Shown here piece after piece: positions 1 to 50,397 of a stretch of DNA of 50,397 nt. The stretch spans positions 1-50,397 of the forward strand of contig JAFYRX010000052.1 in the NCBI GenBank assembly GCA_017546725.1, read 5' to 3'. The position numbers and the translations under genes are program-made. How positions within the stretch are numbered: the stretch's first letter is position 1; each line of letters opens with the position of its first letter. This stretch comes from Alistipes sp. GTDB taxonomy: Bacteria; Bacteroidota; Bacteroidia; Bacteroidales; Rikenellaceae. Under the pieces are notes generated by a model. The model saw nothing but the letters and a program-made list of their open reading frames with translations, did no database searches and had not been told where the DNA came from.

Positions 1-34
1 AAAATTAGAATTAGAATTAAAACATAAAAATTTC

Positions 35-69
35 AACAACCTGTCTAACTGATGATTAGACAGGTTGTT
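35..69. terminator. Bidirectional hairpin terminator
   Basis: A perfect 14-bp inverted repeat (35-48 with 56-69) surrounds a 7-nt loop and is followed by a T-rich stretch. Its AACAACCT/AGGTTGTT arms resemble those at 9691-9730 and 23968-24002. It probably ends a transcript entering from the left of the window. Confidence 0.75.
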
Positions 70-100
70 TTATAATATAACGAAAAAAAATCACCCTGTT

Positions 101-127
101 TGTAATTTTTCCATTGCTTTTTGCGAC
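101..127 (+). promoter_or_regulatory. Candidate ECF-type promoter of the sigma factor gene
   Basis: TGTAAT at 101-106 and CGAC at 124-127 are separated by 17 bp, close to the TGTAAC/CGTC pattern expected of ECF sigma promoters. No good TAnnTTTG housekeeping -7 element is seen here. If real, the sigma factor would control its own gene. This is inferred from pattern only. Confidence 0.4.
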
Positions 128-154
128 TAATAAGGCAAACAAAACATTAATCAG

Positions 155-631
155 ATGGAAACCCAAACAAAAGAACAACGATTTTTAGACGTAGTATATG
201 CCAACCGAAATATAATATACAAGGTTTGCTACATATATGCGCCCAAAGGGATGATAGAAGATTACTACCAAGAGGTATTGTGTAATTTATGGCAAAGTTA
301 CGATAGATTTGAGGGTAAAAGTAAACCTACAACCTGGATATATCGCATTGCTCTTTACACCTGCATATCGTTTATCCGACGTAAGCAACCCGCCCTCATA
401 TCATTATCATTCGATATTTCTACAGATGAGGACCCTGCCCTAAAGGAGCGATTGGAAGAACTGCACTCTGTAATCAATCGTTTGGGTCACATTGACCGAG
501 CCTTGATAATATTATGGCTCGATGGCTATGCTTACAACGAAATAGCCGAGATTACGGGTCTTTCGGAATCAAATGTTGCAGTAAAACTTATGCGCGCTAA
601 AAATAAAATCAAAGAGATGTTTAATGCTTAA
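155..631 (+). CDS. ECF-family RNA polymerase sigma-70 factor
   Basis: A 158-aa protein with both domains of an extracytoplasmic-function sigma factor. Region 2 spans about residues 10-76 and includes EDYYQEVLCNLWQSYDRF and the TTWIYRIA helix that contacts the -10 element. Region 4 spans about 100-156, with the helix-turn-helix YNEIAEITGLSESNVAVKLMRAKNK that reads the -35 element. There is no region 1 or 3, as usual for this class. The start at 155 follows a candidate ECF-like promoter at 101-127. The next gene begins 11 nt after the stop and encodes a membrane protein, so the pair probably forms a sigma factor with a membrane regulator. The stimulus cannot be told from the sequence. Confidence 0.93.
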   Translation: METQTKEQRFLDVVYANRNIIYKVCYIYAPKGMIEDYYQEVLCNLWQSYDRFEGKSKPTTWIYRIALYTCISFIRRKQPALISLSFDISTDEDPALKERLEELHSVINRLGHIDRALIILWLDGYAYNEIAEITGLSESNVAVKLMRAKNKIKEMFNA

Positions 632-642
632 TTAGTAGAACT

Positions 643-1221
643 ATGGAACTTGAACAATTAAAACAATCGTGGGATAGACTATCGAAACAGTTAGAACGCA
701 AGGAGATATTACGTAAACAGGAGTTACAGTTGGTTGCCGAAAATAGAGTGAAATCATATTGGAGCAAAGTCCGAATGAACCAATATTTAGGATGGGGGGT
801 ACTAATCTGTGCAATCGGAATACTCTTCGTACAAAATATTCAAGACGACCCATTTGGCTGGATTGTTATCGGAAGCGTTGTTGTTATGGATATTTTCCTA
901 TTCTCACCTATGTGGAGAATCCTCAAACGCTTGGCTAACTTCAATGCAAACATCGTAGAGCAAGAACAGATGATATTAAAATTCGAGAAATTATTTGTTC
1001 GCAACAATATAGTTGAAGCCTGTTTCCTCGCATCCATTTTTGCCTATGTTATAATCGATGCTATCATTCGCCACTCTGCGCCCTCATCCGAGTGGTGGCT
1101 ATGGATGATTCTAACAATCATTACAAGTCTTATATTAGGCGGTTGGCGATATATAAAAGAGAAAGAACATATTGCTGAAATCAAACAGCGAATAATGATT
1201 CTAAAGCAGTTTGAGGAGTAA
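643..1221 (+). CDS. Four-helix membrane protein paired with the ECF sigma factor (possible anti-sigma)
   Basis: A 192-aa protein. Residues 1-45 are a charged, probably helical cytoplasmic segment (MELEQLKQSWDRL onward). Four hydrophobic segments follow at about 48-65, 70-90, 126-145 and 150-168, and then a charged C-terminal helix. It lies 11 nt after the sigma factor stop and must be co-transcribed with it. Proteins of this design commonly sit beside ECF sigma genes in Bacteroides relatives. A role in holding the sigma factor at the membrane is inferred from position and topology. I see no zinc-binding anti-sigma motif and no FecR domain, so it is not a classical FecR or RseA protein. Confidence 0.75.
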   Translation: MELEQLKQSWDRLSKQLERKEILRKQELQLVAENRVKSYWSKVRMNQYLGWGVLICAIGILFVQNIQDDPFGWIVIGSVVVMDIFLFSPMWRILKRLANFNANIVEQEQMILKFEKLFVRNNIVEACFLASIFAYVIIDAIIRHSAPSSEWWLWMILTIITSLILGGWRYIKEKEHIAEIKQRIMILKQFEE

Positions 1222-1226
1222 AAGAA

Positions 1227-1253
1227 AGGAGTTAGCCACGAAAGCTAACTCCT
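1227..1253. terminator. Hairpin terminator between the sigma operon and purT
   Basis: A perfect 10-bp stem (1227-1236 with 1244-1253) with a 7-nt loop is followed by CTTTATT on the plus strand. AAAG-rich flanks on the other side give T's on the minus strand. It can end both the plus-strand sigma operon (stop 1221) and the minus-strand purT transcript. Confidence 0.85.
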
Positions 1254-1267
1254 CTTTATTTGAAAAG

Positions 1268-1380
1268 TTGTATAACAAGAGCTATTTTGAAGCTGGTCGC
1301 AACCCGAGAAACCGCAGTTTACTTTTCGTAAATGAGGATTTCGAGGGCAAGCCAGATGCCAAAAGAGCCTTGTTAGAAAA
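1268..1380 (-). repeat. Dispersed structured repeat, family A, copy 1 (3' of purT)
   Basis: This 113-bp element starts 3 nt after the purT stop. It shares four blocks with 5316-5427: TCTAACAAGGCT, AAATCCTCATTTACG, AGTAAACTGCGGTTT and AGCTCTTGTTATACAA. The outer blocks are imperfect inverted repeats of each other, and ATTTAC/GTAAAC is an inverted pair in the centre, so the whole element can fold as a long nested hairpin. It lies between a stop codon and a terminator, so it would be in the purT 3' UTR. Confidence 0.85.
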
Positions 1381-1383
1381 CTT

Positions 1384-2574
1384 TTATCTCGGCAATGCCT
1401 CAACCTCCAAAGTTGCATAAGCCTTCTCTGCCTTCGCCAAAGCATCCTCTACGCTCTCGCCACGAGCCAGGATAACACCCATACGGCGATGGCCCTTAAC
1501 CTCGGGCTTACCAAAGATACGCACCTGCACATTAGGCTCTGCAAGCACCTTATCCAAATTGCCAAAGACAACCTTATCGGTATCACCCTCCACAACAACG
1601 GCCTTCGATGCGCTGGGGCCGTAGAAGTTAATTGACGGGATAGGCAAGCCCAACACCGCACGCGCGTGCAATGCGAACTCCGACAAATCCTGCGAAATCA
1701 TCGTCACCATACCTGTATCGTGCGGACGGGGCGACACCTCGCTGAAGAGCACCTCATCGCCACATACGAACAACTCCACACCGAAGATACCATAACCACC
1801 AAGAGCGTCAGTAACCTTCTTTGCAATATCTTGTGCCTGCGCCAAAGCCTTCTCGCTCATAGGCTGCGGCTGCCAAGACTCACGATAGTCGCCATCTACC
1901 TGATGATGGCCGATAGGGTTAAGGAACAATGTACCTCCCGCGTGACGAACGGTAAGAAGCGTAATCTCGTAGTCGAACTTCACGAAGCCCTCAACGATAA
2001 CCTCACCGCCTCCTGCACGACCTCCCTCCTGGGCAATCTTCCACGACGCATCGGCATCAGCCGCACTGCGCATAACACTCTGACCGTGACCCGACGACGA
2101 CATAATAGGCTTCACCACACAAGGTGTACCTACCTTCGCCACAGCAGCATCAAACTCCTCGCGTGTAGCGGCAAAGCAGTAGGGTGATGTAGGAATACCC
2201 AACTCCTCGGCTGCCAACTGACGAATGCCCTTACGGTTCATCGTGAGCAGGGTAGCATTAGCCGTAGGAATTACGTTATAACCCTCCTTCTCCAAAGCCA
2301 CCAACGTAGGTGTAGCAATAGCCTCCACCTCGGGGATAATATAATCAGGTTTCTCCTTCTCGATAATTTCACGCAGACGCTCACCATCAAGCATCGACAA
2401 CACATACGAGCGATGTGCCACCTGCATAGCGGGAGCATTGGGATACTTGTCAAGCGCAATAACCTCTACTCCATATCGCTGCAATTCGATAGCAACCTCC
2501 TTACCCAACTCACCCGAGCCACACAAAATAGCCTTCTTGCCGACGGGTGTCATTGGAGTACCAATTTTTACCAT
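1384..2574 (-). CDS. purT: Formate-dependent phosphoribosylglycinamide formyltransferase 2
   Basis: A 396-aa ATP-grasp enzyme that makes formylglycinamide ribonucleotide from GAR, formate and ATP in purine synthesis, without folate. The N-terminal pre-ATP-grasp domain begins [19 protein letters not shown] (residues 13-31). The ATP-binding loop region is [15 protein letters not shown], and the metal-ligand region is [25 protein letters not shown]. The length is normal for PurT. It starts 33 nt after the pyrB stop in the same direction, so it is probably the last gene of a pyrF-pyrE-pyrB-purT operon, which joins a purine gene to pyrimidine genes. Repeat family A begins directly after its stop codon. 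Confidence 0.97.
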
Positions 2575-2607
2575 ATTTATCTCTATTTCTTTTAATTTTT
2601 GTACAAC

Positions 2608-3690
2608 CTATTTCTTGCGAGCCTCGCAATAAGCGCAACGATATCCGTCCTCGGTCTGGTGGAAGAGTTTATCTACATCCTCCCAATTCGAGATACATTG
2701 GCGATTACTACATCTCCAATCATTGTGCATCAACTCCTCGTCCAAGCGAGGAGTCTGACCCTCGGCGGGATGCTCCTTGGCCCACTCAAGCAGAGTATAG
2801 ATAAGTGCCATACGCACAAACTTACCATTCTCTACCTGACGGAAATATGCGGCTCTGGGGTCGTTATCCACATCGCGTGTAATCTCGTTAACACGAGGAA
2901 GCGGGTGCAGAACTATCATATCCTCCTTTGCCAACTTCATTCTCTCGGGATTCAGTATAAAACTATCCTTCAAGCGCTCAAACTCATCCTCATCCAAGAA
3001 ACGCTCCTTCTGCACACGAGTCATATAGAGGATATCCAACTCGGGCAATACCTCCTCCATAGTCGCTACCTCGCGCGTAGGAACATTATTCTTGTCGCAC
3101 ACCTCACGGCGAATATACGACGGCAGACGCAACTCCTCGGGAGCAATCAGCACCACATTGATACCCTCATAACGCGACAAAGCCTTGATAAGCGAGTGAA
3201 CGGTACGACCAAACTTCAAATCACCACAGAATCCGATAGTCAAATTATCCAAGCGGCCCTTCTCACGACGGATAGTCAAAAGGTCGGTCAGGGTTTGAGT
3301 CGGGTGGGCGTGGCTACCGTCACCAGCATTGATGATAGGAACATCAGAGTAATGTGAAGCGACAAACGGCGCTCCCTCCTTGCTGTGGCGCATAGCAATA
3401 ATATCGGCAAAGCAACCGATAACACGTACTGTGTCGGCTACAGTCTCACCTTTACTTACCGAAGACGATGCAGCATCCGAGAATCCCAACACACTACCGC
3501 CCAACTCCATCATAGCCGACGTAAAACTCAAGCGAGTACGGGTACTCGGCTCATAGAATAGGGTAGCAAGTTTCTTACCCTTACATACCTCGCTATATTT
3601 CTCGCGATTAGCGATAATATCGAGCGCTGTATTGATAATCTTATCAACTTCGGCAACCGAAATATCGGTTGTATCAATCAAATGTCGCAT
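2608..3690 (-). CDS. pyrB: Aspartate carbamoyltransferase with a fused PyrI-type zinc ribbon
   Basis: A 360-aa protein that condenses carbamoyl phosphate and aspartate to N-carbamoylaspartate. The catalytic core (about 1-305) has the carbamoyl-phosphate loop STRTR at 49-53, HPTQ at 129-132 and the HPLPR loop. Catalytic chains are normally about 305-310 residues, and this one has about 50 more. The tail carries four cysteines (327, 332, 352, 355) in CSNRQCISN and YRCAYCE, which closely match the CPNSNCISH and CKYCE zinc site of the E. coli regulatory chain PyrI. PyrI's N-terminal nucleotide-binding domain is absent, and no separate pyrI lies in the window. It sits 10 nt after pyrE. The fusion is seen directly; its effect on regulation is inferred. 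Confidence 0.96.
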
Positions 3691-3700
3691 AATGACCTAA

Positions 3701-4333
3701 TTATTTGTTAATCCAACTCTCGTCTGAAGGGTTGTTACGGAAAGCGATAATACGAGCGCAATCCTCCTGCTTGATGTAACCCTCCTCGGCTGCAGCCTCG
3801 ACCAAAGCATCGAGATTTGAGAGAGAATGGTTCTCCACTTCAGCCTCGGCCATACGGTCCAAACCTTTCTTCATACCGTAAGTGAAGATGCTCACAACGC
3901 CCAATACATCGGCACCTGCCTCACGCAAAACCTTAACGACCTCGATGCAACTGCCTCCTGTAGAAATCAAATCCTCTACTACGACAACCTTCTGGCCCTT
4001 CTCCAACTTACCCTCAATCTGATTAGTACGGCCGTGGTCCTTCGCACCGCTACGCACATAACCCATAGGCAAATCCATAATCGTAGCCACGATAGCAGCG
4101 TGAGCGATACCTGCGGTACTTGTACCCATCAACACCTCACACTCGGGGTAGTGCTTCTTAACCAACTCGGCCAAACCCTTCTCGACGTTGTCACGCACGC
4201 GAGGTGCAGTCAAAGTCAAACGGTTGTCGCAATATATCGGGCTCTTGATACCACTTGCCCAAGTAAACGGCTGCTCGGGACGCAAAAATACAGCACCAAT
4301 CGAAAGCAAATCTTTAGCAATACTCTTTTCCAT
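3701..4333 (-). CDS. pyrE: Orotate phosphoribosyltransferase
   Basis: A 210-aa type I phosphoribosyltransferase that joins orotate and PRPP to give OMP. The PRPP-binding motif [14 protein letters not shown] is at about residues 116-129, with the acidic pair E120-D121. The N-terminal part has [16 protein letters not shown], typical of PyrE. The length is usual. It lies between pyrF (20 nt upstream) and pyrB (10 nt downstream) in a tight minus-strand operon. Together with the second operon at 10432-17669 it completes the UMP pathway. Confidence 0.97.
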
Positions 4334-4353
4334 ATCTCTTTATAGTTTTAATA

Positions 4354-5055
4354 TTATCCAACAAATTCTGCCACACAACGCTTATACGCTGCAACGGGGT
4401 CGGCGGCTTGTGTAATAGGACGGCCCACTACGATGTAATCCGTACCAATCTCTTTTGCACGAGCAGGTGTAGTCACACGCACCTGGTCACCAACCTCACC
4501 GTCGGCAAAACGTACACCAGGCGTTACAGTTACGAAACCTGCGCCGCAAGCCTCCTTAACCATACCAGCCTCCAGCGGAGAACATACCACACCATCCAAA
4601 CCTGCCACCTGTGAATTCTTGGCATAGTGTACAATAGTATCATTAATCGTAGCGTTAATCAACAAATCCTTCTGCATACGCTCCTCGCTTGTTGATGTAA
4701 GTTGCGTTACGGCAATCAACAACGGACGAGTACCATCCTCGCGAGTAAGGCCCTCCAAAGCGGCCTTCATCATCTCGACAGTACCTGCGGCGTGCAGATT
4801 ACACATATCGACATCCATCTTCGACAAAACAGCCATTGCCTTCTTTACCGTATTTGGAATATCGTGCAACTTCAGGTCGAGGAAAATCTTGTGACCACGC
4901 TCTTTGATAGCCTTCACGATAGCGGGACCAGCCGCATAATACAACTCCATACCAATCTTCACGAAAGGCTTGCAATCGGTAAATTTGTCAAGGAAAGCGA
5001 GTGTGGTTTCAGCGCTGTCGAAATCACACGCAATAATTACATCTCTCTGGCTCAT
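4354..5055 (-). CDS. pyrF: Orotidine 5'-phosphate decarboxylase
   Basis: A 233-aa TIM-barrel enzyme that decarboxylates OMP to UMP, the last step of the pathway. The catalytic Asp-Lys-Asp motif is in [12 protein letters not shown] (D60, K62, D65). The phosphate-binding end is seen in TPGVRF and YIVVGRPIT. The length and the DLKLHD form fit the E. coli-type (group 1) enzymes. It is the first gene of pyrF-pyrE-pyrB-purT. The 132 bp upstream are AT-rich with only a weak promoter candidate and, unlike the pyrC leader, no terminator-like attenuator. Confidence 0.97.
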
Positions 5056-5187
5056 AGTTCTATTATAGTATTTTGATTTATATATTCTATTTCAAAGTGC
5101 TAATTTAGCAATTCTAATTCAAAATTCAAAATTACGGATTCAAAATCATCCTACAAATTAATAATAAAACACATTATAACGTAACAC
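5056..5187 (-). other. AT-rich pyrF upstream region without a clear feature
   Basis: This is the spacer between the fabG terminator and the pyrF start. On the minus strand it contains a simple TTTTGAATTTTGAATTAG stretch, followed by AGCACTTTG. This could be a poor -33/-7 pair, but it does not match TAnnTTTG. I see no attenuator, riboswitch or small gene here. Confidence 0.4.
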
Positions 5188-5220
5188 AAAAAAAACGATG
5201 CCGAGAAAATTCGACATCGT
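5188..5220 (-). terminator. Terminator of the fabH-fabF-fabG operon
   Basis: On the minus strand, the arms ACGATG (5215-5220 read in reverse) and CATCGT (5195-5200) pair, continue past one mismatch with 3 more pairs, and are followed by eight T's (5188-5195). It lies beyond the 3' repeats that follow fabG. Confidence 0.8.
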
Positions 5221-5234
5221 TTGTATTTATCGAA

Positions 5235-5309
5235 GTGTAGATAATGAGGCTATTTTGGAGATGCTCGCAGTGAGCAAACCCGCAGCATACTAACCGCATT
5301 ATTATCCAC
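5235..5309 (-). repeat. Diverged partial relative of repeat family A
   Basis: This 75-bp segment has imperfect inverted ends (GTGTAGATAATG and CATTATTATCCAC). Its internal order resembles the outer half of family A on the plus strand: a GCTATTTTG-like block, a short hairpin, then a CCGCAG block. The internal hairpin here is GCTC-GCAGT-GAGC (5263-5275). Copy 2 of family A has a different hairpin at the same place. Confidence 0.5.
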
Positions 5310-5315
5310 AAAGAA

Positions 5316-5427
5316 TTGTATAACAAGAGCTGATTTTAGGCTTGCGAAGCCGACAAAACCGCAGTTTACTATACGTAAATGAGGATTTTGAAGGCGAGCG
5401 TAACACAGAAGCAGCCTTGTTAGACAA
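5316..5427 (-). repeat. Dispersed structured repeat, family A, copy 2 (3' of fabG)
   Basis: This second copy of the element at 1268-1380 starts 7 nt after the fabG stop, in the same orientation relative to its upstream gene. The four conserved blocks are retained, while the internal arm reads GGCTT-GCG-AAGCC (5339-5351), unlike copy 1. Conserved ends with a changed but still paired interior suggest that the fold matters. Confidence 0.85.
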
Positions 5428-5434
5428 TCTCTTT

Positions 5435-6181
5435 TTAGCAATTCATTGCGCCACAGCAGTGAATAACCTGTCCGCTGACGTATGACGAAAGGTCGCTCGC
5501 CAAGAACAACGCCACATTGGCCACATCTTCGGGTGTACCGCCACGTCGCAGAGGAATCTGCTGATTCCACGCATCACGCACCTCTTGCGGCAACTTATTA
5601 GTCATCTCGGTAATGATAAAGCCCGGAGCAATAGCATTAGCACGAATACCACGTGGGCCCATCTCCTTGGCGATAGATTTAGCCAAACCAATCATACCCG
5701 CCTTCGATGCTGAATAGTTGCACTGTCCCGCATTGCCCGACACACCAACGACTGACGACATATTGATTATAGAGCCACCGCGCTGCTTTGCCATAATAGG
5801 CGTTACTGCGTGTACGAAGTTAAATGCCGACTTAAGATTTACGTTGATTACAGCATCCCACTGTGCCTCCGACATACGCATCATAAGACCATCCTTCGTA
5901 ATACCAGCATTATTTACCAGCACATCTATGCGACCGAAGTCCTCCATTATCTGCTTAACCACCTCGTGCGACTCCTCAAACGATGCTGCATTCGACGCAT
6001 AGGCCTTTGCCTTGACGCCCAACGCCTCCAACTCTGCGAGAGTCTGCTCTGCAGCCTCGTTTATCTCCAAATCGGTAAAAGCCACATCGGCACCCTGCTC
6101 GGCAAAACGCAAAGCGATAGCCTTACCTATACCTCTGGCAGCACCTGTCACCAAGGCCACCTTTCCTTGCAAAAGTTTCAT
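5435..6181 (-). CDS. fabG: 3-oxoacyl-[acyl-carrier-protein] reductase
   Basis: A 248-aa short-chain dehydrogenase that performs the NADPH-dependent first reduction in fatty acid elongation. It has the cofactor glycine motif TGAARGIG (residues 12-19), NNAG at 90-93, and the catalytic Ser143, Tyr156 and Lys160 in YSASK. The C-terminus VSGQVIHCCGAMNC is the FabG ending. It is the last gene of fabH-fabF-fabG, 91 nt after fabF. No acyl carrier protein gene fits in that gap. Repeat family A begins just after the stop codon. Confidence 0.95.
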   Translation of the reverse strand: MKLLQGKVALVTGAARGIGKAIALRFAEQGADVAFTDLEINEAAEQTLAELEALGVKAKAYASNAASFEESHEVVKQIMEDFGRIDVLVNNAGITKDGLMMRMSEAQWDAVINVNLKSAFNFVHAVTPIMAKQRGGSIINMSSVVGVSGNAGQCNYSASKAGMIGLAKSIAKEMGPRGIRANAIAPGFIITEMTNKLPQEVRDAWNQQIPLRRGGTPEDVANVALFLASDLSSYVSGQVIHCCGAMNC

Positions 6182-6272
6182 TCTATTTAAGTTTTTATTT
6201 ATTATATGCTACTCAAAACTTTATTATCGTTCCAAACTTTGATGTAAAGTTACATATAATTTCCCAAATTTC

Positions 6273-7523
6273 CTACTCAGCCCATTTACGCAACGCTACG
6301 CAACCATTATGACCACCAAAGCCCAATGAGTTAGATATAGCAATTGTCACATCGGCTTTGCGAGCCTCGTTTGGCACATAATCCAAATCACAATCGGGGT
6401 CAGGAGTATCCAAGCCAATAGTCGGCGTCACAACACCATTCTTCAAAGTCAATGCCGAAGCAATCAACTCCACAGCACCCGTAGCACCCAACATATGGCC
6501 CGTCATCGACTTGGTAGAACTAATCATAGCCTTACGAGCCGCATCATCGCCCAAAGCAAGTTTAATAGCCACAGTCTCCGACTTATCATTCAGCGGTGTA
6601 CCCGTACCGTGAGCATTGATGTACAACACATCCTTCTCGGCATCAAAACCCGCCTCATCCAACGACTGCTTAATAGCACGTGAAGCAGCCAATCCGTCAG
6701 GACGTGGAGCAGTGTAGTGATGAGCATCGCAACTATTGCCATATCCGACCACTTCGGCATATATCTTCGCGCCACGCTTCTGGGCATTCTCCAACGACTC
6801 AATAACCATCACGCCTGCACCTTCAGCCATAACAAAGCCTCCACGATTCAAGTTAAACGGCAACGAAGCCTTCAATGGGTCCTCCGAGCGTGACAAAGCC
6901 TTACTATTGGCAAATCCACCAATAGCGAGCGGATGTACCGAAGCCTCGGCTCCACCGGCAATAATCGCATCAGCATATCCGTGTTTGATGGCACGATAAG
7001 CCTCACCTATGGCGTGAGTACCCGTAGCACAAGCCGTCACGACGGGCAGACACACACCTTGAGCGTTGAACTTAATAGCCACATTACCCGATGCAATATT
7101 ACCAATCATCATCGGCACAAATAGGGGAGAGATACGATGAACACCCTCATTGAGCAACTTTCCTGTCTCGGTAACAAAAGTCTGCATACCACCAATACCC
7201 GAGCCTATATAAGTACCCAAACGCTCTGGTGCAACATTCTCACCACTTACCAAGCCACTATCCATCATTGCCTGATAAGCCGCCGCCATTGCAAATTGGC
7301 AATACATATCGCTACGACGCACATTACCTGCATCCAGACCATTTGCCGCAGGGTCAAAATCCTTCACCTGACCTGCAACGTGAATCGGCAAATCGAACTC
7401 CTCGTAGCCCTTAATCTTATCTATTCCGCAATTACCTGCAACCAGATTATTCCAGAAATCCGCTACACTATTACCTACGGGGGTAATCACACCCAAACCC
7501 GTAATAACAACTCTTTGTTCCAT
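6273..7523 (-). CDS. fabF: 3-oxoacyl-[acyl-carrier-protein] synthase II
   Basis: A 416-aa condensing enzyme that elongates acyl-ACP with malonyl-ACP. The Cys-His-His triad of KAS I/II enzymes is present: Cys165 in VVTACATGTHAI, His305 in NAHGTGTPLND and His343 in TGHMLGATGA. The length is typical of FabF. It begins 28 nt after the fabH stop, so the two are certainly co-transcribed. With FabH it covers initiation and elongation of type II fatty acid synthesis in the cytoplasm. Confidence 0.97.
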   Translation of the reverse strand: MEQRVVITGLGVITPVGNSVADFWNNLVAGNCGIDKIKGYEEFDLPIHVAGQVKDFDPAANGLDAGNVRRSDMYCQFAMAAAYQAMMDSGLVSGENVAPERLGTYIGSGIGGMQTFVTETGKLLNEGVHRISPLFVPMMIGNIASGNVAIKFNAQGVCLPVVTACATGTHAIGEAYRAIKHGYADAIIAGGAEASVHPLAIGGFANSKALSRSEDPLKASLPFNLNRGGFVMAEGAGVMVIESLENAQKRGAKIYAEVVGYGNSCDAHHYTAPRPDGLAASRAIKQSLDEAGFDAEKDVLYINAHGTGTPLNDKSETVAIKLALGDDAARKAMISSTKSMTGHMLGATGAVELIASALTLKNGVVTPTIGLDTPDPDCDLDYVPNEARKADVTIAISNSLGFGGHNGCVALRKWAE

Positions 7524-7551
7524 CTATTATATTATTCTGTTTATTTCCTAA

Positions 7552-8505
7552 TTATTTTGTCCACTCTATCAAGCACGTGCCTGTAGAAAAGCCCGCTCCA
7601 AAGGCGCTCAAAATCAATTTATCGCCTCGTTGCAGTTTGCCATCACGGTGCAACTCATCCAACAATAGAGCCACACTTGCCGACGATGTATTACCACAAT
7701 ACTCCACATTATGCGGGAAATACGACAAATCCAACTCCATCTGCTTGGCTACAGCCTCCACGATTCGCATATTGGCCTGATGCAACACATAATATTTAAC
7801 ATCCTCTGGCTGCAAACCTTTGTCCGCCAACAGAGCCTTTATATCGCGTGACGACAACATCACCGCAGTTTTGAACACCTGACGACCATTCATATACATC
7901 GGTGCACTAAACTCTTCTTTCGAGATATATGGTGTAGGCTCCAAGCATCGCACATAATGCAGACAATCGGTCATACTCACTGCTCCCATACGTGAGCCCA
8001 GAAATCCCTCACCTTCAGTAACTACCGCAGCACCTGCTCCATCTCCAAACAACACACACGTTGCACGGTCACGCCAATCAACCATCCTGGAAGGCTCTTC
8101 CGCTGCTATAACAAGAATATTTTTCGCTTTGCCACTCTTAATCCTATCATCTGCCATATCGAGCGCATAAACGAATCCCGAACAAGCAACATTAATATCA
8201 ACACAAGCACACTTTGCTCCAATAGCACCTTGCACGATACAACTCAACGATGGTGTAATATATTCATTCACCACATTAGAGCAAATTATATAGTCAATAT
8301 CCTTCGGTTTAAGTCCCGCATCCTCAATCGCCAGAAGCGACGCTTTGGCGGCCAAGTCCTCCAATCGCTCATCGCTGATGAGTCTGCGCTCCTTGATTCC
8401 CGTTCTTTCGACAATCCACTCGTTGCTCGTGTCGAGAAACTCCTCAAGCATCGCATTAGTCACCACTTTCGTAGGATGCGCTCTACCTGTTCCAATAATC
8501 TTCAT
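7552..8505 (-). CDS. fabH: 3-oxoacyl-[acyl-carrier-protein] synthase III
   Basis: The start at 8505 gives 317 aa, the usual FabH length, beginning MKIIGTGRAHP. The open frame extends to 8586, but those 27 extra residues (with KVFYRKTFFLK) have no counterpart in the family. The Cys-His-Asn triad is Cys108 in NVACSGFVYA, His242 in LHQANMRI and Asn272 in GNTSSASVA. The enzyme condenses acetyl- or branched-CoA primers with malonyl-ACP to start fatty acid synthesis. It is first in the fabH-fabF-fabG operon and diverges from the LytTR gene across about 220 bp of mostly AT-rich sequence. Confidence 0.95.
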   Translation of the reverse strand: MKIIGTGRAHPTKVVTNAMLEEFLDTSNEWIVERTGIKERRLISDERLEDLAAKASLLAIEDAGLKPKDIDYIICSNVVNEYITPSLSCIVQGAIGAKCACVDINVACSGFVYALDMADDRIKSGKAKNILVIAAEEPSRMVDWRDRATCVLFGDGAGAAVVTEGEGFLGSRMGAVSMTDCLHYVRCLEPTPYISKEEFSAPMYMNGRQVFKTAVMLSSRDIKALLADKGLQPEDVKYYVLHQANMRIVEAVAKQMELDLSYFPHNVEYCGNTSSASVALLLDELHRDGKLQRGDKLILSAFGAGFSTGTCLIEWTK

Positions 8506-8676
8506 CTTCAAAAAAAATGTTTTACGGTAAAATACTTTTCTCGTTTTGCACACTTCTAAAAGTTGCTCCACAAGAACACGCCGCAAAAATATTCAAAACA
8601 CCACCAAAGACCTCCTACGTGCGGTAGATACCCTTGTTTTGTGACGAAAATGCCAATATCTGTGGTAAAAATTATG

Positions 8677-8703
8677 TTTTTTGAAGTAATTTTACAATCT
8701 TTG
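8677..8703 (+). promoter_or_regulatory. Promoter of the LytTR regulator gene
   Basis: TTTTTTG at 8677-8683 and AATCTTTG at 8696-8703 resemble the Bacteroidota -33 and -7 elements, although the spacing is short and the first base of the -7 is A. The start codon is 26 nt further on. Confidence 0.4.
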
Positions 8704-8728
8704 CAACGTAATTTAACCGAAAACTTAT

Positions 8729-9664
8729 ATGGCAAAATTATATAAAAACTACGAGATACCCAAGTTTCTACTTGACAGACGCTACTTATTAAGTTCTGTT
8801 TTGTTCATATTGACATTCTCTATACTCTTTATGCTCATCTACACGCCTTTTTCGATGACGGCGTGGTTCAGTTTCAAGGATGTTGAGCATATAGGTATGA
8901 CCATTGCGTTCTATATTGTAGCAGTTTCATTTCTTTTTATCAGCAAATTGGCTATTTATGCAATCCAGCAACGTAAAAACCTCACTTTTATACAATATCT
9001 AATGTGGGTCGTAGCCGAGATTGTCATAATATCGCTATTTTACACATACTTCACCTATGTCTTCATCATTCCGATGGACGATAGCGTATGGCACATACTT
9101 TTCAAGGCATTTGGCTGTATTTTGCTGATTATGTTCATTCCATACACCATCATTACGCTCTATGCCGCTTATAAGGCTAAAGATGAAGAGTTGCAGATGT
9201 TGCAGTATGAGATGGCATTAGCCAACGAGCCTTCGGTGGCATATCCGTCGCTAGTTAACCTTTACGACTACAACGGCACGCTGAAACTGACTATTAATTC
9301 TGACTCTTTATATTATATGGAGTCGCAGGATAACTATGTAAAGATATTTTACGAGAATCAAGGTAAGTTGCAATCATATATGTTGCGTTGTCGCACCAAG
9401 ACCATCGAGGAGAGTCTTGCCGAGACAAGTATGGTACGTTGCCACCGCTCGTTTATGGTCAATGTCGTAAATATCAACCACATCCGCAAAGAGGGTAAAT
9501 CGCGCTACATTGTTCTTACCAACAACAGCATCAAGCCAGTCCCCGCTTCGAAGAGTTATTTCAAGAATCTTATCGAAAAAATCGACAAGTACAACACAAC
9601 TATCCAGGCAAAACAAAATCTTACAAACGAAGTTGATTCTGCGCCAGACGCAGCCAACGAGTAA
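8729..9664 (+). CDS. Membrane-anchored LytTR-family DNA-binding regulator
   Basis: A 311-aa protein. Four hydrophobic segments lie in the first 145 residues (about 21-41, 55-75, 86-108 and 118-142), followed by a short linker helix. A LytTR DNA-binding domain spans about 190-285, with DSLYYMESQDNYVKIFY, MLRCRTKTIEESL and VRCHRSFMVNVVNINHI, the classic LytTR core. There is no receiver domain, so the signal probably comes through the membrane part, which has no family that I recognise. It stands alone, with its own candidate promoter and a terminator shared with the convergent DUF4294 gene. Its target genes cannot be seen. Bacteroidales carry many such membrane LytTR proteins. Confidence 0.85.
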   Translation: MAKLYKNYEIPKFLLDRRYLLSSVLFILTFSILFMLIYTPFSMTAWFSFKDVEHIGMTIAFYIVAVSFLFISKLAIYAIQQRKNLTFIQYLMWVVAEIVIISLFYTYFTYVFIIPMDDSVWHILFKAFGCILLIMFIPYTIITLYAAYKAKDEELQMLQYEMALANEPSVAYPSLVNLYDYNGTLKLTINSDSLYYMESQDNYVKIFYENQGKLQSYMLRCRTKTIEESLAETSMVRCHRSFMVNVVNINHIRKEGKSRYIVLTNNSIKPVPASKSYFKNLIEKIDKYNTTIQAKQNLTNEVDSAPDAANE

Positions 9665-9690
9665 CATCATCACAACATTATACTCAAAAC

Positions 9691-9730
9691 AAAGAGGTTG
9701 TCCAACAAGTAAAGTTGAGACAACCTCTTT
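9691..9730. terminator. Bidirectional hairpin terminator (GAGGTTGTCC family)
   Basis: A 12-bp perfect stem (9691-9702 with 9719-9730) contains an inner CAAC/GTTG pairing around an AAGTAAA loop. AAAG and CTTT ends give T-rich exits on both strands. It lies between the convergent stops at 9664 and 9743. Confidence 0.9.
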
Positions 9731-9742
9731 TACATCATTAGG

Positions 9743-10312
9743 TCACAGCAATCCTGCTTCATAATAGACCACAATCTGTTCCAGCACTCTGTCCTCGACC
9801 TCTTTGTCATACTGAGCCTTGAGGTTTTGGCCAAAAATCTTACCTATCCCCTGCCAAAAACTTGCGACAAAGCCACCTCGAAACTCCTTGATAACCCCGT
9901 AGGCCGTATATTCAGTCTCACGGTCAATCAATTTGACTAACACCTTGCCCTGTGTGCGTGTCATTCTCTTCACTACGGGAGTATATTCATCTAGCACCTG
10001 CTTATAACACTGCTTGATATATCTATTCTGTTCGGCCTTGTTCATCGTGAGCAGGGTATCCTCCATCTCAAGCATCATATTTTTTGCCGTCTGCGCCAAA
10101 GGATATACTTTCCTAACAGCCGCTACCAACTTCTGATATCGACGCATATCTATCGGGCGACTAAACACTGGCACTGACAAAATATCCACTTGCAAAATCT
10201 CCTCACCACCATCCATCACAAGCCTCTGACGCATAGCACCTCGTGTGCGCTGTGCACCCACATCGGGAACAACACACAACACGAATAATATGGCAATCAA
10301 CCAGTGTCGCAT
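9743..10312 (-). CDS. DUF4294-family exported protein
   Basis: A 189-aa protein with a Sec signal peptide at about 1-20 (LLIAILFVLCVVPDVGA-like hydrophobic core ending GAQ). The conserved Bacteroidota DUF4294 body follows: MRRYQKLVAAVRKVYPLAQ, QGKVLVKLIDRETEYTAYG and KEFRGGFVASFWQGIGKIF. The function of the family is unknown. It is monocistronic, with a TAACTTTG -7 element at 10329-10336, and is flanked by the pyrD terminator and a shared terminator at 9691-9730. Confidence 0.85.
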   Translation of the reverse strand: MRHWLIAILFVLCVVPDVGAQRTRGAMRQRLVMDGGEEILQVDILSVPVFSRPIDMRRYQKLVAAVRKVYPLAQTAKNMMLEMEDTLLTMNKAEQNRYIKQCYKQVLDEYTPVVKRMTRTQGKVLVKLIDRETEYTAYGVIKEFRGGFVASFWQGIGKIFGQNLKAQYDKEVEDRVLEQIVVYYEAGLL

Positions 10313-10328
10313 AAATGAGTAGTTTTAG

Positions 10329-10336
10329 CAAAGTTA
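10329..10336 (-). promoter_or_regulatory. -7 promoter element of the DUF4294 gene
   Basis: TAACTTTG on the minus strand matches the TAnnTTTG consensus and is followed by GC. No convincing -33 element at the usual distance is seen. The start codon lies 16 nt downstream. Confidence 0.5.
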
Positions 10337-10371
10337 CTCAATAAACGTCAATTTTCGCTACATTATTGCAC

Positions 10372-10410
10372 AAAAAAAAGACTGCGCAACCATTTACTGA
10401 TTGCACAGCC
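10372..10410 (-). terminator. Terminator of the pyrC-carA-carB-pyrK-pyrD operon
   Basis: On the minus strand, GGCTGTGCAA pairs with TTGCGCAGTC (10 bp with two G-T wobbles) and is followed by eight T's (10372-10379). It lies about 20 nt after the pyrD stop. Confidence 0.9.
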
Positions 10411-10431
10411 TATCATTTAGCGTATATCTAA

Positions 10432-11358
10432 TTACTTCACAATACCTATTATATCGCTCAAACGCTCAATTCCGAGGCGCTCCATCACAACGGGCAAATC
10501 CTCGATAATCTGCTTACAAGCGTAAGGATTCTTCAAGTTGGCGGCACCCACCTGCACGGCCGTAGCACCAGCCATCATCATCTCGATAACATCCTCTGCC
10601 GACTCTACGCCACCGCAACCCATAACGGGGATATTGCAAGCATTAGCCACCTGATACACCATACGCACTGCTACCGGGAATACCGCAGGACCAGAGAAAC
10701 CTCCCATTTTGTTGGCGATAACGTGACGGCGACGCTTGATATCGATTCGCATACCGAGCAACGTATTAATCAAGCAGATACCATCAGCACCAGCCTCCTC
10801 GCACGCCTTAGCGATTGCGACAATATCGGTAACATTCGGACTCAACTTTACAAACACAGGCTTTGTAGTCACAGCCTTCACCGCACGCGTAACCTCGGCA
10901 GCCATTTCGGGCTGTGTACCGAAACTCATACCTCCGTTATGCACATTGGGGCAAGAGACATTAACCTCGATAATTGCAACCTGCTCCTCCTTATCAACCT
11001 TCTCACAACACTCAACATACTCGTCAATCGAAAAACCGCTGATATTGGCGATAATAGGCTTACGGAAAATCTTTCTCAAACGAGGTAACTCCTCAGCCAC
11101 GACAGCATCCACACCAGGATTCTGCAAACCTACCGAGTTAATCAAACCAGCACGGCACTCTGCAATACGAGGTGTAGGATTACCAAAACGTGCCTCGCGA
11201 GTAGTACCCTTAACAGAGATTGAGCCGAGAATATTAATATCGTAAAAATCATTATGCTCCCTACCAAAACCAAATGTTCCGCTGGCGGGGATTACGGGGT
11301 TGTCCAACTTAACGCCACACAACTCCACCGACATATCTAAACACTTTGCCATACTCAT
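10432..11358 (-). CDS. pyrD: Dihydroorotate dehydrogenase B, catalytic subunit
   Basis: A 308-aa FMN-dependent TIM-barrel enzyme that oxidises dihydroorotate to orotate. The class 1B active-site cysteine is Cys136 in EVNVSCPNVHNGG. SVGLQNPG and VGGGVESAED-type FMN loops are present. Class 1B enzymes pass electrons through PyrK to NAD+, which suits an anaerobe, and pyrK is the gene immediately upstream, 6 nt away. Starts at Met1 or Met3 are both possible. It is the last gene of the operon, before a strong terminator. Confidence 0.96.
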   Translation of the reverse strand: MSMAKCLDMSVELCGVKLDNPVIPASGTFGFGREHNDFYDINILGSISVKGTTREARFGNPTPRIAECRAGLINSVGLQNPGVDAVVAEELPRLRKIFRKPIIANISGFSIDEYVECCEKVDKEEQVAIIEVNVSCPNVHNGGMSFGTQPEMAAEVTRAVKAVTTKPVFVKLSPNVTDIVAIAKACEEAGADGICLINTLLGMRIDIKRRRHVIANKMGGFSGPAVFPVAVRMVYQVANACNIPVMGCGGVESAEDVIEMMMAGATAVQVGAANLKNPYACKQIIEDLPVVMERLGIERLSDIIGIVK

Positions 11359-11364
11359 TCAGTT

Positions 11365-12105
11365 TTACCAGATTATCTCCTCTCGACGCATTACAGGGCC
11401 CTCCTTACAAATGCGCTTGTTACCCGTAAGAGTCTTACAACTACAACCCATACAAGCACCAAAGCCACAACCCATACGCTCCTCAAACGACAACTCTCCC
11501 TTCTGTGAGCAATTATCGCACAGAGCCTTCAACATAGGCAACGGACCACACGCATAGAAGTAGTCGAACTCAATCTTTGCCTCACGAATAGCGTCAGTCA
11601 CGAAACCCTTTACACCTACCGAGCCATCGGCTGTCGATACGTATACATCAGCACCCAACTGACGGAACTCCTCGGCATAGAATACCTCCGACGAAGTATT
11701 AAATCCCAATACTACGCTAACTTTTTTACCTGCAGCCAACAACTCTTTAGCCAAGTGGTAGAGTGGGGGTACACCCACACCTCCGCCCACAAGCAGAGGC
11801 TCATTACACTCTATCTCGGGATTGAAGCCATTGCCAAGACCTGTCAGCACATCCAACTCCTCGCCAACAGACATTTTGCACATCTGCTCAGTTCCGCGAC
11901 CTACGACTTTATAGATTATCGTGATGGTCTTATCGTCCCAATCGCAAATAGAGATTGGACGGCGCAGATAAAGGCCGTCCAACTCAATATTTACAAACTG
12001 TCCGGGACGCGTAATCCATTGCGTATCACCCTCTAACACCATACGATATACATCGCGTGTCAACGGTGAGTTTGCAACGATTTTATATATCCCTTTTTTA
12101 TACAT
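11365..12105 (-). CDS. pyrK: Dihydroorotate dehydrogenase B, electron-transfer subunit
   Basis: A ferredoxin-reductase-like protein of 246 aa when started at MYKKGIYKI (12105), 1 nt after the carB stop. An in-frame Met at 12120 would overlap carB. The FAD-binding part contains YLRRPISICDWD. The NAD-binding part has LLVGGGVGVPPLYHLAKEL. The C-terminal [2Fe-2S] ligands are the cysteines in GCGFGACMGCSC plus the one in RICKEGP. It carries electrons from PyrD's FMN to NAD+, in a PyrD2K2 complex as known for this class. Confidence 0.96.
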   Translation of the reverse strand: MYKKGIYKIVANSPLTRDVYRMVLEGDTQWITRPGQFVNIELDGLYLRRPISICDWDDKTITIIYKVVGRGTEQMCKMSVGEELDVLTGLGNGFNPEIECNEPLLVGGGVGVPPLYHLAKELLAAGKKVSVVLGFNTSSEVFYAEEFRQLGADVYVSTADGSVGVKGFVTDAIREAKIEFDYFYACGPLPMLKALCDNCSQKGELSFEERMGCGFGACMGCSCKTLTGNKRICKEGPVMRREEIIW

Positions 12106-12106
12106 A

Positions 12107-15100
12107 CTATTCAGCATCAATAGTTGATACTCCGAGAGTTATCTCCTCCAATACATCCAACAATACGCTCACAGTCTCCAATGCTGTAAACAACGTCACA
12201 TTGTTCTCGGCTGCGGCACGACGGATATCGTATCCGTCACGACGTGTGCTATGCTGATTTACATCGATGGTATTGATAACATAAGTAACGTGGCCCTTAC
12301 GCAACTCATCGTAAATCTCCGAACTGCCCTCGCTCAACTTACGCAATAGACGAGTACGAACGCCGTTGTTACGCAAGAACTCACAAGTACCCTTCGTAGC
12401 CTCGATATTAAAGCCCAAATCATAGAATCGACGAATCAACGGCAATGCACGCTCCTTATCGGCATCAGCAATGGTTACGAAAATCGTACCATAGTTTGCC
12501 ACAGCCACTCCAGATGAGCGGAGTGACTTATACAACGCCCGATTAAGACTCTTGTCGTAGCCGATAGCCTCACCAGTAGACTTCATCTCGGGTGAGAGGT
12601 ATGAATCTACGCCACGAATCTTGGCAAATGAGAATGCGGGTGACTTAACATACCAACGAGCCTTTTCCTTACCATACACCTCTGTGATGCCCTGCTCCTT
12701 GAGTGAGTGACCAAGGATAACCATTGTAGCAATCTTCGCCATAGGCACACCTGTCGACTTCGAGAGGAAGGGAACAGTACGAGACGAACGAGGATTAACC
12801 TCAATTACATATACTCTATCCTGCTCATCTACAATAAACTGGATATTGAACAAACCTACGATACCGATAGCCAATCCCAAACGCTGAGTGTAGCCAATGA
12901 TTGTATCCTTAACCTGCTGACTTACGCTGAAAGTGGGGTATACGCTGATAGAGTCACCAGAGTGGATACCTGTACGCTCAACGTGCTCCATAATACCGGG
13001 GATAAATACATCCTTACCGTCGCAGATTGCATCAACCTCCAACTCCTTACCCTGAATATACTTATCAACCAATACGGGCGACTTCTCGTTAATCTCAACA
13101 GCCGAACGCAAGTAGTGACGCAGAGTCTCCTCGTTTGCTACAATCTGCATTGCACGACCTCCCAATACGAAACTTGGACGTACCAACACAGGGTAACCGA
13201 TGCGAGCCGCTGCACGAACACCAGCCTCAATGTCAGTCACAGCCTCAGCCTCGGGCTGGGGAATACCAACCTCGTTCATAATGCGCTCAAAACACTTACG
13301 GTCCTCAGCGTTATTGATAGCCTGAATACCTGTACCGATGATATTTACACCCAAGTCAGCCAAAGGCTCTGCCAAGTTGATAGCAGTCTGACCACCCAAC
13401 GATACAACGATACCCTCGGGCTTCTCCAACTCTACAACATTCATCACATCCTCTACTGTCAAAGGCTCGAAATAGAGTTTGTCGCTGATAGTGTAGTCAG
13501 TAGATACGGTCTCGGGGTTGTTGTTAATAATAATAGCCTCATAACCAGCCTCCTTGATAGTCCAGATAGCATGAACAGTCGAATAGTCGAACTCCACACC
13601 CTGACCGATACGGATAGGACCTGAACCCAATACCAAAATCTTCTTGCGGTCGCTACGCAATGACTCATTCTCCTGCTCATAAGTAGAGTAGAAGTAGGGT
13701 ACATAGGTATCAATCTCACCAGCGCAAGAGTCGATAATCTTATATACAGGGAATACACCCTCGGCCTTACGAATCTGATACATCTCAGCCTCCGACTTAT
13801 TCCACAACTGGCCAATAAACTTATCGCTAAAGCCCATACGCTTTGCCTCACGCAAAACGTCAGCATTGCCTACGTTAGCCGCTACAACCTTCTCCATCTC
13901 AACGATGTTCTTCAACTTCTCCAAGAACAACATATCAATCTTGGTGTGGTTGTAGATAATCAACAAATCTACGCCCTTACGAATCAACTGAGCGATAGCA
14001 TACAAACGGTCATCCGTACCCTTGCGGATATACTCCAACAAAGCATCGTTCTTCCAATCGTCAAACTTCTTGCTATAGATATGGCAAACACCTGTCTCCA
14101 ACGAACGAACAGCCTTCAAGATACCCTCCTCGATAGTACGACCGATGCTCATAACCTCACCCGTAGCCTTCATCTGCGTACCCAACTCATTCGAAGCATC
14201 GCTGAACTTATCAAACGGGAAGCGAGCAACCTTCAAAACTACATAGTCCAATGCAGGCTCGAAGCAAGCGGGACGGCCCGAAAGCATAATCTCGTCCAAA
14301 GTCAAACCTACAGCAATCTTTGCTGTTACACGGGCAATGGGGAAACCACTCGCCTTTGATGCCAAAGCCGATGAACGTGACACACGGGGATTCACCTCGA
14401 TGATATAGTAGTTGAAAGACAAGGGGTCCAAAGCAAACTGAACGTTGCAACCACCCTCAATCTTCAACGCACGGATAATCTTCAACGCGCTACCACGCAA
14501 CAACTGATACTCCTTGTCTGTCAAAGTCTGCGCAGGAGCGATAACTGTAGAGTCACCCGTATGAATACCTACAGGGTCTACGTTCTCCATACTACAAATA
14601 GCGATAGCGGTATCATTCTTATCGCGCATCACCTCGAACTCAATCTCCTTGTAGCCCTTGATACTCTTCTCTACCAACACCTGATGTACGGGTGAGAGAA
14701 CAAGTGCGTTACGCATAATCTCACGCAACTCCTCCTCATTATCTGCGAAACCGCCACCTGTACCACCAAGCGTAAACGCAGGACGCAACACTACGGGGTA
14801 GCCAATCTCCTCAGCAGCCTTAACACCATCCTCCATTGTATTCACAACGAGCGAAGGCAATACCGGCTCACCAATTCTTACGCACAAATCCTTGAACAAC
14901 TCTCTATCCTCGGCCTCCTCGATACTCTGGAACGATGTACCGAGAATCTCGACGTGGCACTCATCCAAAACACCCTTCTTGGCCAACTGTACAGCCAAGT
15001 TAAGACCTGTCTGACCTCCCAAACCAGGAACAATGGCATCAGGACGCTCATAGCGTACAATTTTTGCCACATACTCCAGCGTCAAAGGCTCCATATATAC

Positions 15101-15289
15101 CTTATCAGCGATGTTTGTGTCGGTCATAATAGTTGCGGGGTTAGAGTTTACCAAGATTACTTCGTAACCCTCCTCCTTCAATGCCAAGCACGCCTGTGTT
15201 CCTGCATAGTCAAACTCTGCTGCCTGACCGATGACAATCGGACCAGAACCGATTACCATCACCTTCTTTATATCTGTTCTTTTAGGCAT
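12107..15289 (-). CDS. carB: Carbamoyl-phosphate synthetase large subunit
   Basis: A 1060-aa synthetase subunit with the duplicated design of the family. The first half starts KKVMVIGSGPIVIGQAAEFD and has an ATP-grasp domain near 125-340. The second half starts KKILVLGSGPIRIGQGVEFD near residue 550 and has an ATP-grasp domain near 670-860. The C-terminal allosteric MGS-like domain begins about 930. Bicarbonate, ammonia and two ATP give carbamoyl phosphate. The start overlaps carA by 8 bp, implying translational coupling. The partner CarA lacks glutaminase residues, so this subunit may be fed by free ammonia. Confidence 0.97.
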   Translation of the reverse strand: MPKRTDIKKVMVIGSGPIVIGQAAEFDYAGTQACLALKEEGYEVILVNSNPATIMTDTNIADKVYMEPLTLEYVAKIVRYERPDAIVPGLGGQTGLNLAVQLAKKGVLDECHVEILGTSFQSIEEAEDRELFKDLCVRIGEPVLPSLVVNTMEDGVKAAEEIGYPVVLRPAFTLGGTGGGFADNEEELREIMRNALVLSPVHQVLVEKSIKGYKEIEFEVMRDKNDTAIAICSMENVDPVGIHTGDSTVIAPAQTLTDKEYQLLRGSALKIIRALKIEGGCNVQFALDPLSFNYYIIEVNPRVSRSSALASKASGFPIARVTAKIAVGLTLDEIMLSGRPACFEPALDYVVLKVARFPFDKFSDASNELGTQMKATGEVMSIGRTIEEGILKAVRSLETGVCHIYSKKFDDWKNDALLEYIRKGTDDRLYAIAQLIRKGVDLLIIYNHTKIDMLFLEKLKNIVEMEKVVAANVGNADVLREAKRMGFSDKFIGQLWNKSEAEMYQIRKAEGVFPVYKIIDSCAGEIDTYVPYFYSTYEQENESLRSDRKKILVLGSGPIRIGQGVEFDYSTVHAIWTIKEAGYEAIIINNNPETVSTDYTISDKLYFEPLTVEDVMNVVELEKPEGIVVSLGGQTAINLAEPLADLGVNIIGTGIQAINNAEDRKCFERIMNEVGIPQPEAEAVTDIEAGVRAAARIGYPVLVRPSFVLGGRAMQIVANEETLRHYLRSAVEINEKSPVLVDKYIQGKELEVDAICDGKDVFIPGIMEHVERTGIHSGDSISVYPTFSVSQQVKDTIIGYTQRLGLAIGIVGLFNIQFIVDEQDRVYVIEVNPRSSRTVPFLSKSTGVPMAKIATMVILGHSLKEQGITEVYGKEKARWYVKSPAFSFAKIRGVDSYLSPEMKSTGEAIGYDKSLNRALYKSLRSSGVAVANYGTIFVTIADADKERALPLIRRFYDLGFNIEATKGTCEFLRNNGVRTRLLRKLSEGSSEIYDELRKGHVTYVINTIDVNQHSTRRDGYDIRRAAAENNVTLFTALETVSVLLDVLEEITLGVSTIDAE

Positions 15290-16370
15290 TTTTCTTCTCC
15301 TCCATCAATTTAATGAATTTATCAATAAGATATGTGCAATCCTGCGGACCGGGTGCGCTTTCGGGGTAGAACTGTACGGCATACACCTTATCAGCCTTAC
15401 ACTCAACACCCTCGATGGTACCATCCAACACATTCAGATGCGTAGCCTCAAGACGTGTAGCCTCCAACGATGCAGCATCTACAGCATAGTCGTGGCTCTG
15501 CGATGTCATATCGATACGACCTGTCTGGATATCACGCACTGCGGGTGAGCCGTGGTGACCACACTTCATCTTATATACCTTTGCACCGTATGCCAACGAG
15601 ATAAGTTGCATACCGAGCGAGATACCGAATACAGGGATACGTCCACAAACCTCCTTGATGATATCAATAACTCCAGGCAAAGCCTCAGGATTACCAGGAC
15701 CGTTAGAGATAAATATACCATCAGGATTGAAAGCCAAAATCTCATCCAATGTTGTGTTGTAAGGAACAACTGTCACATTGCACTCGCGGCTGATAAACTC
15801 ACGAATAATATTGTGCTTAATACCGCAATCCACAGCAACGATATCGTACTTATGGTTAGGTGTACGTGAGAACCAACGCTTACGAGAACTTACCTTTGCC
15901 ACCTGATTCTCGGGCTGCGGAGCATTCTTAATCATCTCCAAAGCCTTCTCTGTCGTAGTATCTACGTTCACAATAGTGGCACGCTGGCTACCCTCATCGC
16001 GGATTATGCGTACAATCATACGAGTATCAACACCTGCGATACAAGGGATACCTTGCTCTTCGAGTGTCTCGGCAAATGTTTTGGTGTAACGGAAGTTGCT
16101 AGGATTCTCGTTGCACTCACGAACTACCATACCGCCAACAACGGGCTGCTTTGACTCGAAATCCTCATCTGTAATACCGTAATTACCAATCAACGGATAG
16201 GCCATTACCACGATTTGGTCGAGGTACGAAGGGTCAGAAATAATCTCCTGATAACCTACCACAGAAGTGTTGAAAACGATTTCGCATACACGCTCCACGT
16301 CGGCACCATAGCCATAGCCGAGGAACTCGCGGCCGTTCTCAAGAACTAATTTTTTTGTAAATGGTTTCAT
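15282..16370 (-). CDS. carA: Carbamoyl-phosphate synthetase small subunit with a degenerate glutaminase site
   Basis: A 362-aa protein with the CarA N-terminal domain (IVFNTSVVGYQEIISDPSY) and a class I amidotransferase domain. The glutaminase site is not intact. The nucleophile is Ser251 in FGISLGMQ, where CarA normally has GICLGHQ. The triad His is Tyr335 in VQFYPESAPG, normally QYHPEASPG. The usual SQNHG reads SQSHD, which changes two glutamine-contact positions. The Glu (337) and the 84- and 2-residue spacings between triad positions match E. coli Cys269, His353 and Glu355, so the alignment is secure. The reading frame is otherwise whole and sits in a coupled pyrC-carA-carB operon. Loss of glutaminase activity is inferred; a structural role and ammonia-dependent synthesis are likely. 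Confidence 0.95.
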   Translation of the reverse strand: MKPFTKKLVLENGREFLGYGYGADVERVCEIVFNTSVVGYQEIISDPSYLDQIVVMAYPLIGNYGITDEDFESKQPVVGGMVVRECNENPSNFRYTKTFAETLEEQGIPCIAGVDTRMIVRIIRDEGSQRATIVNVDTTTEKALEMIKNAPQPENQVAKVSSRKRWFSRTPNHKYDIVAVDCGIKHNIIREFISRECNVTVVPYNTTLDEILAFNPDGIFISNGPGNPEALPGVIDIIKEVCGRIPVFGISLGMQLISLAYGAKVYKMKCGHHGSPAVRDIQTGRIDMTSQSHDYAVDAASLEATRLEATHLNVLDGTIEGVECKADKVYAVQFYPESAPGPQDCTYLIDKFIKLMEEKKNA

Positions 16371-16397
16371 TGTCCTCTTTTTATTATATTTAATTGT

Positions 16398-17669
16398 TTA
16401 CTTATTCCATACAATCTTGCCATCGACCATAGTCAGACAGCATTCGCCACACAAATGCCAGCCCTCAAACGGGGTGCTACGTCCCTTTGAGTGGAAATCC
16501 TCGGGGTTAACATCATACTCCGCATTCAAATCGAATACCGCAATATCGGCAGCCTCGCCTTCATACAATCCGCCACCCAAGTTGAATATTCTGCGCGGAG
16601 CCTCACTCAACACCTCAACAGCCATCTCGAGCGAGATAACTCCCTCACGCACCAATTTTGTGTAAATCACAGCAAACGATGTCTCCAAACCTACAACACC
16701 CATAGCACTACCCGCCAATCCACGAGACTTCTCCTCCAAAGTATGTGGTGCGTGGTCCGTTGCCACTACATCAATTGTTCCATCCTTCAAACCCTCGACC
16801 AAAGCATCTCTATCCTCGGCTGAACGAATCGGAGGATTCATCTTGAATCGTCCCTCCTCCTTGAGGTCCATATCGCACATAGTAAGGTAGTGGGGGCCTG
16901 TCTCGCAGGTAATCTTCACGCCACGACGCTTTGCCTCACGAATCAACGCTACGCTCTCCTTGGTCGAGATATGACATACGTGATAACGACAACCCGTCTC
17001 GCTTGCCAACTCTATATCGCGCTCAATCTGCTGCCACTCACTCTCAGAGCAGATTCCCTTGTGACCGTGCTGTGCAGCATACTCTCCGTCGTGGATATAT
17101 CCACCTTTAAGCAACTCATTCACCTCGCAGTGTGCCGCAATAATAGCATCAGTCTTCACAGCCTCTACCATCGCTGCACGCATCATATCACCGCTCTGTA
17201 CGCCGCTACCATCATCCGAGAATCCAGCAACCATAGATTTCAACGCTGCAAAATCGACCAACTCACGGCCATATCTCTCACGGGTAATTGTAGCATAGGG
17301 TAGTACCTTAACCACCGCATCACGCTCTATGGCATCCAACTGTTGCTGAAGATGCTCCACTGTATCGGGTGCAGGGTTTAGATTAGGCATCGAGCATACT
17401 GTAGTAAATCCTCCGTGAGCCGCCGCAGCCGTACCCGAAGCAATAGTCTCCTTAGCCTCAAAGCCAGGCTCACGCAGATGAACGTGCAAATCCACCAAAC
17501 CGCTCACCACGATTTTATCAGTACAATCCACAACCTTATCACCCTCCAAAATCTCCACTTCGGGGGCTATCTGCTCAATCTTTCCACAACGCACAACTAC
17601 ATCAGCAATCTCCGATGTTCCGCCTCGCACGATGCGGCCCGATTTAAGTATAACTCTTTCGTTTGCCAT
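16398..17669 (-). CDS. pyrC: Dihydroorotase, class I
   Basis: A 423-aa amidohydrolase that cyclises carbamoylaspartate to dihydroorotate. The metal site is visible in LVDLHVHLREPGFEAKET (H62, H64, R66), IIAAHCE, YHVCHISTKE and VVATDHAPHT. The length and the HVHLREPG form fit the class I (PyrC/allantoinase-like) branch. It is the first gene of the operon, with carA starting 27 nt after it. A terminator hairpin with its T-run ends only 7 nt before the start codon, so transcription must read through it. Confidence 0.96.
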   Translation of the reverse strand: MANERVILKSGRIVRGGTSEIADVVVRCGKIEQIAPEVEILEGDKVVDCTDKIVVSGLVDLHVHLREPGFEAKETIASGTAAAAHGGFTTVCSMPNLNPAPDTVEHLQQQLDAIERDAVVKVLPYATITRERYGRELVDFAALKSMVAGFSDDGSGVQSGDMMRAAMVEAVKTDAIIAAHCEVNELLKGGYIHDGEYAAQHGHKGICSESEWQQIERDIELASETGCRYHVCHISTKESVALIREAKRRGVKITCETGPHYLTMCDMDLKEEGRFKMNPPIRSAEDRDALVEGLKDGTIDVVATDHAPHTLEEKSRGLAGSAMGVVGLETSFAVIYTKLVREGVISLEMAVEVLSEAPRRIFNLGGGLYEGEAADIAVFDLNAEYDVNPEDFHSKGRSTPFEGWHLCGECCLTMVDGKIVWNK

Positions 17670-17676
17670 ATATCAC

Positions 17677-17701
17677 AAAAAAGGCGACTAAACAGTCGCC
17701 C
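17677..17701 (-). terminator. Attenuator: intrinsic terminator in the pyrC operon leader
   Basis: On the minus strand, a perfect 7-bp GC-rich stem GGCGACT-GTTT-AGTCGCC (17700-17683) is followed by six T's (17682-17677), and the pyrC ATG is at 17669. The upstream promoter at 17852-17859 and the leader frame that stops at 17706 place it inside the 5' leader. An upstream segment at 17807-17813 (ATAGTCG) could pair with CGACTGT of the hairpin as a weak competing structure. Confidence 0.85.
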
Positions 17702-17705
17702 TATA

Positions 17706-17831
17706 TTAACAATAATAAACAGTTGTAACTACTTGATTTACATCTACATCACAAATTGAAAAATAATCTCTTGACTGCCAAATCTTACTTGGATTCGCAG
17801 CAGACACGACTATCTTCATTTGCTTAGACAT
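17706..17831 (-). CDS. Putative 41-aa leader peptide of the pyrC operon
   Basis: The frame begins MSKQMKIVV about 15-20 nt after the predicted transcription start and ends VNQVVTTVYYC, followed by TAA and then 5 nt to the attenuator stem. A ribosome that reaches this stop would cover the stem's left arm and favour readthrough into pyrC. The last codons are U-rich (GTTTATTATTGT), which could slow polymerase when UTP is low, as in E. coli pyrBI. It contains one Trp and no run of a single regulatory amino acid. I do not recognise a homologous protein. Translation is inferred from position, length and a well-placed ATG, not from similarity. Confidence 0.55.
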   Translation of the reverse strand: MSKQMKIVVSAANPSKIWQSRDYFSICDVDVNQVVTTVYYC

Positions 17832-17851
17832 ATCTCACCATTAAATTTGTG

Positions 17852-17886
17852 CAAAGTTAAGAAAAATATTTCAATCTTCGCACAAA
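17852..17886 (-). promoter_or_regulatory. Promoter of the pyrC-carA-carB-pyrK-pyrD operon
   Basis: TAACTTTG (17852-17859, minus strand) is an exact TAnnTTTG match. TTTG at 17883-17886 lies 23 bp upstream, a slightly long spacer. Transcription would begin near 17846, giving a leader of about 175 nt before pyrC. Confidence 0.65.
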
Positions 17887-17959
17887 AACACCCAACTTTT
17901 ATGCAATATTTTCCTTTATTTTCATACTCTTGTTTCACAAGTTGCACACGATGTATTTT

Positions 17960-20900
17960 TTAGAACACAATCCTCACACCTAACTGCATACGCCAACGTG
18001 ACATCAAGTCGTTGGGTGTTAGGTCGCTACTTGTAAAACGATACACAGCCTCACCATCCTGCTCCGACACAATGTTTACGGGTTGCAGACGCACATTACC
18101 CACATTGTAATAACTGCCCCAATGGCGGCACAGCATATTACCAAAATTCATCACATCCAACGTCACCTCCACTTTGCGCGATGTCTCACGGCCAAAATAG
18201 AATCCGTGCGCCAAATGCAAATCTATACGACTCTCCGCAGGAGCCTGCATTGCATTACGCTTAGAGAATTGACCTCTATTCTCACGCAGATATCGGTCTG
18301 ACTCTATAAAATCGTTCCATTTCTGGCGTGACACATCATCCGCAAATCGCATACGCGAGAGTTCCTCCTCAGTCGGAATATACATCAGCGTCGAACCAAA
18401 CACTCCATCACCATTAAAATCCACCGACTCGCCAAACGTGAGCGAATAACGCTGCCCAGACGAGAGTTGATACACAGCACTCGCTGTTACGTCAAACAAT
18501 CTTGCATATCGCTTATGATACGTCGCCGACAACGACAACTTATGTGGCACATCGTACGACGAAAGGCTCAACTCGGGCTCATTCAAATCGAGCGCATAAG
18601 TGCGACTCCAATTCGACGATGATGAGGTCGAGGGCACATCACACACTGCATACGAGTGGCCAAATATATACGACGCAGTCACATCCAATCCCATCGCAAA
18701 ACGCTTCGCCACACTCGCCGACAAAGAATAAGAGTAGCCCTTCGAGGTATTATCCATATAATATATAGCCGAATAACCTGACTGCACCTTCTTCATTGCT
18801 GGCACACCCGAAGTCTCAACACCTGCCACAGCATATACTTTATCACCCACATTCTCTACTGCCAAATTCCTAAACACAACACCATTCAGCACCTTCGTAT
18901 ATAACGCCTCTGCGCGCAGTGTCCAACCATCCAAAGTCGAATACTCCACAACTGCATTTGCCTTAAAGTTTTGCGGATAACGAAAATCACGGCCCATAGC
19001 ATTAAGCATAAAGGTTGTATTCGACAACGATGTAGGCGAAGGCTCTGTCGTAAACGGATTAGCCGTCTCCACAACCTTACCGTTCTGCATAGGAGCGGTC
19101 AATCGCAAACCCTTCTGCTCGACACCCGTATTTGAGTAATTATTCACAACCCATATAAACGGCACCTGTCCTGTAAAGATTCCTGCGCCACCTTCAACTG
19201 ACAACACACCCTCATCATAATATTTTCGCCACATCAAACCCACACGCGGCGAGAGCAACAACTGCGTTTCGGGCACATCACCAATTCTTACACCATATTT
19301 TGCCGCCAAATCTCCCTCATTAAACTCCTTGTTAGGTGTCGGCGTATTAAATATGGCGGGTAGGGTAGCACGAACGCCATAAGTAAGTTGAAGACCTCGC
19401 CCTAAATCCCAATTATCCTGTGCATATACATTAAACTCCGCAGCCTTAAATCGTGGGCCCCAAGTTGTTGTACCCGTAACAGCAGGGTCCGTATAGTTAT
19501 ACTCATACATTGCCGCCATATCCTGCTCAAAATCAGCCACTGAGTTATAGGTATATGTACCCAACGAATTGGCAAGATATAGATTATGGATATTATACAA
19601 TTCGTGGTGCATTCCAAAGACTACAGAGTGCGCTCCTCTCTCCCAAATCAAGTTATCGGTCAATGTCAAAACATTCTGCTTCAACGAATTGACTCCCGCA
19701 TAACGATTATTGCCGATATTTAGTGTTACACCACCCGTCGTACCCGTATTTTTTATAATCACACTCGGCATCTTACCCTCAACATCAGGCTTACGACCAT
19801 CCTCCACTCGCGAAAGTCCCACCTTCAGCGTATTGTGCAAATCATCCGCCACACGCGACTCCAACGACAACGACAAATGGTGCGCCGAACTATAATTAGC
19901 ATACCCAGAACCTACAAACGTAAACGACGACAGCGAATTAGCATACTCTTCGGCTGCAGCATCCAAATAACTGTAACTTGCCGACAGGTGATTATGCTTA
20001 TTGATATGCCAATCCACATTTGCCAACAACGAAACCGACTTTCGCTCTACATCACGACGCGAATATCCACCTCCATCATATCCTGTTAGAGCCTTATACC
20101 GTGCTGCAACTCTATCCAACTCACTCTGCTGCAATGCCACGCCATCAAATCCCAGATAGTGCGACGAGGGCGATGAGTTGATATTATACTCTCCGCTCAC
20201 AAAGAAAAACAACTTATCCTTAACTATCGGACCTCCAAACGTAACACCGTGAATACGCGATGCTTGTTGTTCCAATTTCTCTCTATGTTCGACATCACGA
20301 CCTGCCGTCGTACCATAAAAATCCTGATTATTATAATAGGTATATGCGCTACCCGCAAAACTATTTGTTCCCGACTTGGTAATGGCATTTATCATTCCAC
20401 CGCCAAAACCACTACGGCGGACATCATACGATGCGACAGCCACCTCAATCTGCTCGATGGCATCCAGCGATACGGGATTAGCATTTGACAAACCGCCGTG
20501 CGTACCCGATGATGATAAACCATACATATCGTTATTCGCCACACCATTGACCATAAACGAGTTATAACGATTAGCCACACCGCCGAACGACATACCACCA
20601 CCTCTTACAGAATTGGCCTGCGGCATCAACCTCACAACATCATACAACGAACGCGATACAGTCGGCATCATCTCAATTTGTTGCTTGTCAAAATTCTCCG
20701 TTACACCGGCCGACTTCACCGTCTGCGCCGCAACTACTATCTCATCAAGCGACACCGCGCTCTCCTTCATCGTCACATTTTCTGTCCTCGTTTCACCAAG
20801 ACGCAATACCACACCAGAGGCCTTATAGGGCTCATAGCCTATAAACTCCACCGTCATCACATAACCATCATCAGGCTTGATGCCGTGCATAGAGTATCGA

Positions 20901-21082
20901 CCGTCACGATTGACGATAGCATAATATTCAACACCTGTTTTGGGCTGTTGGAGCAAGACCGCTGCTCCTGCAAGTGGCTTTTTAGCCGAATCAGTCACTA
21001 CACCTCTCAAAGATGCAGTAGTTATTTGTGCCGACACTTCAAGGCACAATAATGCCATTAAAAGACAAAGATAATTCTTCAT
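17960..21082 (-). CDS. TonB-dependent outer-membrane receptor, Oar-like, with N-terminal carboxypeptidase-regulatory domain
   Basis: The start at 21082 (MKNYLCLLMALLCLEVSA) gives a clear signal peptide and 1040 aa; a Met 6 codons earlier is less likely. Residues about 24-110 form the carboxypeptidase-regulatory-like fold (LRGVVTDSAKKPLAGAAVLL). The plug domain follows (DEIVVAAQTVKSAG, VRGGGMSFGGVANRYNSFMVNG), and then a long beta barrel ending in GVRIVF, an outer-membrane C-terminal signature. It resembles Oar-type receptors more than SusC, and no susD lies nearby, so it is not part of a glycan utilisation locus. The substrate is unknown. It has its own promoter at 21189-21218 and diverges from the VTT-domain gene. 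Confidence 0.85.
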   Translation of the reverse strand: MKNYLCLLMALLCLEVSAQITTASLRGVVTDSAKKPLAGAAVLLQQPKTGVEYYAIVNRDGRYSMHGIKPDDGYVMTVEFIGYEPYKASGVVLRLGETRTENVTMKESAVSLDEIVVAAQTVKSAGVTENFDKQQIEMMPTVSRSLYDVVRLMPQANSVRGGGMSFGGVANRYNSFMVNGVANNDMYGLSSSGTHGGLSNANPVSLDAIEQIEVAVASYDVRRSGFGGGMINAITKSGTNSFAGSAYTYYNNQDFYGTTAGRDVEHREKLEQQASRIHGVTFGGPIVKDKLFFFVSGEYNINSSPSSHYLGFDGVALQQSELDRVAARYKALTGYDGGGYSRRDVERKSVSLLANVDWHINKHNHLSASYSYLDAAAEEYANSLSSFTFVGSGYANYSSAHHLSLSLESRVADDLHNTLKVGLSRVEDGRKPDVEGKMPSVIIKNTGTTGGVTLNIGNNRYAGVNSLKQNVLTLTDNLIWERGAHSVVFGMHHELYNIHNLYLANSLGTYTYNSVADFEQDMAAMYEYNYTDPAVTGTTTWGPRFKAAEFNVYAQDNWDLGRGLQLTYGVRATLPAIFNTPTPNKEFNEGDLAAKYGVRIGDVPETQLLLSPRVGLMWRKYYDEGVLSVEGGAGIFTGQVPFIWVVNNYSNTGVEQKGLRLTAPMQNGKVVETANPFTTEPSPTSLSNTTFMLNAMGRDFRYPQNFKANAVVEYSTLDGWTLRAEALYTKVLNGVVFRNLAVENVGDKVYAVAGVETSGVPAMKKVQSGYSAIYYMDNTSKGYSYSLSASVAKRFAMGLDVTASYIFGHSYAVCDVPSTSSSSNWSRTYALDLNEPELSLSSYDVPHKLSLSATYHKRYARLFDVTASAVYQLSSGQRYSLTFGESVDFNGDGVFGSTLMYIPTEEELSRMRFADDVSRQKWNDFIESDRYLRENRGQFSKRNAMQAPAESRIDLHLAHGFYFGRETSRKVEVTLDVMNFGNMLCRHWGSYYNVGNVRLQPVNIVSEQDGEAVYRFTSSDLTPNDLMSRWRMQLGVRIVF

Positions 21083-21188
21083 TTCAATCTGTTTGGGCAC
21101 CTATTTACGATGCAAGTTCTACACATATTCCCCGCCTATACATTTTAAGTCACCTTATACGACCACCGTACACTGCAGAGTATCGTTG

Positions 21189-21218
21189 CAAATATAATAA
21201 AAAAAGACATTCGCACAA
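21189..21218 (-). promoter_or_regulatory. Promoter of the TonB-dependent receptor gene
   Basis: TATATTTG at 21189-21196 (minus strand) and TTG at 21216-21218 have a 19-bp spacer. The predicted 5' UTR is about 100 nt. Confidence 0.6.
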
Positions 21219-21303
21219 CACTCTGCAACCATTTTTACTCATTCGCGCACAATTTGCACACAAAATCTAACAACATATTAACACAAAGAGCGATAAAATT
21301 CTT

Positions 21304-21311
21304 ACTTTTGC
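21304..21311 (+). promoter_or_regulatory. -7 element upstream of the VTT-domain gene
   Basis: TACTTTTG matches TAnnTTTG and is followed by CAC. The ATG at 21329 is 17 nt downstream, which supports that start over one at 21254. No clear -33 element is seen. Confidence 0.45.
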
Positions 21312-21328
21312 ACTCACAACTTTTCCTT

Positions 21329-21790
21329 ATGGATGCTTTAATTGATTTTTTCATCGAGTGGGGTTATATCGGCCTTTTTCTATCAGCACTTATTGCTGGT
21401 AGCATACTCCCATTCTCTTCCGAAGTCGTTCTTACGGTTTTGGTGCAGATGGGAGCCGACCCGACCATAAGCCTGCTCTCGGCATCCATAGGCAATACTG
21501 TCGGCGGTCTTATCTGCTATTGGCTTGGCTACCTGGGCAATATGGAGTGGATTGAACGCTGGCTCAAAATCGACAAACAGAAGATGGACAAAGTATCTGG
21601 CTTCGTGCAAAAGCGTGGTGCGTGGATGGGCCTATTTGGTGTTCTACCTTGGGTTGGCGAGGTTATCATTGTCCTTTTGGGCCTTATGCGTGCCAATGTA
21701 TATATCACCACCATCACGATGTTCATCGGCAAATTTGTCCGCTATCTATTGCTACTATACGCCTTGCAAGGTATCAACTCACTGTTTTAA
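21329..21790 (+). CDS. YqaA/DedA-type VTT-domain membrane protein
   Basis: A 153-aa protein started at MDALIDFFIEWGYIGLF. It has hydrophobic segments at about 10-35, 45-65, 105-125 and 130-150. Family motifs include SALIAGSILPFSSEVVL (the re-entrant region) and GNTVGGLICYWLGYLG. The short length fits the YqaA branch of the SNARE-associated (VTT) superfamily, whose larger DedA members act in lipid-carrier or phospholipid movement. An earlier in-frame start at 21254 would add residues upstream of the -7 element at 21304-21311. The exact function is unknown. Confidence 0.85.
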   Translation: MDALIDFFIEWGYIGLFLSALIAGSILPFSSEVVLTVLVQMGADPTISLLSASIGNTVGGLICYWLGYLGNMEWIERWLKIDKQKMDKVSGFVQKRGAWMGLFGVLPWVGEVIIVLLGLMRANVYITTITMFIGKFVRYLLLLYALQGINSLF

Positions 21791-21848
21791 TTATAGGTAA
21801 TCCCACCCCCGTCTCATTTTTCACTACCAAAATAGTGTTTTGGTGCAA

Positions 21849-21892
21849 AGTTTGAATATTAGCCCATTGAATTAATAGGCAAACTTCAAACT
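21849..21892 (+). promoter_or_regulatory. Inverted repeat ending at the DUF3575 start codon
   Basis: AGTTTGAA (21849-21856) pairs with TTCAAACT (21885-21892), whose right end abuts the ATG at 21893. TATTA (21857-21861) and TAATA (21773-77-like positions 21873-21877) can pair inside. If transcribed, the fold would place the start region in a stem. It could instead be an operator. Confidence 0.35.
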
Positions 21893-22465
21893 ATGAGAAA
21901 ATTTCTACTTTTACTGCTGTCACTTACAGCATTTATCGGACAGAGTGATGCACAGAATGTAGGTCTTAAGAGCAACATTCTCTATTCAGCCACAGCATCA
22001 CCTAACTTGGGTGTTGAGATTGGTTTAGGTCCTCAAACGACCATCGACATCTCGGCAGGTTTCAATCCATTCAAATTCTCTAACAATCGTCAGTGGCGTC
22101 ATTGGCTCGTACAACCCGAGTTTCGCTGGTGGACGTGCGAACGTTTTGGTGGTCACTTTCTGGCTGGTCATCTTATTGGCGGCGGATTCAATGTCGGCAA
22201 CGTATCATTCTTCCCCTTCAGTATGTGGGATGCGTTGGAAAATAATCGACTGAGAGGCCACGCCTTTGGTGGAGGTATAGGTTATGGTTATGCTTGGATG
22301 TTGAGTAAACACTGGAATCTCGAGGCCGAGGTTGGCGTAGGTTACGTTCACGCCTGGTACGACCAATATGAATATCAGGACGGCGGCGCGAAGTTAGCCT
22401 CTGACCTAAATAAAAACTATTGGGGTATAACCAAACTCTCCATTTCATTCGTTTATCTATTCTAA
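21893..22465 (+). CDS. DUF3575 outer-membrane protein
   Basis: A 190-aa protein with a signal peptide (about 1-20, ending SDAQN). DUF3575 follows, a small beta-barrel-like family of Bacteroidota: NVGLKSNILYSATASPNLGVEIGL, WLVQPEFRWWTCERFGGHF, AFGGGIGYGYAWMLSKHWNLEAEVGVGY, and a terminal aromatic in VYLF. In many Bacteroidales, DUF3575 and DUF3868 genes head fimbriae (FimA/Mfa1-type) clusters. Here the DUF3868 gene follows after 12 nt, but no fimbrillin follows. A role in surface assembly or anchoring is inferred from that association only. Confidence 0.85.
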   Translation: MRKFLLLLLSLTAFIGQSDAQNVGLKSNILYSATASPNLGVEIGLGPQTTIDISAGFNPFKFSNNRQWRHWLVQPEFRWWTCERFGGHFLAGHLIGGGFNVGNVSFFPFSMWDALENNRLRGHAFGGGIGYGYAWMLSKHWNLEAEVGVGYVHAWYDQYEYQDGGAKLASDLNKNYWGITKLSISFVYLF

Positions 22466-22477
22466 AAACCGACTGCA

Positions 22478-23947
22478 ATGAAACATATTACTAAATATCT
22501 ACTCCTTGCCTGCTGTACGCTACTTTTTGCACTCACCTTGCAGGCACAAAACAGCGTCACCGCCAATGGCGTCAGCGTTGATGACATCACAATGAAACAA
22601 GCCAACGGACGTCTCGACATCGCAATGGTCTTCGATATGAGCAATCTGCACGTACGTTCTAATCGTTCGTTGCGCATTACTCCATTACTCTCCGATGGTC
22701 GTGAGATGTTACAACTTCCCGCCGTCATCATCGATGGTCGTCGCCGTAGTATCATCCACGAGCGTCACGCCGACGATATCTTCCCTTCGGCCGACACCTA
22801 TGTTCGCCGTAAGAATCGCAGCGAGCAAGCGCTGGAATACGACGCCAATGTAACATATCAGCCGTGGATGGCCAATGCCGAATTGATTCTCCGCGAGGAG
22901 TGGTGTGCTTGCCACGACGCACCTTACACTGAAGATTTATTAGCCATAGCATCTATGCCAAAAACCACGCAGCAGGGTAGTGATGCAGACCATCAACAGG
23001 CCATCGTTACCGATGCCAAACCTAAAATGGCCTATGCTATGCCCTCTGCCAATGACAATCCGAGTCCTATACATTACGATGCGGCGATTTACTTTCACGT
23101 GAACAAAAGCGACATTATTCCCTCATATATGGGCAATCAGCACACCATAGACTCTTTACGTACCCTCTTTGCCAACAGCAAAGATATCAAGGCTGTAAAA
23201 CTTATGGGTTACGCATCGCCAGAAGGACCTTTACCATTCAACAAATCGTTGGCCGCAAAGCGTGCTACTGCCATCAAGGACTATATGGCAAAGAATAATA
23301 TCGGAACGTCTGTTCCCGTCACAGTCGATTCTGCGACAACAGATTGGGCTACAATCAAGGATTGGCTTACAGCATCTCGCATCGAGAATTATTTGAAGAT
23401 TATCGCCATCATCGACGACAATTCAATAGCCGAAGCCGACAAGAACGCCACCATCCGCAAGCAGTTCCCTGTCGCCTACAACTTTATGTTGCGTCAGTGG
23501 TATCCTAAGTTGCGCACAACCGATATAAGCATCGAGCATACTCCCGCAAAGATGGACGTAGCGACAGCCAAGAAGTTGCTCAACGAGAATCCTTCGCAAC
23601 TATCGCTCGAAGACATCTACCTTGTAGCACTCACATTCGATAAGGGTAGCAAGGAGTGGAACGACATTATTCTCTTGGCCGTTCAGACCTATCCTCAATC
23701 TCCTGAGGCGAGGGTTAATGCCGCCAATGTAGCAATGGCCAACGGCAACTATGCACAGGCCGCCACCTACTTGCAGGGCCTGCCCGCAACAATGCCCGAA
23801 GCTATGAACTCACGTGGTATACTCGCTATGTCACAGGGCAACTACTCGCAGGCTATGATGCTCTTTGAGGGCGCCGCAAAGGCTGGCGTTAGCGAAGCCA
23901 ACTACAACATTGGGTTGTTAAAACAACTTATGGCAGCAAAACAATAA
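22478..23947 (+). CDS. DUF3868/OmpA-like protein with C-terminal TPR-like repeats
   Basis: A 489-aa protein with a signal peptide (about 1-23, LLACCTLLFALTLQAQ). The N-terminal DUF3868 region covers about 25-160. An OmpA-like domain (about 200-300) has AIYFHVNKSDIIPSYMGN and LMGYASPEGPLPFNKSLAAKRA, the motif block used by relatives to bind peptidoglycan. The last 130 residues hold helical repeats (SPEARVNAANVAMANGNYAQA, MNSRGILAMSQGNYSQAM) of TPR type. It is co-transcribed with the DUF3575 gene. The pair usually belongs to fimbrial operons, yet none of the structural fimbrial genes are present here. The domain order is seen; the function is inferred. Confidence 0.85.
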   Translation: MKHITKYLLLACCTLLFALTLQAQNSVTANGVSVDDITMKQANGRLDIAMVFDMSNLHVRSNRSLRITPLLSDGREMLQLPAVIIDGRRRSIIHERHADDIFPSADTYVRRKNRSEQALEYDANVTYQPWMANAELILREEWCACHDAPYTEDLLAIASMPKTTQQGSDADHQQAIVTDAKPKMAYAMPSANDNPSPIHYDAAIYFHVNKSDIIPSYMGNQHTIDSLRTLFANSKDIKAVKLMGYASPEGPLPFNKSLAAKRATAIKDYMAKNNIGTSVPVTVDSATTDWATIKDWLTASRIENYLKIIAIIDDNSIAEADKNATIRKQFPVAYNFMLRQWYPKLRTTDISIEHTPAKMDVATAKKLLNENPSQLSLEDIYLVALTFDKGSKEWNDIILLAVQTYPQSPEARVNAANVAMANGNYAQAATYLQGLPATMPEAMNSRGILAMSQGNYSQAMMLFEGAAKAGVSEANYNIGLLKQLMAAKQ

Positions 23948-23967
23948 TTTAGATTTACATTAAAGAG

Positions 23968-24002
23968 AAGAGGTTGTCCGCTTTCGCAGCAGACAACCTC
24001 TT
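23968..24002. terminator. Bidirectional hairpin terminator (GAGGTTGTCC family)
   Basis: An 11-bp stem (23968-23978 with 23992-24002) carries an inner GCT/AGC pairing. It lies between the convergent stops at 23947 and 24034. The arms are nearly identical to those at 9691-9730. Confidence 0.9.
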
Positions 24003-24033
24003 TCCATATCCTTTATATTAGGCCCAAAACCTA

Positions 24034-25527
24034 TTACTTATCTCTTACACAACGCACCTGCATTCCGTTAGCACGATACATAGCCTTAACAGCCTCATAA
24101 CGGTTATTTACGGCACGCGTTGTATTCAAGTCAAAGAACAACGAATTTGACTTATTACCCTCACCAGCCGTTGCAGTCCAATAGTAACCTATCCACGGCT
24201 TCGGCACATTCTCATAACCATAGTCGTTTACGTTGGTCAACACACCATTCTCAAAACTACGGCGACCAGCCGCAGGCATAAACATCTTTGCTCCAGTAGC
24301 CTTATCAACCAAGTGCCAGCCATACATATTGCTCACATCACCCCAAGCGGCAGCATCCTCGCTCTCGTCAATATCAAAAGCCTCAAATACACTGCTCTCG
24401 GGCACTCGCCATCCGCGAGGACACGGGTCATATACGCTCTTCTGCTCTGCGCCCCACAAATCGGCCTTGTGTGCACCATACAACCAATCGTAGTTATCGT
24501 CAGCCGAACCCAAGACGTAGGCCATAGGATTTTTAATAGCATACTCCAACGTACCCACATCATCACCATCCTCAGCATCTACATACTTATATAGTGTTGC
24601 GATAGAGTTTGTGCCAAAAATTTCCTCATCAGCATTAGCCGAGAACTTATAATCTACAGGACGAGAGAACGGGTCTTTACGGCCCCACTGATAATACATA
24701 CCATAAGAGCGATATACATCATCCTGTGTCATCGAGCCGTCACTATTGTGATATGCGCCCAAATTTCTATCCATAAATTCTCCAACCGATGTAACAATTG
24801 CCGTAGACTCCACATCCGAGCCTGTTGACCACAAATGCCAACTCCAAATCACCTCTCCGTCAGCATCCAACGCAGCAACAACCGCATTGCAATCGGGTGT
24901 ACGTGTATCAATTACCTTATCATCCTCGTCCTTCACATCCTCGTGGCCCAGGAAGAATGTATACTTACCCGTTGCAGCGTCATAACCGCCAAAGTTAAAC
25001 GCATTTTTCTCGTTCTGCCACAATATAACCACATCATCGGGAGTGATTCGCTCATTGCTTTCACCCTTGTGTGTCACATCAATATAGTAACGAGTATCCT
25101 TTTGTGTCAAAACATAAGAGTTTGAATACTTCTCCGAGAGGTCCATATCCTGATTCAGCAATGACAGATAAGATGATGCCTGCACAGATGTACCTGCTGC
25201 AGTATAACCTGTCAAACGCAATGTACCATTCTCCTCAACAGAATCATCATCGGCAGTATATGATTTAGGAGCGGTAACAGAGATAACACTTTTTACCAAA
25301 TCTACATTATTGATTGTCCAGCCTTTGGGACGCGCCGACACCGATACACTAACAATATTACGTGCCGTAAAAGGAATTTCTATCGTCTTTTCAAACTCAG
25401 TAACTATGCTACCAGGCATATCAAACTCAAAGTCATACACCTCTTTAGTTTCACACGACACAAAAGCCACCGATGCCACCATCAAAGCGGCAACCATTGT
25501 CCAAACACCTCGAAAAAGAGTTCTCAT
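24034..25527 (-). CDS. FISUMP-type surface lipoprotein
   Basis: A 497-aa protein with a lipoprotein signal (MVASVAFVSC, Cys25). Residues 26-150 look like Ig-like or BACON-like beta strands. The C-terminal half carries the FISUMP signatures FMDRNLGAYHNSD, YGMYYQWGRKDPF, DPCPRGWRVPESSVFEAF, YYWTATAGEGNKSNSLFF and the end MQVRCVRDK. Such domains occur in secreted Bacteroidota and Fibrobacter proteins and in some fimbrial tip or adhesin proteins. It converges on the DUF3575/DUF3868 pair, so a shared surface role is possible but unproven. It has its own promoter at 25567-25598. Confidence 0.75.
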   Translation of the reverse strand: MRTLFRGVWTMVAALMVASVAFVSCETKEVYDFEFDMPGSIVTEFEKTIEIPFTARNIVSVSVSARPKGWTINNVDLVKSVISVTAPKSYTADDDSVEENGTLRLTGYTAAGTSVQASSYLSLLNQDMDLSEKYSNSYVLTQKDTRYYIDVTHKGESNERITPDDVVILWQNEKNAFNFGGYDAATGKYTFFLGHEDVKDEDDKVIDTRTPDCNAVVAALDADGEVIWSWHLWSTGSDVESTAIVTSVGEFMDRNLGAYHNSDGSMTQDDVYRSYGMYYQWGRKDPFSRPVDYKFSANADEEIFGTNSIATLYKYVDAEDGDDVGTLEYAIKNPMAYVLGSADDNYDWLYGAHKADLWGAEQKSVYDPCPRGWRVPESSVFEAFDIDESEDAAAWGDVSNMYGWHLVDKATGAKMFMPAAGRRSFENGVLTNVNDYGYENVPKPWIGYYWTATAGEGNKSNSLFFDLNTTRAVNNRYEAVKAMYRANGMQVRCVRDK

Positions 25528-25566
25528 ATCTTGTTTCTATTCTTTAATTCACGTTCAAAATATCGG

Positions 25567-25598
25567 CAAATATACCAAAAACCTGCGAGATTGCACAA
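25567..25598 (-). promoter_or_regulatory. Promoter of the FISUMP lipoprotein gene
   Basis: TATATTTG (25567-25574, minus strand) and TTTG (25595-25598) are separated by 20 bp, a full Bacteroidota consensus. The start codon is 40 nt downstream. Confidence 0.7.
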
Positions 25599-25718
25599 AG
25601 AAATAATTAATTATTTCTCTTTCACACCTAAAATACTCAATTCATAAACGTATTAACTCGCAAATTATTATCCAATCAACAACAAATACCGATAACTTGC
25701 CTGTTTTTGTCTATCATT

Positions 25719-25919
25719 CTACCACTCGCCATTATCATCGAAATTCGGATGTTCAAAGCCATCGGTATCAACATCTTTAAACGACACATCTTCCCAATCA
25801 ACCCAATTGCCGCTTTTACGATTACTGAATCTATCCCTATCAAAGACACTAACATCCCAGTCTCTCTTTTTGGAGGGTTTATCATCACCAATCCCTAACA
25901 ACTCATCCAGAAAACCCAT
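25719..25919 (-). CDS. Small acidic, tryptophan-rich hypothetical protein
   Basis: A 66-aa protein that starts MGFLDELLGIGDDKPSKKRD and is rich in Asp and Trp (DWDVSVFDRDRF, GNWVDWEDVSFKDVD, ending FDDNGEW). It has no signal peptide or membrane segment. The ATG lies 30 nt after the O-methyltransferase stop on the same strand, so it is probably the tail gene of the dapB operon. I do not recognise a family. The balanced composition and clean start suggest a real gene. The N-terminus, with its short hydrophobic stretch FLDELLGIG, could be a docking helix. Confidence 0.65.
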   Translation of the reverse strand: MGFLDELLGIGDDKPSKKRDWDVSVFDRDRFSNRKSGNWVDWEDVSFKDVDTDGFEHPNFDDNGEW

Positions 25920-25949
25920 ACAAATTCTTTTTATTTGCGTTGATTAATT

Positions 25950-26585
25950 CTATTTCACTCTGATAATGTTAATTCCATCACGCAGAGGCAGAATCACACT
26001 CTCTACACGCTCATCCTCCTTCACTCTGCGATTAAACTCTATCAGAGCCTGCGTATGGTGGTCATTATGCGCTACGGGCTGCACAACCTTGCCATACCAC
26101 AAAATATTATCGGCCAAAATTACAGAGCCACTATGCAACAATCCTCCATCCATCAACATATCGTAATATGCAGGATACTCGCGTTTGTCGCCATCCATAA
26201 AGACCAAGTCGAACTGCTTGCCCAACTTCGGAGCAATATCCAATGCTGAGCCAACGTGCAAACGAATCTTGTCGCCATAGGGTGAGCGGTCAAAGAACGA
26301 CTGCGCCAATGCTTCCAACTCATCATCCACTTCGCAGGTATCAATCACTGCACCATCCTCCAATCCTGCAGCCATACACAAAGCCGAGTAACCCGTAAAA
26401 GTTCCAATCTCCAACACATTTTTCGGGCGGAACATCTTGACAATCAACTCTAGCAACTTACCCTGAATATGCCCAGATATCATTCTCGGATTAATCACTC
26501 TCAGGTGCGTTTCACGGTCCAACTCGTGCAACAAAGCATCTTCATCCGAAGAGTAATCGTGTATATATTTCTCTAATAAATCCAT
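25950..26585 (-). CDS. O-methyltransferase, caffeoyl-CoA/catechol-type fold
   Basis: A 211-aa class I SAM-dependent methyltransferase. The SAM-binding motif I is VLEIGTFTGYSALCMAAGL and the acidic motif II is DTCEVDDE. FDLVFMDGDKREYPAYYDM and ILADNILWYGKVV give the metal-ligand Asp/Asn pattern of the divalent-metal-dependent family (OMT_3). The substrate is not predictable from sequence. It follows the M16 peptidase by 72 nt, a gap that holds a dispersed palindromic repeat, and precedes the 66-aa gene by 30 nt. Confidence 0.9.
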   Translation of the reverse strand: MDLLEKYIHDYSSDEDALLHELDRETHLRVINPRMISGHIQGKLLELIVKMFRPKNVLEIGTFTGYSALCMAAGLEDGAVIDTCEVDDELEALAQSFFDRSPYGDKIRLHVGSALDIAPKLGKQFDLVFMDGDKREYPAYYDMLMDGGLLHSGSVILADNILWYGKVVQPVAHNDHHTQALIEFNRRVKEDERVESVILPLRDGINIIRVK

Positions 26586-26607
26586 CTATATATGAAATAT
26601 TATTTTT

Positions 26608-26648
26608 GTCATTACGAGGAGTGCAAGCAGCGTGGCAATCTCCTACGC
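26608..26648. repeat. Dispersed palindromic repeat, GTCATTACGAGG family
   Basis: The element begins GTCATTACGAGGAG and ends GTGGCAATCTCCTACGC, with GGAG/CTCC as an inverted pair. It closely resembles short palindromic elements of the GTCATTGCGAGG...GCAATCTC type that I know from many bacterial genomes. It lies in the gap between the M16 peptidase and O-methyltransferase genes. Confidence 0.7.
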
Positions 26649-26657
26649 TATTTAATA

Positions 26658-27875
26658 TTATTGATAAATCAACGTCGAAGTCTGCGAAAAAATCTCCTCA
26701 GCCACCTCCATTATCTGTTCAGCCTTCACAGCCGACACTTTTTTGTATACTTCTTCCATTGTATCTATCTCGTTATGCACCAACAGGCTTTTGCCTGCGC
26801 CTAACATATAACCCTCATTATTCTCCATCGAGATGGCCATCTGTGCCAGGAATTGACGTTTTATCATCGACAATCGACGCGCCGACAACGGTTCACTGCG
26901 CAACACCATCAACTCCTTATCTATCAACTCTCGGCAATAATCGCTATTATGATGGTCGCAACTAAAATATATAGCCACCGCACCACAATCGTTATAGGGC
27001 GTATATGCCGCCTCTATATTGTACGACAATCCATTCTTCTCTCGCAGTACCACATTCAAACGAGAGTTAGCCGACGGTCCTCCCAAAATATTTATCAACA
27101 ACGACAACGGCAGACGACGTTCCGAGTTAATATCGTAAGCCCGTGCTCCTACGATACAATGCGTCTGGTGTGTATGCTTATTCACCACTCGTTCAAACGC
27201 CTCAACCGCTTGAGGGCGAATACGTTCAAAACCTCTTTTTGTCTGAGCCACACCTTCAAAATACTTACACGCAACCCTCTGCACTGCACTGACCGACATC
27301 GAGCCTATCGACGAGAATACCATCTGGTCGGTAGTATGCGTGCGGGCTATAAATCTTCTTATCGAATCTCCATTATATTTCGCCAATGCCGCTTTCGTTC
27401 CCAAGATGTTGTGCCCCAACTCCGAGCCAGCGAACAACATATCCTCAAACGAATCAAAAATCATATCGGCAGGCGAATCCTTATAAGTGTTGATTTCATC
27501 AATAATCACCTCACGCTCTTTGGTCAACTCTTTATCGGGGAATGTGGAGTTAAAGGCCACATCCGAAATAAGTTCTACAGCCTTCGCGAAATCTCCGCGT
27601 AGGGTAGTGGCGTGAATAGTCGTATCCTCTTTTGTCGTATAGGCATTCAATTCGCCACCCAAATTCTCTAGACGGCAATTCACCTGATATGCCTTACGAT
27701 GCTTCGTACCTTTAAATATTGCGTGTTCAGCAAAGTGAGCCAAGCCGTATTCATCCCTCTGCTCATCTCGTGTACCAGCATTTACCACCAATGCACAATG
27801 CGTCACACCGCTCTTCACTCTGCGATGTATGCCTCGTATTCCATTCGATAATGTATATATTTCAAACTCCTTCAT
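26658..27875 (-). CDS. M16-family zinc metallopeptidase
   Basis: A 405-aa protein with the inverted zinc motif HFAEH (H47, E50, H51) and the distal Glu127 in EREVIIDEI, spaced 76 residues after H51 as in processing peptidases. Family blocks include LENLGGELNAYTTKEDTTIHA, TKAALAKYNGDSI and NILGGPSANSRLNVVLREKNGLSY, with the substrate-side Arg/Tyr near the C-terminal half. It has no signal peptide, so it is probably cytoplasmic. The length fits single M16 units that act as dimers. It starts 31 nt after uvrA. The substrate is unknown. Confidence 0.92.
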   Translation of the reverse strand: MKEFEIYTLSNGIRGIHRRVKSGVTHCALVVNAGTRDEQRDEYGLAHFAEHAIFKGTKHRKAYQVNCRLENLGGELNAYTTKEDTTIHATTLRGDFAKAVELISDVAFNSTFPDKELTKEREVIIDEINTYKDSPADMIFDSFEDMLFAGSELGHNILGTKAALAKYNGDSIRRFIARTHTTDQMVFSSIGSMSVSAVQRVACKYFEGVAQTKRGFERIRPQAVEAFERVVNKHTHQTHCIVGARAYDINSERRLPLSLLINILGGPSANSRLNVVLREKNGLSYNIEAAYTPYNDCGAVAIYFSCDHHNSDYCRELIDKELMVLRSEPLSARRLSMIKRQFLAQMAISMENNEGYMLGAGKSLLVHNEIDTMEEVYKKVSAVKAEQIMEVAEEIFSQTSTLIYQ

Positions 27876-27906
27876 TTATTGTTAAGGCTCTTTGCTCAAC
27901 TAAACT

Positions 27907-30696
27907 TTACGACCTGTTATGCTCCTTCAAGAAATGCCCCGTATGACTCTCCTTACACTCCTCCAAATCCTGCGGCGTACCCTCAAAGACGATTTTTCCA
28001 CCCTTGTCTCCCGCTTCAGGTCCGAGGTCGATTACCCAATCGGCACACTTGATAACATCCATATTATGCTCCACCACGACAATCGTGTGGCCATTTGCTA
28101 TCAATGCATCGAAAGCCTTCAACAAACGATTGATATCGTGAAAGTGCAAACCCGTCGTAGGCTCGTCAAATATAAACATTATCTGTCGCTGCACACTATC
28201 CTTCGCCAGGAACGATGCCAACTTCACGCGCTGACTCTCACCTCCCGACAACGTCGACGATGATTGTCCCAAACGTACATATCCCAAACCTACATCCTGC
28301 AACGGTTGCAGACGCTCAACGATACGGCGGCACGTAGCATCACTTTTATCCTCAGCAAAAAACTCTATAGCATCATCCACTGTCATCTCCAGCACATCAT
28401 AGATATTCTTGCCGCGATATTTTATCTCCAATATTTCATCCTTGAAACGCTTGCCGTGACACGCCTCACAAACCAACTCCACGTCGGCCATAAACTGCAT
28501 ACTCACCTTGATAGTACCTTCACCCTGACACTCTTCACAACGACCTCCAGCCACATTAAACGAGAACGATGCAGCCGACAATCCCGTATGCACAGCCTGT
28601 GGTTGGTCAGCAAACAATTTTCGTATCTCATCATACGCCTTGAGGTATGTAACAGGGTTCGAGCGAGAAGATTTACCAATAGGATTCTGGTCCACAATCT
28701 CCACCGATGACAACATAGCCACATCGCCCTCCAATGCATCGAAATCACCAGGTTTTAATCCCGTATCGAACAACTGACGACGCAGAGCAGGGTAGAGTAT
28801 TCCCTTCGCCAACGACGATTTACCACTACCGCTGACTCCTGTAATGCAGGTCATCACACCCAACGGTACTCTCACATCAATATTCTGCAAGTTATTTTCT
28901 CGCGCACCACGCAATACAATACTATTGCTCCAGCCTCTTACCGACGACGGACGCTCAATCTCGCGTTTATGAGTCAAATAATCTGCCGTCAGACTATTCT
29001 TTGACTTTAACAGACTCTTCAGCGGACCACTAAAAACAATCTCGCCACCTTTTTCTCCAGCACGGGGACCCACATCTACAACATAATCAGCCGCACGAAT
29101 CACCTCCTCTTCGTGTTCTACAACTATTACCGTATTGCCCAAATCACGCAACTGTTTCAGCACCTTAATCAGGCGATGCGTATCTCGAGGATGCAGACCA
29201 ATACTCGGCTCATCGAGTATATAGAGCGAACCCACAAGACTACTTCCCAACGATGTCGAGAGATTGATTCGCTGACTCTCTCCACCCGAAAGTGTCGAAG
29301 ACAAACGGTCCAAAGTCAAATAGCCGAGACCTACATCCGACAAATATGAAAGTCTGTTTTTTATCTCTATCAATATTCGTTTTGCAGTCTTCTCATCATA
29401 GGCATCGAGTTGCAATTCGCCAAAGAACTTTATCAGTTCATCGACAGTCATTTTGACCAATTCAGCAATACTCTTTCCGCCAACTTTCACATACAAAGCC
29501 TCCTTACGCAGGCGGCTACCACCGCAAGTATGGCACGTCGTCTTTCCCGTATAACGAGCCTTCATCACACGAAACTGAATCTTTCGACGCTCGCTCTCTA
29601 TGTATTGAAAAAACTCATCCAGACCGTGAAAATACTCATTTCCACTCCACAACAGATGTCGCTGCTCCTCAGTCAACTTATAATAGGGCTCGTGAATCGG
29701 GAAATCAAACAGATATGCATTATTTATCAACTGCTCCTTCCACTTCTTCATCGTCGCACCTCGCCAACAAGCCACAGCATCATCATATATGGTCTTACTC
29801 TTATCGGGTACAACCAAATCCTCGTCAATACCTACAATCTTGCCATAACCTTCACAAGCGGGACAGGCTCCTATTGGATTATTGAAACTAAACAAATGCT
29901 CCGTCGGCTGTTCAAACTCTATCCCGTCAGCCTCAAAACGTGCTGAGAAATCACGCACCTCTCCGCCAATTATCACTGAGCATTCATCCTCTCCATAACT
30001 ATATGCTCGCGCCACAGAATCGCGCATACGCAGCAGTGTTTCATCATCATCCGCCACACGCAATCGGTCAATTACCAGCGCCACACCATCTGCCGTACTC
30101 TCCAACGAAATAGTAGGCATAAAATCCTCAATGGTGACAGCCTCGCCATCTACCCACAGACGCATAAATCCCTCTGCGAGAAGTTGCAGTATTCGCTCGA
30201 TAAGAGTCTCGCCATTTCGCAATCTCAAAGGTGTCGTAATAACAATCCTCTCTCCCAAGCCCTTTTCAAGCATATATGCCACCACATCATCTACGCCATA
30301 GCACTTCACCTCCTGTCCCGATACGGGCGAGAAGGTATGTCCCACGCGAGAAAATAACAACTTCAAATAATCATATATCTCGGTTGTAGTTCCTACCGTC
30401 GAACGAGGGTTGCGCGTATTAACCTTCTGCTCAATAGCAATAGCGGGGGCTATACCCGCAATCAAATCAACATCGGGCTTAGTAATACGCCCCAAAAACT
30501 GACGCGCATAAGCCGACAGGCTCTCTACATAGCGACGCTGACCTTCGGCATAGATAGTATCAAAGGCAAGTGTCGATTTTCCCGACCCCGACAGACCTGT
30601 GATAACAGTCAGCGTGTTATGCGGAATCTCCAAATCAACACTCTTCAAATTATGGACTCTTGCGCCCTTGATATATATCGTTTTGTCTTGTGACAT
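27907..30696 (-). CDS. uvrA: Excinuclease ABC subunit A
   Basis: Started at MSQDKTIYIKGARVHNL (30696), the protein is 929 aa, normal for UvrA; the 8 extra codons upstream overlap yigZ. It has two ABC modules, with Walker A GLSGSGKSTLAFDTIY and GVSGSGKSSLAKGILY, and signatures TLSGGESQRINL and TLSGGESQRVKL. Zinc fingers are visible in CPACEGYGKI, CHTCGGSRL and CEECQGEGT...CEACHGKRF. It scans DNA for bulky lesions and loads UvrB. It begins 13 nt after the yigZ stop in the dapB-led operon. Confidence 0.98.
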   Translation of the reverse strand: MSQDKTIYIKGARVHNLKSVDLEIPHNTLTVITGLSGSGKSTLAFDTIYAEGQRRYVESLSAYARQFLGRITKPDVDLIAGIAPAIAIEQKVNTRNPRSTVGTTTEIYDYLKLLFSRVGHTFSPVSGQEVKCYGVDDVVAYMLEKGLGERIVITTPLRLRNGETLIERILQLLAEGFMRLWVDGEAVTIEDFMPTISLESTADGVALVIDRLRVADDDETLLRMRDSVARAYSYGEDECSVIIGGEVRDFSARFEADGIEFEQPTEHLFSFNNPIGACPACEGYGKIVGIDEDLVVPDKSKTIYDDAVACWRGATMKKWKEQLINNAYLFDFPIHEPYYKLTEEQRHLLWSGNEYFHGLDEFFQYIESERRKIQFRVMKARYTGKTTCHTCGGSRLRKEALYVKVGGKSIAELVKMTVDELIKFFGELQLDAYDEKTAKRILIEIKNRLSYLSDVGLGYLTLDRLSSTLSGGESQRINLSTSLGSSLVGSLYILDEPSIGLHPRDTHRLIKVLKQLRDLGNTVIVVEHEEEVIRAADYVVDVGPRAGEKGGEIVFSGPLKSLLKSKNSLTADYLTHKREIERPSSVRGWSNSIVLRGARENNLQNIDVRVPLGVMTCITGVSGSGKSSLAKGILYPALRRQLFDTGLKPGDFDALEGDVAMLSSVEIVDQNPIGKSSRSNPVTYLKAYDEIRKLFADQPQAVHTGLSAASFSFNVAGGRCEECQGEGTIKVSMQFMADVELVCEACHGKRFKDEILEIKYRGKNIYDVLEMTVDDAIEFFAEDKSDATCRRIVERLQPLQDVGLGYVRLGQSSSTLSGGESQRVKLASFLAKDSVQRQIMFIFDEPTTGLHFHDINRLLKAFDALIANGHTIVVVEHNMDVIKCADWVIDLGPEAGDKGGKIVFEGTPQDLEECKESHTGHFLKEHNRS

Positions 30697-30709
30697 CTCT
30701 TTTCCTATC

Positions 30710-31321
30710 TTACTCCACAACCTCCACTATAGCACCATCGACCTTCTTTAGGCGCCCAAGCACTATATCGGCCTTGCTATTTCTTACCGCGAGCATCATC
30801 GTACATAGATTATCAAACACTTGCGACATCACCACAGGCTGCTCCTCCTTGATTATTCGCATCACATCATTCATCACTATATACGAAAACTCCACCTGAA
30901 TATGCGTATCCACCGTACGCTCCACAATCACGGATGCGTCCAATGCCGCCGCAGCCGACTCCTTATATGCAGCAATCAAACCTGGCACACCCAACTTCGT
31001 ACCACCAAAGTATCTCACGACTACAATCAGGCAATTTGTCACCTCGCGCGAAAGCATCTGCCCCAAGATAGGCTTACCAGCCGTGCTCGATGGCTCGCCA
31101 TCATCATTCGCACGAAAACGCTCACCAAACGGGCCTAAACGCCAAGCGTAGCAATGGTGTGTCGCATCGTAATACTGTTTACGCAGACGCTCCAAATGAG
31201 CCGCAATCTCCTCTTCACTCTCAACGTGGAAAGCGTAACAAAGGAACTTACTGCTCTTCTCCTTGAAGATAGCCTCGGCATTACCCTCAACGGTCAAATA
31301 ACTATCTTTGGTCTGCTCCAC
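30710..31321 (-). CDS. yigZ: YigZ/IMPACT-family protein
   Basis: A 203-aa protein with the N-terminal IMPACT fold (residues about 15-120: KSSKFLCYAFHVESEEE, DATHHCYAWRLG, FRANDDGEPSSTAGKPIL, NCLIVVVRYFGGTKLGVPGLI) and a C-terminal DUF1949-type ferredoxin-like domain from about 135. Family members associate with ribosome or translation control. The exact bacterial function is not settled. It lies between lepB (12 nt upstream) and uvrA. Confidence 0.92.
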   Translation of the reverse strand: MEQTKDSYLTVEGNAEAIFKEKSSKFLCYAFHVESEEEIAAHLERLRKQYYDATHHCYAWRLGPFGERFRANDDGEPSSTAGKPILGQMLSREVTNCLIVVVRYFGGTKLGVPGLIAAYKESAAAALDASVIVERTVDTHIQVEFSYIVMNDVMRIIKEEQPVVMSQVFDNLCTMMLAVRNSKADIVLGRLKKVDGAIVEVVE

Positions 31322-31333
31322 CTCTTCGCTCGT

Positions 31334-32680
31334 TTATCGCACCTTGTTAAACAATCTCTCCCAACGGATATTTGCAGGAAAACTCTTATCTGCATCCAGC
31401 GAGAGCCATATAAACGAAGCCTTACCTACGATATGGTCTTCGGGCACAAATCCCCAGTAGCGTGAATCTGCTGAATTGTGACGATTGTCACCCATCATCC
31501 AATAGTAATCCATCTTGAAGGTATAACTATCGCATTTTTGGCCATTGATGTAATATTCGCCATCACGCACCTCTACATCGTTATCCTCATAAACATCAAT
31601 CGCGCGCTCATACAGAGGCCACGTCTGTGCATTAAGTTCAATCGTCTCACCCTTCTTGGGTATCCACAGCGGACCAAAGTTATCCGCAGTCCAATTATAC
31701 GCATCGCTATGAGGGAAGGCTTCATCCTCGGCCGTAAAACGAGACACGCTGATTACATTATCCATCTTGAGCAACTGCTCTACCATACTCTCCGTCAGCG
31801 GAGTGAAGTAACTTGAGCCATTGCCCGACATTTCGGTGATACCCATCTTCTCTACAGCGTAGGCACTCAACGGCGACGATGTACGAATCGTGTAGCAATA
31901 CTGCACCTCTCCAATCTTCTCCTGCGGCTTATCGTTTACAAACAACTCACCATCTACGATACGCACCTCATCACCAGGCAAGGCCACGCATCGTTTGATA
32001 TAATTCTCTCTCTTATCGACAGGGCGACTGATTATCGTATAATCACGCTCCAACGCCTTACGACCTGCCACAGGACCTAACTCAGCCTCATACTCTCGCA
32101 CCACATCGTAATATGTTATGGCCTGATTCTCCAGCAACACGGTATCGCCCGCAGGGAAGTTAAACACCACAACATCATTGCGCTCGATATCACGCAAACC
32201 CTTCAATCGCTTATATGGCCACTTTATAGCCTCACTAAACGACTTCTTCGTTGTTGACAATGGCATCGTATGATGTACAAACGGGAACGACAATGGGGTA
32301 TTGGGCATCTTCGGGCCATAAGTGACCTTGCTTACATAGAGATAATCTCCCACCAGCAGAGTCTTCTCCATTGACGACGATGGAATCACATACATCTGGA
32401 AGAAGAATATATGAATAAGCGAAGCCACAACCGTAGCAAACACTATCGCATTTACCCACTCGTAGATACTACGATATGTCGAACTCTTCTCACACAGAGC
32501 CTCGTTCTTGCTACCGATATAGCGGTACATATATTTGGTGATATAGATATCGTAAATCACCGCCACGCCCAGCAGCATCCACAAGTTACCAGTCCATACC
32601 ACAAACCACAACACATAGAGCAGAGTCGCCAAAGCAAACCCCACCCATTTATTGCCTAAAAATTTCTTTATCTTTTCCAT
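31334..32680 (-). CDS. lepB: Signal peptidase I
   Basis: A 448-aa membrane serine protease that removes Sec signal peptides outside the inner membrane. It has N-terminal hydrophobic segments at about 13-30, 32-50 and 76-96. The catalytic Ser103 is in YVIPSSSMEKTLLVGDYL. The general-base Lys229 is in YIKRCVALPGDEV. Box E is GDNRHNSADSRYWGFVPEDHIVG. It is longer than E. coli LepB because of an insertion between residues 120 and 215 and another of about 120 residues in the C-terminal half, as in other Bacteroidales. It lies 23 nt after dapB. Confidence 0.96.
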   Translation of the reverse strand: MEKIKKFLGNKWVGFALATLLYVLWFVVWTGNLWMLLGVAVIYDIYITKYMYRYIGSKNEALCEKSSTYRSIYEWVNAIVFATVVASLIHIFFFQMYVIPSSSMEKTLLVGDYLYVSKVTYGPKMPNTPLSFPFVHHTMPLSTTKKSFSEAIKWPYKRLKGLRDIERNDVVVFNFPAGDTVLLENQAITYYDVVREYEAELGPVAGRKALERDYTIISRPVDKRENYIKRCVALPGDEVRIVDGELFVNDKPQEKIGEVQYCYTIRTSSPLSAYAVEKMGITEMSGNGSSYFTPLTESMVEQLLKMDNVISVSRFTAEDEAFPHSDAYNWTADNFGPLWIPKKGETIELNAQTWPLYERAIDVYEDNDVEVRDGEYYINGQKCDSYTFKMDYYWMMGDNRHNSADSRYWGFVPEDHIVGKASFIWLSLDADKSFPANIRWERLFNKVR

Positions 32681-32703
32681 CTTTCAAAAACTCTCTTTCC
32701 TCT

Positions 32704-33414
32704 CTAAAACAAATCCTCCATCGTATATACACCCTTCTTGCCGCAGAGGAACTCCGCAGCCACCACAGCGCCCAAAGCCAACGTACGGCGATTCTTTATC
32801 GAGTGGCGAATTTCCAACACATCATCCTCCGAAGTATATGTCACCGTATGGTCTCCAGGCGTCATACCCACTCGGAACGACTCAATACCCACCTTGTCAG
32901 CCTCTGCCGTAGGCTCATTCACCCAACCACTCTTGCCGTCCAATCGTGCAATGATATCCTCGGCCAATGTCACGGCCGTACCACTTGGCGAATCCTTCTT
33001 CTCGGTGTGATGAGTCTCTGTGAGTGCCACCTCATAACCCTTAAAGCGATTCATCATCTTTGCCAACTCACGATTCAAGCGGAACATCAGATTAACTCCC
33101 AACGAATAGTTCGACGCATAGAACATCGCGCCACCCGTCTGCTTACACAACTCCTGCAACTCGGCCAACTTATCGGTCCAACCTGTCGTACCGCTCACAA
33201 CCGCAGCACCACACTCCAAACACTTGCGGATATTGCCGTAAGCCGTCGATGGGGTAGTGAACTCTATCGCCACATCCACCTTCGCAAGATTCTCCGCCGT
33301 CAAGTCTGCGGCGTTATCAACGTCAATAATGAGGTTCACTTCGTGACCTCGCTGGTTTAATATCTTCTCTATCTCACGGCCCATCTTACCGTAGCCGATA
33401 ATTGCTGCTTTCAT
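32704..33414 (-). CDS. dapB: 4-hydroxy-tetrahydrodipicolinate reductase
   Basis: A 236-aa enzyme of the lysine/diaminopimelate pathway. The dinucleotide-binding motif is IIGYGKMGREIE (residues 5-16). The active-site loop is ETHHTEKKDSPSGTAVTLAEDI, with the catalytic His pair and Lys. VVSGTTGWTDK and FYASNYSLGVNL are further DapB blocks. It is the first gene of the long minus-strand run, behind a full consensus promoter at 33533-33564 with a leader of about 110 nt that contains a dispersed repeat. Confidence 0.96.
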   Translation of the reverse strand: MKAAIIGYGKMGREIEKILNQRGHEVNLIIDVDNAADLTAENLAKVDVAIEFTTPSTAYGNIRKCLECGAAVVSGTTGWTDKLAELQELCKQTGGAMFYASNYSLGVNLMFRLNRELAKMMNRFKGYEVALTETHHTEKKDSPSGTAVTLAEDIIARLDGKSGWVNEPTAEADKVGIESFRVGMTPGDHTVTYTSEDDVLEIRHSIKNRRTLALGAVVAAEFLCGKKGVYTMEDLF

Positions 33415-33446
33415 ATCTTGGTTATTTTATTTTACTCTATACATAC

Positions 33447-33484
33447 TCTCTCCACCGAGCCCACAGGCAAGGATTAGAGTCTCA
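33447..33484. repeat. Dispersed repeat, CTCCACCGAGCC family, copy 1
   Basis: The 34 bp from 33450 match 28 of 34 positions at 48222-48255, beginning CTCCACCGAGCC and ending GAG(T/A)CTC. It lies in the 5' leader of the dapB transcript. No clear terminal inverted repeats frame this copy. Confidence 0.6.
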
Positions 33485-33532
33485 AATATCAATTTTTCTC
33501 ACGCACACGTCTCACGCGCGTGTATTATCTTG

Positions 33533-33564
33533 CAAAGATAATCAAAATATTCTCTTTTCACAAA
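33533..33564 (-). promoter_or_regulatory. Promoter of the dapB-lepB-yigZ-uvrA operon
   Basis: TATCTTTG (33533-33540, minus strand) and TTTG (33561-33564) with a 20-bp spacer match the Bacteroidota consensus. Transcription would begin near 33526, about 110 nt before dapB. Confidence 0.75.
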
Positions 33565-33634
33565 AATTCCACCTTTCGACTATATTTCCGAAAAATTTCC
33601 TAACTTTACACCAAACAAACACAAACCACAGACT

Positions 33635-34042
33635 ATGAAACCAACTCTTGCAATCCGATTTTTTGCCGCATTTTTTCTTCTCTCTGCGGTTGCTTGCTCA
33701 CCGCTACACACTAACCGCATATCATTCGGCTCACTCGACGCCGACAAATACGCAAAACTCATTCAAAAAGACAATGTTACACTCGTCGATGTCCGCACAG
33801 CCGAGGAGTTTGCCGCAGGCCATATCGTAGGCGCAAAATACAACATCGACGTACGCAAATCCACCTTCATCGATGATGCCGAAAAGGCACTCCCCAACAA
33901 AGGCATAATCGCAGTTTATTGTAAGGGAGGCGTGCGCAGTAAAACAGCGGCCTCACAACTTGCTGCACGCGGTTACAAGGTCGTAGAACTCCGTACAGGC
34001 TACGACGGCTGGGTAAAATCAGGTGGCAAAACCGAGAAATAA
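33635..34042 (+). CDS. Rhodanese-domain lipoprotein
   Basis: A 135-aa protein with a lipoprotein signal ending SAVAC (Cys21) and one rhodanese domain (about 30-130). The active-site loop is CKGGVR (C96 to R101), which keeps the catalytic cysteine. VDVRTAEEFAAGHIVGAKYNIDV is the upstream CH2-type motif. It is probably anchored in the periplasm and handles sulfane sulfur or acts as a redox partner. The substrate is unknown. A TAACTTTA sequence at 33601-33608 may be its -7 element. It is 37 nt upstream of the GH20-like pair and could be co-transcribed with it. Confidence 0.88.
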   Translation: MKPTLAIRFFAAFFLLSAVACSPLHTNRISFGSLDADKYAKLIQKDNVTLVDVRTAEEFAAGHIVGAKYNIDVRKSTFIDDAEKALPNKGIIAVYCKGGVRSKTAASQLAARGYKVVELRTGYDGWVKSGGKTEK

Positions 34043-34079
34043 CAAGAATAACGAGACCAAAAACTAATAACGCAAATAT

Positions 34080-35216
34080 ATGAACAGAAAAGAATTTATT
34101 TTCCAGACTGCCGTTGGCTTGGCAGCATTGGGTGTTGGCGTAAGTTGCGCAAAGCAAGCAACTCAAAAAATTCCCAAATTCGGCCCTCAAACAGCCGCCC
34201 CCGAATTTGGCAATATCCGTGCATTATTACTCCATTTAGGCAGCAATATGTGGTGCGATTATCCCACCGAACTAATGGGCGCACCCGCTCCCGAAAGCGC
34301 AGAAACTTTGGATGTAAAACCCGAATTTAGCCTTATTTGGAGCGACGAAAAATGGCGTGAGGTCACCGACCGCGCAGCACAAGCGGGTGTCAATATGATA
34401 GTCATCGACTTGGGCGAAGCCTTGTTCTATCCCAGCCACCCCGAATTGGCTATCGAAGGCACTTGGAGTGTCGAGAAGATGCAGGCCGAAATCAGACACC
34501 TCAATAGCCAGGGCATCGAAGTAATCCCCAAACTAAACTTCTCAACCACCCATAATGGCTGGATGGGCGACTACTCTCATATGGTATCATCCAAACCGTA
34601 TTATCGTATGTGTGAAGATGTTATACGCGACACAGTCGAGATTTTCGGCAACCCTCGTTACTTCCACATCGGCTTTGACGAAGAGCGCGCATCATTCCAG
34701 GAGAGCGAAGATTTCCAATACATCTGCGTACGCAATGGCGAATACTGGTGGAAGGATTTCCTTCACATCGTCAACACTGTTGAGAAGTATGGCGCACGTC
34801 CCTGGATGTGGAGTGATTACGGCTGGCGAAACGAAGAATTTTACGAGCGTTGTCCCAAGAGCGTTATCCAGCAGAATTGGTTCTACGACGAATCATACGG
34901 AGGTTTCGACATCAAGACAAACACGACATCTGATGCTATGATTCTGCAGGCATTCTACAAATTGGACGAGGCCGGTTTCGACCAAGTTCCTTGTGGCACA
35001 AATTGGATTGGTTGGGAGCGTTCAAAACTTTGCGTTGGCGCAGATGATGTCATAGGCAAACTCGTAAAATTTGGACGCGAGGAAATCTCCAAAGAACACC
35101 TTATGGGCTTTATGATGACCACGTGGGAAATCTACGCTTGGCGAGGCATCAGCAGAGAGGAACACCACCAGAAGATACTGGACGGCATCGACCTATTTGC
35201 CGAAGCAATGAAGTAA
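34080..35216 (+). CDS. GH20-like TIM-barrel protein with N-terminal export signal, paralogue 1
   Basis: A 378-aa protein. The N-terminus MNRKEFIFQTAVGLAALGVGVSC has a hydrophobic core and Cys23, so it may be a lipoprotein, although the residue at -3 is Gly. It starts MNRKEF like Tat substrates but has only one of the paired arginines. The body has FHIGFDEE (D200-E201), which matches the HIGxDE acid pair of family 20 glycoside hydrolases. Conserved blocks include NFSTTHNGWMGDYSHM and KSVIQQNWFYDESYGGFD. The length is that of a single catalytic domain. Sugar hydrolysis is plausible but the substrate cannot be named. The next gene is a close paralogue 21 nt away. Confidence 0.65.
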   Translation: MNRKEFIFQTAVGLAALGVGVSCAKQATQKIPKFGPQTAAPEFGNIRALLLHLGSNMWCDYPTELMGAPAPESAETLDVKPEFSLIWSDEKWREVTDRAAQAGVNMIVIDLGEALFYPSHPELAIEGTWSVEKMQAEIRHLNSQGIEVIPKLNFSTTHNGWMGDYSHMVSSKPYYRMCEDVIRDTVEIFGNPRYFHIGFDEERASFQESEDFQYICVRNGEYWWKDFLHIVNTVEKYGARPWMWSDYGWRNEEFYERCPKSVIQQNWFYDESYGGFDIKTNTTSDAMILQAFYKLDEAGFDQVPCGTNWIGWERSKLCVGADDVIGKLVKFGREEISKEHLMGFMMTTWEIYAWRGISREEHHQKILDGIDLFAEAMK

Positions 35217-35237
35217 AACCTCTCAAATTACTATCCT

Positions 35238-36365
35238 ATGAACAGAAAAGACTTCATCTATAAATCGGCTCTTGGGTTAGCGACATTGAGCATAGGTACA
35301 AGTTATGCAAAGCAGAAAACAAAACGCATCCCCAAAACCGACCCACAAACAGCAATCGCCCCAATAGGCGATATACGCGCCATTTTACTCCATTTGGGTA
35401 ATAATATGTGGTGTGACTACCCCTCAGAACAGATGGGAGCCCCAGCACCTGAAAGCGCAGAATCACTAAATAGAAAGCCCGAATACAATATGATTTGGAC
35501 CGACGATTTGTGGCGCGCCATAACCGGACACGCAGCAAAGGCTGGCATCAATATGATTGTCCTCGATTTAGGCGAAGGACTATTCTACCCAAGCCATCCC
35601 GAATTAGCCATCGAAGGGTCGTGGAGTGTCGAAAAGATGCGGGCCGAAATCAAGTACCTCAACAGCCTTGGTATCGAGGTAATACCTAAATTAAACTTCT
35701 CAACCACCCACAACGGCTGGATGGGTGACTACTCTCATATGGTATCATCAAAGCCATATTATCGTATGTGCGAGGATGTTATCCGCGACGTCGTCGAGAT
35801 TTTTGGCCATCCGCGCTTTTTCCACATTGGACTCGACGAGGAGCGTGCAACATTCCAGGATGAGGGTAATTATCAATACGTCTGCGCACGCAAAGGCGAA
35901 TATTGGTGGCAAGATTTTCTTCATATCGTGCGTGAAGTCGAGAAGCACGGCGCTCGTGCGTGGATGTGGAGCGACTACGGTTGGTCTAACGAAGAATTCT
36001 TCGAACGTTGCCCCAAGAGCGTCATCCAGCAGAATTGGTTCTACGACGAGTCGTATGGAGGGTTCGATGTTGAAACCAACACCACATCTGATAACCGTAT
36101 CGTAAAAGCATATCACAAATTAGAGGAGGCTGGGTTCGACCAGATTCCCTGTGGCTCAAATTGGGTCGGTTGGAAACGTCGCCAACTCGGCATCGGAGCC
36201 GACGATGTGATTGGCAAGTTGGTAAAATTCGGCCGCAAGAATATCTCCAAAGAGCATCTTATGGGCTTTATGATGGCCACTTGGGAGCGACATATCGAGA
36301 AAGAGGAGAACTTCCAAAAAGTAATAAAAGGTATTGACCTTTTAGCCGAAGCGATGAAACAATAA
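35238..36365 (+). CDS. GH20-like TIM-barrel protein, paralogue 2
   Basis: A 375-aa tandem copy of the preceding gene. Residues 1-210 align without gaps, and 71 of 80 residues are identical across 121-200. The acid pair D200-E201 is kept in FHIGLDEE. The N-terminal signal reads GLATLSIGTSYAKQ, so Cys23 of the first copy is Tyr here. A standard signal-peptidase site after SYA is likely, giving a soluble periplasmic or secreted form. The C-terminal tail diverges (WERHIEKEENFQKV versus WEIYAWRGISREEHHQK). A recent duplication followed by a change of location is inferred. Confidence 0.65.
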   Translation: MNRKDFIYKSALGLATLSIGTSYAKQKTKRIPKTDPQTAIAPIGDIRAILLHLGNNMWCDYPSEQMGAPAPESAESLNRKPEYNMIWTDDLWRAITGHAAKAGINMIVLDLGEGLFYPSHPELAIEGSWSVEKMRAEIKYLNSLGIEVIPKLNFSTTHNGWMGDYSHMVSSKPYYRMCEDVIRDVVEIFGHPRFFHIGLDEERATFQDEGNYQYVCARKGEYWWQDFLHIVREVEKHGARAWMWSDYGWSNEEFFERCPKSVIQQNWFYDESYGGFDVETNTTSDNRIVKAYHKLEEAGFDQIPCGSNWVGWKRRQLGIGADDVIGKLVKFGRKNISKEHLMGFMMATWERHIEKEENFQKVIKGIDLLAEAMKQ

Positions 36366-36388
36366 TAGGCCAATACCGCATAAACAAC

Positions 36389-36421
36389 GAGGCTGTCCAA
36401 CTTTTCAGGTTGGACAGCCTC
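36389..36421. terminator. Bidirectional hairpin terminator (GAGGYTGTCC family)
   Basis: A perfect 13-bp stem (36389-36401 with 36409-36421) has a TTTTCAG loop. It lies between the convergent stops at 36365 and 36444. The left arm GAGGCTGTCCAAC differs by one base from that at 9694-9706. Confidence 0.92.
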
Positions 36422-36443
36422 ATCATTTTATTACGACAACAAC

Positions 36444-37418
36444 CTATTTCTTGTCGTTCTTCGATATAGCATCGCGCATCTGCGTATCAGCCATAATATT
36501 CTTCATCTTGTAGTAATCCATTATACCAAGATTACCATTGCGGAACGCTTCGGCCATTGCCAACGGTACCTCTGCCTCCGCCAAAATAACCTTCGCACGC
36601 GCATCCTGCGCCTTTGCCAAGTTCTCCTGCTCCAAAGCCACAGCCATAGCACGACGCTCCTCGGCCTTGGCCTGCGCGATATTCTTATCGGCATCCGCCT
36701 GGTCCATCTGCAACTGCGCACCGATATTCTTACCTACGTCAATATCTGCAATATCGATTGACAGAATCTCAAACGCAGTACCCGCATCCAAACCCTTCTC
36801 CAACACAACGCGAGAGATAGAATCGGGATTCTCCAACACAATCTTATGCGACATAGCCGAGCCGATTGACGACACAATACCCTCACCGACACGCGCCAAA
36901 ACAGTCTCCTCGCCAGCACCACCGACCAACTGCTTGATGTTGGCACGCACCGTAACACGAGCCTTTGCAATCAACTGGATACCATCCTTTGCTACAGCCG
37001 CTACGGGAGGAGTATTAATCACCTTCGGATTAACCGACATCTGCACAGCCTCAAACACATCACGACCAGCCAAATCGATAGCCGTAGCCATCTTGAAATC
37101 GAGATTAATATTAGCCTTCTGCGCCGACACCAAAGCGTGAACAACGTTGGTCACATTACCACCCGCCAAATAGTGGGCCTCCAACTCGTTGGGGTCTAAC
37201 TTAAGACCCGCCTTTGTACCCTCAATCATCGACGATACAATCACTGAAGGCGGCACACGACGCCAACGCATCAAAAAGAGTTGGAGCAGGTTAATCTTAA
37301 CACCCGACACCAAAGCCGAGAACCACAAACCTACGGGAATAAAATAAAAAATCAACCATATAGCCACCAGGCACAGAACAGCCACGACTACAAAAAATCC
37401 AAGTTGCAATTCTTCCAT
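36444..37418 (-). CDS. floA: Flotillin-like protein FloA (SPFH domain)
   Basis: A 324-aa protein with one N-terminal hydrophobic hairpin (about 5-35), the conserved [12 protein letters not shown] segment, an SPFH region (about 55-220) and a C-terminal coiled coil rich in Ala, Glu and Gln ([22 protein letters not shown]). It matches FloA-type bacterial flotillins in length and order. These scaffold membrane microdomains. The NfeD-like gene, its usual partner, lies directly upstream, 82 nt away, with an AT-rich hairpin between them. Confidence 0.93.
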
Positions 37419-37500
37419 AACTTTATATGTTTTAATTTATTACACGATTTATTTAAAGCGAAGGTTTAAGTAGCAATTAAAGTATTACTTTAAGTAAAAC

Positions 37501-37962
37501 CTATTCCGACTTTTTAACTATCACGTTAAAATTCTCAAAATCAACCACTTCCACCTCGCGGCGTTGGTCAATATAAGCATCTATCGATTTGGCTTCATAC
37601 ACCTTTCCGCCAATATTCACCTTACCCATAGGCGAGAGGCGCGACACCGCAACTCCCTTATCTCCAACATTTAACTCCTGCGAAGGCGACTCCATACTTG
37701 TACCCTCAACTTTATCATTCAGGGCCAATCGCTGCCACGTCTTTGCCCTCAACGATATCACAACCGCCACCAACGACACCGCCACCACAACGACAATCGT
37801 CAAGACACCTCCAATGACATCCAATCGCACAAAAGCAGAGTATATTGCAGCACCGTAACTTGCCGCTGCAAGAATCGCTCCCAGCGTTACTCCAGGCAGG
37901 AATATCAACTCAGCAACAAGGAAGAATACTCCCAACAATACAAGAATAATTATCAAGCCCAT
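37501..37962 (-). CDS. NfeD-like membrane protein
   Basis: A 153-aa protein with three hydrophobic segments (about 3-20, 24-45 and 50-72) and a C-terminal OB-fold domain (about 85-150) with NVGDKGVAVSRLSPMGKVNIGGKVYEA, the NfeD signature. It is the short form without the protease domain. NfeD proteins act with SPFH proteins, and floA follows immediately. It starts 27 nt after the SPOR-like gene. Confidence 0.9.
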   Translation of the reverse strand: MGLIIILVLLGVFFLVAELIFLPGVTLGAILAAASYGAAIYSAFVRLDVIGGVLTIVVVVAVSLVAVVISLRAKTWQRLALNDKVEGTSMESPSQELNVGDKGVAVSRLSPMGKVNIGGKVYEAKSIDAYIDQRREVEVVDFENFNVIVKKSE

Positions 37963-37989
37963 AGTAATCTAATTTATCTTATGTTACTA

Positions 37990-39546
37990 CTATTCACCAT
38001 CCTCATCCTCGACGTTCACAGGCTCGGGGCGATTATCCACAATATCAACCCACAGTGAATCGTCACACTTCTCTATAGCCGAAGCCACACGTTCTGCCGT
38101 CGCACGACTAGCAAACATACCGAGCCAAAACTCATCATCAGCCACCTTAGAGAGTTGTGCCTCTGCCGCCATTGTAGAGATAACCTCTTTGACTGTGGCG
38201 TCCAACGCTGTACCCTTGATTATGACACGGAACGAAATAGGCTCACCTTCGCCTTGCTCCGAGAGATTAGTCTTGCGACCATCACACCACTCAACAACCT
38301 GTGGATTACGGAAACCCTTCTTCTTCATAACCTCAACAGCAGCCTCAGCCTCGGCACTAGAATGCAAGCCACCAGCATAATAGGCAAAACGACCATCCTC
38401 CAACTCCTCTACACAGAGCGGAGCAGCGCCCTTGAATATAGATACCGACTGTTTAGCCTTATATGTACCGAGCAAAATACGATAAATTGTACCATATTCG
38501 TACACTGCACACGCAGGGATGGGGTTAGACGAATTATAGGGGCTACGAGGGTGGAACTCAATAGCCTCATAATTGACAAACGAACGACGCTCAAAATCGA
38601 TGAGCGGCAAGCGATAATCAATCTGACGTACGGCACGTGAAGCCGATGAGAGCGAGTCGATTGACGAGGTCTGATTGAGCAACTTTGCTACATAAATCTC
38701 ATAATTAAGCGCAACAGGCTTCTGCAAACAATAATCAGCCAACGACTCCGATGCACAGTTGTCCACCGAAAGCAATTTCTGCTGACGTGCTTCCATCATC
38801 ATACTCTCAGTAATCTCCAAAATATCCTCACGGCTCTCCTTCTCCAAGAAATATGAATAGACATAAATCTTATGGTCATATATCTCGCTCCACAACTTTG
38901 CCAACTGACGCTCCAATACGAAGTTTTCATCCATCGAAGTGGCCATCTGCGCATACAAAGCCTCGGCGTCAGCCTCGGTAGTAGCGCGCAGATACTTATC
39001 GTAGAGAGTCTTGATATTGTTGTAATTCTTTACATATTTGGTAGCATACTCTCGAGCCGTAGCCTCCTTGCCTTGCAACTGCAAAAGCATCTTCATATCA
39101 TCAGGTTCGATACTCTTTACAAAATACTCGTTGGTAAAGATTGAACTAAAAGCCTTCTCGCTCGGTGCTCCGCCAATATTACCCAAGCCCTCAAGCACAA
39201 ATTTCTGCTCAATTGAATTAATCTTGTCAATGAGTTTTATCTTTTGTGAGCGCATCGAGAATATAGCGTTCTCGGCATCCGACAGAATAAGCATCATCGA
39301 ATCCGAGCGCACCTGCACCAACGAATCTTTGGCCTCGATATTGGTACGCATCGCACCTCGCACCTCACGGACAACCGCCATAAGAGAGTCTGTTTGCTGA
39401 CGCAACTTTTCATCACTGCGCAACAAATCCATATACTCTTTATTCTCTTCAAGTCCTGCTACACGCGCTACAACATCCTGGGCAGCAACCTCACTCAAAC
39501 CTGAAAACAGGGCCGCCAAACCCACTAAAACAAATTTTCTTTTCAT
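37990..39546 (-). CDS. Exported protein with two C-terminal SPOR-like repeats
   Basis: The start at 39546 overlaps the trkH stop by 1 nt (TAATG) and gives 518 aa, with a signal peptide (MKRKFVLVGLAALFSGLSEVAAQ). Residues 25-300 are mostly helical with coiled-coil character. Two SPOR-like units follow: YRILLGTYKAKQSVSIF...GRFAYYAGGLHSSAEAEAA, and FRVIIKGTALDATV...EFWLGMFASRATAERVASAI. SPOR domains commonly bind peptidoglycan. A periplasmic envelope role is inferred. I do not recognise the N-terminal region. Confidence 0.7.
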   Translation of the reverse strand: MKRKFVLVGLAALFSGLSEVAAQDVVARVAGLEENKEYMDLLRSDEKLRQQTDSLMAVVREVRGAMRTNIEAKDSLVQVRSDSMMLILSDAENAIFSMRSQKIKLIDKINSIEQKFVLEGLGNIGGAPSEKAFSSIFTNEYFVKSIEPDDMKMLLQLQGKEATAREYATKYVKNYNNIKTLYDKYLRATTEADAEALYAQMATSMDENFVLERQLAKLWSEIYDHKIYVYSYFLEKESREDILEITESMMMEARQQKLLSVDNCASESLADYCLQKPVALNYEIYVAKLLNQTSSIDSLSSASRAVRQIDYRLPLIDFERRSFVNYEAIEFHPRSPYNSSNPIPACAVYEYGTIYRILLGTYKAKQSVSIFKGAAPLCVEELEDGRFAYYAGGLHSSAEAEAAVEVMKKKGFRNPQVVEWCDGRKTNLSEQGEGEPISFRVIIKGTALDATVKEVISTMAAEAQLSKVADDEFWLGMFASRATAERVASAIEKCDDSLWVDIVDNRPEPVNVEDEDGE

Positions 39547-40991
39547 TATCTCCACCATCTTATAAAAAATAGTTGAATCAATCCAAATATCTCTAAACGT
39601 CCCAACAACATAAGGAACGTTGAATTAAGTTTCATCACAACAGGCATAAGTGAGTAGTTAGCCATTGTTCCCACCTCGCCAAAGCCTGGGCCTACGTTAC
39701 TCGTACAAGCCAATGCCGCCGAGAAGCCCGTCATCAAATCGGCACCAAACAAGGTATTAATAAAAGTACCGATAAGAATAAGCAGCATAAACGTAACAAT
39801 ATACACCATTACGACACCCATCATACTCTCATCCTGCACGACGCCGTCTATCTTCGTACGGAATATCGCATCGGGATGACGTTGCGCGCGAAGGCGGGTG
39901 CGTATCATCTTAGTAGCAACCAAAAATCTATCGACTTTAAGACCTCCCGACGTTGAGCCTGCACATCCGCAAATTATAGAGCAGAAGATGAGGATTAATA
40001 TAGCAAATGAGGTCCAAGTATTACAATCCACCGTAGAGAATCCCGACGTTGTAAACATCGACACAGTATGGAACAACGACGAGCGCAATGATAACCAAAG
40101 AGTAGGGTATATATCGGCCAACCAAAGGCTAATGGCAATCAACACAGACGAAACACCAATTATCGAAAAATATACACGCGACACTTCTGAGCGGAAAATA
40201 TTATTCTGCTTTCCCGTAATCGTAGCATAGATTAGTCCGAAGTGCAAACCCGAAATACACATAGCCAAAATTAAAATAAACTCAATAAGACCCGAATTAA
40301 AGAACGCTATACTCGTATTCTTCGTTCCAAATCCGCAAGTACTGCAAGCCGACATAGCCTGACACAATGCATCAAACCAGCACATACCAGCCAACTTAAG
40401 CGCAATAGTAGTGGCGACGGTAAGCAAGACATAAGTTACCAAAATAATGCGCACAATGGTTTGCGTACGGTAATTAAAATTATCCTTTGCCAGCGACGAC
40501 AACTCCACACTTGACAACATTCTCTTGCTACGGCCAATCGAGGGCAAGATAACAAGTGCAAACATAACAACACCAACACCACCTATCCAGCAGGTAGCCA
40601 TTCGCCAAAAGAGCAGACCACGAGGCAGAGCCTCGATATTATTCAGAATAGATGCTCCCGTAGTGGTAAAGCCCGATACACTCTCAAACCAAGCGTTTAT
40701 CACACTAAATTCACCGCCCCACATCAAATAGGGAAACATTCCTACAACACTCGACACCAGCCACGAACCTACAACAATACAATATCCCTCCTTGGTCGAA
40801 ATACTATCGGGGGTTGGAACGAAGATAAGCGGGAAACACCCAAGCAGCAGAGTCAAAAGCGAAGACATCACAAGCGGGTAATAAGAACTATCGACATTGC
40901 TGACATAAGCGATGCCAGCCGACATCAACATAAATGCCGCCAACACCAATAGGATAATGCCAATATATCTTATTACAACACTAAAGCGCAT
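39546..40991 (-). CDS. trkH: TrkH-family potassium uptake protein
   Basis: A 481-aa membrane protein with about ten hydrophobic segments. The four pore-loop filters of the Trk/Ktr family are visible: SVSGFTTTGAS, ACSTCGFGTKN, MFTTSGFSTVD and CTSNVGPGFGEVG. KMIRTRLRAQRHPDAIF is the cytoplasmic loop. K+ (or Na+/K+) import is coupled to a TrkA or KtrA nucleotide-binding subunit, whose gene is not in this window. It starts 4 nt after the HAMP-protein stop and is coupled to the SPOR-like gene by a 1-nt overlap. Confidence 0.92.
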   Translation of the reverse strand: MRFSVVIRYIGIILLVLAAFMLMSAGIAYVSNVDSSYYPLVMSSLLTLLLGCFPLIFVPTPDSISTKEGYCIVVGSWLVSSVVGMFPYLMWGGEFSVINAWFESVSGFTTTGASILNNIEALPRGLLFWRMATCWIGGVGVVMFALVILPSIGRSKRMLSSVELSSLAKDNFNYRTQTIVRIILVTYVLLTVATTIALKLAGMCWFDALCQAMSACSTCGFGTKNTSIAFFNSGLIEFILILAMCISGLHFGLIYATITGKQNNIFRSEVSRVYFSIIGVSSVLIAISLWLADIYPTLWLSLRSSLFHTVSMFTTSGFSTVDCNTWTSFAILILIFCSIICGCAGSTSGGLKVDRFLVATKMIRTRLRAQRHPDAIFRTKIDGVVQDESMMGVVMVYIVTFMLLILIGTFINTLFGADLMTGFSAALACTSNVGPGFGEVGTMANYSLMPVVMKLNSTFLMLLGRLEIFGLIQLFFIRWWR

Positions 40992-40995
40992 AGAA

Positions 40996-41811
40996 TTAGA
41001 ACCTTATTGGTTTGTTATTAACAACCGTCTCTATTCTCTCCTTCAGTTCAGCCATTTCGTCACGACACTCGCTCTTAACCGCAAACGGGATTTTGTATTT
41101 GAGCGAATCACCCAAACTCTTGTTCATATCAACGATAGGCTTGGCGATATAAATCATCACAAAATAGTAGAACATCAAGAGGATAGCAATCATTACCACA
41201 AGCGAAATAAATACGGGGGTAACGGCACGATAAGCATTACGACTCAACAACTCAGCACGCGGCGACAAAGAACTATGCGCCGAAGTCATAACACGCAACA
41301 CGCCATCGCTCAATGCATTATATTCGGGAAGATAATTTTGATTATACCAATTCCAGCCATCGAAAACAGGAGGCACAGGGGTAGGCGTAGCCAAAGAATC
41401 AACCTGCACGGGCGGAACATACTCTACGACGCGACTCGCCTGCAATTGTCCTACAACATTGTGCATACGTTGGGCCAGCATATCCAACGAGTCAAAAAGA
41501 GTAACAGCCGAAGCAGAAGCCTCCTCACGAGCCATCTGCACCTTATCAACAAAAGCCTCGTAGCACACATTACAAGTGTCAGCATACATACTATCACGCA
41601 ATACGGCATATCGCAATACAGCTCTATCGTGAGCGTGAATAGCATCAAGCAATCCCTCGGAAACGGTTATACTGCGGCGACTACTGCCAAGGATGGCATC
41701 AATATCGCCACTCATATTATTAAGTTCAAACAGCGACACAAGGCCCGAAAAAAAGAGTAGTACAACGATACTCAAAAAGCCTATGGTCACTCTCTTACGA
41801 ATTCCCTTCAT
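40996..41811 (-). CDS. Membrane protein with extracytoplasmic helical domain and HAMP-like segment, no output domain
   Basis: A 271-aa protein from MKGIRKRVTIGFLSIVVLLFF. The start at 41811 is preferred over 41832, since the promoter at 41838-41870 would put transcription start near 41832. A membrane segment at about 8-27 precedes a four-helix-bundle-like region (about 30-180) and a second segment at about 195-218 (VFISLVVMIAILLMFYYFVMIY). The remaining part, IAKPIVDMNKSLGDSLKYKIPF, resembles a HAMP linker, and the protein then ends. It has the front half of a chemoreceptor or sensor kinase without kinase, cyclase or MCP signalling domain. trkH follows after 4 nt. Coupling of osmotic or ion signals to TrkH is speculative. 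Confidence 0.65.
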   Translation of the reverse strand: MKGIRKRVTIGFLSIVVLLFFSGLVSLFELNNMSGDIDAILGSSRRSITVSEGLLDAIHAHDRAVLRYAVLRDSMYADTCNVCYEAFVDKVQMAREEASASAVTLFDSLDMLAQRMHNVVGQLQASRVVEYVPPVQVDSLATPTPVPPVFDGWNWYNQNYLPEYNALSDGVLRVMTSAHSSLSPRAELLSRNAYRAVTPVFISLVVMIAILLMFYYFVMIYIAKPIVDMNKSLGDSLKYKIPFAVKSECRDEMAELKERIETVVNNKPIRF

Positions 41812-41837
41812 AAACAAAACATATTTTGCCAATTATG

Positions 41838-41870
41838 CAAAGATAATAAAATTATCTTATACTCGGCAAA
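41838..41870 (-). promoter_or_regulatory. Promoter of the HAMP-trkH-SPOR-nfeD-floA run
   Basis: TATCTTTG (41838-41845, minus strand) and TTTG (41867-41870) have a 21-bp spacer, a strong consensus match. The mtaB stop is at 41892, so the downstream genes have their own promoter. Confidence 0.72.
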
Positions 41871-41891
41871 TTTTACGCACAGAGCTGCGTT

Positions 41892-43187
41892 TTATGCCAA
41901 TATTTCCGCCAATACGTCATCATTTTCCTCGATAGAGAGCAATTTAACACGACAGATTGTGTTTATCAAATCTGGGCGATAAGGGGCTTTTACACGCACA
42001 TAATTGCCCGTATAGCCATACATCATTCCGCCTCGCATTGTACTCTCGAACAACACCTCAGCCTCACTGCCAACTACTCGCTGGCAAAACTCCGAATGCA
42101 ATTCTCGGCATAATTCATCCAAACGCGCTGCACGAGCCGTAGAGACCGATGCGGGCACCTTATTGGGCATATCTACCGCAGGGGTATTTGGACGCTCCGA
42201 GAATGGGAAAATGTGCAAGAAAGAGGGGCGCAAACGCTCCAACAAAGAGTATGTCTGCTCAAAATCCTCATCACTCTCGCCAGGAAAACCTGTAATCACA
42301 TCCACACCAAAGAATGTATCGGGCATAAGCGAACGAACTTTCTCAATACGGTCAGCAAATTTTTCGGCCGTATAGCGGCGGTGCATAAGCCCCAAAATAT
42401 TGTTTGAACCGCTTTGCAGAGGGATATGGAAATGGTGTTGGAATTTTGGCGACGAGGCACAAAACTCTATAATTTCATCAGTCAAAAGGTTGGGTTCAAT
42501 AGACGATATGCGATAACGCTCAATGCCCTCAACATCATTTAGTGCACGCAGTAAATCTATAAACTTCTCGCCTGTAGTGCGACCAAAATCGCCTGTATTG
42601 ATACCCGTGATAACAATCTCTTTAAGCCCTGTTGCAGCCACACGCTTAGCCTGCTCAACCAAATCGGCAATAGGCATATTACGGCTCGACCCACGAGCGT
42701 AATGAATAGTACAATATGCACACTTATAATCACAGCCATCCTGCACCTTCAAAAACGAGCGCGACCTATCACCCGAAGAGTAGGCTGCAAAGAAGCGATT
42801 TATATCCTCGCACGAGCAACTTTGAACTCTCTGCTGGGGATTGTTTGCGAGTTCAAGTACCGCTTTAACTAAATCTCCTTTATAATTATTACCCAACACA
42901 ATACGCACGCCATCTATCTCGGCTATCTCATTCGGTTTCAACTGTGCATAACACCCCGTAACAGCAATCACCGCATCGGGGTTGCGACGGTGCAATTTAC
43001 GGATAATATTACGGCATTTTTTATCGGCGTGTTCGGTCACCGAACAGCTATTTATCACATATACATCTGCCACCTCGTTTACCCCCACACGTTCATAGCC
43101 ACAGGCTTCAAATTCGCGTGCCAGAGTAGAACTCTCCGAGAAGTTGAGTTTGCATCCCAACGTATGAAAACTTACTCGACGTTTCAT
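41892..43187 (-). CDS. mtaB: tRNA (N6-L-threonylcarbamoyladenosine37-C2)-methylthiotransferase
   Basis: A 431-aa radical-SAM methylthiotransferase. The N-terminal UPF0004 domain has FHTLGCKLNFSES, INSCSVTEHADKKCR and VTGCYAQ, which hold three cluster cysteines. The radical-SAM motif is CDYKCAYC in DGCDYKCAYCTIHYARG. A TRAM-like domain ends the protein. TLGCKLNFSE and the general form fit MtaB rather than MiaB or RimO. It modifies A37 of ANN-decoding tRNAs. It diverges from the znuB-like gene. Confidence 0.94.
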   Translation of the reverse strand: MKRRVSFHTLGCKLNFSESSTLAREFEACGYERVGVNEVADVYVINSCSVTEHADKKCRNIIRKLHRRNPDAVIAVTGCYAQLKPNEIAEIDGVRIVLGNNYKGDLVKAVLELANNPQQRVQSCSCEDINRFFAAYSSGDRSRSFLKVQDGCDYKCAYCTIHYARGSSRNMPIADLVEQAKRVAATGLKEIVITGINTGDFGRTTGEKFIDLLRALNDVEGIERYRISSIEPNLLTDEIIEFCASSPKFQHHFHIPLQSGSNNILGLMHRRYTAEKFADRIEKVRSLMPDTFFGVDVITGFPGESDEDFEQTYSLLERLRPSFLHIFPFSERPNTPAVDMPNKVPASVSTARAARLDELCRELHSEFCQRVVGSEAEVLFESTMRGGMMYGYTGNYVRVKAPYRPDLINTICRVKLLSIEENDDVLAEILA

Positions 43188-43246
43188 ATACTTTTCAATC
43201 TAATTTGCGTGCGAAATTATAAAAACTTTGGCTTATAAAGAAAAAA

Positions 43247-43279
43247 GTTTGACTCAATCCGATAATTAGAGTAAATTTG
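43247..43279 (+). promoter_or_regulatory. Promoter of the znuB-lptF/G-fmt operon
   Basis: GTTTG at 43247-43251 and TAAATTTG at 43272-43279 are spaced 20 bp apart. The predicted start of transcription is near 43286, 25 nt before the ATG at 43311. Confidence 0.78.
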
Positions 43280-43310
43280 CAAGGTTTTTCGTTTGACGCC
43301 ACAACTGAAG

Positions 43311-44144
43311 ATGGAGTTTTTTTACGACATATTTGAGTATCGTTATTTAGCCAACGCTCTGTTAGCCGCAATTTTCGCTGGCATCACAAGCGGCATTGTC
43401 GGCACATACATCGTATCGCGCCGTCTGGTGTTTTTATGCGGAGGTGTTACACACGCCTCATTCGGAGGTTTAGGAATAGCCCTCTACGCAGGTACAAACC
43501 CTCTGTGGGGTGCATTACTGTTTGCCGCCGCATCAGCATTGGGCATCGAGTGGGCCTCAACAAACGGCAAAATACGCGAAGACTCCGCCATAGGCATCGT
43601 GTGGTCAATCGGAATGGCCATAGGAGCACTGTTTATGAGTCTGACACCAGGGTATACATCGAGTGATTTATCGAGTTATATGTTCGGCAGTATCATAACC
43701 GTCACATCATCCGACGTAACGGCAATGGGCATATTGGCTGCAATCTGCGTTATAGGAACACTCTTTTGGTGGCGCAGCATTATGTACGTGGCTTTCGACC
43801 GCAACTTCGCCGCAAGTCAGGGAATAGCCACACGCACTGCATCTTATGCACTGATGATAGTAATAGCAATAGCCATCGTTATGGCCATCCGCATAATGGG
43901 AATAGTGCTCTTGCTCTCGCTCTTTACCATACCCGCCGTAACGGCTAATGCATTGACAAAATCCTATGCCGCCATATCATTTTGGGCAGCCATAATAGCC
44001 ACCACGAGCGCAGTTGTAGGACTTATCGCAAGTTATCATTGGGAGATTCCGCCTGGAACAAGTATAATATTTACGCTAACAATAGTGCTTTTTGCAGTAA
44101 AACTTTATATCTTTGCAAAGCAAAAATTGACTTTAGATGCTTAA
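43311..44144 (+). CDS. Metal ABC transporter permease, ZnuB/ABC-3 family
   Basis: A 277-aa protein started at the ATG MEFFYDIFEYRYL, rather than an upstream TTG at 43293. It has about eight hydrophobic segments, with the family blocks FAGITSGIVGTYIVSRRLVFLCGGVTHASFGGLG near the N-terminus and SSDLSSYMFGSIITVTSSD in the middle. It forms the membrane channel of a zinc, manganese or iron importer. No ATPase or binding-protein gene is adjacent, so its partners lie elsewhere. The 3' end overlaps lptF/G by 8 bp. Confidence 0.9.
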   Translation: MEFFYDIFEYRYLANALLAAIFAGITSGIVGTYIVSRRLVFLCGGVTHASFGGLGIALYAGTNPLWGALLFAAASALGIEWASTNGKIREDSAIGIVWSIGMAIGALFMSLTPGYTSSDLSSYMFGSIITVTSSDVTAMGILAAICVIGTLFWWRSIMYVAFDRNFAASQGIATRTASYALMIVIAIAIVMAIRIMGIVLLLSLFTIPAVTANALTKSYAAISFWAAIIATTSAVVGLIASYHWEIPPGTSIIFTLTIVLFAVKLYIFAKQKLTLDA

Positions 44145-45669
44145 AACAATACATAGATTAGTCCTAAAATCCTTTTTAGGCCCGTTGGTAGTGACATTCT
44201 TCATCGTCTTCTTCGTGTTGATGATGAATTTCATTTGGCGTTATATCGACGAGTTGACAGGTAAGGGCTTGGACGCTTCGGTCATCATAGAACTTCTGTT
44301 CTACGCAACTATCAATATGATTCCATTGGGCCTGCCGCTGGCAATGCTACTTGCGGCAATTATGACAATGGGTAACTTGGGTGAAAATTTTGAGTTGCAG
44401 GCAATGAAGTCAGCAGGTATGTCGCTGATGCGAATAATGAAACCGCTGATTGGTGTCGCAATCGTGATGTCTATCGCAAGTTTCTTTGTCATAAACAATC
44501 TGGTGCCGTATGCATACAAAAAATCGCGTAGCATCCTATACGATATCAATCGCCAGAAGCAGGTACTGGAGTTTCAAGACGGATTGTTCTTTAATGGTAT
44601 TGATGAGAATTTGAGTATCCGCGTAGAGCATCAGGACCCAGAGACAGGTCTACTCAACAATATCCTCATTTACGACAACCGTCAATCGGCGGGTAATATG
44701 CGCACTACGATTGCCGAATCGGGATATATACGCCTTACTAACGACAAGAAATTCCTGCTTATAACACTCTATAACGGAGAAAATTACGAACAAACTCGTA
44801 ACAACGAGTGGTACAATAAAAACTCGCTGCGACACGATAAGTTCGAGATGCAGGATATGCGTGTCGCTATGACGGGATTTGATTTCCAGCGCACCGAGGA
44901 GAACGACCTTATTTCGGGTTCGCAAGCGATGAATATCGTAGAGTTACAGCACGCCATCGACTCTTTGGATAGAGCAGTAGCAGAACACACAACAAGTTCG
45001 TATAAACCTTTGTTACAGGAAAATATCTTCTCAAAAGATATACAAGTCTTGAGCCTACCAGACTCTCTGCGTCGTGACAAGACGGGATTCCGTGCAGCCA
45101 ATCTACTCGATTCGCTCAATAAATTAGATGTACGCAAGCGTAACGACATCTGGCAATCGGCACGTACTGTGGCTCTAAATTCGCGTAACGCCTTCTCTTT
45201 TGACGAGACATCGGCAAAGGATGCCTTGACACAACTCTATCGCAGTAAGAACGATTGGCACAAGAAGTTATCGTTACCCGTTTCTGTCCTCATATTCTTC
45301 CTTATTGGAGCGCCGTTGGGTGCAATCATCCGAAAGGGTGGATTGGGAACACCAATCGTTATCTCGGTAGTATTCTTCGTATTCTATTATATTATAAGTC
45401 TTAATGGCGAAAAGGCCGCCAAAGAGGGTGTATGGAGTTCCTTCTCGGGAATGTGGCTATCCTCCTTTGTGTTAGCGCCGATTGCCATATATCTTATAAT
45501 AAAGGCTACGAATGACTCATCGTTGCTCGACACCGAATGGTATTACGCCAAGATGCAGAAGTTCAAAGAGAAGATTGCGCCTTATTGGAATCCTATGCGT
45601 GACCGTATCACATCTTCAAAGTTGTGGCTCAAGGTGCAGGAGCAAGTAGCAAAACGCAAAAAGAAGTAA
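44137..45669 (+). CDS. LPS export permease, LptF/LptG (YjgP/YjgQ) family
   Basis: A 510-aa protein with three N-terminal and three C-terminal hydrophobic segments around a large periplasmic domain, the LptF/G plan. N-terminal blocks are LKSFLGPLVVTFFIVFFVLMM, IPLGLPLAMLLAAIMTMG and ELQAMKSAGMSLMRIM. The C-terminal membrane part begins KKLSLPVSVLIFFLIGAPLGAIIRKGG. It moves lipopolysaccharide from the inner membrane with LptB. I cannot tell F from G. The periplasmic domain is longer than in E. coli, common in Bacteroidota. Its start overlaps the znuB-like gene by 8 bp, and fmt follows after 7 nt. Confidence 0.93.
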   Translation: MLKTIHRLVLKSFLGPLVVTFFIVFFVLMMNFIWRYIDELTGKGLDASVIIELLFYATINMIPLGLPLAMLLAAIMTMGNLGENFELQAMKSAGMSLMRIMKPLIGVAIVMSIASFFVINNLVPYAYKKSRSILYDINRQKQVLEFQDGLFFNGIDENLSIRVEHQDPETGLLNNILIYDNRQSAGNMRTTIAESGYIRLTNDKKFLLITLYNGENYEQTRNNEWYNKNSLRHDKFEMQDMRVAMTGFDFQRTEENDLISGSQAMNIVELQHAIDSLDRAVAEHTTSSYKPLLQENIFSKDIQVLSLPDSLRRDKTGFRAANLLDSLNKLDVRKRNDIWQSARTVALNSRNAFSFDETSAKDALTQLYRSKNDWHKKLSLPVSVLIFFLIGAPLGAIIRKGGLGTPIVISVVFFVFYYIISLNGEKAAKEGVWSSFSGMWLSSFVLAPIAIYLIIKATNDSSLLDTEWYYAKMQKFKEKIAPYWNPMRDRITSSKLWLKVQEQVAKRKKK

Positions 45670-45676
45670 CAAGGAG

Positions 45677-46639
45677 ATGAACGGAAAAGATTTAAGAATA
45701 GTATTTATGGGAACTCCCGAATTTGCCGTAGCGTCATTAAAGCGCTTGGTAGAGGAGGGGTATAATATAGTAGCCGTCGTAACCACACCCGACAAACCCG
45801 CTGGACGTGGCCAAAAGATTCACGAAAGCGACGTCAAGGTTGCTGCAAGAGAGTTAGGCTTGCCGATACTGCAACCCGAGAAGTTGCGCGACCCCGAGTT
45901 TGTGCAAGCAATGCAGGAGTTGCAACCCGATTTGGGTATCGTCATCGCATTCCGTATGTTACCCGAGGTTATTTGGGCAATGCCACGCTACGGCACATTT
46001 AATCTACACGCCTCACTCTTGCCGCAATATCGCGGTGCTGCGCCTATAAATTGGGCAATTATCAACGGCGAGAAAGAGACGGGAATCACCACATTCCTGC
46101 TCAATCACGAGATTGACAAGGGTGCTATTATAGGTCAGCGCAAGATGCCGATTTTGGCAGAGGACAACATTGGTACGATGTACGACAAGTTGATGACCGA
46201 GGGCTGCGATTTGGTTGTCGAGACGGTAGAGAAGATTGCCACACAAGATTTTACACCCATCGAGCAGATGCACATTGATGAGGCTACACTAAAACCCGCG
46301 CCAAAAATCTTCAAGGAGGACTGCAAGATAGATTGGTCGTGGGAGGGCGAGCGCATAGTAAACTTTGTGCGAGGATTGTCGCCATATCCCGCAGCCTGGA
46401 CACCTCTCTACTTGAATGGTGAGGAGAAGGGCTCGGCCAAGATTTTCGAGGTTAGATTCTCACCCAACAAGGGCAATGGCAACGTAGGAGAGATTATCTC
46501 CGACGGCAAGGAGCAGATAGCCGTTGTTTGCAGTGACGGATTAATAGAGATTCGCTCGATGCAGATGGCTGGCAAAAAACGAATGAGCAACAAAGAACTT
46601 TTGTTGGGATTCAGAAATATTGAGGATTATACGATGTAA
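45677..46639 (+). CDS. fmt: Methionyl-tRNA formyltransferase
   Basis: A 320-aa enzyme that formylates initiator Met-tRNA. The formyltransferase signature is HASLLPQYRGAAPINWAIINGE, with the conserved NLHA before it and ETGITTFLLNHEIDKGAII after it. The N-terminal Rossmann start is IVFMGTPEFAVASLKRL. The C-terminal OB-like domain runs from about 205. The length is usual. It is the last gene of the znuB-lptF/G-fmt operon, before a strong terminator. Neither def nor a second translation gene is linked. Confidence 0.97.
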   Translation: MNGKDLRIVFMGTPEFAVASLKRLVEEGYNIVAVVTTPDKPAGRGQKIHESDVKVAARELGLPILQPEKLRDPEFVQAMQELQPDLGIVIAFRMLPEVIWAMPRYGTFNLHASLLPQYRGAAPINWAIINGEKETGITTFLLNHEIDKGAIIGQRKMPILAEDNIGTMYDKLMTEGCDLVVETVEKIATQDFTPIEQMHIDEATLKPAPKIFKEDCKIDWSWEGERIVNFVRGLSPYPAAWTPLYLNGEEKGSAKIFEVRFSPNKGNGNVGEIISDGKEQIAVVCSDGLIEIRSMQMAGKKRMSNKELLLGFRNIEDYTM

Positions 46640-46647
46640 CAAAAAAT

Positions 46648-46676
46648 AGTGCGAGAAATTCTTCATTTCTCGCACT
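46648..46676. terminator. Bidirectional terminator between fmt and the dehydrogenase gene
   Basis: A perfect 12-bp stem (46648-46659 with 46665-46676) has a TCTTC loop. Six A's precede it on the plus strand and T-rich sequence follows it. It lies between the convergent stops at 46639 and 46717. Confidence 0.92.
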
Positions 46677-46716
46677 TATTCTAATTATATAAAACGCTAC
46701 TTGGCATTATTAACAA

Positions 46717-48063
46717 CTACTTCACTTCCCAGATACCGCCTTTACCGAAGATACCATCAACCCACTTATTGAGAGTACCTGCACGCAAACCCAAATCGAG
46801 CAGACTGTAGCGGCGGCGGATATGTCGCACAAAGGGAACATCGGCCAGCATCTGCGCCTTTGTGATACCCACGTCTTCGGGTTGGATGGGAGCGCCGACA
46901 ATAGAGAGGCAACGATACATCTCATCGTAAGTCAGACACTGCTCCTGGAGGCGAGCCTTCAAATCGGGCCAATTACTCTTTAGTAGTTGCATCTGGCGAC
47001 GCACCTCCTCCTTATCATTATATTTAGCCGTTATCTCAGTCACTCCCAACTCGGCAAATGACTCTTTGGCAAACAACTGCTCGGCATAGGCTCGTACCTC
47101 GTCGAGGCTCGGCCAAGCGGCAACGCACTTATCAACATCAAGTGTAGTGAAGTCGCTCTTGTAGGCCTCATCGAACATAGCGCACATAAAGAGCGTGCCG
47201 ACGCTCACCTGAAAACCGTGCGAGGGGGTTACGCCATTATGAGTATGGTTACGCATATTCCACAAGTGGCTGAACAAGTGGTCGGTACAAGATGCAGGGC
47301 GTGACGAGCGAGCCGCTTGCATAGCAAAACCGCTCAACATCAAACCCTCAACCAACGGAGCGATAGCCTCGGGACGCAAAGCCGCAACACCTTCGGGGTC
47401 GGCCAACGCCTCCTTCAAACCATCCTGCACGATATGCCACGCCTCGTCGTGGATAGGCTCCGAGCCTACAAAGTCGGCAATAATCCACTCTGCACCTGCG
47501 GGAATCTTGGCTGCGAGGTCGGCATAACCTGCTGCGGTCATCTCCTTCGGGGCACGCACCATCACGCCCACGTCGGCCAAAATCGCTTTCGGGGCGGGGC
47601 AGGTGAAGGTCTGCTTCATATTCTTATAGGTAATAGATGCGCCAAACGATGAGTAGCCATCAACCGAAGCCGCAGTAGCCACACACATATAGGGGCGCGA
47701 CTGATGATAGGAGCAGAGTTTGCAGAGGTCGTTGATAGTACCCGAGCCAACCGCCACAGCAATGGCTTCGGTAGAGGCCAAACGTGCATCCAGCATCTCG
47801 ATAAAGGTCCATTCGGCGTGAAGGTGGGGGTCGGTAAAGATGTAAGGCTCATCGCACTCAACGCCAGCGGTTTGCAGATAGGCATATACAGCCTCACCCG
47901 CTACGCGCCAAGTATTCTCGTCGGCCACGATGAGGGCTCGTTTCTCGGGGAACTGCTCTTTGAACATCGAGGGCACTCTGTCGAGGATATCGGTGCCAAT
48001 CTCCATCGCTGCCGTATCGGTAGCCGCCGCCAATGCTCGTGCTACAAGTTGGTTATTGTTCAT
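46717..48063 (-). CDS. sn-glycerol-1-phosphate dehydrogenase-like protein (AraM/EgsA family)
   Basis: The start at 48063 (MNNNQLVARALAAATDTAAM) gives 448 aa. An earlier Met at 48123 lies upstream of the promoter at 48103-48132 and is rejected. The NAD(P)-binding GGSGTxND-type motif is VAVGSGTINDLCK. Metal-ligand regions are AAGYADLAAKIPAGAEW, CTDHLFSHLWNMRNHTHNG and TPSHGFQVSVGTLFM, which keep the Asp-His-His pattern of iron/zinc-dependent dehydrogenases. AraM/EgsA enzymes reduce dihydroxyacetone phosphate to sn-glycerol-1-phosphate. Here the substrate is inferred from family only. Codon use looks more G/C-rich than the flanks, which may indicate later acquisition. Confidence 0.8.
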   Translation of the reverse strand: MNNNQLVARALAAATDTAAMEIGTDILDRVPSMFKEQFPEKRALIVADENTWRVAGEAVYAYLQTAGVECDEPYIFTDPHLHAEWTFIEMLDARLASTEAIAVAVGSGTINDLCKLCSYHQSRPYMCVATAASVDGYSSFGASITYKNMKQTFTCPAPKAILADVGVMVRAPKEMTAAGYADLAAKIPAGAEWIIADFVGSEPIHDEAWHIVQDGLKEALADPEGVAALRPEAIAPLVEGLMLSGFAMQAARSSRPASCTDHLFSHLWNMRNHTHNGVTPSHGFQVSVGTLFMCAMFDEAYKSDFTTLDVDKCVAAWPSLDEVRAYAEQLFAKESFAELGVTEITAKYNDKEEVRRQMQLLKSNWPDLKARLQEQCLTYDEMYRCLSIVGAPIQPEDVGITKAQMLADVPFVRHIRRRYSLLDLGLRAGTLNKWVDGIFGKGGIWEVK

Positions 48064-48102
48064 AAGAAATAGGTAATTGTTTGAATTTTCGTTTTCCTTT
48101 GA

Positions 48103-48132
48103 CAAAGGTAGTGAATAATTCAAAAAATCAAA
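48103..48132 (-). promoter_or_regulatory. Promoter of the AraM/EgsA-like gene
   Basis: TACCTTTG (48103-48110, minus strand) and TTTG (48129-48132) have an 18-bp spacer. The predicted transcription start near 48097 leaves 34 nt before the ATG at 48063. Confidence 0.6.
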
Positions 48133-48167
48133 AGCAAAGAGGGCAATAACCGAGCAGCGAATTAACT

Positions 48168-48203
48168 ACGAAAATATATAGATTAACGAAAATATATAGA
48201 TTA
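48168..48203. repeat. Tandem direct repeat of 18 bp, two copies
   Basis: ACGAAAATATATAGATTA occurs at 48168-48185 and again at 48186-48203 without change. It lies about 36 bp upstream of the -33 element of the AraM/EgsA-like promoter, where an activator could bind. Confidence 0.85.
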
Positions 48204-48205
48204 AT

Positions 48206-48326
48206 GTTGTAAAATACGTCACTCCACCGAGCCGCGAGGCGAGGATTGGAGACTCTAACCTAAATCAGATTTTTAGTGTAGAGATTAACCCGCTACGCGT
48301 CTTAATGACGTAAGACAAAATACAAC
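48206..48326. repeat. Dispersed repeat, CTCCACCGAGCC family, copy 2, with inverted ends
   Basis: An element of about 121 bp whose ends are imperfect inverted repeats: GTTGTAAAATACGTCA (48206-48221) and TGACGTAAGACAAAATACAAC (48306-48326). The CTCCACCGAGCC core at 48222 is shared with copy 1 at 33450. It fills most of the gap between the DUF3857 and AraM/EgsA-like genes. Confidence 0.6.
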
Positions 48327-48345
48327 ACTAAAGTGGATGATTCCG

Positions 48346-49242
48346 TTATTTATTGTCTTGCAGTATGAGTGTAACAGCCGCAACCTCTCCGGCGGGGCTT
48401 GACGGAGTTACAGCAGGCAGATTCTTACCGCTATATGTATAGAGCGTACACATATCGTAAACGCTTGTCATCTTGTTATAGTCGTTCTTGACCACCTCGC
48501 GCAAAGAGGCGGGCACTTTGGTTATGAAATAAACGCGTGTCTTGCCCTCGATTTGCGAAGCCTTAATATTTGCTCCTCCTGATGCTATTACCGCGTACCA
48601 ATTCTCGCGATATTGCATTTGTGGGGGCTGTTGGGTGCGAGCCGCAACCTCGCATCGGCTACTTACGACGGGGATATCGTGTTGCATTGCAAAGCCGATA
48701 TTATAAGGGCGAACAGAACGTTTATCCATCTTGTAGGTGTATTCTATAATACTGCCTTCCGACACATTGGGGATGGTAAACTTCACGCGCACGGTAGTAT
48801 CATTAACCCAACGCGCTTCGATATCCTCCTCTTTTAGAGAGTGTTGCTCAATACCGCCATTAACGAGCGAATACGATGTAGCCTCTATATCTCCAACATA
48901 GGCGATTGTATGGCGAGGAGTGGTAGCCTTCTCACAAAAATAGTCAAACGAGATTGTGGCGTGGCGCACACCCTCGGCTCGCAAGATTTTTATTTTGCGA
49001 CTAATTGTAGTTTGTGACGAGAGCAAAACGCCCTGCTCTTGGAGGTCGATGCGAGAATCAAACAGATAGATATAGGTTTGTTGTAATTCATCCAAGACTA
49101 CGGCATCGGCATTTGTCACATCTACAGAATATGAACTCTTTTCCAAATCGGCAACTTTGACTTTGCCAAACTTGAAACTCTCTTGCGCCTCGGCGGAAAG
49201 TGCCACCGCCACGAGGGCGAGCAGTGCGATTAATCGTTTCAT
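48346..49242 (-). CDS. DUF3857 domain protein (short form), paralogue B
   Basis: A 298-aa exported protein with a signal peptide (MKRLIALLALVAVALSAEAQ). The DUF3857 domain covers nearly the whole chain: YLFDSRIDLQEQGVLLSSQTTI, RKIKILRAEGVRHATISF and VKFTIPNVSEGSIIEYTYKM. DUF3857 proteins usually continue into a transglutaminase-like domain and reach about 600 aa. Here the chain ends soon after the first domain. It shares its order of motifs with the next gene upstream, 5 nt away, and the two are co-transcribed. The function is unknown. Confidence 0.78.
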   Translation of the reverse strand: MKRLIALLALVAVALSAEAQESFKFGKVKVADLEKSSYSVDVTNADAVVLDELQQTYIYLFDSRIDLQEQGVLLSSQTTISRKIKILRAEGVRHATISFDYFCEKATTPRHTIAYVGDIEATSYSLVNGGIEQHSLKEEDIEARWVNDTTVRVKFTIPNVSEGSIIEYTYKMDKRSVRPYNIGFAMQHDIPVVSSRCEVAARTQQPPQMQYRENWYAVIASGGANIKASQIEGKTRVYFITKVPASLREVVKNDYNKMTSVYDMCTLYTYSGKNLPAVTPSSPAGEVAAVTLILQDNK

Positions 49243-49247
49243 AGCCT

Positions 49248-50204
49248 CTACATTGTTAGTTGTTTGAGTTTAACCGTAATTGTTGGAGTTGGCCCATTGT
49301 CGGGTTTAAGATTCTTTACCTCATATATTTCAATCTTGCACGGTGTGCGGTCAAATGAGCCCGACGAGTGTGCGCCTACATACGACGTCATATAGTTGTT
49401 ATTTCTCAAAACATCACGTTCTGCGGTGAAATCAACGCCTCGCAGAGTCTGTCGTTCCGATGTTCCTCCAAATGCAGCGTATGTTGGCCCCATCTCTCGA
49501 TAACCATTTGATGCGGTGTGGTTCATATAGTTATCGTTTGTTGTCGAGATATCCCAAACAGTGTCGTGATACCAAACTTGACAAACACTATGCAGGGTAG
49601 GCAGGTCACTTGACAATTCAAAACCTCGTTTAACATCGGGTTTCAGCGTGACGCTCTTTATTTTGTACTCATACTCGATGATTGTACCGACCTCGACGTT
49701 GGGAATGATAAACTCCGCCTGCATTGTCTTATCGTCAAGACGATTGAGTTTTATGTTATTCGCATCGAGTTTTACTACTTGTTTTCTATTACCATCCAGC
49801 GTATAAGAGTATGCCTTAACGCCCGCAAAGCCGCAGTGCGAGTCCGTCGATGCGATATCGCTATTGAATGGAATCTTAACGTGAGAATACTTTTTACCCT
49901 CTTCCGACAAAATCTTCACGCGACGGGTAACGGTCTCCTCCACCAAAAAGTGGCGAGATTTAACGCCCAGAGCCTCGACATTTCCATAATTTGACAAAAA
50001 GAACACGTCGCGCAACTCATAGATTACCACAGCCGAAGCATCGGCATCAATCTGATAGGAGGTCTGCCGTAATTCAGACTTTTTGACCCTGCCAAATTCA
50101 TACTTATGATACGGCAACTGCTCTCCCCATTTGGCAACGTCGGCCATAGTAGTTAAAGGGGCGGATAAAATGGCGATTAACGTCAGTAATAAAATCTTTT
50201 TCAT
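49248..50204 (-). CDS. DUF3857 domain protein (short form), paralogue A
   Basis: A 318-aa exported protein with a signal peptide (MKKILLLTLIAILSAPLTTMA). It has the same family blocks as its neighbour: RRVKILSEEGKKYSHVKIPF, FIIPNVEVGTIIEYEYKI and SDLPTLHSVCQVWYHD. It too lacks the transglutaminase-like half. The start codon lies about 50 nt downstream of a promoter with nine C's in its spacer (50263-50295). Expression might therefore vary with tract length. The role is unknown; an envelope location is likely. Confidence 0.78.
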   Translation of the reverse strand: MKKILLLTLIAILSAPLTTMADVAKWGEQLPYHKYEFGRVKKSELRQTSYQIDADASAVVIYELRDVFFLSNYGNVEALGVKSRHFLVEETVTRRVKILSEEGKKYSHVKIPFNSDIASTDSHCGFAGVKAYSYTLDGNRKQVVKLDANNIKLNRLDDKTMQAEFIIPNVEVGTIIEYEYKIKSVTLKPDVKRGFELSSDLPTLHSVCQVWYHDTVWDISTTNDNYMNHTASNGYREMGPTYAAFGGTSERQTLRGVDFTAERDVLRNNNYMTSYVGAHSSGSFDRTPCKIEIYEVKNLKPDNGPTPTITVKLKQLTM

Positions 50205-50262
50205 AGGTTTTTGGTGTTAATAGTTGAAAACTGTTTCTTACGAGGAATTATATCCCGTATGG

Positions 50263-50295
50263 CAAAGTTAAGAAAAATTTTCGGGGGGGGGCAAA
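50263..50295 (-). promoter_or_regulatory. Promoter of the DUF3857 pair with a C9 tract in the spacer
   Basis: On the minus strand, TTTG (50292-50295) is followed by nine C's (50283-50291) and the exact -7 TAACTTTG (50263-50270). The spacer is 21 bp, so a gain or loss of a few C's would move the elements out of phase. Confidence 0.6.
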
Positions 50296-50397
50296 TTAAA
50301 ACGGAGAAAAATTTGAGAAAGAATAGAAAAAAATAGGGGTTGCAGGGGCAAGGGAGCAGGGGGTGTGCTTATACTTTGTAACCTTTTTGAAAAAAAA

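Follow-up and report, generated by a model that had tools for sequence, protein, structure and literature searches.

The pyr operons of Firmicutes are controlled by PyrR attenuation, and pyrBI of Escherichia coli is subject to UTP-dependent pausing. Within Bacteroidota, Bacteroid-trp is a leader-peptide attenuator. It is entered as RF01692 in a table row of PMC2864571, and clues to leader-peptide attenuators of amino-acid operons in Flavobacterium are given in a part of PMC9723704, which also places the promoter consensus TAnnTTTG at positions -12 to -5. For pyrBI, a role of ribosome coupling is described in passages of PMC5021804 and PMC4824070. According to a passage of the latter, a terminator located a few bases past a stop codon was strongly repressed in E. 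coli, and the effect was gone at distances of more than 27 nt; 10 to 15 nt of free mRNA counted from the A site permitted full folding of the terminator. The same source considers it unlikely that a ribosome catches the polymerase within the first 100 bp unless there is a pause, as in pyrBI.

An earlier note had described a pyrBI-like leader in front of a pyrimidine operon of Alistipes sp. and had called translated-leader control of pyrimidine genes in Bacteroidota not described. This agrees with searches of an open-access library only, in which no listed title or abstract opening dealt with leader-peptide control of Bacteroidota pyrimidine genes. A search of this library for transcription-translation coupling in Bacteroidota listed no direct study.

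Leader and terminator upstream of pyrC

Analysis of the window, i.e., the whole stretch of 50,397 nucleotides that was analysed (contig 63 of a 2.1-Mb genome with an estimated completeness of 85%), revealed a run of pyrimidine genes on the minus strand. The nearest named records were gut metagenome genomes labelled Alistipes sp. and Rikenellaceae bacterium. The first gene behind the candidate attenuator is pyrC (16398..17669), which encodes a dihydroorotase of the clostridial type; it scored over the cut-off of the NCBIfam model TIGR00857, and its best-scoring NCBIfam model was NF006837, under its cut-off. This gene is followed on the same strand by carA (15282..16370; TIGR01368), carB (12107..15289; NF003671 and TIGR01369), pyrK (11365..12120; best NCBIfam match NF000799, under its cut-off), and pyrD (10432..11358; NF005574 and TIGR01037). 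The genes pyrF-pyrE-pyrB are located at 5055-2608, approximately 5 kb beyond pyrD and past a fab cluster, and have no comparable leader. Between pyrD and pyrFEB (10312-5435) are a gene for a DUF4294 protein, one on the plus strand for a LytTR-domain protein, and fabH-fabF-fabG.

Upstream of pyrC on the minus strand, the -7 promoter element TAACTTTG (17852..17859), which corresponds to the Bacteroidota consensus TAnnTTTG, precedes a leader frame of 41 codons (17706..17831) encoding MSKQMKIVVSAANPSKIWQSRDYFSICDVDVNQVVTTVYYC. The frame, read from the sequence and backed by a shuffle test across relatives (see below), starts with ATG at 17831 and stops with TAA at 17708-17706. Its last seven codons (GTT ACA ACT GTT TAT TAT TGT, 17709..17729) are U-rich (52% T) and constitute a putative UTP-sensitive pause region. 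The TAA is separated by TATAG (17705-17701) from the stem of an intrinsic terminator, a GC-rich hairpin followed by six T (17677..17702), which is the candidate attenuator. The stem GGCGACT/AGTCGCC with the loop GTTT occupies 17700-17683 and has 9 pairs when the flanking bases are counted, 5 of them GC, with an energy of -12.1 kcal/mol. The six T at 17682-17677 are followed by GTGATAT and by the pyrC ATG at 17669. Re-reading of the sequence bore out the coordinates given in the earlier note. Its claim that no space is left for a promoter between hairpin and gene also held, with 7 nt between the T run and the ATG; longer gaps exist in some relatives, and this statement applies to the window only. 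A scan revealed seven terminator-like hairpins in the window, and a promoter element together with a short frame was present at one of them, the hairpin upstream of pyrC.

An upstream ATG at 17841 (minus strand) opens a five-codon frame (ATG GTG AGA TAT GTC TAA) that overlaps the leader start. This small frame was not seen in L002.

Conservation of the layout in related genomes

The combination of promoter element, frame, and terminator was found in 64 of 65 usable loci with a clostridial-type pyrC, of which 60 belong to the genus and 5 to one other genus. A PyrC match was obtained in 59 of the 61 genus genomes (none in G037 and G043). In the genus set the layout was present in 55 of 56 judgeable loci, the sole true miss being L071, and a family-level search added nine loci (four of the genus and five of the one other genus), all nine with the layout. 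Left out were G052 (partial), G008/L109 (contig edge), G018/L110 (pyrC of the other type), and L117 (same genome as L097). The loci of named records (L002-L012, L018, L021, and L026; n = 14), some of which are of the same species, passed the same finder and were kept outside the counts. The TAnnTTTG element was a requirement of the finder and is thus present in all 64 loci by definition. Leaders of the same genus are not independent, and clustering at 70% yielded 32 groups.

Dinucleotide shuffles served as the comparison with chance. An ATG located 8 to 45 nt past the box and opening a frame that ends near the hairpin was found in 59 of 64 leaders compared to 6.3 (SD, 2.3) in shuffles; with GTG starts allowed, the values were 63 of 64 and 10.1. 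The promoter box and the start were chosen at each locus to fit the frame, which slightly favours real sequences over shuffles. The frames are 27 to 49 codons long (median, 35), and four leaders are read from GTG (the start of L063 was moved to an upstream GTG by the script). Over all 64 leaders, the frame contains no stops, by construction, and the other two frames contain 122 and 124. These results confirm that the leader-terminator layout is real and not due to chance, as it occurs at only one of the seven hairpins of the window and is lacking at a single one of the 65 usable loci of relatives. The comparison of relatives that the earlier note had proposed for the frame and the hairpin thus came out in its favour.

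Two named-record loci with a clostridial-type pyrC, L026 (upstream of position 3001) and L021 (upstream of 680), have very short leaders of 14 and 20 codons, respectively; the stop of the L021 leader lies within the hairpin. An initial transcribed region with AATTT occurs in 15 of 64 loci, e.g., in the window (17850-17841, minus strand), L112-L114, and L118; E. coli pyrBI has AATTTG. As AATTT follows the -7 element in only these 15 loci, reiterative transcription at the start site gained little support as a general feature.

Position of the leader stop codon and codon 7

No stop codon among the 64 leaders is more than 10 nt ahead of the hairpin (the finder permitted a gap of up to 13 nt); the stop overlaps, lies in, or lies past the hairpin in 34. 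This placement fits repression of the terminator by a ribosome, and the U-rich codons sit where a pause would be. The distance is 9 to 10 nt in 4 of 64 leaders, close to the limit for repression, which was counted against a pyrBI-type reading. The greatest distance was found in the L073 class, to which L009, L010, and L012 also belong.

Judged from these sequences, the leader is probably a pyrBI-type translation-coupled transcription attenuator in front of the pyrC operon, with an estimated probability of roughly 0.7. We infer that the frame is translated, that its U-richness makes the polymerase pause in a UTP-dependent manner, and that a ribosome prevents the hairpin from forming. RNA polymerase would start just past the TAnnTTTG element, and a ribosome would load on the leader frame. 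With ample UTP, the polymerase would cross the U-rich end of the frame fast, the hairpin would form ahead of the ribosome, and transcription would stop before pyrC. With low UTP, the polymerase would slow down in the U-rich stretch and the ribosome would catch up; positioned at the stop codon, beside or in the left arm of the hairpin, it would block the hairpin and allow transcription of the operon. UTP would be the simplest signal because the operon product is a UTP precursor.

The window leader has the Ile codon AUA at codon 7 (17813-17811, minus strand). AUA was found at this position in 29 of 64 leaders, and 14 of the 32 clusters have one, while at any other position in codons 2 to 15 it occurs at most twice. 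In full-length pyrC genes, AUA accounts for 211 of 972 Ile codons. The codon is kept at a constant distance from the start codon, although its distance from the promoter element varies. One guess is that slow decoding so early in the frame sets the timing of the first ribosome.

U-rich codons ahead of the hairpin

The 24 nt before the hairpin contain on average 48% T compared to 26% in the rest of the leader, and the content is higher in this piece in all 64 leaders. In the last 21 nt, the content of single leaders ranges from 29 to 62%; ten of the 64 leaders do not exceed 38%, which was counted against the pyrBI-type reading. A control with ordinary genes that end at terminators gave a mean T content of 0.33 compared to 0.48 in leaders, from 8 rows of which 3 are the leaders themselves, too few to weigh.

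Codon choice was analysed in 38 leaders with a full pyrC (22 of 32 clusters), with expectations taken from the codon usage of pyrC alone in the same genome. Third-position T was found in 163 of 255 cases in the last seven codons (70.0 expected), in 117 of 242 in codons -14 to -8 (72.5 expected), and in 141 of 412 in codons 2 to 15 (115.1 expected), the last being a weak excess. When each of the 22 clusters was represented by a single leader, the last seven codons gave 97 of 145 compared to 41.6 expected. Third-position C was depleted near the hairpin (27 of 266; 110.0 expected), and third-position A was mildly raised there (46 of 266; 27.5 expected) and more so near the start (124 of 510; 71.5 expected). 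Since C is depleted and A is raised much less than T near the hairpin, U itself is favoured and not merely low structure. Together with the position of the stop, which adjoins the hairpin or lies within it in every leader, the choice of T at synonymous positions supports the pyrBI-like reading advanced in the earlier note.

The same anatomy would be expected if the attenuator, though coupled to translation, responded to how well the cell translates in general; its U-rich end would then be an unstructured or generic pause zone with no sensing of UTP. Such a device would explain everything but UTP dependence equally well, and the mild rise of third-position A is in line with it. We consider it unlikely, as UTP precursors are what the operon produces and the preference close to the hairpin is for T over A.

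Leader peptide

The leader peptide is weakly constrained, with a pN/pS ratio of 0.62 over 16 disjoint pairs and values above 1 in 3 of them. The presence inside the operon of carAB, which also feeds arginine synthesis, raises the question of an amino-acid-sensing leader attenuator, e.g., for arginine, in which the ribosome stalls at codon runs. Arg runs do occur in some leaders (CRRRF and RRRRR; RRR to RRRRR in L103, L069, L086, L087, L091, and L096), and Arg makes up 7.9% of the leader residues ahead of the last seven, but it makes up only 0.9% of the last seven. No codon run is common to the leaders, and the window leader has a single Arg. G105, of the other genus, retains the leader in front of a 13-kb stretch without carAB, and the consensus fold of clade W offers no alternative partner for the terminator. 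Sensing of amino acids is thus decidedly unlikely.

A nascent-peptide sensor, in which the leader peptide would arrest the ribosome in response to a pyrimidine metabolite, could account for the peptide motifs seen within some clades (VTTV[YF]xC at the end, QQDYWSGFQSP, and GVKSESGYR). However, the C termini vary between clades, and both the pN/pS values and the T bias at synonymous sites argue against such a sensor, which makes this explanation very improbable. The pyrBI-type reading makes use of the U-rich codons and the stop position, and these are the features that were kept.

RNA structure and search for other regulators

Among the 64 relatives, 53 distinct hairpin sequences and 44 distinct arm pairs were found (the arms are paired by the definition of the finder). 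The hairpin energy had a median of -14.2 kcal/mol, compared to -12.1 kcal/mol in the window and -15.9 kcal/mol for the E. coli pyrBI stem. In the terminator of clade A, 2 of 11 pairs were changed on both sides with pairing kept; in clade W, where the pairs hardly vary, this applied to 0 of 8. The leader RNA of the window was more stably folded than its shuffled versions (z = -2.7; 2 of 200). The consensus fold of clade A contained two weak extra stems upstream, in which 3 of 11 pairs were changed on both sides and each pair was broken in 1 to 4 of 14 rows; that of clade W contained the terminator only. A conserved antiterminator was therefore rejected. The folding of the window leader and the two stems of clade A were nevertheless counted against the pyrBI-type reading, since RNA structure may have some part in the control.

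Rfam searches returned no family at the gathering score; the ten matches of one of them were all far under gathering scores, and an Rfam riboswitch or leader was rejected. The PyrR search, which used the single model NF003549, gave no match over the cut-off in 61 genomes (best, 33.2 bits; cut-off, 138), and PyrR control was rejected on this ground. Weaker NF003549 matches in 47 of the 61 genomes were taken for putative other phosphoribosyltransferases. In 14 control genomes, the model matched in 12, over the cut-off in 6. An attenuator based on a protein or on RNA structure (PyrR-like or a riboswitch), with the frame being incidental, is extremely improbable: the terminator in front of the operon, the folding of the window leader, the possible stems in clade A, and the weak PyrR-model matches would fit it, but no PyrR match over the cut-off or Rfam family at gathering score was obtained, clade W has only the terminator stem, and the frame is kept far above chance.

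Origin of the operon

PyrC demonstrated 56 to 65% identity to 13 of 15 Clostridia-labelled records (39 to 40% to the remaining two) and mostly 26 to 36% identity to the proteins of other sampled Bacteroidales genera. The gene order pyrC, pyrK, pyrD, pyrF is present at two of the Clostridia-labelled loci, and pyrC-carA-carB is present at another. These PyrC identities and gene orders suggest that a clostridial-type operon was transferred into the ancestor of both leader-bearing genera, the gene runs being taken as putative single transcripts.

Comparison of gene orders revealed pyrC-carA-carB-pyrK-pyrD-pyrF-pyrE-pyrB as a single run behind the leader in G051. The order is the same in G054, but with a gap of approximately 1.4 kb between pyrF and pyrE. 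The 13-kb stretch of G105 carries pyrC-pyrK-pyrD-pyrF-pyrE-pyrB. In G014, the closest relative, fab genes split the pathway, which is also the case in the window. There (L201), DUF4294 and fabH-fabF-fabG likewise part pyrD from pyrFEB; the LytTR gene was checked in the window only.

Other pyr loci

A scan of pyrB in Bacteroidales covered 31 loci, from 30 of 119 genomes among the matches listed plus that of G018. A terminator-like hairpin was found within 300 nt in 17 of the 31 and a qualifying frame in one (L219, 11 codons, doubtful). In 19 pyrB loci read by eye, several hairpins stood directly behind the upstream gene. Within roughly the last 180 nt ahead of pyrB in L217 (G160, from another Bacteroidales family), reading by eye revealed a TAnnTTTG element followed by a frame of 30 codons and a hairpin resembling a terminator, which the scan had missed. 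The stop of this frame lies in the left arm of the hairpin, and the frame is not particularly U-rich; by its sequence it is possibly an independent leader attenuator.

Ordinary Bacteroidota pyrC genes had three hairpins and no leaders among the 40 of 47 loci scanned. No terminator-like hairpin was found within 300 nt in 13 of 17 Firmicutes-labelled loci; in the other four, the best hairpin was located 123 to 246 nt before the match, the start of which differs from the gene start in several Firmicutes-labelled loci.

Discussion

The data are best read as pyrBI-type attenuation with an origin of its own in a lineage of Bacteroidota that carries a clostridial-type UMP operon. In a fuller version, to which we give an even chance, the lineage acquired a complete clostridial-type UMP operon and then built a UTP-sensing, ribosome-coupled attenuator anew; the peptide diverged across the genus, and the U-rich codons, the stop position, and often the AUA at codon 7, which may time the ribosome relative to the polymerase, were kept.

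If this is true, it would represent a convergent second origin of the pyrBI logic, would show that UTP sensing by pause and catch-up arose more than once, and would provide genetic evidence for ribosome and polymerase running close together in Bacteroidota. The layout is conserved and occurs naturally, and as a reporter of transcription-translation coupling for this phylum it would be easy to test. It also offers a candidate regulator of UMP synthesis for a genus without a PyrR match over the cut-off.

Among the described systems, PyrR attenuation is alike in placing a terminator before a pyr operon; the present locus differs in its conserved frame and in that NF003549 gave no match over the cut-off in the 61 genomes. 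Bacteroid-trp and the Flavobacterium candidates share the phylum and the proposed leader-peptide attenuation. They differ in serving amino-acid operons, whereas the leader studied here has no Rfam match at gathering score and no common codon run.

The likeness is closest to E. coli pyrBI with PyrL, for which the leader and the gene order were taken from NC_000913. Both have a short leader frame, a U-rich stretch, and an intrinsic terminator that closely precedes the first gene of the pyrimidine operon, and in both a ribosome is able to cover the hairpin, which for the present locus is a prediction. BLASTP aligned no part of the window leader with PyrL at an E value of 100 or less, although kinship could be hidden in such short, fast-changing peptides. 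The present leader belongs to another phylum, has another promoter type, and precedes pyrC-car-pyrKD (with pyrFEB in some genomes) instead of pyrBI. Its stop is mostly located before or in the hairpin, whereas that of PyrL is located after it, and the AUA at codon 7 is a further difference from PyrL. The U-rich stretch abuts the hairpin here, while in E. coli it is located further upstream and a 24-nt piece there contains only 33% T; the timing would therefore differ, which was counted against the pyrBI-type reading. By this analogy, the leader would work like pyrL, the proposed likeness being one of function.
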